Both the position numbers and the translations under genes were made by a program. The notes beneath the pieces were generated by a model that saw only the letters and a program-made list of their open reading frames with translations, was not told the DNA's origin and did no database searches. A stretch of 64,000 nucleotides of DNA, from the NCBI RefSeq assembly GCF_021134715.1, contig NC_060027.1, forward strand, positions 5,332,001 through 5,396,000, given 5' to 3'. Source of the stretch: Daphnia pulex. Its lineage: Eukaryota; Arthropoda; Branchiopoda; Diplostraca; Daphniidae. The stretch's first letter is position 1; every line of letters starts with the position of its first letter. Positions 1 through 64,000 of the stretch are shown here, piece after piece.

Positions 1-2114
1 TGCTGCTGATCACGGCTGAACATGTGCCGTTGACAGGTGCGGCGTTCATAATTTAGTCTGTACTTAGCATATAATATAAGGAAATAAATGATGCTGATTG
101 AAAAATCACCGAAAAACAGATACGATAATTTCGATAGAGCAATCTAATGTTCACTTATCTGGCCACATTTTGCGCTGTAAAGCGACTCTTTGTTCTACAG
201 GATTATTGACATTGTCATCGCTGATATCTATGGGACTTGGATGAATGCGAGAGATTGCGAACAATTATGCGACAATTCAACGTCTTACACGCGTTTCTAT
301 TGTGCGATTTGATCGATTGATAATCGAGGTATTATATTATTGCGAATGACGAGTGTCGGAAACAAGAACTTCGTCATCGTCACGCCGAGTGTTTAACCAT
401 CGATTTCCTTCAGTTCCCTCCACCCTTTCTCGTGCTTAAAACATTAAGAAGATTAAGAAGAAGGCGACGATACTGAAATGTCGTGATAGTCATACAATGA
501 CGGCCCGCACCACTAACCAGCTTTAGTCGTTTCTTAAAATGTCCAAAGAGTACCAGTAGCGTCATCTGTGTCTATCCCCACGTATCTCCACGACCAAGTT
601 ATATACATACATAGCGAAAATGTCGAGATGAAATTTAAGAAATTGTATGTTTTCAGATTTTTTTTTGAAAAATTTGCGTGATCGTCCGTAACATTTTGCC
701 CGGTTGAGCTCATAACTTCTCGCGCCTTAAAACAAAAATAAAATAAAACAAAGCCGACAAATTTGTCAAAGAGCAAATAGAAATAACCCGAAAAAAAGAA
801 GGAACTACACAATAAGAATGGCAAGCGACAACCTTAAAAATTCTTAGTGTTTCACAAAATTCCGCACTGCATGTATACACCGTTTTCCCCTTTGTTTTTG
901 GACGTTAAGATTCGCTTTAGAGTTGACCGGCCGAGCATGTAGCAGGAATGCCAACGATTGAAAAACCATCCGGAACTGATCTATTTACAACCGAGGCGCA
1001 TAGACCAAATAAGGAGGTTCCTCTTCTCGAAACCCCGCAAGTGGTAGTCCTCTTATTGGCTGTCCCCCTTTAAGTCAACGCTATGTGACCGGGGCTTTCG
1101 GGAGGCCGTAAAAGCGAAAAATTATGGGCAACGTCATACTACCCCCCATAGCTCCTGCGCCTAGCCTCTTCCTCTGTTGGGGCTTTATTATTGGCGACGG
1201 AGTTTTCGAAGAAAAATTAGTTGGATGTCCTAACGAACCTTTGACACGTTCGAATGTTAATTCGACAGGAGTTGAAACTGGCCAGACACTCGGCAAGATT
1301 TTTTTGTTTGTTTTTTGGCATTTCGGAAAAAAGGTATTCACTTCGAAGTTCGTGACCAGACATAGCGAGCATAGCCGTTGAACGCATTGCAGAGTCAAAT
1401 GACGCCATACGAGCCTGGAACGTTGCCAACAACGTTTGGCGTATTGGCATGGCGCAATGTATATAATAGCTATAGAAATCGACTACCTGGTAAAGTGCTG
1501 CTCTTTTGTGGTTTCCTATGGCCATTATTAATGAATTTTCAGCAGCCGACCTTCACGCGTGACGATGTAGCATAAACAACAAGTGAATCGCAGGCGAAAA
1601 AACAATGGCAACAATTCCCGTACGTGTAGATTTCTGCGTGGCCCATTCTGGCGAATGTTAGAATGGCATTGAATCTGCGCGCTGACGGGTCAGCGCAGAT
1701 GAATAGGAAGCCCCAGCAAACGTTCGCCGCCAGTCTTGCGTCAAGTAGCACCTGATATCGATTGAGGCAGCCTTTAAGTGCAACAGGGAACACGTATGGT
1801 AGCCTCCTGCGAAGCTTATTTGCAGCCCCCCTTTGCTTCTCCTTCCTTTTCTTTTTCTTTTATTTTATGTAAATCGGTATAGGTACCGACATCGTTCAGT
1901 TGTATCGCTAGAATACTCCGGCTCAGTACCTATTCAAACACGAGTGCATGCTCGTTGCGTCGCTCTCCTCAATTTTGTCGGTACACAAATTATTTGTCTT
2001 GAATGTGCTGCTGCTGCTGCTGCCGATGGTTAATGGAATAATGAGCTAGTTTCCCGTCAAAAAAACACACACACACAGTTAACTGGAACATTGCCAGTTG
2101 ATCCAACTTGAGTG
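1..2114. other. No gene recognised
   Basis: Only short overlapping open frames are present, none with a recognisable domain, signal peptide or convincing splice structure. A CTG/GCT trinucleotide run lies near 2006-2022 and a CA run at about 2065-2079, just before the first SINA-like gene. The end of this stretch presumably holds that gene's promoter and 5' UTR, but I cannot place a start site. Confidence 0.5.
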
Positions 2115-2872
2115 ATGGACAGAGGTGACAACCGAGTGAATATTGACGCGCTTTTGCGGTTGTTCACTTGTCCAGGCTGCGGGAATCCTGCCAACAAGCC
2201 GCCGCTATTCCAGTGCGTCAAAGGTCTGTATACATTCTGAAGCATCTGTGTATAATCTTTATTATATATACTATAGATATTTATAAACTAAACAAGGGGG
2301 GATTTTCCGGTGGTGATGTATAAAAAAGATGACTCTGTGGAATTTGAGAATCACAGAAAAGAAAGGTGGCGCCACACATTGATGATGATTAGCCGCCCAG
2401 CTTTGATTTTTTTTTTCTCTCCTTTTTCCCTTGACTGAAATTTCAGGTCACGTAGCCTGTTCCCAGTGTTCCGTCAAGTGCCGAGGCTCATGTCCAACTT
2501 GCCGTCAACGTATGACGACCGAACGCAATTTTTGGATGGAGGAGGCCTCCACTTTCATCACATTTCCCCTTCAAACAGGTAAAGTTTTTCCCAGTGTATT
2601 TTTTGGGGACGAAGAAGCAGTTCCAGCAAAACAAGTGATTAACCTTACATTGATGGACGAAACTTTTGCCGTATTCGAACATATGTAGACTGTTTTTTTT
2701 TTGTCTCCTAGAGGGTCACCAATCGATGGTGAAACAAAGAAACGGCGCATCATTTCATTACGTAGAGCGCAACTCGTCATTTTTGTGCTTGGAGCAAGCT
2801 AGCTTAATTGAGTTGAGCAGTCGTTACTCGGAAATGGAAGACGAAGCAAGAAATAAGGACAAGTCGGGGTAG
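2115..2872 (+). CDS. Truncated SINA/SIAH-like RING protein, copy 1
   Basis: Three exons are proposed: 2115-2223, 2447-2578 and 2712-2872. Their phases agree and all borders are GT/AG; together they give 133 aa. Exons 1-2 encode a C3HC4 RING of the SIAH type, with ligand pairs CPGC, then CVKGH..CSQC, then CPTC, followed by RNFWMEEASTFITFP, which matches the linker to the first SIAH zinc finger. SIAH proteins are E3 ubiquitin ligases of about 280 aa. Here the frame then enters an unrelated basic tail (residues about 81-133), so the SIAH zinc fingers and substrate-binding domain are absent. It is either a RING-only paralog or a decayed copy. It lies 1.2 kb upstream of a second SINA-like gene on the same strand. 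RING identity is solid; the third exon is less certain. Confidence 0.72.
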
Positions 2873-4086
2873 CCGGGATAACCACAGTCAAGTGGAAGAC
2901 CTTCACAACGAGACAACAGCAACGCCTGCTGGTTCTTTTGAGACGATTTAAACTACAAGAACATTTGTAAAACATTTGAAACTGTCCAACAGAAGAAAAA
3001 AGGCGACCCCTTTGGAAATTGACGATTTTCCTGATCCATTTGGGAACTCGCAATTTTGACTTTCCGTCTCTTGCACGTTCAGTCTAGCGAGGACTTGGTT
3101 ACGAAGGAAATTGAACGAATAGCCAAACGATGGCATCGGTCCAATTTTCTTTAAGAAACAAAAAATAACCCTAAATAAAAAATAAAATAAAAAAGTGATT
3201 TCCAAAAAGCCTAAATTACTTTGGCGAGCTGCCTAAAACATAACACCAACTATCAGGACACGATTTAGCGCTCAAGGAGTGTCGTAGCGTTGCTTGGTGG
3301 TCACTTTCTCCTTGAGTAGGTAAATCACGTGAGCACCGTGGCGTGGCTTATAACATGGCTTCCTACTCTCTAGTCGTCAACGAAGCTTATATTAATTAAT
3401 CTAATGCGCATCTCTCGAGTGAATTCATCAATCTTACAATTATTTAAAAGTGAACAAGTTGTACATTAATGTCCGATATAGCACGACAAAGTTTCTGCGT
3501 AGAGTTGGTGTGTACTTTGTCTATTTTTAACTAATAAAACAAACAATTTTACGGTCCATGTGATTTGTAATTCTCCTTTCTTTTGTGTTCATTTTCGCTA
3601 TGCGGTCTGTAGGAACCGATAGAAATGGAATGAAGCATTGAAGATTAGCGAGAGCAAACCCAGTGCGACTCCATTTTTTCTCATCCCGTGTTTCTTAGCA
3701 TCAGCACTACGCCAACTATTTCCATATTTCGACGTCGACCGGGCCTCGCGCAGTCGTCAGTGGTTTGCCCAGCAGGCTGGCCGCCAGATCCGTCAGCTCT
3801 TCTCGATCTATATTTTTCGCGCTATACTCGCATCTCGTCAAGTTTCAAGCAGTAGTGTGTGTGGCTGTGGTTGGATGCGAACTTTTCCTAGAATACTAGA
3901 TGCGCAGTGCGAGTGCTAATCACAAAGTTGCTTGAACGCAAGACAAACAACCCGGCCGCAGGTGAACGGCAGTCCGCCAAACATAAATTCCGGACGGATA
4001 CAAACAAACACAAAATCCATAATAGACAAAAACCAACAAATAAAATCAGCATCAATCTAAATTGATCATCAATTATACAGTGCGAG
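2873..4086. other. Intergenic, probable 5' UTR of SINA-like copy 2
   Basis: No supported coding sequence. A 93-codon open frame at 3638-3919 has no recognisable features and lies just before the next start codon, so 5' UTR or promoter is more likely. Confidence 0.4.
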
Positions 4087-4874
4087 ATGGCCAATAGTTC
4101 AATGCCAAATGGACGCGGATACGTCGAATGCAGGTCTCCAACCGCAGCTCTGGCCAGGCAGAGTAGCGTTCGAAAGTCGTCGGCGGGAGACGTGAGCGGA
4201 GCAGGCGCTCTGCCGTCGTTGGGCACAGCTGGCCGCCTCGTTGATTACGACGCGTTGATCAAACATTTCGATTGCCCCGTATGCCACGATTGGGTGACGC
4301 CGCCGATCGTCCAGTGTCGGAAGGGTCACATCGTCTGCGGCCCGTGTAAATCCAAAGGCTTGAAAGCCTGTCCGATCTGCAAACAGCGCTTCAGCGATGT
4401 CAACAACTGGATGATGGAGCAGGTGTTTCATTTTCTCATATGCATTTTATTGGTTTTCAATTAGTAACCTGTTTGTTATTTAGAATGAACTATATTATTA
4501 AGGAAACGAATATTCCGGTTAAAACACTCACTTGTTTGTTATGTTTGATGTCATAAAAATGAATTTAGTCAAACTAAAAGAAAAAAGAAAAGTTTTTGAC
4601 ATTTTTGTTTTGATTTGAAAAGGTGTCTCTCGTCATCGCTTTTCCGTGCAAGTTCCAGGGCAACGGTTGTCACATCTACAGTGAACTGATTCACAAGACA
4701 TCTCACGAGGCCCTCTGCTCTTTTCGACCCGTTTCCTGTCAGTACGGAATCCGTGGATGCACTCAGATATTGCTCTACCATCTCATGGAGAAGCACGTCC
4801 TAGAGTGTCGCTTCAGACCCCCCAATCTTCAACAGCAGCTGAGCTCTTCATCGCGCGACAGCTCCCACAATTGA
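4087..4874 (+). CDS. SINA/SIAH-like E3 ubiquitin ligase, copy 2 (no C-terminal substrate domain)
   Basis: Two exons, 4087-4422 and 4623-4874, join in frame (336 and 252 nt) to give 195 aa. After a Ser/Ala-rich leader of about 50 residues comes a C3HC4 RING (Cys63 to Cys98: CPVC, CRKGH..CGPC, CPIC). Exon 2 carries the SIAH-type double zinc finger, seen as FPCKFQGNGC, then H..HEALCSFRPVSC and GC..HLMEKHVLEC. SIAH RINGs recruit E2 enzymes, and substrates normally bind the C-terminal TRAF-like domain. That domain is missing: the protein stops soon after the second zinc finger in a Ser-rich tail. It could be a substrate-restricted or dominant-negative-type ligase. The 200-bp intron has canonical borders. 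Confidence 0.88.
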
Positions 4875-5195
4875 TCTGAGATAAAAAACAAACAATTGAA
4901 AAGGAATTTAATTTTTTCTGATGACAATCAATATGAGTTGACGCGAGGGTCAATTTAGAACGTTACTCTGTAATCCACGTTTCACATTATCCACAACACA
5001 ACACAATACACAGACAGACACACCAAAAATTATTACACACCATTTCCGATATATTTGTCAGCGTTTTACTCTCAACTACATTTGTATTGCTGCATTATAT
5101 TTCACTTATTTGAAAATATACTGTACATCCCCTTCGTTGAAAACATTCGTGAATAGCTTAAAGGGATGCATGCACTGGCGTGAGGATGACGTTAA
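4875..5195. other. Convergent 3' intergenic interval
   Basis: About 320 bp between the stop codon of SINA-like copy 2 (+) and that of the carboxypeptidase (-). It is AT-rich and presumably holds both 3' UTRs. Confidence 0.6.
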
Positions 5196-7577
5196 TTAGG
5201 CAATTGCGTTGGCCATAGCCTTGATCCCGTTCCAGGCCTCGGTTGCCACGGGAGCGATCAAAGTGGTCGGAGTTATGAACCCGTCATCCGTGTTTCGCAG
5301 TTCCAAAGTGTAGCTGTGAGTTACACCCAGAGTACCGTAAACGTAATCCTTGGTTGTTCCCGATGCGAAATCTAACGTTCGAAACAGATTTCAGTGAACG
5401 TTTATTAAACTGAACAAGATAATTATAAATAGACTTACAGAGAACTTCGGAGCCTGGGCCGAAAGGACATTGGGTGCCGTAAGTTGCTTCAATGGCCGCT
5501 GCTCCCAACGACATGACTCGTTCCTGTAATAGCGACAGTGTTCACGATAGTTTTATTTATTTTTTCAGAGCTGTTATCAGCAGTTATTGAACGTTTTTCA
5601 CTTATTAAGTTATAACCGTATCTTACCATTTCGTCGTAATCGACGGGGCGTTCCGTCGTGTAACCGTAAGGCGAAAGCCAAACTTGAGCATTATTGTGGA
5701 TAGACACGACGGCCTTTGTACGTCCTTGAAGACTCAGTAATATGTCCCTCATGGCTCGCGATTCGGTTTCAGAAAAAGCCGAAGGGCCACTGTACGTATT
5801 CGAGCACGGATCGTCGGAACTCCCGATGCCACCAAAGTTTGCATCGAAATTTCGATTGGTATCGACCCCTATAAACAACAAGATGCCCTGCGCTTAGAGC
5901 TTTTTCTTCTTTCGCTTACGCAACACTTCCAACTTACCTATGCAGAGTGACGATGGATTTATTTTGCGATTTTTCCGCCAAAGCCGATCCTTTGGAGGGG
6001 GTAAAAGAAAAAAGAAAGAAAATTTGCTTTAGAATAATAATAAAATAAAGATTGATCAAATATTCAGTGCGCTGCGCATTTAAATAAGTCAAAAGCTAGG
6101 ACAGCGAAATGTCGGAAAAGGAATAAGTAATTTTTGCGAGCTGGTTATCATTAATTAAATTATTACAGATCCGATCAAAAACCAGAAAAGCCATATACAG
6201 TAAAGAGCACGAGTCCCCGGTAGTAACCTTTTTATAGATTACGTTCTAGTATACGTACATTTAACCAGGAGTAAACATATCCGTCAGGGTTGGAGACGGG
6301 CGTGATGAACCAGTCGAAACGGTCTACCAAACTGGTAATCTCCGGTATCTGGCCGTAGAGTGTGGTGAGCTATAGATAAATTTAGACATTTCATCAGACG
6401 ACTGTCTACAGTGCATATATCCTCTAGCCTTAAAAATATACTACATTAATACGAATGACGTAAAGATAAACTACTGAATTATTCAAAGTTGTTTCATGAA
6501 ATAAAAAAAAGTTTGCCCAAACCTCATCAATGATCCAAAGACAGGTAGAATGGGCGATCCATTCTCTGGCGTGCATGCCGCATTCCAAGTAAATAGCGGG
6601 CTTGGTATCGCCTCCTCCGCTGGAAATGCGGGCCGTCACGATGTCGCGAACCTCGTCCGATTCGCCAATTTTGATGACGCTAACCATCGAATTATTGCCG
6701 GCCAACTGGTTCAAGTAATCGATAATCTGCGCGATAATAGCATAATGCACTTGACCGCTTAACCGTATTTTGATGTGTTTAGTCAAAGAATAGGCGTATC
6801 GAAGAATTTCTACCTCTTCGTAGGTGTGGTACGTTTCGGTGAACTTACTTCCCGCGGCGATGCTATCGGCATTTTCCGCTTGCCTTTGGTCCGCGAAACT
6901 ATGACAACAACGTGAGGAAGAAGCCCCGTATAAGCGCGTGAATAAACCATTAGGATTTGAACGGGTTATTGTCACACATTTGGGTCACCTTTGAACGTCA
7001 TCCATAAGTATCGAAGGATACATCCCTCTCGATGTGAGCTCTCGTTCCAAGAACGCACCATTATTGGTCAAAATGTCAACAGGCTCTCCAAGTCCGGTGG
7101 GATCTCGCCAGAAATCTAACGCGTTATCGTCTCCGGTCAGCCATCCCTTGGTGTCCGGCGTCAGACTCAAATTGACCAAATAGGCCAGTTGTTCCGTTGT
7201 CTCGGGCGTCACCCGCAACAATTTGTACCTGCCAACATGAATACCAGATTTGGAATCACCTTCGATTGGATAAGATAGCACGTGACGTGAACATGTCACG
7301 TTGAATCTCGGTCACGTTGGTATAATTAATTGTTTAGGCAGATTATTATATAGGCGATAGGCGACTACAAAAGACCTTTTGTTCCCGTATACTCAATTCA
7401 AGCCGAATAAAGCATATAAACAGTGAATCGCGGACTTGAATCGAAAACAAAATGGATCTTTTTTTTTTTAAATTAAAAAATTTCTTATTAAAATAAATTA
7501 TAATACCCTCTGTAGTTGGCTTTTTGAGCCCAAGCCAGAGCCACCATCAAGACTAAAATGATAACAAGGCGATTCAT
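5196..7577 (-). CDS. Secreted M14 zinc carboxypeptidase (A/B family), probable acidic-residue specificity
   Basis: Eight exons (7577-7507, 7228-6989, 6898-6523, 6369-6259, 5989-5938, 5868-5627, 5523-5439, 5371-5196) join without phase conflict to 450 aa. Residues 1-18 are a signal peptide. The propeptide begins at YKLLRVTPET and the catalytic domain fills the C-terminal two thirds. Zinc ligands are His213 and Glu216 (GMHAREW) and His341 (SIHNNAQ). Substrate-binding Arg271, Asn288-Arg289 (GVDTNRNFD) and the general base Glu416 (YTLELRN) are all present, so an active exopeptidase is expected. At the position equivalent to bovine CPA Ile255, which sets specificity, it has Lys400 (ASGTTKD). A lysine there is known from insect gut enzymes that remove C-terminal glutamate. 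Digestive secretion is inferred. Confidence 0.95.
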
Positions 7578-7716
7578 GTTGTAGGGCTTTACTGTTTCTT
7601 AGCGTGGGTCGCCTGGGTACTCGATGAACTCTTCTGTTCGAGTCTTAAAAATGGACTGAACTATATTCGAAAGGAGAGAGAAAATCAATTCCATTTGTCT
7701 TTCAACGACGGGCTTT

Positions 7717-7724
7717 CTTTTATA
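7717..7724 (-). promoter_or_regulatory. TATA box of the carboxypeptidase gene
   Basis: On the minus strand the sequence reads CTGTATAAAAG, a strong TATA box, 140 bp upstream of the carboxypeptidase start codon. That leaves room for a start site about 30 bp downstream and a 5' UTR of about 110 nt. It fits a strongly expressed digestive gene. Confidence 0.6.
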
Positions 7725-10700
7725 CAGCTGGGCTCCCGATAGGAAACTATGATTAGAAGTTTTTGTTTTTACGGTCAGGTCAGATGTTTTGTGTTTTGTA
7801 AGGCCGTTATCGCTGAGGGGTTGCCCACTCTTTTTCAAAGTGCACATGGAGACATTTTTCCATGTTTTCTACCTTGTTTTTTCCCGTAATTTATCAGATT
7901 TTCTTAATTTTTCTAAATTTCCGTAATTTCCCTAAATTTCTCAATATTTTTAGTAATTCTACCTTTTTCCCGTTTTTTAAAAAGAAATTTCATGAAATTG
8001 AAGAAATTTTACAAATAACACTTTTGCAATCGACATTTCATAACATTTTATTTCATAACATTTTATTTCATTTATTACGACATAAGTGATATTATATATA
8101 TAGTGATGTCAACCTACAACTATATTTTTGTCATTCGACACTACTTATTCTAACTACTAAATCGTGAGACTTTCATACTTATTTATTGAGCCTACATAAT
8201 AATGTTTTCACACATCGAGACAAAGAGTTGGCAACCCCTCGGTTATCGCAAGTTAACGCTTGATTGAAATCTACCAACGAAATTCAGTGCCTACTGCTAG
8301 AAAATCAAGAACCCCAGAGGTTGCTGGAAAATTTCTGGTTACATTATTAGAACGGGGAAAGATGATAATCTTATACTAAATCTATATTTATATGCGCACA
8401 GTCTCTATATAGATTTGTCACGCTTGGTTGTTTGGGATCGTCCGAGACAGCTGCGGCCGGCCCAACAACGATTTCTTTTATTATTATTATTTGTTTTTGT
8501 TTTTAGATTTTTGTTTTTTCTTTCTATTTTTTTATTTTGTTTGTTAATATTTTCGACTCTGGGTTCTCGTGTTCAAAAAAAATCTTTGCTTTATGAAACG
8601 GAGTGCCAAGTGAGTAAATATAAATAAAACAAGACATGCAAGTTGGCGATTTTAATTGACGGTTCTATTATTACTTGAACACTGCTTGATGCGCTTGCGC
8701 GCTCCGGATTCAACCCACCAAGTCTGGAACTCTGAACCTTTGGTGGCCAACAAACAAAAACAAATATTCTCTCGAGGAAGGAATAGAAACGATGAGTCCC
8801 TTAGCAGCGCACCGAGTGAGAGTCGCTGATGCGAGAGGAGAGAGAGAAAGAGAGAGACAAATATAGCCCCAGTGCCGTTCCCGCTGCCAACGCATATGCT
8901 GCTCTTCGACGAAAGCTATCGGCTCCATTAATTGAAAATATGGTTTTGCTTTCTGCCCCTTTCATCTCGCAAACGGCATTTGTCTCTCGACGCCTGTGCA
9001 CTCAGCAGACGCCGACCAAGCACATTTTCCCGTCAAAGGCTATTTGTGTAATGGAATCGTCGTTCAATAGTGCAATCAGAAATCGAATTACTGATCAATA
9101 ATATACGCCACATTAATGTCTAAAAGGGTAGGAGAGAAATACGAACGGGTTTTTGTTATTGGCGAAATTCTCGTCGAGTGGTGGTGACCTCGAATAAAAG
9201 ATTCACCTGTTGCGCGGGTGACATTGTCATCTCGACTACACGACTTCGTACACGAACTTACACAGTAGCCAATCTCTCAACAAACCACATAAATAGACGA
9301 CAACAAATTCTTTTTGTCGCAGACAATTTTTGTAAAAAAGGATCGCAAAATAAACCAAACAACAGCGTCACACTATATCGTAAGACGTAAATAAAAGTCG
9401 TGAATGTAAGGTGAAATATGGCTGGATTCCTTCACCTTTAGCTTTTTGGAATAAGGTCATTGACGAATCGGAAACGGACGGAAATCGAATGGTCGACTAG
9501 CCTAACTATCAAGCCAAGTCACTCGAGAATGTGTGGTGTAGTATGGTATAACTTAACGCTCCGTGTGTTCCCAGAATGTACAGCCATTCAACATACTTGT
9601 AAGTTGTAGGGTTCAGTTGGTCTCAAAAACCAATTGCAATGATCGGAATGAAGTAATTAACTGTCCGCGATGCTGTCCAATTTGCCCATCAACACACTTG
9701 CCAATATTTCAAGCCAGATTCAGTTGGTCTACGATCAAAATCTTTTCAAATATTTTTTGTCATTTACATGTATACAAAAAAGAGAAACGCTAACGTATTT
9801 CTTCAGAAAGCTCAACCATATGAGGCGATATCAAAGAAACGCGTAGTGCGCAATTGGCAAATATTTTTATTAGATTACACATGCCATGATCCGAGATACG
9901 GTTGTTGGCACCGACGTCAGGCATCCACCCAGCCATAGATCTGAAATCGAAATAAACAAAAATAAAGCTGTCAACGTCGAAAGATTTCTCCAGTCCAAAG
10001 CCAAGTTGATCGAGTCGAGCAGGATATTCAAAACAAAATAAAAAAAGATGGAATGATAAGATAAATGGCAACACGAATCACACGTGGACTATACTTTGTA
10101 TTCAAAGGTCACGGTTGATTTCTCATAGTCCTTCAATTACGAACATTCGTCTACATTAAACGATCATTAGACGAGATGGTCACCCACTGAAGGACGGAGG
10201 GACACCACAAATTATAAAAAGCAAAAAAAAAAAAACGAGGACGATCAGAAAAGTGACAAAAATATAATACAAAAGGGTGGGTCATCAGGATGGCAAACTA
10301 AGAGTTAATGTCTTCGAATTTCTTTACACAAATGGAAAAAAAAATTTGAAAAAAAAAAAACAAACAATTATGTCATGTCCCATGGGCAAGAAAATTATTA
10401 GAAAACATTAATCGTGATAGTACACTCGAGTGGACTAGTTTCAACCCACCAGTGTGGTGAATTCCATTAGTCCCATCTGACACACGGCACGTTATCTATA
10501 GTCGTATCAACACGGACAGCTCTAACATTCGCACTGGAGAACATCATTTTACTTTTTCGTCTCCGTCTACGCTCACGGATACACGCACATTCGCACTGAC
10601 AATCACCCATTGCTCAAATGTTGTTTTTTTGACAATAGACCAGAGACGATATAGATTAAAAAGGAAACATAAAGAAAAGGAGGTGTGTTTCTCTTCACAA

Positions 10701-10972
10701 TGGTTAATGGCGGAGCTCCCTGTTAAGCTTGCTGTCGTCTAATCTTCTCTCGGTGAAACGCGATGGCAAGCTTGAGAGACCAACGACCATTCTTTTTTTC
10801 TTCTAGTCTTCTTATTTTTTAAATATTTATATCTTTAGTTAATGTTTTGTTTGTGTATACATGTGTGAGTGAGCCTCCCCCGTTATTTTTTGGCGGAGGC
10901 GAACGAAGAATCTGGTTTCATTCACACACTGGTAGGGTCGGTAGGATCGAGTGGCCAACCACGTCGCTCACG
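7725..10972. other. Gene-poor interval
   Basis: No coding region supported. It holds a T-rich tract of reiterated AATTTC/ATTTTT motifs (about 7860-8090), with a 15-bp direct repeat TTTCATAACATTTTA around 8036-8065, and a GA-rich simple repeat at about 8832-8860. The right part, up to 10972, probably includes the 3' UTR of the palmitoyltransferase. Confidence 0.45.
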
Positions 10973-13900
10973 CTACACAGATATCTCATAGTTCACTTCG
11001 TAGACACTGGATGTTGGAGCCTGGCTACGAGCCTGTTTGGCTGACGGTGGACCCGCTAGGTCTTGCTGCCCATTTTCCATCATCCGATACGACGTTGCAT
11101 TCATCGGTATCGGACGATTGTTGACGTGTGCTGTCGGAGAATAGACCCCTGGTCGGCCCGGTGAAGAGTACAGCGCTTCGTGGTACGTGTCCGGTGAGCG
11201 GCGCTCTGCGTCACAAAAATATAAAACCGTATAAATAAATAAATTTAAAAGTTGTAAGACAAGAAAAGACGCCAGAGAACCGTGTCTACTTTCAAACTTG
11301 AAATTCAATAGCCAGTGTGGAGCGAACCTGTCATGGGCATCGAGTAGTTCATGACACCGTCGTCTCCTCTGTGATACGACGACAATAATTCGCCCTCCGA
11401 ATTGACCCGTCTTTGAGCTGCTGGCTGCTGGAGCCGCGAGTTGTAGCCGGACGAGCTGTAGTCATATGTTGGTGATCCACCACCGATGCTAGAGTCGACC
11501 CGATAGTCATTGTTCCCTTGCTCCTGGACGTAGCCCGTTGACGTCGCAGACCTCTGTCGGCTGAAAGAAAAACAAAATTCGAGTTGAAACATTTCCAGCA
11601 CAGATGGGGCAGTCGTGTTAGTCCAAGCTAAAATTGGGTACAGCATTGTTTGCCCACCTGTAATCGGCGTAGACACCGCGAGGAGGGACGGCGAATGGAG
11701 TAGGAACACCGCCAATCGCACGCAGGCGCTGTTGTAAATTCGTTCTGCATTGAACAGGAAGACAATTTAATTATTAAAACTCAGCGACGCGCCAAAGGAG
11801 TTCAGGTATAATCCAATCTGACATAATAATCTTTTCTTTTGAAGGCTAATTCTCTAAAGAACAAAAAACAACAGACAGACAGACAGACAAACAAGTTACC
11901 CAGTATTTGAAGAATTTTGAACGTCGTGAATCGATAGAGGGCGGGCAAAGTTAAGTCCCATGGCGGCGCCATCGGCATTCAACAGATCATCGGGGGTGTG
12001 AGATCTCGATCGCTGGCCTTCACCCCCTCGGTTAGCTCTAAAAGGATGAGGTGATCCGCGGACGTTGGGCCCGCGGAGAGTCTGCACTGTCGTCATCCGG
12101 CGAGGAGATGATGCATCGGTCATGTCTGATTGTCCAAAATCGCCACCTGGCCGCATCCCATAGCCGGAATTAGCCGGTACGATGAAGAAATTTGATTTGG
12201 AACCCCCTCTCTGAAATCGGGAAAAACAAAAGTTAATCCAGTTTATTCGTTTAATGTTACAGAATGGAGATTACCTGGAGAGATGGAGGTGAAGCTTCGC
12301 AATCCACTGATTGGCTGCCAGCGCCATTGTAGAATTCAGTCAACTCCATTTCATCATCTATGTCATCAGCGATTCCGTTTCTATTCTCCATCATGCTGAT
12401 GGCAGCTGGTCTGGAAGGCGACAACTGCAACTGTATATGACAACGACAAACAGAAGGAAAATAAGAATAGAATCAAATAAAACAACGACATCCGTTAGTC
12501 TGCTGCATTAGGAATGCAGCTCATGAAACGAATAAAAGAACGGGTTAGAAATCGAGGCAGCGAAGAATCACAATGAAGCAGTATCGATCGATTGTGTACA
12601 ATTCACGAGAGCGTCTAAGACGCCTATTATCATAGCGTTTTACCCGCGCTGAATATACCTCGAAGGTGGGACACTTAAAAGAGATTCGTGGCTTTTTCTA
12701 GAATTATTTTTCATTCTGTCTTGATCTGGCAAAGGTTTGAAAAAAACGATGTTGGGAGGGGCTGTGAAGTGCGGATTTAGCGATCGATTCTTCACGCTCG
12801 TCTGATTTTTCATTCCTTCTTTTTTTTTCCGCCCTTCCCTACGAAGGATGCCATACACGGTTGGTTTATTTCCATCTTTGAGCAAACTCGGCCGGCTTGG
12901 CGAAGCCTGTTAAGTTGACTCGAACCTCCCCGTGCTTCTTTAGTTTGTACATTTATTATTATTATCGCAGATGGCGTACGTCCACAATAGCCCGATCCCG
13001 AAGAAGAAGCGACCTTTGGATGTTTACATGTACATTATAAGATAATGTAGCTTCTATTAAGACTGTGAAAACAGTTACAAAGGAGGGAGAAAAAAGGGAT
13101 GAAGCGCTAAGGATATAATGCTGTTTGACGGGAGTCTGGCCAACGAAGCAAGCAGGGCCCTCGACGGGAACGTCATGCTAGACTGACTTTTTTCCCTTTG
13201 TATCGTAGTAGAACTCTCCACATTTCCAAACCAGTGAATAGGGAAGAAACAAACAGGAGCTCGAAAAGTGGTGAAAAACAAACGGATATGAACACTAAAA
13301 GGCACATCTCGAAACTTGAGTATTTTAACTCACAAACCGTGAATTATTACTGACGTCATTCTGAGGTCTTTATTCCGTGCCGGGACCGGAGGGAAAAGAT
13401 TATGTAGCCAGTCAATACAGACAGTTGCGAGAGAGGTCGTTCGAGGACGTAATCTCCTTACCCATGCAGGCAATTGATCGTCCGAGTCAACGAATCGATC
13501 CGGTGCTTGCAACCAGACTAAGGAAGCTCGAGCAACACAGAAAAAAAAAACGGACTAGATATCTATTCTCCTACCATAACACCCACCATTGGACTCCAAC
13601 AGACACACACATAGAACAAAAAATGTCGCTTTCGACGTCGTTATCATCTAGGCATTCACGTTACAGAAAAATTCAACATGGTTGATTTCATTAAAAACAC
13701 ACACACACATTCTAGATGAATGAATGTCAGATATGTAACCAACAACAAAACATCTGAAAGAAGCAGATTCTTCTTGAACTATCAATGTCTCGGTCGGTAG
13801 TGACGAAAATCCATTCAATCAGACAGAAAAGAAAAGACTAAAATTTGTTTAAAAATGGTTATATACTTTGTTGTAGGTGACTCCGGGTCCTGTTCCGTTG

Positions 13901-16461
13901 CCCTTGGCATGCCCTCCAGAGTTGAGATACACCTTAACCTGATCGGGGGACACGTCGGAGTTGTGGATGTTGTTAGTCGTCGAGCTGAAAGTGTAGCGGT
14001 GTGGCTTTCGGCCCACGTAACGCGTCGGTTGAGCCAAACTATGGAAGTTAGTCAGAAGAACACACAGAATAGAAATGCGCGTGAACGTGCGAGCCAAAAA
14101 CAACATACACCAGTCTACTCTAGATTCTAGCTCGTCTATTATGATTCACGTACATACCTGGCGAACTGCGGACCACACAGAGCGTAGCAGCAGTTGGCGC
14201 CACATCCCCGCGAGAAGGGGTTAAAGCCGCCGCGGAACTTGCCCGTTACCTGTGCACATGAAGGTTCCAAGGAAATGGCAATTCTTAGATCAGTGTCATA
14301 CTGCAATAGTAAAGAAATCAATAAAACGCAAACCTGTTCATTGGTCGTCCTCCCTCTGGCAACGAGGACTACATGAAACCCAGCGAGACCGAAAACGGGC
14401 ACGGAAAGGATGCCCACCAGCGTGACAAGGCAGAGTGAGACGACAGTGGGAACCTGAGTGAGACGGTCCTTGTGCTGGATCAAGAAATACGTCGAGAAGC
14501 TAAAGACAGCCGCCATGTGCAACGACAATGAGATGAGGAAAAGGAAAAAGTAGCGGTAATTTCGGCGGCCAATACAATTGTTGACCCACGGACAGTGATG
14601 ATCAAACGTCTAGAGCAAGTCCCATTCATTAGTGTTTGTTGCAAGAAAAGATCAGAGAAATATTCGATTCTTTACCTCGACACACTTATTGCAAACGGAG
14701 CAATGTGAGCACCGAGGCGGTCGGTAGAATTGGCAAGTGACGCACCACTTCATCCGCACTGTCACTCCGTTAATATCCACATTTTTATACAGAGGAGCGC
14801 GGAAGTCGTCATCTTTGTCCTCGTCAGGAGACGCTAGAAAAACAAATTTAAATCAAACCAATAATGTCATCCGAAACAATCAAAGACAAAAGCACTCGAC
14901 AAACAGAGCACTTCAAAATAAGGAATTGATGAGTCTCAAACAAAGTTATTTTGCGTCAGTTAATAACCACTAACAAGCCGCACTCGAGTCCCACATTCAC
15001 AATTGATAAAACATGTTGCCTGAAGCTACCCTGTCATACCTTTATATGGCTATATGATTTATTAACAAATGATTTGTTTGGCTTTACTTTATCTCAGTAA
15101 TTACGAAAAAAAAATCCCGTTGACCTTCCACAAATCAAAAACAAATATAGCCGGTTTCCTTGTTAGTGAAATGTTCACACGTTACCTTTTGACGAATCCC
15201 CTCAACGACTTTTTTTTACTTCCAGCCATTTCCAAATGTATAACCACATCTATGTAAACTGAATATGCTGCCAGGTTAGAAGTGATTTCCGTCAACACGG
15301 AGGTGAAAAACCATTAGACTATATCCCTTTCCGTTAAGTTTCGCCCAGCCCAACTTCCTCCCATAGTCTGATCTGTTCAGGCGACTGTATTTAATATAAT
15401 ACTAACAATGCAAGAAGCAATAAAGCTAAATTTTCTAATAAAAAACTGGAAGGATAATCACTGATGTAGATTGGACCACACAAAAACATTAAAAAGACCA
15501 AATCTAGAATATGTTCAAAATACACTTGTAATATACCATATTTTCGTTTTTACCGATGCCGAAAAGTAGTCAATACTTATCAATTTAGAGTTGCCTTGTG
15601 TCTTCACCAGGGAGGTGACCCACCATAAACGATAAAAAAACTACACAAAAGCAGGAATTTTCTTATCTCTGATACATTTCAAGCATTCTTTCGTGAAAGT
15701 CAATTAGTATTCCCGGCGATAAGAATCCCACTCATTTTTGACACATTGACATTTATGTGATATAATCTATTAATCTGTCACTGTAGTAGCCAACTTAAAA
15801 CATTTTGAGTTAATTTTTCCTACTTCTTAACAAGAATAAACTTTTGTTAGGTTAAGAGCATAAATTTCTCAATAATTAAATGTTAGATTACAGTATTACG
15901 CTATTAATTTGAAGACATTTTACTCAATTCTGGTGTAAAATGCCAACATTGGATGACACTACAATAAAGAAAGGTAAATCTTGAACTGAAATGAACAAAG
16001 TATTATCATAAAGGAAAAAGGCCTATGAAGCAGAAGGTTGATAAACCTCACTTGTTGGAACACTTCAATCTTTTACAGCCTAAGAAGTGTCTAGCCACTT
16101 AAAGACTACCAAACGTTTGACATGTGTAAGGAAGTATAAATTAAATTTACCTTTAGGAATTACTCCAGCATCCATAAACGTTGCTAGGCTGAAGTTGGCT
16201 ATTACAAAGAGAGTCACCACAGCTTCACATAGAGGTATAAGTATCGAGACATTCTCGTAAAACCACATACATCTACAAAGTGAACAAGCAGAACATTAAA
16301 ACACATTTCTTAGTTTAATAAGGGATAAGTAAGTTATTAAAGATTTGACAGAATTTACAACAGAATACTCACGGAAAATAAAAGAAAAGAGCTGTTGTAA
16401 TGAGTAAGATTGCCCAGGCGAAGAATGCTGGGAGCACCTTAGTGCCCTTGCATCGAACCAT
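10973..16461 (-). CDS. ZDHHC5/8-like: ZDHHC5/8-type protein S-palmitoyltransferase
   Basis: Eleven exons (16461-16373, 16272-16151, 14833-14676, 14609-14334, 14249-14158, 14038-13867, 12424-12275, 12210-11900, 11744-11658, 11560-11328, 11205-10973) give about 640 aa with consistent phases. There are four hydrophobic segments, with a cysteine-rich DHHC domain between the second pair: [20 protein letters not shown], then [11 protein letters not shown] (catalytic Cys129). The family adds palmitate to cysteines of membrane proteins. [11 protein letters not shown] and a YVGRKP motif are hallmarks of the ZDHHC5/8 subfamily. A long Ser/Gly/Pro-rich cytoplasmic tail (about residues 260-640) ends in EISV, a class I PDZ ligand. 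Exon 7 has two in-frame acceptors 6 nt apart (start 12430 or 12424). Confidence 0.95.
11871..11893. repeat. ACAG microsatellite
   Basis: A short tetranucleotide run (ACAGACAGACAGACAGACAA) in the intron between exons 8 and 9 of the palmitoyltransferase. Confidence 0.8.
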
Positions 16462-17619
16462 GATACTGATCAAATCCTTCCCATTCAATAGATTCGACCG
16501 GTAAAAACATTCAACGTCTAGTAAAACCTAGGCAAAATGTAGCCAAAAATCACACTTTTGGAAAAACTCGACAAACATTTTGACTTTTTTTAACGCCGTG
16601 GATTTTGCGAAACAACCGTCACACTAGTCAGCAAGTCTCGACTCGCGTTTGTTATGATTAGCGCAGACACGAGCCGCTAGATAGCGCTTGTCACAGATTT
16701 CTTAATGGGCGGGTTCAGAGTTCAGGTTGAATCCAGCTGGGTACAGGTTTTCGTTTGGGCAAGTTTTTTTTTTCCTAATTCGTTATTTTAATTAATTTGT
16801 TTGTGGTTTTTTTTTACTATCACTATCTGGTCTGTAACTAATCTCGATTAATTCTTTTGACAGGTAGCAGGTTTTTCAACTATGCAAAACATTTATTTTC
16901 GATTACATTTGTTAAACGCTTGTACCAATTTGACTAATCAATTATTATAATTATGTGCGCAGTTCAGGTTTGGGATATAGGTTTTCCGATCTAATTCAAC
17001 TACCCTGCAAGTTGCGACTTGCTCCGATTATTTAGTTCGATAACGGGGTCGGGTTTGTAGAACTGATGTAGTGCCAATAACGCTTAGATTTTGGCTTTCT
17101 ATCAGAAACTTTCATCTATAAAACTAAGAATTTTGAGTTCAGTATTTATATAGCGACCTGTTAAAGAGGAAGACAAAGATAAAACAATGAATAGGTAGAA
17201 ATACAGAAGAATGAGTACGACTATAGCAAAAATCCATTTTAAGGAGCGTTTATTAGTTCTGATTGTGTTCTTACAAATCGATACTAACGAATACTGTTGC
17301 AGTTGAAATGAATTGCAGTCTCAGAAGATGAATCTATCTGAGACTGTAAATAATGTAGTGATGACTTCAGATCTAAACCGACCACACATTGTTTGTTTTC
17401 AGAGTTGTAAAAGAAAAAAACGATTAACTGATGCATACGGAAGATCAGCTTAGCACAACGTCAAACAAAACGAGATTCCAACTCGGAAGGAAAAAAGATG
17501 AAGAATGAAAATCTTCAAGAAATTGGAGCGTGACAGGAATAATAAAAAAAGAGAATTTGTGAAACTTTTGTAGATGATTATTCGGTCCTTATGAAACTTT
17601 ACGAAGTTACCATCCCGTT
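16462..17619. other. Palmitoyltransferase promoter side and ZC4H2 3' region
   Basis: No coding sequence seen. It contains the palmitoyltransferase 5' flank, including a GCCGCTAGATAGCGC-type motif at about 16673-16687, and the downstream region of ZC4H2. Confidence 0.5.
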
Positions 17620-18674
17620 TCAGTCTTTTTTCTTTGGCTTTTTAGGATTACGTGAGCGTGACTTTGCCTTACATAGAGGACAAATGGGAGCATTGCGATG
17701 GATTTGTTGATGGCAGGACATGCACGACTTCATCGGTGGCGGTTGTTGGCGGAAAGCTGGTGATGGGCCAGCTGGTCCTGGTGGAGGAGCAAGATTTCTT
17801 GCTTCTCCTCTATTGCTGTTTCCCATAATGAGTGGAGCTTGAGGTGGAGGTGGAGGCAGAAAACCACTACCTCCACTTTGATGACCTCCAGAACCCACTC
17901 CAGCTGCAGTCATTGTTAAACTTGCCAAAGCAGATGGAGTGGAATCTTCCCTCTCTGGCAACCACTCAAGTTTTGGTTTTTCAAAAAACCTAATGGAAGA
18001 ACTTTAGAAAAATTTCATAGAAACATAACAAAAGTCATACCCTGGAGGAATGTGATTTCCGTCTTCTTCCTGTAAATCTGGAAGAGTGTCCAATCCTAGG
18101 CATTCACGCCGGGTTCTGTCAACTTCAGCCTTCATTGGACGATACTCATTGTACAAATGACGAGCCACTTCAACTGCTTTGTTACGGGCATCTTCAGCCT
18201 GTTTGATGACTGATTCCATCTATGAAAGTTAATACAGAAAATCAATGAAGAACTATAACTATTTCAAAAAATTAAAGAAAAAAGTTTAGATTGCAGAATA
18301 AGGAGGACAGGTAGAGAGATTTCAGGAAACAATTTTGTAAAAAAAAAAATTACCGCATTAATATCAGCATGGATCTGTCTAAGTTCTTCTACATGAGCCA
18401 TTTTTTCTTGAAGCAAAAGCTCCATTTCCTGGCGAAATTCGCCTAAATTCTTTTCTTCATTTTCGGCTGCCTTTACCTCTTGAAGCAAACGCTGTTTAAG
18501 GCGCTCCAAGCTGAGGGTCTTTTGCCTAATAAAAAAGTTAGAATCCTTTTAGCAATAGTAAACAAACTATACAGAATTTAAACATGAGAATTTAAAAAAC
18601 CTTATTTCTTTAAGTGCTTCTAATTGTGCGAATATAATTCGCTCTTTTCCTTCACTCGACATGAAGGTCGCCAT
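17620..18674 (-). CDS. ZC4H2: ZC4H2 zinc-finger protein
   Basis: Four exons (18674-18601, 18525-18354, 18219-18041, 17989-17620) join in phase to 264 aa, against 224 aa in human. The N-terminal half is coiled coil and carries the conserved segment [21 protein letters not shown]. The extra length is a Gly/Pro-rich stretch (about residues 160-215). The C-terminal C4H2 finger is nearly identical to the vertebrate one: [20 protein letters not shown], then [20 protein letters not shown], which includes a nuclear localisation signal. ZC4H2 is a nuclear protein known as a partner of RNF220 in neural patterning. The near-invariant C-terminus makes the assignment secure. Confidence 0.97.
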
Positions 18675-19866
18675 TTGGAAAACAATTGATTTGACGTCTA
18701 GATCATAAGTAGCATCTTGTGAGAGAAACTAGTACTTTATGTATTTAGCGCCTCTAGTGGTCAGACCGATGATATTGTTTCTTTGTGAAAAAAAGAAAAA
18801 TATAGAAATTCGATATTAGAAGATAAATATTGATTCGTTGTGAGAAGAACTCAATTTCTTCGAGTAAATGATGTTCTAAAATACGGAATGGCTGATAGTT
18901 ATAATTTGATGGTTCCGTGTATAAAACTCTTACTAAACTAACCACTATTACTGAGTAGGAATATCTCAAAGCTGTCGAGTGTCGCACTGTCGCTGTGTCC
19001 CATAAAAGCCGCAAAAAGTGAATCCAAAGAAAATGCAGTAATACATCTCGTAGGTATAAAATTAATCAACTGTACATAGTCGCATTTAGTTATACTGGAT
19101 CATGGACAAACTGTAAAGCTACAGTGTAGTCTACACTATTTGTCGGTGCAGTTCCGTGCTGAAAATTCAATATTCTGTTTTGTTTTAATGTTTTTTAATG
19201 TTTAAAATGAAAATATCATGTGTGTCTACGTATTGTGATTACATATTATTACTGCATGACATAAAGACTTCGATAGTGCACTGTCAGTATTACTGAAGCC
19301 TATCTCGTGATGGTTATAGGCTGCCTACCCATCTATCTATTCACGATTCCATTGCGCGCATAGTCAACCCGGACTAGAACCCCGCGGTTGTAAAATCCCT
19401 TGCTTGTCATTTCTCTGCCGCCAGTTAAATAAAGAACATGCCCGCTACACAGCCGTCTTATTGTCAGTCTGTCCGGAGGACATCGTGCAGACACAGCAGT
19501 CCCGTCTTGTGGCCTTAATAGTACAACTGAAACGCAATTTCAATTATTTAAAAAATACTATTTCCAGCGAATATGGTGTCAACTCTTCCGCCTAATCGGA
19601 CGGTAGACGTCTGTGGAACGCATCGCTTCATGTTCTTTACCAGGTAAAAGTTCAATGATAGTCATAGTCAACGTCACCTTCGGCTTTATGGCAAATAAAT
19701 TGCCGATTTTAAATATTATTATGGAAAGATATTATTTAGCAATTTTTAAAAACTGCCTAACTCATTCAGTCCGTGCGTTGATTATTTTGCGTGCCCGCCA
19801 ATAATTACCATACTAAACAATTTCGCACATCTGTCTTTATCGTTTATTCCTGGTACAACACGACCG
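18675..19866. other. Intergenic between divergent genes
   Basis: No supported gene. The ZC4H2-proximal end carries TAGCGCCTCTAGTGG at 18746-18760, 72 bp upstream of its start codon. The rest is AT-rich and may contain the 5' exon or promoter of the next gene (+). Confidence 0.5.
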
Positions 19867-21635
19867 ATGGTGCACGCATCCAGTTCATCGGGAGTGAATC
19901 GGACGAAAAAGGGTCGCCTGCTTTTTTCCAGGCGAACAGTTGGACGATCATCGACCATCGGTAATAGCAGGAAACTAGCTAGCAGTCGCACGACAGGATC
20001 CCATCCTTCAACAATCTTTCAAACGGCATCGACTCAAACGGATATGCGAGACTCGGAAATTCAAACTGATCCATGGTGGCATCGATCGGAAGGTAAACAC
20101 GATCAAGTCCGATTCCCTTGTCTCATCACATGTTATTTGCCCCAGCTCCGACTATATACGTAGCAGTAATAAACACAATGGCGTGACCGGATATGTGGCC
20201 TTGTCTATAAACTTTGAAAGTTGGTAGGACAGCAGACGTCCTAACGAAAAACACCCTTTCAATCTACACACCCTTTACCAGCAATGCATAGTCCCATTTA
20301 CCGAGTCTTAATGGCGCCACTCTGTTCCTGCTGATGTTTGATGCATTTGGACATTTCAACAGGGCAACTAGAAGGCGTAGCAACATTTCTTTGTTGGATC
20401 AATATAACATTGTGCATAGAACATCCTTTTGTTTGCATTTCATCGTTCGATGGCAGGTGTGCCGCTCCTTTGCTGTCGAGGATCTCACCGAAAACTTGAA
20501 AGAGCTAAATGGAATGCACGCGCCTATCTGGGAGCTTTTGATCATCAACAGCAAGAAGAAGATCAAGATGTTACACATCAAGAAAGTTTGTCGACGCTGG
20601 AAGACGGCGACACGAGCACAGGCACGCAAACCCTTGGTGGCACGACAACGCAATCCAAACAAGTATATTACATCGAGTACAGTATGTATTGTCATTACCA
20701 ACAGCTAGTGCTGCACACGCAGTTCTCGAGTATATTTGGCTCAACCATGTTTATTTTATAGACATAGATTTTGTTAAAAAATTCTCACAAAAAATTTTAG
20801 TAGAAAATAAAATGTCAATTTTGTGAAAATTTCTCGACTTGTTGCGACCCTAGAACATTCATTGTGTGCACTGCATAGTAACTCATGGTCTATGGTAGTA
20901 TCCTAAAAAATGTGTGTGTAAGGTAGACATTTTTGCTGGTTAATTATGTTGATGATTTTTTTAAAAGATACGTTTCACATATTATTCTTTATGCACTTGA
21001 TTGGATTCGTATTCTCATTCTAATTTAAATTAAGCTACAATTAGGAAGCCCTGGTCGAATTCCAAATAGAGAAAAAAACAAACACGCGCAATTTACTTGT
21101 AACAAACAGCACTCGATCATCATTTGAAAATGGTAATGAAGAATTCACTGTCTGAATATTTCTTTAGAGAACGGTTAGTTGCGGTCCGTCGTACGGCAGC
21201 CGAGCATGCTTTCCTGATCCTCTTGACCTCTGGGTATCGACTTATCAGAAGCTTCGCATCGACGACGAAATTGAGGAAGAAAAGGTAAACTAAAAGTACA
21301 ATTTCTTGTACACAATTATATAATCTATTTGTAAACGTCGTATCTACCTATTCATTCGCATGGGATAGATTTCGCTGAAGAAAAATCGCCTACTTAAACG
21401 CCAGGAGTCTCGGAACATGAAGCGCCACAAACACCTAACAACGGAGTCATCGCAGATTTTCAGAAAACCACCAACATCAGACCCAGTGTTTTTGAATCGT
21501 AGATATAACAGACTTGTTCCTAAAGTGCTACCCAGTGTTCCAAAACTTGATAATGCCACATTGGAGGAGGCATTGGACCAACTCTGCCAACAAATTCAAG
21601 AGCAATTTAATTTGAATACCATACAGGTAAAATAA
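19867..21635 (+). CDS. Unrecognised protein with repeated TQT motifs (possibly axonemal)
   Basis: Four exons are proposed (19867-20092, 20457-20662, 21168-21284, 21369-21635). All phases agree and all borders are GT/AG, giving 271 aa; the true start could lie further upstream. I do not recognise the family. Visible features are an N-terminal basic Ser/Arg/Thr-rich region, the motif pair STQTDMRDSEIQTDPW at about residues 55-70, a third TQT (TGTQTLGG) in exon 2, a charged segment DDEIEEEKISLKKNRLLKRQ across exons 3-4, and an amphipathic C-terminus (ALDQLCQQIQEQFNL). TQTD..D.E.QTDP recalls the axonemal protein CFAP91/MAATS1, and TQT is the core of dynein light chain LC8 ligands. Both links are inference. 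Confidence 0.6.
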
Positions 21636-22572
21636 AGAACCAACCAATTCATTGTGTTTATTCAACTGAAACTCCGTTGCTATCTTTTGTCTGACAATCA
21701 AATAAAACATGATAACTATGAAAACTTTATCCCCTGTCATACCGGGATATAAAATATTAGGCTAGTTGCACGCAACATGATGGGAATTAATTGTATAGCG
21801 TAATTTTCTATTATCCTAACACATTTCTAAATAAACAGCATAAACTAAATTACAATAATAAACAGCTTAAGAGCTGTAACGAACAAACGTCTTAAGAGGT
21901 AGCCAAGTGTATTGTTTTTCCTCGATCCGCGCAATCAAAAGTCTTGTAATTGAAAACAAAATAGGAGAAAAAGGGAACGAAACAAATACCAACGCCAAGT
22001 TATTTCATTCAGATTAGAAAGACATCCGACCAAATAGGAAAGGTAGTAAATGTGGACATAATCCCCTTGGGCTTTACCATGCAGAGGATATAAGATAGAA
22101 CTTGGCACTCATCCACATTTCACTTCGATTGCTACGTTTCCTCTACCATCAATCCAGATACTTTCGAGACTCGGAAGTGTTCTCATCGCAGGGTTAAAAG
22201 GTATATCAATATACTGGCAACATCGATGTCATCACCTCACGAGATAATCTTAACTAATCGGATGTTTTTTTTCTATTGCTAACGTTTGGAGCATCAAAGA
22301 AATACACGGCTACGACAATTTTCAAATGTATGACAAAACCACATTGAAGATCAGACGGCGGATTTTTTCCCCTTCTCTTTACATATACAAATAAGCGGAT
22401 GATAACATTACGCGCGCTCGTACATGCCCGTGTGCATAGCGCGTGGGGAATATGTAAAGTTAGGAGCGAGGAAATTTTGCGCAATTAACCGTGGTGAATT
22501 GCGATTAGAAAAAAAAAACAAAAAAAACGAATTTATTAAAAAATAAGCTTTAGTTTATGCGCCTGTTGAATC
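21636..22572. other. Convergent 3' intergenic interval
   Basis: AT-rich sequence between the unrecognised gene (+) and akirin (-). No coding evidence; both 3' UTRs are expected here. Confidence 0.5.
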
Positions 22573-23580
22573 TTATGACAAATCTGTAAATAGAAGAAAA
22601 AATTCAGTTAGGATAGAAACAATTTAGAAAGAATAAAAGTATATCTTACAAGATGGTGCCGAATTGGCCTCGAAACGCTTCTGTAGCTGGTCCTGAGTAA
22701 ACTTAACAAATGCGTCGTATTGCTCGGCGAGTTTAAGTGTCAATACTCGATCATACTCCTCGCGAATTTCTGTTTCGCGCTCTTTTAACATTCTTTCACA
22801 AATGAGGCTCACCTGTAAAACAACAAGGGAATGTTACAAAATCTCAACTACAAAACACTTGTTTCTTCATCTCTTGAAAATATGTTTGAGGAATTGGAGG
22901 ACAGAATGCCGTACATGACACATCCTGTTACTATGATACTCTATTTTTAATTTATGGCATGTGCTGGAGGAGGCCAAGCTAGACAACAGCAGAACGCTGA
23001 GTCTAGCAAAGACGCATGATACTGGAAACATCAAGCTCAAAGAAAACCAGCACTACCAACATGTAACACTAGAGAATCACAAACTGTTCCTACCTGCTTA
23101 AACGTGAACAAAGGTTTCTCTTTAGTTGAGCAGCTTTGACCAAAATTATTGGAGGAAGCCAGGGCCATCAATGGCGAAGGTGATCGAGGGCATGAGGCAG
23201 GAGATGCTGGACTGGTAGGGCTCTCACACATCAAACTGTCTTGATGCTGGCTGCTCATGTGCTGAGATTGATTTTGACTGAAATTAAGCTGTTTACGACG
23301 TTGAAAGCGTTTAACTTCCTCACGAACATTCGCCAAGATTTGCTCTAAAGTAGAATAACGTTAGTTAGAAATCATTCTGGTAAGACTTGGTTATGAAATC
23401 TCACATACCTGGTGTAAGCTTCGAAGAGACATCGCCAAAAGGAGAAGGTTCATGGCACTTTGTTGGTGGAGTTGTTGGAGGCATGCAAATTGGCATACAT
23501 CTCCTTCGTTTCGGTGTACGACCACCGGGACTGTGCACAGGATCAAATTCCAAACTACGCTTCAAAGTAACACAAGCCAT
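22573..23580 (-). CDS. akirin: Akirin
   Basis: Exons 23580-23409, 23344-23094, 22812-22650 and a tiny last exon 22583-22573 join to 198 aa. Conserved landmarks are the N-terminus [14 protein letters not shown], the bipartite basic nuclear signal (TPKRRRC), the segment [17 protein letters not shown], and the C-terminal coiled segment [26 protein letters not shown]. The last exon adds only Tyr-Leu-Ser, reproducing the conserved SYxS ending of akirins. Akirin is a nuclear adaptor. In flies and mammals it links NF-kB factors to SWI/SNF chromatin remodelling, and its C-terminus mediates nuclear import of proteasomes. A Ser/Pro-rich middle (about residues 85-125) varies between species. Confidence 0.97.
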
Positions 23581-24377
23581 TTTGATTCAACGACTTTCTT
23601 TCTTAGGCAAGTTGCTATGCTATGCTTGAAAAGCAACAGAAAATAGTCAGCTGAATTACACAGGATGCGTTAAACGAATGGCTATCAAAAGATGCTAGTT
23701 CACAACAGATGCAATTGGAAATCCAATGAACACAAATTCGTCGTAATATATATGATAGACTGATGGATGAAATGGGATAATTCTTCGAAGAAATTTACCC
23801 AGCTTCGTCCATTAAGACAACTGCAGCTCTCTTGGTTTTCTATTGGTTACAAAAGTAGCTTTAGCCCTAGGGAGAGTGGTGAACAGCATTGCCAGTTTTA
23901 TGTAGAGCTTCAATCCCCTAAGGGCAATTCCAGCCACGTCGACGGTCGACATTCGACAACCGAAGCCGATAAAAATTCATTTTTCCAGTTCATTTTATTA
24001 TTCAGATGACCAAGATCGCAAGTTCACTTCTAAATTTACAAATTAGAACAAGTAAGTAAAATTCTAATGACAATTAATTTTCAGTAGAATATTTGTTGTG
24101 AGAAAAAACGTTTGAAGTCCGCGTCCGTAAAAACATAATTTTTGTTTTCTTGTAGGTGCTGTTTTGATAAAAAAGAGAAAATTATACCTGGAATCGAGCT
24201 AATAATTAGTTGTGTGATTTATGGCAATTAATTCAAGTGTTGCTATTTTTATTTGACATGTGTTAAAAAAGTGGCGTCGATGTAAACTGTTTGACATGCC
24301 AAAAGATCCAGCAGACCGGCATGTCATGTGACAAGTGGTCACCCTTTTTTAGTTAATTTAGTTAAATTCTATCGGTC
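23581..24377. promoter_or_regulatory. Divergent promoter region of akirin and NUS1
   Basis: Start codons of the two genes point away from each other across about 800 bp with no coding evidence, so it should hold both promoters. No TATA box stands out. Confidence 0.5.
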
Positions 24378-25392
24378 ATGGGGGTTCTTAATGTGCTCTA
24401 TGTGATTCTTCATTTTATTATCACATATATTCACAACATTCATGTGGCGTTTAGTGAACTCATTGATCGTATCAAACCAGTTGTTAAGGATCGAACTTAC
24501 CTCTGGCCAGCAGACTGCCATGTTTTGCTGAATGCCACGACTGTGAAATTAGGTGCAAATATAAAAGATGAACGTCTTCTCCTTCAAACTATTGGAAGTG
24601 ACCTGAAACTACTTCAAAAACTTCCCATTCATGTTGCTTGCTTGTTTACTGAGAAGGATGTAAACATTGATAGAATAATAACTATTGTTGAGTGGTTTGT
24701 TAGTATGGGTGTCTATTGCATCAGTCTCTATGATCATGAAGGTATTTATTTATTACCTGTTTAATTAGTACCTTATTTTTCTAGCAAATTTGATTGATTC
24801 ATAACTGTTAAAATTTTAGGTTGTCTGACTAGCTGTCATGATGAAATCAAAATCAAATTGAAAGGTGTTGCTGCCAATTTTCGCAATGGATTGAAATCCA
24901 AATCTGTTGCTGTTCATAAAGGCTTTGTAACAAAAGAATTCTACAATTTGGGTAATTGGATAGTATAGTAGTGAAATTCATTTTTCTAATTATGTTTTTT
25001 CTTTAAAGATTCTATCAATGTTTTCATCATGAATCAAAATGATGGCAAACCTATGTTTGCCCAAGTTACAAGGCAAATAGTGGGTGAATTAAATTATTGT
25101 CAAATTGATCAGGGTGTAGTGGAAAACACCATGAATCAATTCTACCCCAAAGACCCAGAGTTGATGTTACAGTTTGGCAGCTTACTGTCTAACACTACCC
25201 TAGGGTACTCCCCATGGCATCTTAGACTTACTCAGATGATGTAAGAAAAATATTGATAATTTTACTATCATTAGAATTTTATTTACCTTTTATCTTTACA
25301 GGCGTGTACCCAATCACATGAGAATACGCGTTGACCATTTAGTTTCAACCATGCTTGAATATGGTTCATGCCAACAGCGTTACGGGAAATAA
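24378..25392 (+). CDS. NUS1: NUS1 / Nogo-B receptor, regulatory subunit of dehydrodolichyl diphosphate synthase
   Basis: Four exons (24378-24741, 24820-24951, 25009-25240, 25302-25392) join in phase to 272 aa. The N-terminus is hydrophobic (VLNVLYVILHFIITYI), the membrane anchor. The rest is a degenerate cis-prenyltransferase fold lacking the catalytic Asp motif, as in all NUS1 proteins. The C-terminus is QQRYGK, matching the RxG motif that NUS1 contributes to the active site of the heteromeric enzyme. With DHDDS it makes the long-chain polyprenyl diphosphate used for dolichol and N-glycosylation on the ER membrane. The catalytic partner DHDDS lies in this same window, at 30676-31885. Confidence 0.95.
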
Positions 25393-25536
25393 TTAAATGT
25401 TAATAAAACAATTTCTGACAACAGTTCCAATTTGTATTAACTTCCTATTACATAAGATTATAATTAACTCCACTCACACACAGTATATTTATTACTTACG
25501 CACGAAACATTTTCTCATTCTTTACGCCCGAATGTA

Positions 25537-28351
25537 CTATTTCCTCCTATCTTTAGAACTAGCTCTTTCTTTCCCTTTACTGCCCATGGATTTTCTATCA
25601 TTAGAACGCGATCTCCGTCTACTTACAGATCGCCTACGGTCACGAGATCTGCGGCGACTGTTGGAACGTTTCCGTTCTCGAGAACGTGATCGGCGTCTAC
25701 TCTTAGGGTAATCTCTTGATCGTCTGCTAGAATATTGACAATCCCTAGATCGTGAACGTTTTCTTCTTTCGGAAGAACGTGATCGTTGACGAGAACGACT
25801 ACTTCCTGCGTTCGACCGATCTTGAGATTTTGAAGTCATACTATTTTCCCTAACCACAGAAATCTCCCTTTTGCAGTCAGAAATTTTTTCACTCTTCACA
25901 GCCGAATCTTCTTTTTCTGAAGGACTCGAAGTTTCCGCATGGCCATGACCTGTAATAATACCACAAAATTAAAATTCTGCACGATGAAAAATTATTTAAA
26001 AGAACAAAAAAAAAAAAAACACACAAACTTAAAACAGGTTATAAACGGAAGCAATTTGCAACTGTATCGAAAAAAAAAAAAAACAGGTGTGGCAAGATAT
26101 AGAAAGAATGTTTCACTTGGGGAAGGTGGTTTATTTGGCTTACCATGAAGACATTTATTATTGATGTCCTTGTCTACCTTTGTGCCATCTTGCAGTACTT
26201 TACTAAAACTTTCTCCACTGCTCTTATTTTTCTCCAACTCTACCGAGTGCGAAGGCTTTTCAGGGTGATTTAAATCTTTCTCAACCTGAGAAAACCGGTC
26301 GCTTGCCCGAGTTTCCTCCATCCGTTGCTGCTTCTCGTAGTTCTTACCCTTTAAAAGCAAACAATAATTAAAAAAACTATTTAAAATGTTAAAACCAACA
26401 TAAAAAATCTTACGCGCAACAATTCAGCTGTCCCATCATCAAATCCACTAGTCCGGTTCACCTTCGCCGATTCATGGTCGCTGTCGTCGCCTTCACTGTC
26501 ACTGCCATATTGATCCAAACCTAAACAAACATATTCAACTAGGCCATCAATCTATATTACCGCTTACATAATTTACTACGACCCATCCAACAATCATCCG
26601 AAAACAATACTGCATTGACGGTATGCATCACTTTGCTATCGACAAAGCGCATCAACAGTAGATCGCACAGAAACATATACTCGACCGTTGATTGAAAAAA
26701 GAAAAAAAGAAATGATAAAAGAAACTTACCAAGCTTTCGGGTCAATGATTTTGAAGACAGGGGGGACTGCACTTGTCGATTCTTGACTGTAGTCGATATA
26801 CAACCAACTTATACAACTTTTACCAATAACCTTCTCTACTAAGATTACACATTTCTTCATCAAACCACCTCGACTAAACTTAATTACGAACACTTTCCAA
26901 GCAAACTATCAGGATCTTATCGTTCTATAATAATAGATTAGAGCTATAACTAGATTTAACTAAGGCCAGACTTGCCCTTTGCTCGTTGAGAAGCTTCCAC
27001 AGCTGCTGATCGAATTTCTTCTGTTGTGACCTCCAATAATATCTCTGTCATAAGTTGACGAATCCTTACCATCTGAAAGGAGAATTGTTAGTTGAAATCG
27101 AAACTTGTTGGAATTTTCACTATTTACAATATCCTCAAGAGTTTGCGCGTTGGGAACAGCTGTTGGCGTCGACTCCTTGAGAGGAGATTTGATCTCATCG
27201 GCTGTGTCATCTTCTTCTTCTTCTTCCGAATCATCGAAACGACTGCGAGTAACTGCCAAGTCCCCTTGACCTCCAGATTCTAATTCTTTTTTCCGTCTCA
27301 ACTCTCTTTCTAAAAGAAACTTTTCTCGCTCTTCTTTTTTTTGTTTTTCCTTTTCCATCTTTTCGAGACCTTCTCGGATCCAGGCAGGTAGATTTTTGCG
27401 CTTAGAAGCATCTATCGAAGGCATCGAGTTAAAGGATGATGCTCCAAGACTATCTTCGTCAGAACTGTTTGGCCTGGCCGAAGGAGGCAGTGGAAGCAGC
27501 GGAACACGCGGAGTGAAATTCATGGAAGGCGAAATCGTTGAAAGGAATGTCTGTAATAAATTTAGGTCAAATGTATTTTGACACAAGAATGCAAAATTCT
27601 AAAACACACAAACCTGGGAAGGGCCAAGTGCTGTAGGAAGGTTTGCAGCTCCTGGGTGGGTGACCTGGTTCAATAAAATGAAAGTTAAAATTTTTTGTAC
27701 AAAACTTGTTAGTTCTTGATTTGCACTGATGTTCCTCAGTCTCAATAAATCAGTTTGAACTACCAGCTTAATGTCTAGTAAATATTTTTCACCATAGGAG
27801 TATATAATACATTAATGTATTCACAATATATCTAATTACTTGAGGAAATGAATGTCTGGGAACATATGGTCCATGTTGAAGAGGCCAGTTGTTAGTTTGC
27901 TGATTCAAGGATTGGGATTGCCAACTCCAATCTAAATTATATTTTACATTAGTTGCTGGCATTCTATACACCAAGTTATACTTTGTGTTACCAGAAGCAG
28001 AAGAAGTAATTTCATCTTCTTTCTCTACATCCATAGGTGCTTCACCACTTGTCACATTTGAATCTGATGGCTGTAATTCTACTGCTGGTGATGAGCGCAA
28101 TAAATTAATATTGCTTTGGTAGTGACTTTGTGCCATTTCAGGAACATTCAAGACTACAGTTTCATGTACTTCTTTCATTCGAATCCACTGCTGAGCCAAA
28201 GAGGCCCAATCCACTAAAAAAGACAGTAACATATAAAAATGCAATTCAGCTAGAGCGGAGTTTGTTAATTACCAAGTTCGTGATTCATGTTTTGGTATGC
28301 GGCTGCATCCAGAGGTATCTGGTTCCCCCATTGATTACCTTGCGCCCACAT
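25537..28351 (-). CDS. PNISR: PNISR-like arginine/serine-rich splicing-associated protein
   Basis: Nine exons (28351-28273, 28213-27840, 27664-27614, 27550-27128, 27072-26961, 26771-26730, 26520-26414, 26348-26144, 25949-25537) give about 601 aa. The start MWAQGNQWGNQIPLDAAAYQ and VDWASLAQQWIRMKE match the PNISR N-terminus (human: DWAALAQAWIAQRE). The family signature NLPAWIREGLEKMEKEKQKK is present, as is MTEILLEVTTEEI. The C-terminus is an RS domain of many RSRSR/RRRSR repeats, typical of nuclear-speckle proteins. Exon 6 is only 42 nt; it is needed to keep frame and aligns with the family. Its stop lies 144 bp from the NUS1 stop on the opposite strand. Confidence 0.92.
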
Positions 28352-28988
28352 AGTTTTGCAGTAAAGTTTTATATTACTCGGAATGAAGAACAGTCAACTA
28401 TAGCTCTGCGAAATCGAATCGTATCTCCAACATCAGTAATGCTGCACAAGAAAGAACCAAGTTACACATATGTTCTCATGTACGCTACTTTTAGGGATTA
28501 ATTTACGACTTCAATCATCACAACACTTGTTTTCCAATCGAATTGCATTAGTCGAATAAAAAGTAGTGCAAACAAATTTGCATTTGTGACTGACAAAATC
28601 TTTTCGTCTGCTTCCCTCTTACTACTCTTTGAATTCCGACATTGTCAAATTTTTCGAACATATTTGTTTCCCTACCCTATCCACCCTATCATGTATTTTG
28701 CCGTTTACTTTCAACTTTTTAACTACTAGTTTTTGTCAGAAAACTCTAAATAGAAGTATACAAATTTTTCAAATGTTACATACGTTGGACGTGACTAAAG
28801 AGATACAGCGGTGGGGGTGGGCTAAGCGGGCTAAGTCCTACGTGGTATATCAAATAACTCTTGTTTTGGTAAAAAAGCTTATCTCTCTTGAAAAGAGACT
28901 CGTGGCAGCTGAAGTTACCAGTTTTATCAAACATTTCCAGTAAAACTCTCACTCTGAATTCTTCGTTCCTTCGAGTCGTTTGTTCAAA
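28352..28988. promoter_or_regulatory. Divergent promoter region of PNISR and CPOX
   Basis: About 640 bp separate the two divergent start codons. No conserved protein is encoded, so it should carry both promoters and 5' UTRs. Confidence 0.5.
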
Positions 28989-30550
28989 ATGAAGTGGGCT
29001 CAACCAATCGCTGTTACTTTACGTACGATGCGTACGTTATCTACGCTGGTAACATGTCACGCACGTCACAGACGAATGCTGATCAGGTAAAAATAATCAT
29101 TAATTCAAATTTTCCGTGGATGTTATTTAATTTTCCAAAATGGCAACTAGATTCGCCGGACTCGGATTAGGAGCAGCTTCCTTTACAACGATCTTTGCAG
29201 CTAGCAGTAATAATACGAACGTGGTCGATCCCTCGTACGATGCTTCCAAGTTTATGGCAGAGCCGGTTACTCCCCGTTCGACTCTCATCAAAGACAAAGA
29301 TGATATGAAAGTAAAAATGGAATTGTTCATCATGAAGATTCAGGTACATACTGTTTTCACTTTTTGGATGAAAGGAATATTTAACGTTTGAAATTTCGAA
29401 ATTACAGGCAGAATTTTGTCGCGCGCTTGAAAATGAAGAGGACCCATCAAAAAAATTTTTCGTTGATCGATGGACGAGATCAGAAGGAGGTGGGGGCGTT
29501 ACTTGCGTTATTCAAGATGGTAAGACCTTCGAGAAAGCTGGCGTCAACGTATCGGTGGTTCATGGCGTTCTCCCGGTCGATGCTGTTCGCCAAATGAAGG
29601 CTCGCGGAAAAGATTTAGTAGGAAAAGAACTTCCATTTTTCGCTGCCGGAATTAGCTCGGTTATTCATCCCAGCAATCCCCACGTACCCACTGTCCATTT
29701 CAACTATCGGTATTTCGAGGTTACCCAAGAAAATGGCGAAAAGATGGTATGTTTTAAAAGTCGTACGGCATAATCGGTATTTTTATACACGCTAACGGTC
29801 TCCTTATACAAGTGGTGGTTTGGTGGTGGTACCGACCTTACCCCGTATTATCTAGTCGAGGAAGATGTGCGCCATTTCCACTCTACGCTTAAAAAGGCAT
29901 GCGATTCTCACGATCGTGGCTATTATCAAAAATTTAAAAAGTGGTGCGACGATTACTTTATGGTCAGCCATCGGAACGAAAGGCGAGGAGTTGGAGGTAT
30001 TTTCTTCGACGATTTTGATGGAAAATCCAGTGAAGATTGCTTCGAGTTTGTCAAGTCTTGCGCCGAGTCCGTCATACCGTCATATGTTCCCTTAGGTAAA
30101 ATTATAACTTTTATATGTATTTTGAAACGATTTCCATTAGAAATTTCAACGAATTATCATTCTTTCAAGTAAACAAGCACAGAAACGACCCTTACACTAG
30201 CGCGGAACGAGATTGGCAACTTCTAAGACGCGGACGCTACGTCGAGTTTAACTTAGTCTATGACCGTAAGTACATTTTACAAAAAAATTTACCCACATTC
30301 ATATTACGTTTGCGTTCGTGCCAGGTGGAACCAAATTTGGACTTTACACTCCCGGTGCTCGTATCGAGAGTATTCTGATGTCTCTTCCAGTATATGCCGT
30401 GAGTTATAACCAAACATGTCTTAAGACCCAAGAAAACTCATTTACTAAATTGCAATTTGCTAGAAATGGGAATATATGCACTCACCACCGGATGGGACCC
30501 CAGAGGCAAAATTAACTGAAATACTGAAAAATCCTAAAGAATGGATCTGA
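28989..30550 (+). CDS. CPOX: Oxygen-dependent coproporphyrinogen-III oxidase, mitochondrial
   Basis: Seven exons (28989-29086, 29151-29343, 29408-29746, 29813-30095, 30170-30265, 30325-30398, 30464-30550) join in phase to 389 aa. Exon 1 encodes an Arg/Thr/Ser-rich leader without acidic residues ([20 protein letters not shown]), a mitochondrial presequence. The mature enzyme shows the family blocks [34 protein letters not shown] and [16 protein letters not shown]. It decarboxylates coproporphyrinogen III to protoporphyrinogen IX in haem synthesis, in the intermembrane space. A poly(A) signal AATAAA lies at 30656-30661, 16 bp before the DHDDS stop codon on the other strand. Confidence 0.97.
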
Positions 30551-30655
30551 TTACGTCAACCTCAATTTTTCGCAAATTTAGTCTCAGATGTATTACTATT
30601 TTTTGTTTAACACCACTTGCTCTATATTCTATAAATTTTAACATAGATGGGTTAC

Positions 30656-30661
30656 AATAAA
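30656..30661 (+). terminator. Poly(A) signal of CPOX
   Basis: AATAAA about 105 nt downstream of the CPOX stop codon. It is the only canonical signal in the short gap between the two convergent genes, so the CPOX transcript probably runs into the 3' end of DHDDS. Confidence 0.6.
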
Positions 30662-30675
30662 TGGGTCATAAAGGT

Positions 30676-31885
30676 TTACGTCGCTTGTGTCAAAATATGA
30701 TTTCTAAATTGTGATTCTTTTAATTCCATTTCTGTTAGGAAATGTTCGATTCTTTCGGTATCCTTTGTGTTTGGCAGCGGTCTTGTAATGCAAGAATTCT
30801 TCTGAGCCTCCTATAGTAAACAAATAATGAGTCTAATACCTTTGATTTACCACATAACTGATTCGTTACTTTACCATAAGGGTTGGCAAATTTTTTTGGT
30901 AGTGAAGTATAGCTTTAGAAAGATCCCAAATTGTAAATTCGGGCCATAAGACGGGTGTAAAGTACAGGGTGCAGCAAGTAGTTTGCCAGAGAAGAAAATC
31001 ACTTAATCTCACTTCTCCTGAACTTCTTATTAAGAGATCAGGTTGGAGGGAATGACGAGTATAAAGACATTTTTGAATAAGGTCTTCATCAATGTCTTCG
31101 ATTTTCAAAAGATCCTCTTGCACACCCCATGCAACTTCACTTATAGCATGTGTCATTTCTTCTCTTGCTGAAACAACAAACAAACAAACAAAACACAGAA
31201 AATAATTAAACATAGTCATAAAAAGGCTTCACAGTACCATGTAAATGTTGTTAGGGGATTAGTATGATAAATAATTACATGTGTATGAAAATGCTATATT
31301 CAAAATAGCTTTCGTGTTCAATTTGGTGGATTCCATTGACTCAACAACTAGCTTTTGTAAATCAGTGGGAAGTAAAGCCATGTTACCAATTACCCTAATG
31401 CCAATTCCATGCTCATTCAGTTTATCCCTGTTAAAAAGAGAGATAATATAGTTTTCAGTCAAAGTCAATTCTAAAGCTGTTTAGAATATTACTTTTCTTC
31501 CAATAATCGTTTGAACTTTTCCCTTGCAAGAGACATGAGCTGATCCACCTCTTCCTGAGAACGTCGGAAATTTTCAATACTAAAGGCATACACAGTAACT
31601 TCTTTTATTCCTAATAACAAACACCACTGCAACACTTCAGTCAATTTATCAAATCTATTGGAATTAAAAAAATAATAATATCAGAAATAGTAACATCATA
31701 AAATATTTATAACAAGCTGTTTACCCTTTTGAATGCCCTTCTATTTTCTTTACTCCACACTTATTAGCAAATCTTCGATTACCATCCATGATAAAGGCGA
31801 TGTGTTTAGGTATGGCTCCACATTTTAGTACATTCACTGCAAGTGTTTCATACCATCTTAATTTTGATTGTTGAACCCAAGACAT
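30676..31885 (-). CDS. DHDDS: Dehydrodolichyl diphosphate synthase catalytic subunit
   Basis: Five exons (31885-31725, 31654-31493, 31427-31279, 31167-30875, 30810-30676) join in phase to 299 aa. The UPP-synthase motif [13 protein letters not shown] has catalytic Asp34. Further motifs are [22 protein letters not shown] and the diphosphate-binding block [15 protein letters not shown]. It is the catalytic chain of eukaryotic cis-prenyltransferase, extending farnesyl diphosphate with isopentenyl units for dolichol; activity requires NUS1, encoded about 5.3 kb away. In the second motif the usual R-T/S-G-G-E reads RSSGE. It is convergent with CPOX, with stops 125 bp apart, and divergent from the exonuclease gene upstream. 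Confidence 0.97.
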
Positions 31886-32311
31886 TTTTCTCTAACTTTG
31901 GTTGTGATTTAACTTTTAGTAGCAGCAAGTCATCGAGGCAATAGAAAACAGGGTTTTAAGACTCAAGATTGTGTTCGTATTAGACCTTTGAATAGCCCTT
32001 AAAATTACAACAACACCGCCGGTCAGATGACGTTTACCTTCCTCAACTTACAGCGATGCATGCACATCTTAACATAAAATTATACACATAGTGATTTACC
32101 AGAGATTATTACAAATAAACCAGAAAAATCTACAATGAAAGAAATATTAACCATGCATTGACCATTTTTTCATTCGGATTTTCCCCTCTTAAAAACTTTA
32201 TAAAATTCTACATTCCGACAACGTTGTTTGATGGCTGTCAAACATCATAACACTTCAGCAGTCGATGCTAACACGTGCACACTGTCGGAAACGCTGAAGT
32301 AATAAAAAAGA
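31886..32311. promoter_or_regulatory. Divergent promoter region of DHDDS and REXO5-like gene
   Basis: 426 bp between divergent start codons, with no coding evidence. It should drive both genes. Confidence 0.5.
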
Positions 32312-34553
32312 ATGTTTGCAGTGAAGGTAGATCAACCAGCCGAAAAAAAACCTCGGTTAGATGAAGAAGATTTTCAGGCTCTAAAAGATAAACTGAAAGC
32401 AAGAAAAAAAATTTTTAAAGTATTTGCTTTTTTAAAATTATTACATCTCATGCCTAATCTTTTAAATCTGGATTTAGACTTTCCCTTTATTCAAAATAAT
32501 TGAATCAGGCACTAGTGCAAGTGTATCTACCCCCAAAGATTCACGTATTCCAATTTCAGTGAAAGATGTTCAGGATCTAATACTACTTTCAGTTTCAGGA
32601 GAAGTACGACATTTGAATAGGCAAGTGTTGATGTTTTTCATAAAGTATTGGTTGTTTAAAAACTTCATTTCATTAGGTGGTTTCTACTTACACAATGGCA
32701 AAAGATTTCTCAAACAGCAGTACTGGTTCTTGAAAATGTGTCTGTTAATGACATTGAAAATAATCAAGATTTGTTTCCTCGTACTCTTGGAATTTTTGAG
32801 GATGGAGTAGAATTGCTCAATTCTAATAATGCTGGACTTAGTTTGAGTGTTGCGTTGGCTTATTCACCCATCACCCATATGTTAAAGAGTAGAATACCAA
32901 AAGGTGTATTGAGCTCACAATTTATTTCTTTATAATTTTCCCATAGTAATAATGTTTAATTATCAATATCTAGTATACACATCCCTGAAAGAAGCCCTTG
33001 ATAATGGTACTTATTGCAAAATTGTTTATGAATGAATGTTTTAGCAATAATTTATCCCAATAGGACATATCTTCAGCATCACTGATTTCACTGAAGAAAG
33101 TTATCAAGAAAAGGATACATCGGGAGATGATAGCAAAAAGCAAGACCAAACAGAAATGAATGGGCATACCAAGGGTTGTAGTAAGCCTGAATTAATGTTG
33201 AATGCCTTGCAACTGATCACTGGTTACTACCCATTTCCGGGACATGGGCGTGCAAAAGAATTTGTTTTTACGAAGGACAGATATGAACCAGTCACAGAAA
33301 ATTCCCCGATGTTTGCCATAGATTGCGAATGGTGTTTATGTGTTGATGGTGATTCACACGTAGAATGATTTTGTCGAAGTATTATTTAACTAATTATATG
33401 ATTCTTTTTAGGTACGAATGGTTTAGCCCGTGTAGCCATCGTGGATGAAAACTTGGATCCTGTCTACCATGCATACGTTCTTCCTGAGAAGCCTGTTAGG
33501 GATTACGCAACGAAATGGTCAGGCATTACCCCTGCACTTCTCAGGGGAATCCAAAAAAGATTGTGTGATGTTCAACAGGATATTAGGAAGCTTTTACCAC
33601 CTGACGCAATCCTCGTTGGTCACTGCCTTCGTGGAGACTTATTAGCTTTAGAAGTAAAAGGAGCGAAAGCGTTTGTATTAAGGATATTGAATTTATTTAA
33701 TTGTTGTCTTTCTTCCCGTGTAGTTATTCCATCCATATATTATCGATTCAGCCGTTATCTATAATATGACAGGCTGTCGACACATGAAGTCCAAGCTGCA
33801 GTTTTTGTCGAAAGTGTTTTGCGACCGTGACATTCAATCGCTTGATCGTATGGGTCATGACCCCAATGAAGATGCTTCTGCTTCCATGGAGCTGGTGTTA
33901 TTAAAGATGGGAAAAGGATTGAAGTATGGAGACTCATGTTCAGGTGGTTGCTGGGATGGTCCTTCTAAAGAGAAGATACTGAGCGTAATGTCCGACTCAA
34001 TAGTAAGTCTTCTTATTTTTTATTTTAAAATTTCGAAATGCCTGTGTTTCATTTATACGTTTTCTTGAAGTTCCATTCCAGAAACAAGTCAGAATCGGAA
34101 TTGGATCTTCAAGACGTCCTTCTTATGAAATTTTTTACTTTCGTACAAAGTCTCGACAAAAGTACTGTTCTGATAACACAGCCAACATATGACAAGATCT
34201 ATCGCCCTAAAACACCGTTACATTCAGGATTATTCGGTAATGTTAAAGCCGACTCCGTAGAGATTGTTCCTGAAACGAAATTGCAGAATATTGTTCCTAC
34301 TCTAGAGTCTAGAATGAATAAGGATCTGTTGTATGTCCACATGTCTGTTGCTGACGAAGAGAAGAAGGGCAATGAGCATTTAAAAAAATTAGACGATGTC
34401 ATTGCAGATGTTTATGATAAGCTCGCTATGCGAGGAATAATGATTGTCATTTTCGGAGGTAAATCAAATCCCATGGAAAATGGAATGTGCATGATTCGTG
34501 TTAAAAAGCCTTGTAGAGAAGATCTCTTGAGAGACCATTTTCCCAACCAATAA
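32312..34553 (+). CDS. REXO5-like: REXO5-like RNA exonuclease (DEDDh family)
   Basis: Eight exons are proposed: 32312-32419, 32509-32620, 32677-32903, 32974-33006, 33064-33348, 33412-33653, 33724-34002 and 34089-34553. Exo motifs are FAIDCEWC (Exo I), LVGHCLRGDLLAL (Exo II) and LDRMGHDPNEDASASMEL (Exo III, with HD..ED). REXO5 trims 3' ends of snoRNAs and rRNAs in the nucleolus. Exons 2-8 are phase-consistent (547 codons). Exon 1 (AEKKPRLDEEDF, a nuclear-signal-like start) ends in phase 0 while exon 2 needs phase 1. An A8/T5 homopolymer at the end of exon 1 makes a one-base sequence error likely, though another first exon is possible. Intron 2 begins GCAAGT rather than GT. Confidence 0.88.
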
Positions 34554-34554
34554 A
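34549..34554 (+). terminator. Poly(A) signal overlapping the REXO5-like stop codon
   Basis: AATAAA overlaps the TAA stop of the exonuclease gene. If used, its 3' UTR is only 20-30 nt, which fits the 180-bp spacing to the convergent HID1 stop. Confidence 0.5.
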
Positions 34555-34733
34555 ATGTATTTTTGTTTCAAGAATATTTTGCCAGTACTTCACTTTTCAT
34601 TTATAAGCACAATTTAAATATGATTTTTTTTTAGATTAGCGAGATAGAATGTGTTGATTGATGTTATAGCAAAGCTCTTTTATATTGGTAAATTTTCCGT
34701 TATACGATCCAGCGCAATTAAGTTTCTCATTAG

Positions 34734-37700
34734 TTAAATTCGCTGGATTTCGAATAATTTAACGGCTGTATCGTACCAAATTGGAGGATCAACATTCCTG
34801 TGAGATACAGATAATGAAACTTTCTGTCTTAAAAAAAAAAATTTGAAATACGAACCTTAAATAAATAATTCCCCACATGTAAGTACGGAACCACATAGAA
34901 GTGCCATTGTTTGCTTGATATTTTCGAATTAAGATGGGGTGTGGTACGGGTAAAAGTCCCACTAGCGTACCATGTTGCAGAAACTTCAGAATTTCGCTTT
35001 CATCAGTAAGACCCCTTAAATAATAAATGTTAAAATCATAACGGTTCAACTCTTGCCAAAATAATAATACTTACTTATCTATACAAATCTTTTCGACTTG
35101 GGGCACCAACACCTGAAGCAGACGCATAATGGTTTGCAGGGGTAGTTTTTGTTTCCAACTTAGTACCCAGTCTGGATTGGGTACCCACTGCAAACCCACC
35201 TGCATCTGAAAATAAAACACAAAGTAAACAAATACCTAATTAGCAAACCAATCATCGCACAATTTACAACATTGACTAACTTGTGATGCAGTGCCAGGGT
35301 GATGTAGGACATGCTGCGAACTTTCCGAGCTTGATGATTTGTGTGAAGTTGTCGGTGAGAGCGGTTGCTTTTAAAAATATAACATTGTTAAATTAACATT
35401 TTAGACGCCGAAAGTTTCAACAGCTCTCAAGCTACAGACTTTTCTTATCTTAAAATGTTATTGACTTCTTATCCGTTATTTCTTTCAAGATAAGATAAAC
35501 AAAGTACTCTAACTTTGCTTGACAAGGATATGGGGAAGTGAGAGCCTGTCAGTTCTTGTTGTCAAGTCAAGGGCTAACGAAGTCAGAACTTATTGGCCCC
35601 ATCTGTTAAGGTATTGGCCTTATTCAGGCGGTTTTTTGTGTAGATTTCAAAAAATTATTTGAAAGTTATCAGCGCGCTAAAGGTAATGAATGATTTGTTT
35701 TCATATATCTTGGTCTCATTAAAATGCTAGGAAAGATTGTTCATGAATAACAAAAAAAAAAACGCAAGTAGGGCGCTCTTTCCGTAGTTTCGTATTGTTC
35801 ACTAATTATTGAAAATAGTACTAGGGATGTAAGTAGCAAATCCAGAATATATAGTTCTTTTAAAATGATATAGCAAAAGGATTGAAAATGGGAATAAGAA
35901 TAGAAAAAAGTTCCGTTTTTCGGACATACCTTAATATGCGTCCCCGAAACATCAACGATGACAGGCTCACTATGGAAGGCGCCTTGATCTACAAATTCTT
36001 TGTCTGCCACTTCCGAGCTATTATCTTCGTCGTCTTCTTCGCCCTGGACCAGGGCTGTAGCGCGCTCTTCTATCTCATGACTGACAGTAATGTTCTCCAA
36101 AGCCCCATTGACTGCAACAGCGGCACCAGTCAATTGACTCAGTTGCTGTAATGAGGGATGGGCCGTTTCTTGCTCGGTAATTTTTTCAATCCCTGACGAA
36201 GATATAATAACCGTAATTTAACGAACAGAAAGATAAATAGCGTGTAAAAGTACCAGGCATGATAGCGAGAGAGCAAGTATGTGTTCCCGGTTGCGCAGGC
36301 AACGCTGGATGAGAACCCTGTAAATAATGCAGATTATTTTTAAATATTTATCACAAAAATTTATCTATGATCAATATGAATGTGGAGTCGTTAAACGATA
36401 AATGCGTCCAAATTCCAACGATACCTCCATACTGGGAGCCTCCTTCACAGATTCCACAGACGGTTGACGACCGAGTTGCTTACGGCCACGACGGGACAAT
36501 GAACGATTAATAGTACCGCAGTCAGTCGGCAAACTAGCCAGCGCGTGAAACACATGTCTTTTACGTATGATGGTGTAAACTAAATTAGCATTGCCTATTG
36601 ACAATGAATAAATGATCAATATGCAGAGAAGGTGAAGGCAGAGACAGCGTTATTTACTTACCATCAAACTGATACTGTATTATGTTGTTAAATATCTCGA
36701 GAAGGAAGAAAACGAGATGATGGTTGTTGGGGGCTGAAAACAGAAACCATGGAGTACTGAATGCTTCCAATAGATGAAGCAGTTTGGTGCTAGCCACCAT
36801 AGACAGCGTCTTTAGATAAGGAGATACTGGAAAATAAAATAGAATAAATTAGTAAACAAAATTTATGATTAAATTCAATAGAGATGCATTTCCGCTGGAT
36901 CACTGCTGCCTTGTTGGTGATCTTGTTGACTACCGCCCCGGTGGACTCTCAAAAACGCCGTAAAGGCGAAAGGAAAAAAGAATCCGAGGCTACCACTGCT
37001 GCACCGAAGGTAGAGGTGAAACAAGAAGGGGGAGGGGGAGGAGGAAGACGTTCGGGACGTCACACGACTACTACGACTACTACCACACCGCCAACTACCC
37101 TAGCTGTTGCTGAGGAAGAAGTGGAAGAGGAAATTCAGATCACCAATGAATCTCGGTCGCCTGTAAATGTGTGCCCTCCCGAATTGAAACCTCAAGAGGG
37201 TAAAATTTTACCATGCACCTGTCGTGATGAACTGGACGAAAATGCTCTGATGATTGAATGTGTCGCTCTTACAAGTGCACAACAAATGCATAAAATTTTC
37301 AACGTAATCGTGGCAAATATTTCGTTATAATCTGCATCAGTTCCGATAAAGATTTAAATTTTTTACTCCACAGACTTTGCTTCTCGGTAAGCGGATCGAC
37401 GCACTAGAAGTTCGTAACTCGACTCTTGGACCACTTTTGGCTCGTCAAACTGCCCAAGCTTATGTTGGAAATATGCTTATGAGAGGCAATGAAATCACCG
37501 AACTTGTCCATAATACATTTCAAGGAACCGATCAAATCGTTGGACGTCTAGATCTAAGTTCAAATCGGCTTACCAGAGTCAATTTTTCCATGTTTGACTC
37601 GTTCACTCAACTGCAGGTAACAAAAATAAATTTATTCTTAAGATCTCATTCGTGATACTGATTCAATGTGTGTGTGCGGGAAAAAAAAAACAGGTCCTGA

Positions 37701-40349
37701 ACTTGGGCGAGAATCAACTGACAAACATTGAAGATGCCGGTCAAGCGCCTTCTCTAAGAGTACTTTATCTCTACTCCAACAAGATTGACACGATTGCTCC
37801 TAAAGCATTCCGGCGTTTAGGCGCACTAGAATATCTCGACCTTCGCTGGAATAATCTGCAAGTTTTAGCTCCTGGTGCGTTTCACGTTTCCTCTGATCGG
37901 TGGCAGCTACGTTTACGTGCCAATCAACTAAGTTCACTAGAACAGGCTTTTTCAGAAGGTGCAATTTGTTATAATTACATAAGATAAAAAGTACTAAATC
38001 AAAACCTAACCGGATTTACTCCTAACAGATAATATGCCGTATCTTGTCGACCTAAGTTTAAACAACATCGCATCCCTAACAGACAACATTTACGGACCTA
38101 TAATCGACTCGGCTATTTTGGAAGGTTCAAAATTCTATGTGGCGGGCAATCCTATCGCGTGTGACTGCAGCCTTGCCTGGTTAGTAAAAAACGCACGACT
38201 ACTATCCATCGTGGTTGGTGCGAGGTGCGATGGTGATGGCTCACCCATCGCCGATCTTGGCCTTGACGATTTCCGCAAATGTCCTCCTCCAAGACCATGG
38301 AAATCTCAGTTGGACAAGACTTTAGCTGAGTTGGCAAAAGATAACGAAACGAAGTAGAACTTACCATTTACGAGAATTGTCAGTAGACAATCAAACAATG
38401 GCTGAAGACGTTGATGTCCTGTAGTGATTATCTTGTGGAATACAACCACCAGCAAATCGGCATGCGTACCTAAAATTCATTAGAATAACAAAATTGTTTT
38501 GGAATCAATAATATGTAAATAACCACCTGTGAATACTGGAATGTCCATGGGGACGGTCGCCGTATATGGCTTATTCAGACGAACTCCAAAATTTCGTTCA
38601 CCACTCAACAGAAGAAGGATAAAAACTCCAATGTGCATTAGTCCAACGCGAGCTAAGCAAAAAATTAAATATCGGATTATCATATTATTTCTTCAGCCGT
38701 CTAGGTATAGCGACTTACACTGATCAGCACGAGAATCATTGAGATGAAATAGAATAGGAACTAATACATCGAGTACGTCACTCGATTTTAGGACATAGTA
38801 CAGGAATTTCTGTTATGAAAACAATTAATTGAAAAACGCATAGTCTGAAAGAATTTGAGAAGACAGGATAATTACCTTGTTAAAATCGCACACCTTCCAG
38901 AAAAACACAAGTAATTCTTGGTGATTCTGAACTTTCTTATTAGAATTAGGCAGGTATGTTTGTATCAAAGGATTTTTTAGGAGACGAGTGAATCCATGAA
39001 GCATGAAAGCAAAGTCTTCTTCTCGGTGAATGCGCGACAAATAATTGATGAACAAATTTTCGTGGATCATTCCGCTCTGCTGCACCAATAAATTAAAGCA
39101 ACAAATGTACTTAAACTGAATGTTACAAATAACTTAAAACTGATTTATACCTCGTCAATAGTATTCAATTGCGAGCATTGAGCAGATGAATCCCAATCAA
39201 GAGTAACAATTAGGAGTTGTAAAGCTGTCTCTACCAAAGGTTCACGACTGTCGGTGAACAGTAAATGATTATATGGTAAACCGAGTCCAACGGGGTCATA
39301 TGCACAGAGGACATTCAAAAGTGAAGTAAATAAGGGCAATGCATGGCGATTCTCCGGTGATGTGAAATGTTGGACCCATTTGTTAGGAGCCTCACTTTCA
39401 CCTAAAACATCGATTTTAAAATGTAATTTGAAATGTATAAAAATAACAGAAAAACTACTTACTCCCAGGTGGATGATACATTGCTTGACTAAAACAAGTC
39501 AACAGAAGCTTCAAAATCTCATTTCTATTATTATCAAGGCGTGGATCATGTGGAGCAGCATGGGCAAACCCAACACCAGCTTCCCATATAAATTCACAGC
39601 TATCTATTGAATGGAGATCTTCATGTTTGTCCTACAGGATAAATTCAAGTTACAGAAAAGAAACCTAAATTTTATATAATGGATATAACTTACAGGTCCA
39701 AATTTTTTACTAGAATAAACTGTGAAATCTGGGCAAAAGAGAAGATCACAAAGTGCATTTAGTAAAGATTGGGCAAGGGGAACAGATTCTTCTGCATGGC
39801 CCTCTGGATTTTCACCATCATCTTTGAACTGTTGCTTAGAGCTACTGGGTAAACTAGACCAGAAAAAACTACGCCAGTCAGGATCTTCGAAGATGTAAGG
39901 AAGCAGTCTTGTGAGTATGCGAACACAGTTGATAACTAGGATAGAAAATAAAGTCATATGAAAATAAATGCGGAAAACTTGCATTTAAAGATTACTTTAC
40001 CAGTACTATGTTCTTGCTGAGTAGCACACGATGAGTCTGCAGCACTTACTAGTCTTTCAACAGCTTTGTAGCATAATGTTGCTAAATTTGATGGACATTC
40101 TTCTCTTAGAACACGTATTTCTGTAGCAGGAATTAATGTAAAAACATCTTGGATATTTGTGATGCTCTCTGACCAAAACTGGGACCAGAAAGTGTTATCC
40201 GAAGGATCAATGGGCTTCATTTTCATAAATTAATATCGAAACGTTAAAGAAAAAACAGATTTTTAAATCTTTTGAATTCTGACCTGTGTTTTTGATGTAA
40301 GTTGAACAACAGCTTTACGGAAGTTGAGTTTTGTGTCAGCATTACCCAT
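34734..40349 (-). CDS. HID1: HID1 (HID1 domain-containing protein)
   Basis: Seventeen exons join with consistent phases to 856 aa: 40349-40284, 40214-40001, 39935-39694, 39631-39463, 39401-39151, 39079-38876, 38809-38719, 38652-38527, 38469-38365, 36826-36662, 36594-36425, 36317-36254, 36192-35930, 35367-35281, 35205-35075, 35014-34856, 34797-34734. It matches HID1 throughout: N-terminal MGNADTKLNFRKAV with a myristoylation glycine, LPYIFEDPDWRSFFWS, YDPVGLGLPYNHLLF, FVNYLSRIHREEDF-like block, RVGLMHIGVFILLLLSGERN, GTLVGLLPVPHPILIRKYQA and MWFRTYMWGIIYLRNVDPP. HID1 acts at the trans-Golgi in dense-core vesicle and neuropeptide sorting. The middle (exons 12-14) is variable and acidic. The 1.54-kb intron between exons 9 and 10 houses an opposite-strand gene. 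Confidence 0.97.
36884..38357 (+). CDS. Secreted leucine-rich-repeat protein nested in a HID1 intron
   Basis: Four exons (36884-37303, 37374-37616, 37694-37958, 38029-38357) join in phase to 418 aa. Residues 1-23 form a signal peptide (ITAALLVILLTTAPVDSQ). A basic and Thr-rich low-complexity segment follows (about 24-85), then a cysteine-containing N-cap (CPPEL..LPCTCRDEL) and about seven LRRs, for example VLNLGENQLTNIED and LRVLYLYSNKIDTIAPKAF. A C-terminal LRRCT cap is recognisable as NPIACDCSLAWLVKNAR..C..C. There is no transmembrane segment, so it is probably secreted or matrix-bound. The whole coding region lies antisense inside one HID1 intron: its ATG is 57 bp past one HID1 exon and its stop 7 bp before the next. 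Exact LRR subfamily unknown. Confidence 0.9.
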
Positions 40350-40874
40350 TGCAAAGGCTATACAGAAACAGTCAAACAAATAAGCCTTTCATGTACAGTA
40401 CATGAATTCAGAAGATGAAAGAACAATGAAATAGCTGAAATAGATACAGAAGCTAAGTGCCAACTGCCCAAGTCTCTGACAAGCGACAAGGCCGACAACT
40501 GACAATCAATAATACGTCACTCACACGAGTAATTTGTAACTCATGCAACGTAGGCAACACAGTCTTCACCAGTGAACTGATACTGATCCGATTCCGTGTC
40601 GTTAAAAAACGGATTTTTTGAGGGCCGTAGAACGGATTGGTTTCCGACTTTTCCGTTCTCTTACGCTAGAGTCGCATGAAGGCAATAACGTTATGCCTAC
40701 CAGTACCCTCTAGCGCCTCTAGCTGATTCATAATCGGATTCGTTTCAGTTAACCGATTTTTGATAAATCAGCGCGTTGTTCAAATCAGTGAGCGGACCCG
40801 TTTCCGTTCACAGATTCGTTTCAGTTTATTATCAACTTGTTTTTATAATAAGAAGCCCACAAGGCTTTTATCAA
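40350..40874. promoter_or_regulatory. HID1 promoter and uS17m 3' region
   Basis: No coding evidence. It contains TAGCGCCTCTAG at 40711-40722 and two copies of GATTCGTTTCAGTT (near 40736 and 40824). HID1 and the ribosomal gene are head-to-tail here. Confidence 0.45.
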
Positions 40875-41600
40875 CTAAACAGCATAGGGTTCATCATGTT
40901 CAAACATGTGATATTTTTTGTAAGTATCTTTATCTGAGAAATCTCTCTTTCCAACTTGCCATCCTCTGTCCGGAGCCCTGTGTAATGTATACATTTAATG
41001 AGAAGATTCAACATGTTGAAGCAGAAGTGGAAATACCTGGTGTAATCAAATCCAGATGGATTTTTCCCATAAAGTTCATTCCTGGCCTCAATTTCATCAC
41101 TGAATGTAAAAATATGCAAGCTGTTTGAAATAGCTGAAATAGGTTACAAAAAAAAAATAACTTACCGATATTTGCCCACAACAACTTTTTTCCCTGTTAT
41201 AGGATCTGTTATATCCCCAAATGTGTATACAATCTAGCAAAATAATCACAACTGTAAAAATGCAAATCTTTTTAGAGTGAATTTTCATTAACCTTATTGA
41301 CTTGGTGGGTGATGTTTTTCGTCAGCTTTTTGGGTAACAGATCAATCATCACAACATCACCAGGTTTGCACACACTACTTGGATCATGTGCGTACACTGT
41401 AACATGTTTTGAAAAGTGCTAAAAAATATAGAGGCCTACAGTTAAAAAATTTTATATAAATAATAAAAACCAAAACTAACCATATTCAAATGTGTATCAA
41501 ATTCCATCACTTTTACTTTGAATTTTGCGGCGTTCTTCAAGTCTGACGGTAAGCATCGGGCAAGAACAGATGCAAGCTTAGAAACCTGTAATGCAGCCAT
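40875..41600 (-). CDS. mRpS17: Mitochondrial ribosomal protein uS17m
   Basis: Five exons (41600-41481, 41418-41293, 41233-41166, 41099-41037, 40977-40875) join in phase to 159 aa. The uS17 OB-fold region shows FKVKVMEFDTHLNM, HFSKHVTVYAHDP, CKPGDVVMIDLLPKKLTKN and IVYTFGDITDPITGKKVVVG, followed by the metazoan mitochondrial extension. It is a small-subunit protein of the mitochondrial ribosome. Its start codon is 98 bp from that of glutaredoxin-5 on the opposite strand, so the two mitochondrial genes share a compact bidirectional promoter. Confidence 0.93.
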
Positions 41601-41698
41601 ATTCGTATTCGGTTGCAATGTGTCGATTTTAAATGTTATGTAAAAGCAGATAGGGTTCATTCACCTGTCCTAAATTCAATTAATCAATTTTCCGCAAG
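41601..41698. promoter_or_regulatory. Bidirectional promoter of mRpS17 and GLRX5
   Basis: Only 98 bp separate the two opposite start codons, so promoter elements and both 5' UTRs must overlap within or just beyond it. No TATA box is seen on either strand. Confidence 0.7.
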
Positions 41699-42205
41699 AT
41701 GACTGGTGTCATGCAAAAGTGTTCTAAAGTCTTTCTTCAAGCGGCTGTGCTTAACAGGCCAATTTCAATAGCCTATCTTTGCACTGTGTCACCAAAAGAT
41801 CAGTATGAACAGATGGTTAAGAAAAACAAAGTTGTTGTCTTCATGAAGGGGGTTCCTGAGCAGCCTATGTGCGGCTTTAGTAATGCAGTTGTTCAAATTT
41901 TCAGAATGCATGGAGTAACAAATTATGATGCTCACAATGTTTTGGCTGATGAGAGTATTCGTCAAGGTAATTTTGAACATTACTCAGTTTAAAAGAAATT
42001 GTAACCTAACATACATGTTTCCTTTTTTTAAGGTATCAAGGAATTTACAAACTGGCCTACAATACCACAAATTTTCATTGGTGGTGAGTTTGTTGGTGGT
42101 TGTGATATTCTTTTACAAATGCACAAAAACGGGGAGTTAATAGAAGAACTACAAAAAGTTGGAATCCAATCAGCTTTACTTGAACAAGAAAAAAAGGAAG
42201 AATAA
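41699..42205 (+). CDS. GLRX5: Monothiol glutaredoxin-5, mitochondrial
   Basis: Two exons (41699-41966, 42033-42205) join in phase to 146 aa. A leader of about 28 residues resembles a mitochondrial presequence. The monothiol active site is CGFS (Cys58-Ser61) within [15 protein letters not shown]. The glutathione-binding residues follow as [24 protein letters not shown]5 receives a [2Fe-2S] cluster from the ISCU scaffold and passes it on. The mitochondrial Fe-S pathway also supports haem synthesis, for which CPOX is encoded 11 kb away. Confidence 0.97.
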
Positions 42206-42985
42206 CTTGAAATTTTATTTGTTTTTCATCAACTGTATTTCTCAGTCACAATAATTTTTCCTCCGTCAGCTGCTTTAGGACTTCCCCAACAATCTAAATT
42301 CATGAGAAAACAATATCACATTAAACTTTCCTGTAATAAAGCCTGTTTCCGATTCATCCACGGTTCTGTCATAGACAAAGACCACTGGTTGAAGCTCTTC
42401 ATAAGAAAATTAACATTTAACATGGCCAACTGTCGCCAGAATTCTTGCTACCCTTCCTCCGATTTCTCCAACCCCGTATTACTTGTCCTGCCCTCTAGTG
42501 TACGTTTTCATCTCTACACTCTGCTTACTTCTATTCAATTGCAATGATTCAATTGATTTCTCTGCTTTTGTAATTAGCTAATGTCAAAATTTAATACAAT
42601 TTGACTTCTTAATAAAAAATTTTAAGGCAAAATTACCTAAAACTATTAAACGCCAGCAAAGAATTTTACCAAGACAGAAGGAAAACAATCTTCGTCTGCA
42701 AAACCCTTCGTAGCCTCGGTGCAGTACAGTACTTTGTCCGCTAGAGGCACTACAATCGATACGGGAGCTCGGGGTCAGTAGGGATAGGGCTAAAAGGATA
42801 GCACAGCATCAACCAGTGGTCTTTGTCTATGGTTCTGTGTCTGGTGACAGTTGAAAAATAAGAACCTGGCAACGGTGGTCAAAAAGCGGGAAAAAAAACT
42901 GAGCAGACGACGTGGAAATTTCAGATTGAAACTAAAGCAAAATTTGCTACATTTTACAACTTTTAATCTAAACAATTGAATTGAA
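42206..42985. other. Intergenic, GLRX5 3' region and promoter of zinc-knuckle gene
   Basis: No conserved coding sequence. It includes a CCGCTAGAGGCAC motif at 42738-42750. The last 100 bp (AAACTGAGCAGACGACGTGG onwards) is the 5' UTR segment duplicated before copy 2 at about 47562-47662. Confidence 0.5.
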
Positions 42986-45900
42986 ATGAGTGAATACCCG
43001 CCCTACCTCTGCCCATTGTAAGTTTAAAATTTAGGTTAGGATAGGTTAGGATAAATTTTACCTAGGGCCAATCATGTATCCCTTTCTCTGTGATCTTCCT
43101 TTCAGATGCGAGGAACACCACCACTATCTGACTGAAAACTGCCACAGTAAGTAAAATTACATTTTAATTTTTAAAAATTTAGTAATGTTAATAATTGTTT
43201 AAAGATGTAGAAGCTCAGGAGGAACAAGAAGAGGAGAACTCAGACGGGGAGCAAGATTTTGACTGGGAGGAAGAAGGTCACCAACAAGATTGGGGAGAAG
43301 AACTTTTCGATGTCAATTATCACTATGGTAAGTTTTAAAATTTGTTAAGCAAATCAGTGTGTAATAATATTTGTTGGGAATTTATTGCATCCCAACAGTG
43401 ATCGACATTATTGCTACTGTTAATTCTGTGTAATTTGTAGGGACCTCAACAGAGGGCCCCGATTTTACCCTCTCTTCCCATTCAATCTATTGTTCCCTAC
43501 CCTACTCAACCCTAAACCAACTATTGAAATACCAAAATGCTGTATTATACGGCAGTGTGAAATATAAGGACGAACTAGCAACAACAAAGGTGTCATCTCT
43601 TATCTCAATCTTGGAAGTTGAACGGTCGACACCGCCAACAAGAGTTCCATTTCCAACATGGTCCTTCGAACCGGAGTTTTCTCCAACCAGTGTTAAGTTA
43701 GTTTCGCTCTATCACACTCAAATCTTTCTCTCGTTATCTCCTTTTGCTTAATCATTGCCGCCATTTATCAAAGAAAATTGTGTTTAATTATGGCAGGTCA
43801 GTCATTTATTAGAATCTTTTTCTCTCCCTCTGAGTTTAACTTGTTCTCAGGGGTCTAGTAAGCAAATAGATCCCTTTAAACAGTAAATTATTTCTCTTCT
43901 CTCTCTTGAATTAAAGCTAAAATATTTCCTCAAAGTTTCTTAAAATTAGAATACGATTCCTAAATCATTTTTGAAGGGGGATTCTTTTCTTGTCACGCAA
44001 ATTATCATCGCCTAAGTAAAATTATTCTCTCTTCCCTTTCAAAGAATTTTGTGGATATTGCCTTTCCATCTCTTAGATCGGGAAAAATCGGGAACTTCCC
44101 TACCTCTTTAACGTGTTCACCTCGTGTGAGCCTTAGGTGATATTCTCTCTCTATCTCTTGATACGCCTCCCGGCATTGTCAAAACGAATCTCAGCTGATT
44201 GGGTTCACTGCCCGTTCTTTAAAAATGGGATAACGCGGGAATCTCTTTCCTTTCAAGAATTTTTTTTGGGGGGGCTTGCTTCCCTACCTCTTAGATTGGG
44301 AAAACGCGGGAACTTCTCTAACCCTTCAATGAGTTCGCCTCGTGTGAGCCCCAGGGTGAAAAGACTTAAATAAATTATCGCTCTCTTTGCTATGGCCTTA
44401 GACCATTTCCCGAAAACAAATCTCTCTCATTTTTTTTAATTTGCATTGTTTGTTATTCAATCATTTGGGTAAATCTCTCTCTGTCTCAGAAGGCACAACG
44501 ATCTCTCTAAATACGACAGAAAAATATTCTCTTTTTTGGGGGGCTAGGCCGGTTTCCCCTTTAAACTGGAAAAAACGCGGGAAAATTCTCTACCCTTTCA
44601 ACGCGTTCGCCTCGTGTGCGCCTTAGGGTGATTAAAACTTGAATTTTTTTTCTCTCTCTCTATTTACAAAGGCCTTCCGCCATTTCGAAACAAATCTCGC
44701 GCTCTTACGCTCTCGCATTTTTTGTTTGCTTAAAGGGAAATCTTTCTCTTTTTCTGAGAAGGCACAAAGCGCCCTCTGAGCACAAAATTGGGAATTAGAA
44801 ACCGCCGTCTTGCGGCAAAAACTCTTTAAATTCTCTTTCCTAAAAAATTGTTATTATGCCGTTTGTGGGATTGTAAGGAGCTAGAAAATTACCCTAGCTC
44901 CAAAATCATTCAGTTTTTGCAGATATCTTCACATAAAGGAATTCAAAGAAAGTGGAAAAGACAGCAGAATTTAATTCGGCACCACGAATCTCCGAAGACC
45001 GAGCAGAACAACAAACAAAAAGGCTAATCAACTTAATCAAAACATTAATTTAAACTAATTATCTTCTTTTCGTACTCTCAGCAGCTCCTTAGGAGCCACC
45101 TCCAACTCACAATGGCTCCAAATTACGCAAGAACTTTAATTAAAAAGCATATCACCCGTATCATTAACCTCGTCGAAACGTACAAATCAACAGAAATGAC
45201 GTTGGAAGCGTTTATCGAAGTCGAAAAATTAGAAAAAAAGCTAGATGGATTCTACAAAACTTATGAGATATTCTCAAAAAGGGTCCAGGCTGAAATGTAC
45301 AAAGAAGGCGAAGACCAAGAAGAGATCAATGCAGACATCGACACCATGTACCAAACAATGGACGATGTTATTGTCGCCAAAATTCACATCTTAAAGAAAA
45401 AACGAAGAGAATGGTTAGACAAACTCGAAAAGGAAGCAGATGACGAAGAATGGGAGAAGGACAGAGAAAGAATGCTCCAAATTCTCCAACACCAGGCAGC
45501 AACCCAAGCACAACTCAATCGGGACATAATCAGTCAGGTGATCGCAGCCATCTCAACAGCCTATTCAGTGCCCGTCGCTCCAGGAGATGTCAACTTATCA
45601 CCAACAGCTTCTCAGGAGCCAGCTTCTCAAACAAATCCAGTAATAGAGTCAATTCTCAAAACCCTCTCAACATCTCAATTTGCAGCAGTATTAGTGCCAA
45701 ACCCAACTCCACTAGAAGTGTCGTCGCTTACGACAACAAGCTGTAGTTTTCAAAACACCCCTTCATACCAGTCAAAAGAAAATATCCAGACGGAAGAAAA
45801 AGAGACTGGAACGGCCAGTCTCCCTCACCCACCGAAAAAAGGAGACTCACTCTCGGATTCTCCGGATGGGCCAGACGGATATCCCGACAAAAAAAGGTTT

Positions 45901-47568
45901 GAAAGGAACGAAATAAAAGAAAATAATTCCTTTGTTTCAAAGTTAGAAAACTCAGCAAAACTGGATGGAGCAGAAAAAATCACATCATCGAACGCGAAAA
46001 GTTGCTACAGCGACCAAAACGTCAAATCAGCCCAGTCAAAAGAAGTCCCGATGGAAAAGGAGCCTGGAACAGCCAGTCTCCAACAACGACCAAAAAAAGG
46101 GCTATCAATCTCAGATATTCCGGTCAAATCCAGTGGAAACAAAGACGAAAAAAGGTTTGAAGACGAGCTGAAAGCAACTAACCTCAAATTTGCAAACTTA
46201 GATGGTGTAGATGCAATGGAGTCCAAAAATCTCTTGAGCTCCTCTAGCAACGAAAAAACTGCTTGCACACTCAATATTCAAGAAGCTCCAGCTACTCCGG
46301 CAGAAGCTCCTCGTCCTCTCATTATTCTAGAAGCTCCAGCTACTCCGGCAGAAGCTCCTGGTACTCTCAATCTTCAAAAAGCTCCAGCCAATCCGGCAGA
46401 AGCTCCTCACTCTCTTAGTCATCAAGAAACTCCTACTTATCAAGCAGAAGTTCCTGACACATTCAATTGTCTAAAAACTAAAGATTCAATTATTAGGATT
46501 CCGCCAGCCGGCTCCAAAGAAAAGGATATTCCTACCTTTCTTTTTTTCCCCTCGGGAAGGCCAGCTGCATCGCTGGAAACACTTAACTCTTTTCCGAGTC
46601 AACTTAAACAAACCAACTTCTCTTCTTCTGGAAATTTATCATCGTCGCCAGAAATCCAGGAAGCTTCGAAAGAAAATCCTCAAGAAGCCGCTGCATTTGT
46701 CAATTCAACAAACGTAGAAAGCAACCAAGAAATCATTCCGAAGTTCAGATCGCCGTGCAGTCAAGCAGCAATTCTTCCGGAATTGGCCAATCAACAAAAC
46801 TCAATGAAACGGAAGCGCTTGGAGCCAGTAAAACCAGCTCCTAAACGCATCTCAAGGTTACCAAGTATAGAAGAACATCTCATCAACCAGTTGCTGTTCT
46901 CTTATTCGTTAACCCAGGTACCAAACAAAATCGTTTCACATCTTCTAAAAAATATTCTTGTGTTAAAGGACATTGAAGAAGATTCCAACACACACCAATC
47001 GGTATGGGATCCTGGTGGCAAACTTCCAAAGAGTCAGCCAACTCTCAATCGGAATCAAATGGAATGGACAATTAACTGAATCCGTAGCCAGTCAACGAAA
47101 CAGCTCCTCGTAATCCAGGCCATCCGGCCATCCTTCTTCAACCGCATTCTCAGATCTCTAATCCAACGGATATCAAGTCGATCAGGATGTCGAGCCAATT
47201 GAACGGGCTCTACTGGGGAGTGTGTTGGGAATTTATTGCATCCCAACAGTGATCGACATTATTGCTACTGTTAATTCTGTGTAATTTGTAGGGACCTCAA
47301 CAGAGGGCCCCGATTTTACCCTCTCTTCCCATTCAATCTATTGTTCCCTACCCTACTCAACCCTAAACCAACTATTGAAATACCAAAATGCTGTATTATA
47401 CGGCAGTGTGAAATATAAGGACGAACTAGCAACAACAAAGGTGTCATCTCTTATCTCAATCTTGGAAGTTGAACGGTCGACACCGCCAACAAGAGTTCCA
47501 TTTCCAACAATATTACCAAAAATTCTACAGGAGATGAAATTCAATGTTCAAGTGAAGAAAAAAACTAA
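42986..47568 (+). CDS. Acidic zinc-knuckle-like protein, copy 1 (split by retrotransposon, truncated)
   Basis: Exons 42986-43017, 43106-43146, 43205-43327 and 47531-47568 join in phase to 77 aa. The first 25 residues contain a Cys/His cluster (YLCPLCEEHHHYLTENC) resembling a zinc knuckle. An acidic stretch follows with the signature NSDGEQDFDWEEEGHQQDWGEE. Exon 4 starts like its paralogs (GDEI) but loses homology after a few codons and stops (SSEEKN), because the tandem-duplication breakpoint lies inside it. Intron 3 holds a complete 4.1-kb LTR element, so expression requires splicing out 4.2 kb. I do not recognise the family. It is probably a truncated paralog. Confidence 0.6.
43367..43371 (+). 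repeat. Target-site duplication, left
   Basis: ATATT immediately before the 5' LTR; the same five bases follow the 3' LTR at 47510-47514. A 5-bp duplication is usual for LTR-element integrases. Confidence 0.85.
43372..43658 (+). repeat. 5' LTR
   Basis: 287 bp, TG..CA ends with the short inverted termini TGTTGG/CCAACA. A TATTATAC box occurs at about 43543-43550 and could serve the element's promoter. Confidence 0.92.
43659..45111 (+). other. Long repeat-bearing leader of the LTR element
   Basis: About 1.45 kb without a coding frame lies between the 5' LTR and the gag-like ORF. It contains at least three degenerate copies (starting near 44068, 44277 and 44538; spacing about 210-260 bp) of a block built from CTTAGATTGGGAAAACGCGG, a pyrimidine spacer, and GTTCGCCTCGTGTGAGCC. 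Each block is followed by a TCTCTCT-rich stretch. Confidence 0.7.
45112..47079 (+). CDS. Gag-like ORF of the LTR element
   Basis: A single uninterrupted frame of 655 codons. Residues 1-125 are highly charged and predicted coiled coil (LIKKHITRIINLVETYKS), like the N-terminus of Bel-Pao gag. The centre is Ser/Pro/Lys-rich with two imperfect copies of a roughly 70-residue unit marked by EKETGTASL..PKKG and EKEPGTASL..PKKG. From Glu391 there are four tandem 16-residue repeats (EAPATPAEAPxxLxxQ). No zinc knuckle or pol domains are present. An intact frame this long with matching LTRs suggests recent activity or recent arrival. It may be a structural protein supplied by a gag-only element; that role is inference. 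Confidence 0.75.
   Translation: MAPNYARTLIKKHITRIINLVETYKSTEMTLEAFIEVEKLEKKLDGFYKTYEIFSKRVQAEMYKEGEDQEEINADIDTMYQTMDDVIVAKIHILKKKRREWLDKLEKEADDEEWEKDRERMLQILQHQAATQAQLNRDIISQVIAAISTAYSVPVAPGDVNLSPTASQEPASQTNPVIESILKTLSTSQFAAVLVPNPTPLEVSSLTTTSCSFQNTPSYQSKENIQTEEKETGTASLPHPPKKGDSLSDSPDGPDGYPDKKRFERNEIKENNSFVSKLENSAKLDGAEKITSSNAKSCYSDQNVKSAQSKEVPMEKEPGTASLQQRPKKGLSISDIPVKSSGNKDEKRFEDELKATNLKFANLDGVDAMESKNLLSSSSNEKTACTLNIQEAPATPAEAPRPLIILEAPATPAEAPGTLNLQKAPANPAEAPHSLSHQETPTYQAEVPDTFNCLKTKDSIIRIPPAGSKEKDIPTFLFFPSGRPAASLETLNSFPSQLKQTNFSSSGNLSSSPEIQEASKENPQEAAAFVNSTNVESNQEIIPKFRSPCSQAAILPELANQQNSMKRKRLEPVKPAPKRISRLPSIEEHLINQLLFSYSLTQVPNKIVSHLLKNILVLKDIEEDSNTHQSVWDPGGKLPKSQPTLNRNQMEWTIN
46282..46473 (+). 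repeat. Four 48-bp tandem repeats inside the gag-like ORF
   Basis: Each 48-bp unit encodes 16 residues on the pattern EAPATPAEAP plus six variable residues; the third and fourth are increasingly diverged (KAPANPAEAP, ETPTYQAEVP). Frame is kept because the unit length is a multiple of three. Confidence 0.85.
47223..47509 (+). repeat. 3' LTR
   Basis: 287 bp and, by eye, the same sequence as the 5' LTR, followed by the right-hand target duplication ATATT at 47510-47514. Confidence 0.92.
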
Positions 47569-47662
47569 GCAGACGACGTCGAAATTTCAGATTGAAAAAA
47601 AAAAGCAAAATTCTGTGTCTCTAAATCTCTAAATCTGTCTCTAAATCAACTAGTCAATTGAA

Positions 47663-48375
47663 ATGAGTGACATATACGCTCCTTACATGTGCACTGAGTA
47701 AGTATAAAATTTATAAATTTTACCTCGGGCCAATAATGTAGTTCTGTGATCTTCCTTTCAGATGTGATGAGTGGCATCCCCACCTGACAGAACAATGTCC
47801 GAGTAAGTAAAATTAGATTTTACTTTTTTTTAATTTAATTATGTTAATAATTGTTTACAGACGTGCAAACTCATGAGGGAGAAGAAGAAATCAATTCTGA
47901 TGGTGAACAGAACTTCGATTGGGGGGAGGATGGTGTCCAACAAAACTGGGATGAAGAAACGGAAGATTTTGATCATTACTATGGTAAGTTTTAAGATTTG
48001 ATTCATAAGTGTGTGTAATAATTTTACCAAATTTCTGCAGGTGATGATATTGTTGTAGAAGATTTCAGCGATGATGGGTTAGGAGACGTTGAAACTTCTT
48101 TTTCGACAATTGATCTGGACAGTGAAGAGGATGAGGATTTGGATTTTGTTGAAGGTAAATTTTTATTTCAAATTATTATTGTTTAATACTAATTTTTATC
48201 TGTTATAATTTAAGAGGAGGAAATAAAAAGGAAACGAATGAGCGACGGAGAAGGGCCGCAATTTAAACGGCCAAAACAACTCAAGATGAAGAGGAGGAAG
48301 AAAATTCCGATGGTGAGCAGAATTTTGACTGGGGAGATGAGAGTCATCAACAAGATTTTGGAGACGAAACCTTAG
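47663..48375 (+). CDS. Acidic zinc-knuckle-like protein, copy 2
   Basis: Five exons (47663-47697, 47762-47802, 47861-47983, 48041-48154, 48215-48375) join in phase to 157 aa. The N-terminus has the same Cys/His cluster as copy 1 (YMCTECDEWHPHLTEQC). Two acidic exons follow (NSDGEQNFDWGEDGVQQNWD; VVEDFSDDGLGDVETSFSTI), then a basic tail (EEEIKRKRMSDGEGPQFKRPK). After this tail the frame runs out of phase into a duplicated fragment of exon 3 (copy 3) and ends 34 codons later in a basic, unrelated sequence. Family not recognised. Acidic body plus KRKR/FKRPK tail suggests a small nuclear protein. The 100 bp before its ATG is a duplicate of the region before copy 1. Confidence 0.7.
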
Positions 48376-48708
48376 ACCTCGATGCTCGATCATCACTATG
48401 GTAAGTTTTAAAATTTGTTAAGCAAGTCATAAGTGTGTGTAATAATGTTACCAAAAATTCTGCAGGTGATGAAATTGCTCAAGATGCTTTCAGTGATGAT
48501 GACGGGTTGGCAGACCTAGACATTTCTTTTTCTTCTACAATTGATCTCACAATGGACGAGGAAATTAATTTGGTTGAAGGTAAATTTTAATTTAAAATTA
48601 TTATTGTTAAAAACTAATTTTTATGTTTGAATTTAAGAGGAGGACAAGAAGAGAAGAATGAGTGATGGTGATGTCCCGATGCAATTTAAACGGCAAAAAC
48701 TACACTAG
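48276..48708 (+). pseudogene. Acidic zinc-knuckle-like gene, copy 3 (5'-truncated)
   Basis: The partial exon 3 (about 48280-48402: EEENSDGEQNFDWGDESHQQ) is fused inside the last exon of copy 2 in a different frame. Its following exons are intact: 48466-48579 (GDEIAQDAFSDDDGLADLDI) and 48638-48708 (EEDKKRRMSDGDVPMQFKRQ, then stop). The Cys/His exons and a start codon are missing, so it is a relic unless its exons are used by alternative splicing from copy 2. Polyadenylation signals AATAAA follow near 48844 and 49045. Confidence 0.65.
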
Positions 48709-50248
48709 TAGCCTACTGCTACAACTGTAGTAGTTTTCTACCATTCCGTTGAGAAAAGACATTACCCTAATCCCCTCAGAAATTCCATTGTTTTTGTGTT
48801 TTTTCTTTCTCTCTCTTTTTTCACTACTAAATCATTTTCTCTCAATAAACTTGTACTTTCTACCATTATTGTTAAATCAAATTTTGAGTTTAAAGAAACT
48901 TTTGAAAAACAATTTCTCCCTTGTCTCCTTTTGGTCCAATCGGCTTTTTTTCTTTGAAGAACTCGCAATTAGATGTATTATTTTAATGCCTTGTATGAAA
49001 TTACAAATGAGTTTCAAATAGTAAATAACATGTAGGCCTATGCAATAAAGTGGTTCTATATTTTTAGTGTGCTACTTAAACATTTTTCTCGAGTTTCAGT
49101 TCGTTACTCATTTAAGATATTTGAATTATACATAATATGAATTATCTATCTAAATCAAAAAATTTATTCAATTGCATCACTACAACTGCAGTTGAAAGAG
49201 ATAAGACCTATCACGATAATACCCAGTTAGTATTCAACGACAAAAGTTATGGTAATTCACTAATTCGTTGACAATTGCCAAAACTACATTTAGTTTATCA
49301 AATTATGTCGTCACCAGCTTTTATTAGTTCCGCTACAGCTTTAAGCAATCGAAGCAATCTCACAGAAAAAATTCCTTGGATTTACCCGTGGCATGCCCAA
49401 ATGTTCAGAATTTTAGTTAGAAAGTTTGACCATTATACTCGGATTAGTCTCCAATAAATAAAGATTTGAACTATTAGACAGACGCATAAACACGATAAAA
49501 ACATTTTTAAACAACGGCCTTTTAATCACACAACAACATTCTTTTTCTTACTAAGTACAAGAAATTTAGAGAATAAGATTCAAAATACAGAAGATGGTGG
49601 ATTCTTAATTGTACAACGGTATTACAGCGTTGTAGCTGATTATGAGTAGAGAGTACAGTTACCATATTATGCTTGTAAACGACGGAAAGAGAAATGTTTG
49701 CCAAACAAGAAAAGGTGATAATGTAGTAGTTATTAACTCCAAACTAAATTAGAAGTAGACTGCGATAAACTGGTTAGAAGTATATATTCCCAGAGCAGGA
49801 GGATAGGAAAAGAAGAGAAACATAAAGACGGGGAGAGAAGACAGAGAGTAAAACATTTAGTCAGAAATCAGAAATCGGATAAGCCAACATTCCGAACCCG
49901 AATAACACTCAGAAATTTGTAATTTTTTATTTAACACGTGATGTAAAAATTGATACGATCCCGGATGCTAAATTTAATGAAGCAAGAACACAACTTCTGA
50001 TCTTCATAACAAAAGAGCAAACCAAATATTTAATACAACCCGGATGCTAAGTGTTTTTCTTCTTTTTTTTTGTGTTTTTTCTTTTTTTTTATGTTTGGTA
50101 TTCTTCAACAGAAGTAGTGAATATTAGCAGAAATCCTACCCAAGAAAACCGTAAATCTCACTTTCGGCATAATCGGCTCAGCATTCTGTATCCTTCACCA
50201 TCCATCGCTCACAGATTTTATTTTACTTATTTCCCTTTCTTTATATAA
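48709..50248. other. Convergent intergenic interval
   Basis: No coding region supported; very AT-rich. It includes two AATAAA sequences serving the plus-strand array, a poly-T tract near 50050-50090, and the endophilin 3' UTR. Confidence 0.5.
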
Positions 50249-53200
50249 TTAGGGCAGCGGCACCGTCACCTGCACGTAATTGACTGGGAAGAATCCCGTC
50301 TTACCATTGACGCTGCCTTCGAACCAGTTCTCATCAATACGACTCGTGAGAGTGATACAGTCTCCTTCCTAAAACAGAAAATGGCAGTTGTTAATATCCG
50401 AGAAATATTTTTTGTTTCTTTGTTGTTATGCATCCATACCTTGAAACCCAGTTCACCAGGGTTTTCAGGATCAAAATCGTAAACAGCCGTAGCGCTAGGT
50501 TGTGGCCTAGAGTTCGGACGCCCTGTCACAATTGGATTACACATTTCAAAAATCAGTTTTCCTAATCGAACCCAGTGCTATAAATTGAGAAATACCTTGT
50601 GCGGCTGACGCATTCTGACCAAACGGATCCCAACCAGGGGCAGAGCTGGGAGACACTGCGCTAGGTGTTTTGGCATTATTCATGCCTAAGAATAAATTGA
50701 TATTTAGGAAAACTTTGAGTCTTAACTTTTAAACTTCAGAATACCATTCAATCCATCCGTAAGACTTGATGGTGTAGTACGGCCAGTTGACGACATCATT
50801 TCTCCGCCCATCGACATAGGCAAATCAGCCAACGTTTTGGGGATAAATTCCTTGCGAGGCTTGCTTGCCGCTTCGTTCCGTCTAAAGTAAAAATAAATAA
50901 AATAAAGGTGAACATATTTATAGTCTAAACTAGTAACTTGAGCCCGGTCGAGACCGGGAACTTAGGTCTAGCTTAAAGTCGGAATCATTTTCTACTTTTT
51001 TTTAAAGCAAGGAGTGTTGCACGTAAACAGCGCCAGACGTAACCATGTGTAATTTTGTTTGGCAACGTCCGTTTCTTCATAGGTAGCTGCCTGGTGATAG
51101 CAATTCGTGTTATTTAACAAATGTAATATTATTGCGAGTAATTAATTTCCTATGATTATTTCCCAGGTTATTAAGCAAAATGGGTAAAAAATAAGTTTTG
51201 ATCATTTACTGCTAAATTCTCTTGGGCCGTTGCCCATCTGCCCGTGCCAATGTTATCGTAGAAAATCTGCCCAGGCTTCCCAGACAAAAGAATTGTTTTT
51301 TCTTGCGTAGTGATAGGCTCTTCTATTGTTGTTATTTCGATAATTATTCGTTTTCTGCCTGCCGATTGGGCGATTGGAATTCAATTGATTTTTTTAATTA
51401 AATTCGATTAAATGTTTATTTGAATGTAATCTTTTTATAAGAAAGATATGTCCGTTTACCATCTGCCCGCCAATTTTTCTCGTTGAAAAATCTGCCCGTG
51501 CCAAGTCAACAGATTTTTATTTTCTACCTATATTTTTAAATTTTAAATCATTCCGTGGATAAATCGTCCAAAGTTATTTCGCCCGTGGGTTCCTATTCGT
51601 TATTCTACCCGCCAATAAATACGTTTTCACGTGAAAAATAATAACATTAATTGCTAAACTGTAAATAAGACGGGACTTGATCTGAGGGGAAATCTATGGT
51701 GGGGGCGGAAATCAGTATCCTTCGAACAGAAATACCGATTTGAATTTGGTGCTATTTGACATATCGATATTTGCGGCGTAGAAATCGATGCCACGTACTG
51801 CGTTGTGAGTGTGAGCCAGTACCCACCCTTCTTTTTGCAACGGCGCGGAAATTTACCCCATTGTCTTTCCCCCCTTTCCCCTTTGCAGCGACCCCCCTAT
51901 TTGACCATCAGCAAGGAGGGTGAAAACCTGCGGCGGTTTTCACCCCTCTTGATGGGCGACTGGACTGACCAATCACAGCGTGCTCTCATTGGGACAGACA
52001 CAGGCTCCTCCCAAAAAAGCTTGTTCTTTTATTATATATGGATGTTAGAATTACTTGTCGTGAAGTGTTTCCGTTAGCACTTTCAAAATATCCGTACACT
52101 GTTTGTGATACTCGAGTAGTCCTTCGGCAAAGAAAGCCAACTGCGCAATTTGCTCGACCTGCACAATTAACAAAAATAATAAACGAAATGGAAAAAAAAA
52201 AATAATCTCAAAGTTTCCAAATACACAAATTGAGCATCAACACGAATCAACAAAATACGACAACTCACGTCATTATCTAGAATGTTATGCATTCCCATTT
52301 GGGCCAGATGAAGAGACTCGGCAAATTTTTCTTCTGCTTGGCGAATTTCATCCTCGGTCACTGACGAGCCTTTAGAAAAATAAAGTTAATGTTAGATAAA
52401 ATAAGAAGTTTGTAATGTTATTGACGGCACACATATACGTAAAGCATTAACAGCTAGCGTGCACGTTATTTTAGAAAAAAAGAAAAAAAAAGACAATAAA
52501 GGCAAAAAGCCTTCTAGACAGAAGCGGAGCTGATTAATGAGTGAATACCAGTGCCCCGATAGGGTGAGGGAGAACGTGCAGGGCTCCCATAAGGACTGCT
52601 GGATTGCAGGTTACCGCCTTGAGATTTGAATATCGTTTTAAAAAAAGTAGTGTCACATTGCCAAAATTGGCTTCATTTTGTACATGATCGCATTCATATT
52701 TTAGGTGACACAGCACAGATAAAAGAAAATCACACCAAAAGCGGAATATTTCGAGAAAACAGTGCAACCATCGAAGACATTCGTTAGTAACGCTGCTATG
52801 ACAGTCTAACAGGAAAATTGATCCATGCTAAGAAAACCGTGGTAAATAGTGTAATTATTCTTACCCGCTGAAAAAGGACGACGTCAAGGAACGCAGCATA
52901 CGTGTAAAGCGGATCAAATAATTTAAAAAAAAAAAAAACAGAGATGAATGAGAAATGTAATCAAATCTAGTTTTAATTAAATAACTAGATCATTTCGCTG
53001 AATCTAAAGATTATTTCGGTCATTGCAAGTTTGTATATTAGTAAGAGCAATGAGGGAAAAAAGTGTAAACCTACGTTAGACCCGAAAGAAGCATGATCAA
53101 ATTAGCATAATTAGTTTAGAAATAGAGCGAGTCGGTACAACGGTACTACTACCTCCTTTAGTCTGCTTGCGTTTTTTACAATCAAAGTCCAAGCGTCGTC

Positions 53201-54622
53201 CATGCAGCTTCTTGCGATGATGCTGTGGGAAAGGAAAAGCCAGTTCCAAAGTAAGTTATTGCACTTGCGTCAACATCATTTGATTATACCCTTACCAAAA
53301 CTTCTTTCAAGTCTTTGCTTTGCAAATGGTGCAGTGGTTCCAGGAAGTTTTGCTTGACGTTATCATCCAGAGCGTATTTGACGTCGGCCAACTGCTTCAT
53401 TGTTTCACCAGATTCAATGAGTGCAGCGCCTATTATCATCAGATCCACCCCCATCCGGTGATCACAGATAAATATCAGGCAGTAAAGGAAGAAAGGAGGC
53501 AAAAAAAAGTATATGAATTCGGTTGGGGAAAAAATAAAATAGATCTTGGGAGGAGCCAAGGCCAACGGAAACCCGGAGACTATCGATCGGTTTCCTCTTT
53601 AGCGACACAGCCAATCGATAATATCCGATGAACAATTGAATGAACAAAAATAGAAATGTGTTCACGCACCGAAAACGGATTCTTCGCCTAGTTTGCGTCC
53701 ATATGCCGACATGGTCTCCCCTAGGGTTCCCTCCGGCTGTGGGTAGGTGGCAGCTTTGGCTTGACCACTTAGTTTGCTTATTCCTGCTGGTCAACGATCT
53801 TGACATTAGTACGAAACGGCATGGCTTGTTAAATCATTAAGAATTACCTTTGACTGCGGCCATCTTAGCCCGGGCAGTAGGATTGGGCTGCAAAAACTCT
53901 TTCGTCTTCATTTGGAGCTCCTCCACTAGTTCATAAGTAACATCAGTTTTCTGTGTGTCGAGAAAAGTCAAAGTGAAAACAAAACAAAAGTTAAACGTTA
54001 ACACTATCGTCCAAAAAATGAAACATTCAATCATCATTACCCTCTCCATTTCGACGAAGTCATCGTCCATTTTGGTGCCTTCTGCGGCACCCATCTTCTC
54101 CGTGACATACTATTCAATTGACAAGGAAAATTAGAGCAAAAATGGTAGATAACATGAGACGACAAAATCAAAATTACAAGAAAACGAACGGAGGTGTGGG
54201 CACATGCAATTTCGTCATGTCGGATTTAATAGGAGGAATCAAAACTTGTAAGTCATAGAACAAGACCGCCCATGCATTATTCTCTTGTCCAGCGTTGTTT
54301 TCAATCGGTTTTCTTGCAACCACTCAACCTCCCACTATTTGAACCGACTGCGTCAAACCGATATCTTCTTCACGGTCTGTGAATCTCAAATTCATTCAGC
54401 TCTACGATTTTAAATCCAATCTCAAGTCCAGCCTCAAACAAAAAGTTTCCGACATGAGAAGAAGGCGACCCAAAAGGAATAAGGAGTGGGGAGTAGGAGA
54501 AACCACGGATCGATGAAGAAAAAGAACATGGAGAGCGCGGGGGTGTGTAAAATCAATACAGTATACACAGAACATACTTGGTTGGCTTTATTGATCTGTT
54601 TCTTGAGACCGGCGAACGCCAT
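50249..54622 (-). CDS. EndoA: Endophilin-A (BAR and SH3 domains)
   Basis: Twelve exons (54622-54578, 54109-54041, 53950-53848, 53783-53670, 53429-53296, 53222-53153, 52369-52269, 52158-52055, 50881-50745, 50685-50596, 50522-50440, 50368-50249) join in phase to 389 aa. The start [15 protein letters not shown] is the H0 amphipathic helix. The N-BAR domain (to about residue 250) includes [30 protein letters not shown] and [20 protein letters not shown] linker follows, then a C-terminal SH3 ([40 protein letters not shown]). Endophilin-A bends membranes and recruits synaptojanin and dynamin in synaptic vesicle recycling. The linker (about residues 252-325) and the 1.17-kb intron between BAR and linker exons are the places where isoforms might differ. 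Confidence 0.97.
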
Positions 54623-57600
54623 GATGCTTTCGGTTTTGGGGTTGGCCTTTCTGGATTCCTCCTTTTAGATTCCAACTGAATGAAGCACTACTGACGTGTC
54701 CCAGTATTTGGCATCCACCTGCTCATCAGAATAACAAAATGGAAATCACGGTGAACAATAAGAAATCACTAGACACAATTTTCTAGAATTAAGTTCATTG
54801 GTATAAACTTGTTTTCAAATCGAGCGCCATTTTTATTGATTTTTCCAGACACGCTTAAGAATCGATAGCTAGACACAAATTCGATTATCGTTCACCATCT
54901 GGGCTGAAGGGAAGAAAAACTGACTTTCAGCTCGATGGCAGTAGTATGCATCAGCAAAGTTATTGATTGATACTGGCACAGACGTACCCCTAACCCTTAC
55001 CCCCCGCTACCTCGGCACACAAACAGAGCAGTGGGAGTCGTCGATAGCGTTTACCCACACACTCGCCACCGTGAACATATCGACGCAGTTGTTTTCTTTT
55101 TTGTTTGTTTTATCGACAACGAATATAAGAGTTACTGCTAAAACGAAAGTAACAAATATGAACCGAATAAGTACCGCTAGGAAGTGGAACAGGCCAGCCG
55201 ACGTAACGGATCTTGAGTACCGGTCGAACGAGAAGAGTAGCCGTTGCCAAAATGACAATTGGAAACGAAAGAACATGACGAGGCGCACGCGCCCGACGCG
55301 ATTGCAATTGCAAACTTGAACCTATCTCTCCATTACGAGTTTCATCGACTGTCTGATTCTCCGGTTGTTAACGACGGCAATCGGGCATGGTCAACATCTT
55401 TTGTTTTTCTTTTTACCCCCCAACGAATAGCAGACGGAAAGAAAAAGGAAAGCAAAAGTGAAATACACGGGGCGTTTTACTTTTGCTTGTATGGAGGAGA
55501 ATTCTTCCGATTTTTTTATCATTTCCATCCAGAGAAAGAGAGTGGGAGGGAAATGTAGAATTTGTTATTTCTAGTTCCAAATATGGAATCCAACCACGGC
55601 CTTTCGATAACAAATATCGACCTTCTTCTTCTTGTGTATCTCTTTTGAATTTGGTTTGGGCAGGGATAGAGAGACTTGACCGTTATGGAATGAGGTGGGA
55701 CGAGCGAAACAGTAGACGTATACGTAAGATACCCATAAAAGGCTTTCAGAAAAGAAGAAAAGAAAGTCAATGTGGTGGATGCTAGTAGTGTGGGTGAACA
55801 AGTCCCCCCGGAGAACGGCCGTTTTGAACCATTATACGAGAGAGAGAGAGCCATCTCTCATCTGTGTCTTTGTAGGGCGCGCGTCAACACTACCACTACT
55901 ACTATACAACGGCACTTATGTATTCGCTGCTACGATATGACTAATCAATATTGCCCGTCTGGGCACCGATAAGAATCTAGACCCGATAAAATAACTTGGT
56001 TTGCTAACCTATTTGGAGAATTTGGGTACGATCTGACATCAGTGCGACGACTATATATAATCAAGTGGAATAAAAACAGATGGAGTGACTAAATCTTGAT
56101 CCACCTGCAAATTGTCTGCATGCTAAAAGCCCAAGGCAAGAAATACCCAACGAGACAACAAGCAGACCTTGTCGTTATTTCATGAGACAACAATAAAACG
56201 GTCACACTTACTTGACTGTTGTTGTCTCGTTTACTTTAACTGGATCGAAGTATGATGGCACCGAATATTCACACTTTTTTCCCCAATCGAATGTCGAAGA
56301 CCACAAGCGGGACTATTTCAGCACCGTCGACCGCTGCTTGACTGCAACTGCTGACGGCAAGGAGGAGTGGGTGGGGGGGAGGAGTCTGGCTGGCATACCG
56401 CGTTGCCAAATCGTGATAAGATTATTTTCGTAAGAGTCGGCGGAACACGGAGAATAAGACATGGAGGACGCGCTCACATCCCTTCTCACATGGAAAAATG
56501 TTACACTCGCTCGGTAAAAAGGGCGTCAACAATTGCTCACAGAGAAATTCTATTGGCTGTCGTTTAGATTTGCGTTCGGGCGTAGCGTGGGAAGGAAACC
56601 GCCGACACGAATTGAATCTGAGCACTTGCTAACGCCCATTTTCCACTTGGTCGAGACATGTTTCTGTACTCTTTCTCTCTTTGTCTGTGGTTCTAGACCC
56701 ACGATCGATAATGCAGCAAGGCTCTGCAACTTGCATTCGTTTTTTTTTCTTGGAAAATAGCGGCGACTTGAGTGAAACTACTCTGCTTTAGAGTTTAGCC
56801 GTTTTCGATTTGGAACTCAATAAGCTAAAAGCGGCTGGAAGTGTTGGGGACAATTCTTTGGAAAAATACACAACTTAGTCTCACTTAAGCCGAGTAAACT
56901 GTTTCTTTTTATGTAATGGCAGCAATATTTTCAGCAATAGACGTGATCTAGCGACAACAATAAATTACAACTGTCACAAAACTAAATAGGCACCAAAATT
57001 AGCAGTCTCTAATTGGTAAGAAAATCGATAAGACCATTACAACTGAGAAGACTATAAGGGAGAAAACAATTTAATTGAATCCCTCCCACCCGGCTCGGCT
57101 TTGTAATCTGGATTTCAATATTTTAAAAACCACGGTAACTTTATTCGTTCGTTGTGTCAATCAACAAGGATGATTAATTTGAGTTTCAATTATTCTTACA
57201 GAACTCTTTATGAAACAACTGAATCAAAATGAGTATGGAATTATTAAATCGCTATAGATAAAATAGTGTAGATAAAATATTATTCATCTTTAACTTTAGA
57301 CAAATGTTATCGATTTTAGATTTTTTAAAAATCGAATGATATCGCTGGCAAACGAATGTGAAATTTGTTTGACTATTTTCTTAAGGAGACTGAAAAAGGA
57401 GGGTATCTAGCGACAAAAATTGAAACTCCGTTGCACGGAGCCAATGAAAAAAACAGAACAATTTTTAAACAGAATCCTAAACTAAATGGTTACATAATAA
57501 AAAAAAATACTCATCAATGCAATAACAAACAAAAATTAAACTATTATTTAACAAATAATTTTTTTCTTTTTATTACAGCTTCTTGGCTTTATTTCTTATT

Positions 57601-58926
57601 TCTCGTCTTATGTCCTAATTCATTATAAATAATTACCACGTTTGATTAATAATTCACTGATGCTTCTTGAGTCTTGACTCGCCCTGATGCTTCAGACTCG
57701 ACCTCCACCGTAATTAACAAAGGATTCTTAACTGAATGGTAGTCTCCCCATCAATGATTCGATTAATAGTTCAAATGTATTACGCCCATTAGAATTTTAT
57801 TGGACATTTAGAGGAAGGGTTCGCGTAACGAAATAAACACAACAACACGCTCATCCTATGAAAACTAATGATCAGCATTCAAAATGTCACGTCCGTCAAA
57901 ATTCCTCTTCACTCATCACCTGGCCTTTAGAAATTTCCGTTCGACTCTACAGTTTCAACCATTTTATTTTTTATTTTTCTTAAGATTCGGATGATTAAGC
58001 GCTATAGGTGGTTGCTAAAAACTCTAAATGTCTTTCTCGACCGTTCTCTGACGACACACTTACGCCTGAACGTAACCTTTTTATCCACACTGTCTGAAAG
58101 CATTTGACTGGTAATGTATAGAAACTAGAATTAACTCCTAATCGAAAAAAATGTTACAAAAAAAAGTAAAAACATTTAGTCATCTTTCCATAACATAATG
58201 AAAAATAGCTTGACGTTTCTTAGACTATTATTTAAAGCGACAAGATTGGAGTTGGTATACGACATTTAAAAAAGGTGATGAGTAAATGATGAAGCTATTT
58301 AAGTAGATATTTCGTTCAATTTTTGTTTCTCTTCAAGAGTCGGTTTTTGTATGGAGTGACGGTTAGCAATCGACGACATCGACCGACTCCCCTGCTGGCT
58401 GCGGTTGAATTGGATCTCGTAAGACATGAGGACGCATCTGCGTGTATAACATCCGACCACCGCCGTGCATAATATGCCTACGTATAGAGCTATTCTATCC
58501 AGGAAATGTGCTAGGTGCTAGGCGAATGTGTTGACACACTTCTTTGCATTTATACGGAGAGGAGAGACTATCAGTTTGAGAAAGTGCAACACATTTCCTC
58601 ACTTTTCGTCGCCTTTTTCAACGCCTTTTTTTTTTCTTTCGTCTTTTCGTTCTCCCTAGCAAATTTTCAAAAGACGTCGAGGGAGTCGTTTCTGAATGCG
58701 AGAGACAGATTGAACGGAGCTGGTTGAGCTCCGATTCGCCTCGGCCGCCAGACAACATGTAATAGCTCTGCTGGCATTCGGCGAGAAAAGAGAGCGAAAG
58801 AGATTGAGCCCCCACCCGTTTTACCTCTCTTCGTCGTTTCGTCAGATCTTCTTTGTCTTATTTTTCGCCCATCGCGTCGTCTTCCTCATTCCGCCGCGTG
58901 TCCAAGTTGGGCCTCATCGCCAGCAC

Positions 58927-58962
58927 CAGCAGTCGTTGATGAGTTTTCATCAACGACTGCTG
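58927..58962. repeat. Perfect inverted repeat (16-bp arms, 4-nt loop)
   Basis: CAGCAGTCGTTGATGA, loop GTTT, then TCATCAACGACTGCTG. The arms are exact reverse complements. A transcript would form a stable 16-bp stem. Confidence 0.85.
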
Positions 58963-60438
58963 ATGAGAAGATGCCAAAGAAACGTCCAATTCTCATCCAG
59001 ACGTCCAGGCTCTAATAAATGGGTGTCGCTCTGCCTTATATATTTCATCAAAGTTGGCATGTATACTCAAAAGAAAAGCACCCAACTATAAGACCCATCG
59101 ATGGCGAGATCATGTTGCAGAGACCCACGTCGCTCCGCGTGATGTTTGCTTGCCCCAAACCATCAAGACGAATAAGCGGAGCGATACACATATCCACTTA
59201 GGTTTTTTATATTATTGTCTGCGCTAATCATAGTACACATGCACCTCGATGATGTCGTCAATGCTCCGCAAGAAATCCCGTTGCTTTTGTATAGATAGAG
59301 CTGTAGGATGTATAGCGCTCCGGCTCCCGGCCCGGGATTGGCGTTGTCTTTGCTTGTGTGTTCCTACTTAAGACCAGCATGTACTAAAGCGCATGTGGCG
59401 CGGCGGACCCTGTAGTCGCTTCTTTCTTTTTCTTTCTTTCTTTCTCTCTTTGCCATCACCGCTATATTTAAACATGCAACTACTATCAGTTTCACTGTGT
59501 CGCACTGTTGCAACTCCAGGGGGAAGACAAATCCGCTGACAGCCGAAAACAGCCAAGTTGTTAGATGTATCCGCACCGAAATTCGGGGAATAGTATAATA
59601 ACACAAGAGAGAGTCGCTGCGCGAATAGCTAACAGTGCAACCGCGCTGGATGGTGATGGTGGTGTCTCCGCTGTATAGACATCTGAATGTTTTGTTGCAG
59701 TGCAAGTAGAGAGCTAGTAGACAAGCAAGCCAGCAGACGCCTGACGTCGTGATTACTCTGTGAACGAAGAAGGGGCTAGATACATATATGCCCAAGGTAT
59801 ATAATACATTGTTTTCCATCCCCCCGTTATGGCACCCAGCAGCATGCACTTCCGTCATATCCATTTTGTTTTTCTTCTCTTTTTTTCCTTTCTCATTTCA
59901 TCTTTTTGGGGTTACTATTCTTTTTCTTTCTCTTTTATTCCATCTCTCTCTCTTTCTCTCGTTATTTGACGACGGCAAACCGTGTTCGCAGCCATCAGAG
60001 CACTTGTCTAACATCGTTTGCCCCGGCTGCATGGGGCTCGTAGAGAAAACTTCAACGTTCGCGCGCTCGCTCGCTCTCACGATGAGCACGTAATAGCAGC
60101 CAACAAGCCCTGTCATTTGATTCCCTTTGACCCAAAAAATATCAAGACACACACACATACACACAAGGAAATAGAAGAAGACAAAAAAAGCCAAACGATA
60201 TAATATAAAAAGCTCAAACAGCAGATGCCTCGAGACAAAAAAGTAATATTAGGTTAGACGGTCGCAACTGTCACGGTCTCTTTCTCGTCTAGTCGCTCTC
60301 ACATGTTCGCCTTTTCTAAATGATGATTGCCATCGTGTTAGTGTGCCGACGTATATATACAAACGTATCCCTTATAATAGCGCGCGGTTTGACAGCCCTA
60401 CGGTGCGAGGTCTCCCGTTCTACAATTCATCTGGTACA

Positions 60439-60454
60439 GTACGTATATACGTAC
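60439..60454. repeat. 16-bp palindrome
   Basis: GTACGTATATACGTAC is its own reverse complement. It is isolated in non-coding sequence; no function can be assigned. Confidence 0.7.
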
Positions 60455-62077
60455 CTGAGCAGTGTTGGCGGGCAGCAATCACATCCGGCGCGGCCGCTAA
60501 TGAGAATAACACGCCCAGATCATTTGTTTCACTTACCAGCCGTTTTATGCCAGGGCCTGTGCATTCAAAACGGCTCGCGTTGATTAAAACTCTGGTCGTT
60601 TTACATATGAGAATACGCCAGCGCCCTGTTGAAATTCATTGATTCTTCTACTATAGCCTCTGTATAATACCGTGGAGCCAACATCACGTAACGAATAATG
60701 AGATATTTTTGTATAAATCGTGGCCATGGAAAATGCCAACCGCGCCGAGTAGTAACAGGTGAACTACTAATTCAATCTGATAAGTAAATTCAATTCAATA
60801 CTCTGTTGCGTGTAGAAAGAGACGTCCAATTTGCTAGGCACACTAGCTAGCACTAGCACGTTATTTTTCTTTCTTTTTCAAAAATATTTCCTAGGCGAAG
60901 ATATTCACTTTGATCAATTTGGGCTCTCTAAAGTGTATACACGTACGTGTGAGACCAGCAATAGACGCAGAGTAGACGTCTCCTAATCGCAAGTGCAACC
61001 TTTGGCGCATTTCTTATTTTCGAACGGGATAACACGTCGACCTGTTCTATCGTCTGTGTATACGCCACCAGCCGGCCACGTCTACTTTATTATCCGCGTC
61101 CAGCAATAAGACGACAACGCTACGAGAAGTATATAACGAGTCACGTATGTACTAGATACTGCTGCTGCACCGTGTCACCTAATTAAATATCTCTAAAGAT
61201 GATGCGTTCGTGATGATGCGCAGAAAACACACAGACGGCGATGACTAGAGATAGCATCTTGAGTCAATTCAATGCCCCCACCCAACATCCACTTCCGTCG
61301 TCTACCTCCCCATCCTTTGGCACACCTAATGAGCAAACTCGTTACATAAAGTCAGAAAAGAAAAAAAGATTTCGTTTCACCTAGGAAAATCGGGCGAATC
61401 CTCAACGCTTATTATTTGCTTTGTGCAATTCTGCCTATATTTCAGTCGGTACTATATTACATAATAGTCTTCTTCATTGGATAAATGTTGCCGGGATCAT
61501 TATACAAAAGGCGCAGGGTCTCATTTCCCTTTGAAAGTTCAAAATGCTGGGCGAGATGTATAGACTCTAGAGCCAGCAGCCGGGCCGCTTTCAAACGATA
61601 CACAATGCATACACAGGATAGATATATATACCTCATACACACACACAAATGGTATATAGTCATAGAGGTTGAAAGGCGAGAAGTTTCTCTATTGACACAC
61701 AGGGGACGGCAGGGATGATCGTGCTGCTATCTCACCAACCGTCTGCTGCCCAGTCCGGGTTCGGTCGGACTTTTTCAAACGCTTATCTCATTCCGTCGTT
61801 GATAGGGCGGTCGCTGGCCAGTTGTTGCGGGTCACTCCTCCTATACTTTGCTGGTTACGGTTTATCTTTGTTTGTGTTTTTCTTTTCTTTTTATTTGTGC
61901 GCATCGCGAAAAATTACTTGTTCCATTCGATTCGATTACTTTGGTTCTCGATTCTCTTTGCGAGAGTGGTACACTTTTGTTGCTCATCTCTTTCCCGTCC
62001 GCTCACGCGTCCCATCTCAATCTCCTCTTTTTTTTTTTTTGTGCCTAGTTTTTCCACATCGCCAACTTCTTGACGAT

Positions 62078-62331
62078 ATGCTGGACAGCCGATTGGGTAA
62101 GTTGCATTACACAACATAACCTGAGCATTAACAGCTGGACATTACATGATGATCCTCTTTGACTTTTGACAGCAGGTTTCCTGGTGGCCGTGTGGGTGGC
62201 ATCCGCTTTCGCCGCTACACCAGACGTTCGACCATCAGATTCGGCTGCTGCTGGGATCGAACCGAAGGAGACTTCATTGATAGTCGCTTGGAATGGAAAC
62301 GCCTTTGACTTTGTCTACCAATCGCAACAAG
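62078..62331 (+). CDS. First two exons of a secreted or membrane protein (partial)
   Basis: A 19-nt exon (62078-62096: MLDSRL plus one base) and an exon at 62176-62331 join in phase across a short canonical intron. Together they encode a signal peptide (GFLVAVWVASAFAAT) and about 35 mature residues, ending at a GT donor in ...WNGNAFDFVYQSQQG. No further exon can be placed before 64000, so the next intron is long or the gene continues outside the window. The acceptor of exon 2 is a CAGCAG tandem site that could add or drop one residue. The protein family is not recognised. Confidence 0.5.
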
Positions 62332-64000
62332 GTACATACCCTGTAATTGGATTTATTTAAAAAAAAAGGAAATTTGAACAATCCCTCATCTTCTCCATAT
62401 TGTCTTCGTATCATGTCACGTTCGAGCTAAGGGAAATTTTTGGCAAGGAAATGAAATTTTATTTCTTTTTTTTTTCGGCAAAAAAAAAAGAAGAAAAAAC
62501 GTTTGTTTCGGGAAGTTTTCTTTATTTTTTAGTTTACCTGAAAAAAGTTTAGGAAGCCCAACATGTTAATTCTTGCCTAATTCAGTACTTCTTGCCGTTT
62601 CTCCCAAAACAAGGCGACGACGACATCAAACGATTTTGTAGCTTTTAAATGTAATCGTAGCCTACAGGAAACAAGCGTCAAAATGCAAACAGGCACAATA
62701 TCCTACCTGAATGTTTAATCAGTCGACATCTATCCGCACATACGCAGGCCCTCAGAGAGAAGCAAATGTATGGCCGTGACAGTTAATGCATAACCAATGA
62801 TGTCGAGCGGTACATATAGCCAGTAGAAGTCCGTGATGTTTATTTGATTAGACCAGGGAGTGGATATCACCAAAAGAAAACGTCAATTTCAGTGTTTGAC
62901 TCTTGCTAGTTTCTACCAGGATTTTAAATCTGAATGCCAGAAAATGTAACTATATGTTGAATATAAATGTCGTCCCTTAAACCTCGCCGAGAATGAAAAA
63001 AGACACAGTGAAAGCAAAAAGTTGAGATGGATTGGAAATGAATTAATAATGATGGAAAGGGGTGTGGTACGGTATTAAAACTAGGAAAAAGCCAAACTGC
63101 TGCATACATTTATTGCCATCTTGCATTGAAGAATCGCATTAGCGTTTCAGACTTTCAGTGCTGGTTCCGCACCGCGACACCGAAACTCAACGACTGAAAG
63201 TTGAAACCGTTCCGTTGAGTATCTTTTTGATCTTAATATATGTCAACGAAATAAGGTATTCTATTAAATGCAGACTGATGCAAACCTCAACCAGCAGCAT
63301 CAACCCACACACGTAAAACAAAAAGCGTGTTCTTTCATCTGCTTCTTCTTTCTTGTGCTTTTCCTTTTTATTTTGAACTCTTGACTAGTCTATACTTTGC
63401 AAAGAACTCGAGAAATGATGGAATAACATTATTTAGCATCCGTCGTGATATACGCCAGCTCGCCAAGAGAACTTTTCCATTACGACCGCCCTTGATGCCC
63501 TTTCAAACATGCATTAGGTGACAGATTTAGCAGTACAGTACAGCACATCTGCATTATATGATTTTATTATAGTTGATGGATTCTCGTTCACATGATCTCT
63601 AACTTTTATTTACTGCTTAGGCCATAATAATGCATCAGGTACCGATGGCTTTATATAAGCTTAAATCACACTTGAATAATGTTTTCTTTTTAAGATGCTG
63701 GGGACTAGGGGTCGTAAAATTCGAATTTAGTATGTTCACTTAACGTCGTTTTGAGATGAAATTTTCTTAGTGAATTGCCACTTAAAGTTCCTTAAGATGT
63801 ATAAGCGCCAAGGGAAAATTCCCTGTGCAAATTGCCTATTCTTATGTATTCTTATGTAAGCGGTTCGCCTGCCAAACAAAGTTAGAAGTGAGGCAAATTT
63901 TTTTTCCTATTACCAAGTATAGCAGTATCATATGAAGGTACAGAGAGTCTGGGATCCTGTTGAGAATAGCGGTATAGAGTCTTATTATATTATCATATTT
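62332..64000. other. Probable intron of the partial secreted-protein gene
   Basis: No coding sequence supported. It is AT-rich with scattered poly-A and poly-T tracts, and ends in AT-rich sequence at the window edge. Confidence 0.35.

Follow-up and report, generated by a model that had tools for sequence, protein, structure and literature searches.

The two chains of the dolichol-making cis-prenyltransferase, NUS1 and DHDDS, are encoded in the Daphnia pulex genome by two intact genes lying within a single 7.5-kb stretch, and we regard them with good confidence as ordinary single-copy arthropod genes whose proximity is neutral. They are probably chance neighbours, while retention of their linkage for the sake of co-expression is not supported. 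Both genes are located in a window of 64,000 nucleotides (contig NC_060027.1, positions 5,332,001 to 5,396,000), to which all coordinates given here refer (Table 1). An earlier note on this window had placed them in one stretch, separated by PNISR and CPOX, and its boundaries for NUS1 and DHDDS hold to the base.

Table 1. Features of the NUS1-DHDDS block in the window.
Feature	Position	Strand	Description
NUS1 promoter region	23581..24377	.	Between the akirin (-) ATG and the NUS1 (+) ATG, head-to-head with akirin
NUS1	24378..25392	+	NgBR, non-catalytic chain of dolichol cis-prenyltransferase; 4 exons, 272 aa
NUS1 exons	24378-24741, 24820-24951, 25009-25240, 25302-25392	+	Internal stops: none
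Serine/arginine-rich exons	25537..26520 (upper limit approximate)	-	Downstream of the PNISR-domain part; open frames
PNISR gene, PNISR-domain part	26963..28351	-	PF15996, 8.6e-24; exon pieces joined by eye
CPOX	28989..30550	+	Coproporphyrinogen III oxidase; PF01218, 2.2e-92; exon pieces joined by eye; ATG 28989
DHDDS	30676..31885	-	Catalytic chain; 5 exons, 299 aa
DHDDS exons	31885-31725, 31654-31493, 31427-31279, 31167-30875, 30810-30676	-	Intact
DHDDS promoter region	31886..32311	.	Between the DHDDS (-) ATG and the (+) ATG of the exonuclease-domain gene, head-to-head with that gene

The splice sites of NUS1 and DHDDS were read from the DNA alone. Residues 75-272 of the NUS1 product match the NUS1 chains in the PDB, comprising six distinct sequences, with 9r0e_B (4.4e-21), 6w2l_B (6.9e-21) and 6z1n_B (1.3e-20) as the best hits; in the human complex this chain bears a pseudo cis-prenyltransferase domain, as described in passages of PMC7573591. 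The comparison of NUS1 with Pfam gave nothing at E <= 0.01. A motif search found neither DGNR nor DGNRR in the product, which fits the expectation for a non-catalytic chain, and the C-terminal end, QRYGK, carries the RxG motif. The N-terminal residues 1-19 are hydrophobic, with a best Kyte-Doolittle mean over 19 residues of 1.74, which is marginal for a membrane segment. The gene occupies a single site in the genome, and so does DHDDS. The DHDDS product matches the human chain 6z1n_A (8.8e-104) and the Prenyltransf family of Pfam (PF01255, 1.4e-75), with DGNRR at residues 34-38 and the 15-residue RxSGExRxSDFLLWQ motif at residues 205-219; D34, R37, R38, R85, R98 and the 205-219 motif all stand at the human numbering. 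The diagnostic features that the earlier note had listed, i.e. the RxG end of NUS1 and the MDGNRR and RLSDFLLWQ motifs of DHDDS, are kept. The two proteins would most likely form the usual heteromeric cis-prenyltransferase, in which the catalytic site would be that of DHDDS, completed by the RxG tail crossing over from NUS1, and the product of the complex would be the polyprenyl backbone of dolichol; the residue roles assumed here are those given for the human complex in the same passages of PMC7573591.

The order of genes in the block is akirin (leftward), NUS1 (rightward), PNISR (leftward), CPOX (rightward), DHDDS (leftward) and an exonuclease-domain gene (rightward), i.e. a compact run in which head-to-head and tail-to-tail genes alternate. 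The akirin ATG is at 23580, 798 bases from that of NUS1; one of the exons downstream has a match in 7nht, to Akirin-2 (4e-17), and the first exon we take to be that of akirin by its start sequence. On the other side, a candidate ATG at 32312 on the forward strand lies 427 bases from the DHDDS ATG, and it would belong to one gene with a later exon that matches RNase_T (PF00929, 6.7e-06). An in-frame TAA follows KGKSGLS in PNISR, and the serine/arginine-rich exons further downstream most likely form the end of a second, longer isoform of PNISR and less likely a separate gene.

This layout bears directly on the proposal that the linkage is under selection, with a shared chromatin domain or enhancer balancing the two chains, which we consider very improbable. 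What speaks for it is that obligate partners of one enzyme sit inside 7.5 kb and that their 5' flanks have slightly more words of 8-10 bases in common than the simulation mean. However, NUS1 and DHDDS converge from opposite outer ends of the block and their promoters are its outermost points, about 7.5 kb apart, so a shared promoter is impossible; each upstream region is instead held in common with an unrelated gene, that of NUS1 with akirin and that of DHDDS with the exonuclease-domain gene. In a comparison of the two flanks, words of 11 and 12 bases were shared no more often than expected by chance; the slight excess concerns words of 8, 9 and 10 bases (31, 12 and 5 observed against simulation means of 22, 6.6 and 1.9), counts that were reached in 41-54 of 500 simulations. 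Among 12 motifs scanned by consensus sequence, TATA and a short HRE core alone were present in both flanks, and they also occur in the PNISR/CPOX flank. Neither the promoter layout nor the flank-word comparison thus yielded a promoter or regulatory sequence common to NUS1 and DHDDS, which would appear to be regulated separately. PNISR and CPOX are not known to act in dolichol synthesis, and we count this against selection as well. The earlier note had left two alternatives, chance and an old linkage that co-expression would have preserved; with separate outer promoters and flanks without a clear excess of shared words, its first alternative is favoured and the second is left without support. 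The separate start regions make coincidence the most likely cause of the closeness, and the case illustrates that orientation and promoters need checking ahead of any co-expression claim.

Using a gene count of 15,282 (from passages of PMC12926508), we estimated the chance of such closeness at 1.1e-4 per pair by distance and 3.9e-4 by gene rank. It is small for one named pair, but not small once all flag-worthy partner pairs count: if these are assumed to number 1000-3000, the expected near pairs per genome amount to 0.1-0.4 for 1000 candidates and 0.3-1.2 for 3000. Against chance stand this low value for the named pair and the behaviour of the controls, in which pairs of sites within 7.5 kb were absent from both the proteasome families (0/120) and the chaperonin families (0/66); partner genes are usually far apart and the NUS1/DHDDS pair is an outlier. 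The same 0 of 186 control pairs argue against selected linkage and are counted for neutral proximity, as is the second two-chain enzyme of the pathway, whose genes are unlinked: ALG14 lies on contig C9, which has none of the 17 ALG13-type domain matches, and the best of these, taken as ALG13, is on C8. As it stands, the NUS1/DHDDS pair indicates that a compact genome can give striking neighbours by chance, while a linkage that proved to be conserved would add to the few instances in animals of partner subunits staying together.

Three further explanations invoke history. The pair could be a neutral relic of one ancient chromosome whose local gene order has been reshuffled, which we find unlikely. 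In its favour, the human 6q and 1p36-p34 regions have duplicated gene families in common: human PNISR and AKIRIN2 are on 6q and AKIRIN1 on 1p36-p34, and in the window akirin adjoins NUS1. TENT5, with human members on 6q and 1p36, is found on the contig of the window, about 280 kb from it. Passages of PMC13394563 place human NUS1 at 6q22.1 and DHDDS at 1p36.11, in agreement with the earlier note's statement that they are on different chromosomes, and NKAIN, KCNQ, RIMS and RSPO are tabulated as families with 1p34-35 and 6q members in a section of PMC6585022, whose own argument goes against whole-genome duplication. However, when six families chosen before searching were located (sestrin on C10, ARID1 on C7, taxilin and Serinc on C3, TENT5 on C11, NKAIN on C1), just one of the six fell on the contig of the window, C11, and the probability of at least one doing so by chance is 0.41. 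As background, this contig carries 2 of the 16 sites of the proteasome families and none of the 12 of the chaperonin families; there is no excess, and ancestral linkage is therefore unsupported. Synteny with amphioxus is, moreover, retained more in the centipede Strigamia than in any of the Pancrustacea examined, according to passages of PMC4244043. It is quite improbable that akirin, NUS1, PNISR, CPOX and DHDDS form a conserved pancrustacean (or older) block holding both chains together, with the vertebrate 6q/1p split as a secondary event. Finally, that the chains are distant paralogs lying side by side since a tandem duplication seems extremely improbable: the pseudo cis-prenyltransferase domain of human NUS1 (PMC7573591, in part) agrees with it, but the best local match between the two products covers 21 residues with 4 identities (E 0.097), the genes differ in strand and are separated by two unrelated genes, and their exon splits, compared by eye, are unlike.

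A scan of viral contigs for relatives of NUS1 and DHDDS gave 7 and 13 pattern-matching stretches, none of which encodes a relative. A literature search for Daphnia together with DHDDS found nothing, and the matches listed for NUS1/DHDDS synteny, evolution, Drosophila and Daphnia do not, in the passages available, describe a NUS1-DHDDS linkage. ALG13/ALG14 belongs to the dolichol pathway and needs both of its chains, as NUS1/DHDDS does, but its genes lie on separate contigs. In Drosophila, the DHDDS gene CG10778 is X-linked. The fly orthologues, Tango14 for NUS1 and CG10778 for DHDDS, are named in passages of PMC7546278 and PMC8287061, and Tango14 was mutated in an autosomal-insertion screen (PMC7546278, in part), so that the linkage seems to be absent in flies. 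With the human DHDDS/NUS1 complex (PDB 6w2l, 6z1n), Daphnia shares both chains, DHDDS residues D34, R37, R38, R85, R205 and R211, and the RxG tail of NUS1, and differs from it in gene location (6q22.1 and 1p36.11 versus 7.5 kb apart) and in the length of DHDDS. Alignment with 6z1n_A shows the 299-residue Daphnia chain to be about 34 residues shorter, with the whole difference in the C-terminal domain; the main alignment spans the human alphaC1 region, up to human residue 282, and the last residues score a non-significant -2.0 bits against human 305-324. In human DHDDS, the C-terminal helix-turn-helix is used in tetramer assembly, and the short tail of the Daphnia chain may be a more useful lead than the linkage of the genes.

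The genes for NUS1 and DHDDS are ordinary genes, and their limits as read earlier are exact to the base when compared with models built from splice sites (4 exons and 272 aa for NUS1, 5 exons and 299 aa for DHDDS). Sequence searches against solved structures assign the products to the dolichol cis-prenyltransferase, one to each of its two chains. The diagnostic features are likewise confirmed: the RxG tail of NUS1 is present as QRYGK, NUS1 lacks DGNR, and the catalytic positions are kept in DHDDS at human numbering (the roles of D34, R37, R38 and R85 are described in PMC7573591). In the genome search all three exon matches of the Prenyltransf domain fall at the DHDDS place, with none elsewhere, and the four NUS1 matches fall at one place only. 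To judge from these sequences, the enzyme should work much like the human one.

Features of the window
Feature	Position	Strand	Remark
DHHC palmitoyltransferase gene	14142-14609	-	PF01529, 6.4e-22
akirin	ATG 23580	-	first of six genes in order
NUS1	24378-25392	+	second
PNISR	25537-28351 region	-	third
CPOX	between PNISR and DHDDS	+	fourth
DHDDS	30676-31885	-	fifth
DHDDS C-terminal domain	30676-30900	-	
exonuclease-domain gene	candidate ATG 32312	+	sixth
HID1	39607-39984	-	PF12722, 7.3e-22

PNISR and CPOX do separate the two genes. The PNISR domain exon closes with an in-frame TAA (after KGKSGLS) and serine/arginine-rich exons follow further downstream, which would mean either two isoforms or two genes. 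Over 23580-32312 each of the six adjacent modelled genes is on the strand opposite to its neighbour; head-to-head gaps are short, and the tail-to-tail ends (NUS1/PNISR and CPOX/DHDDS) are close. NUS1 and DHDDS are thus convergent, and their start sites are the outermost two ends. The starts of akirin and NUS1 are 798 bases apart, those of PNISR and CPOX 638, and those of DHDDS and the exonuclease gene (candidate ATG) 427. Any promoters shared by neighbours would serve these three pairs, and not NUS1 with DHDDS.

The 5' flanks of NUS1 (797 bases) and DHDDS (428 bases) were compared by words of 8-12 bases against 500 first-order simulations. They have in common 31, 12, 5, 1 and 0 words of 8, 9, 10, 11 and 12 bases, counts attained in 46, 54, 41, 149 and 500 simulations, respectively, which is at most a weak tendency to share words. 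Among 12 motifs tried, TATA and a short HRE core alone are present in both flanks, and both are found in the PNISR/CPOX flank too.

The genome that holds the window (C11:5332001-5396000) has 13 contigs and totals 133,188,837 bases; for D. pulex, PMC12926508 gives 133.2 Mb and 15,282 protein-coding genes (KAP4 assembly). A single given pair would fall within 7,508 bases with a probability of 1.1e-4, and within three genes with a probability of 3.9e-4. As a yardstick from the same genome, we paired every reported site of two complex-partner families, having merged exon matches into sites: the proteasome family (16 sites, 120 pairs, closest 1.48 Mb) and the chaperonin family (12 sites, 66 pairs, closest 18 kb start to start, where one of the two sites consists of just one match below the cut-off of the family). 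None of the 186 pairs is closer than 7.5 kb, where sites are not assigned member by member, the chaperonin family takes in non-CCT members and some subunit pairs do not touch. The second two-chain enzyme in the dolichol pathway is split as well: ALG14 (C9:2.809 Mb) and ALG13, taken as the best of 17 matches of the ALG13-type domain (C8:8.998 Mb; none of the 17 on C9), are on different contigs. Partner genes are therefore not generally held together here, and NUS1/DHDDS is an outlier. However, since any partner pair would have drawn notice, the expectation has to be counted over an assumed 1000 to 3000 pairs, which gives 0.1 to 1.2 near pairs by chance.

The earlier note offered chance, or an old linkage kept for co-expression. 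With separate outer starts, flanks that are at most weakly alike and this expectation, the former is favoured and the latter lacks support: the closeness is most likely due to chance. Selection for linkage would accord with the two chains being obligate partners, but any common promoters would pair each gene with other neighbours and partner genes are generally apart, and we regard it as quite improbable. That the pair is a relic of duplication is scarcely credible.

An old neutral linkage is unlikely, albeit less so. In human, 6q carries PNISR and AKIRIN2 while 1p34 carries AKIRIN1, and many gene families are common to 6q and 1p36-p34; six families represented on each of the two arms were therefore chosen before searching. 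Only TENT5 is on C11, about 280 kb from the window, the others being on C10 (sestrin), C7 (ARID1), C3 (taxilin, Serinc) and C1 (NKAIN). At least one match of six is expected by chance with p = 0.41 (12 chromosomes), and this weak test lends no support to one ancestral linkage group behind the block. In Drosophila, CG10778 is the DHDDS gene (PMC8287061), and Tango14 (NUS1) was mutated in an autosomal-insertion screen (PMC7546278). CG10778 is X-linked, and the pair would then be unlinked in flies. Linkage inside Daphnia would carry little weight, as rearrangement between D. obtusa and D. pulex is described as only modest (PMC12926508). Human NUS1 and DHDDS are on separate chromosomes, as had been claimed, at 6q22.1 and 1p36.11 (PMC13394563).

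Compared with human DHDDS (340 residues in 6z1n, about 333 from residue 8, which is opposite Daphnia M1), the Daphnia chain is ~34 residues shorter, and the shortfall is in the C-terminal domain. The main alignment extends to human residue 282; a second match, which pairs the last residues of the Daphnia chain with human 305-324, falls short of significance, and intron 4 (64 bases) has little space for an extra exon. The shortening falls in the helix-turn-helix of this domain, which in the human enzyme couples two heterodimers into a tetramer (PMC7573591); judging from its sequence, the Daphnia enzyme may differ from the human one in assembly.
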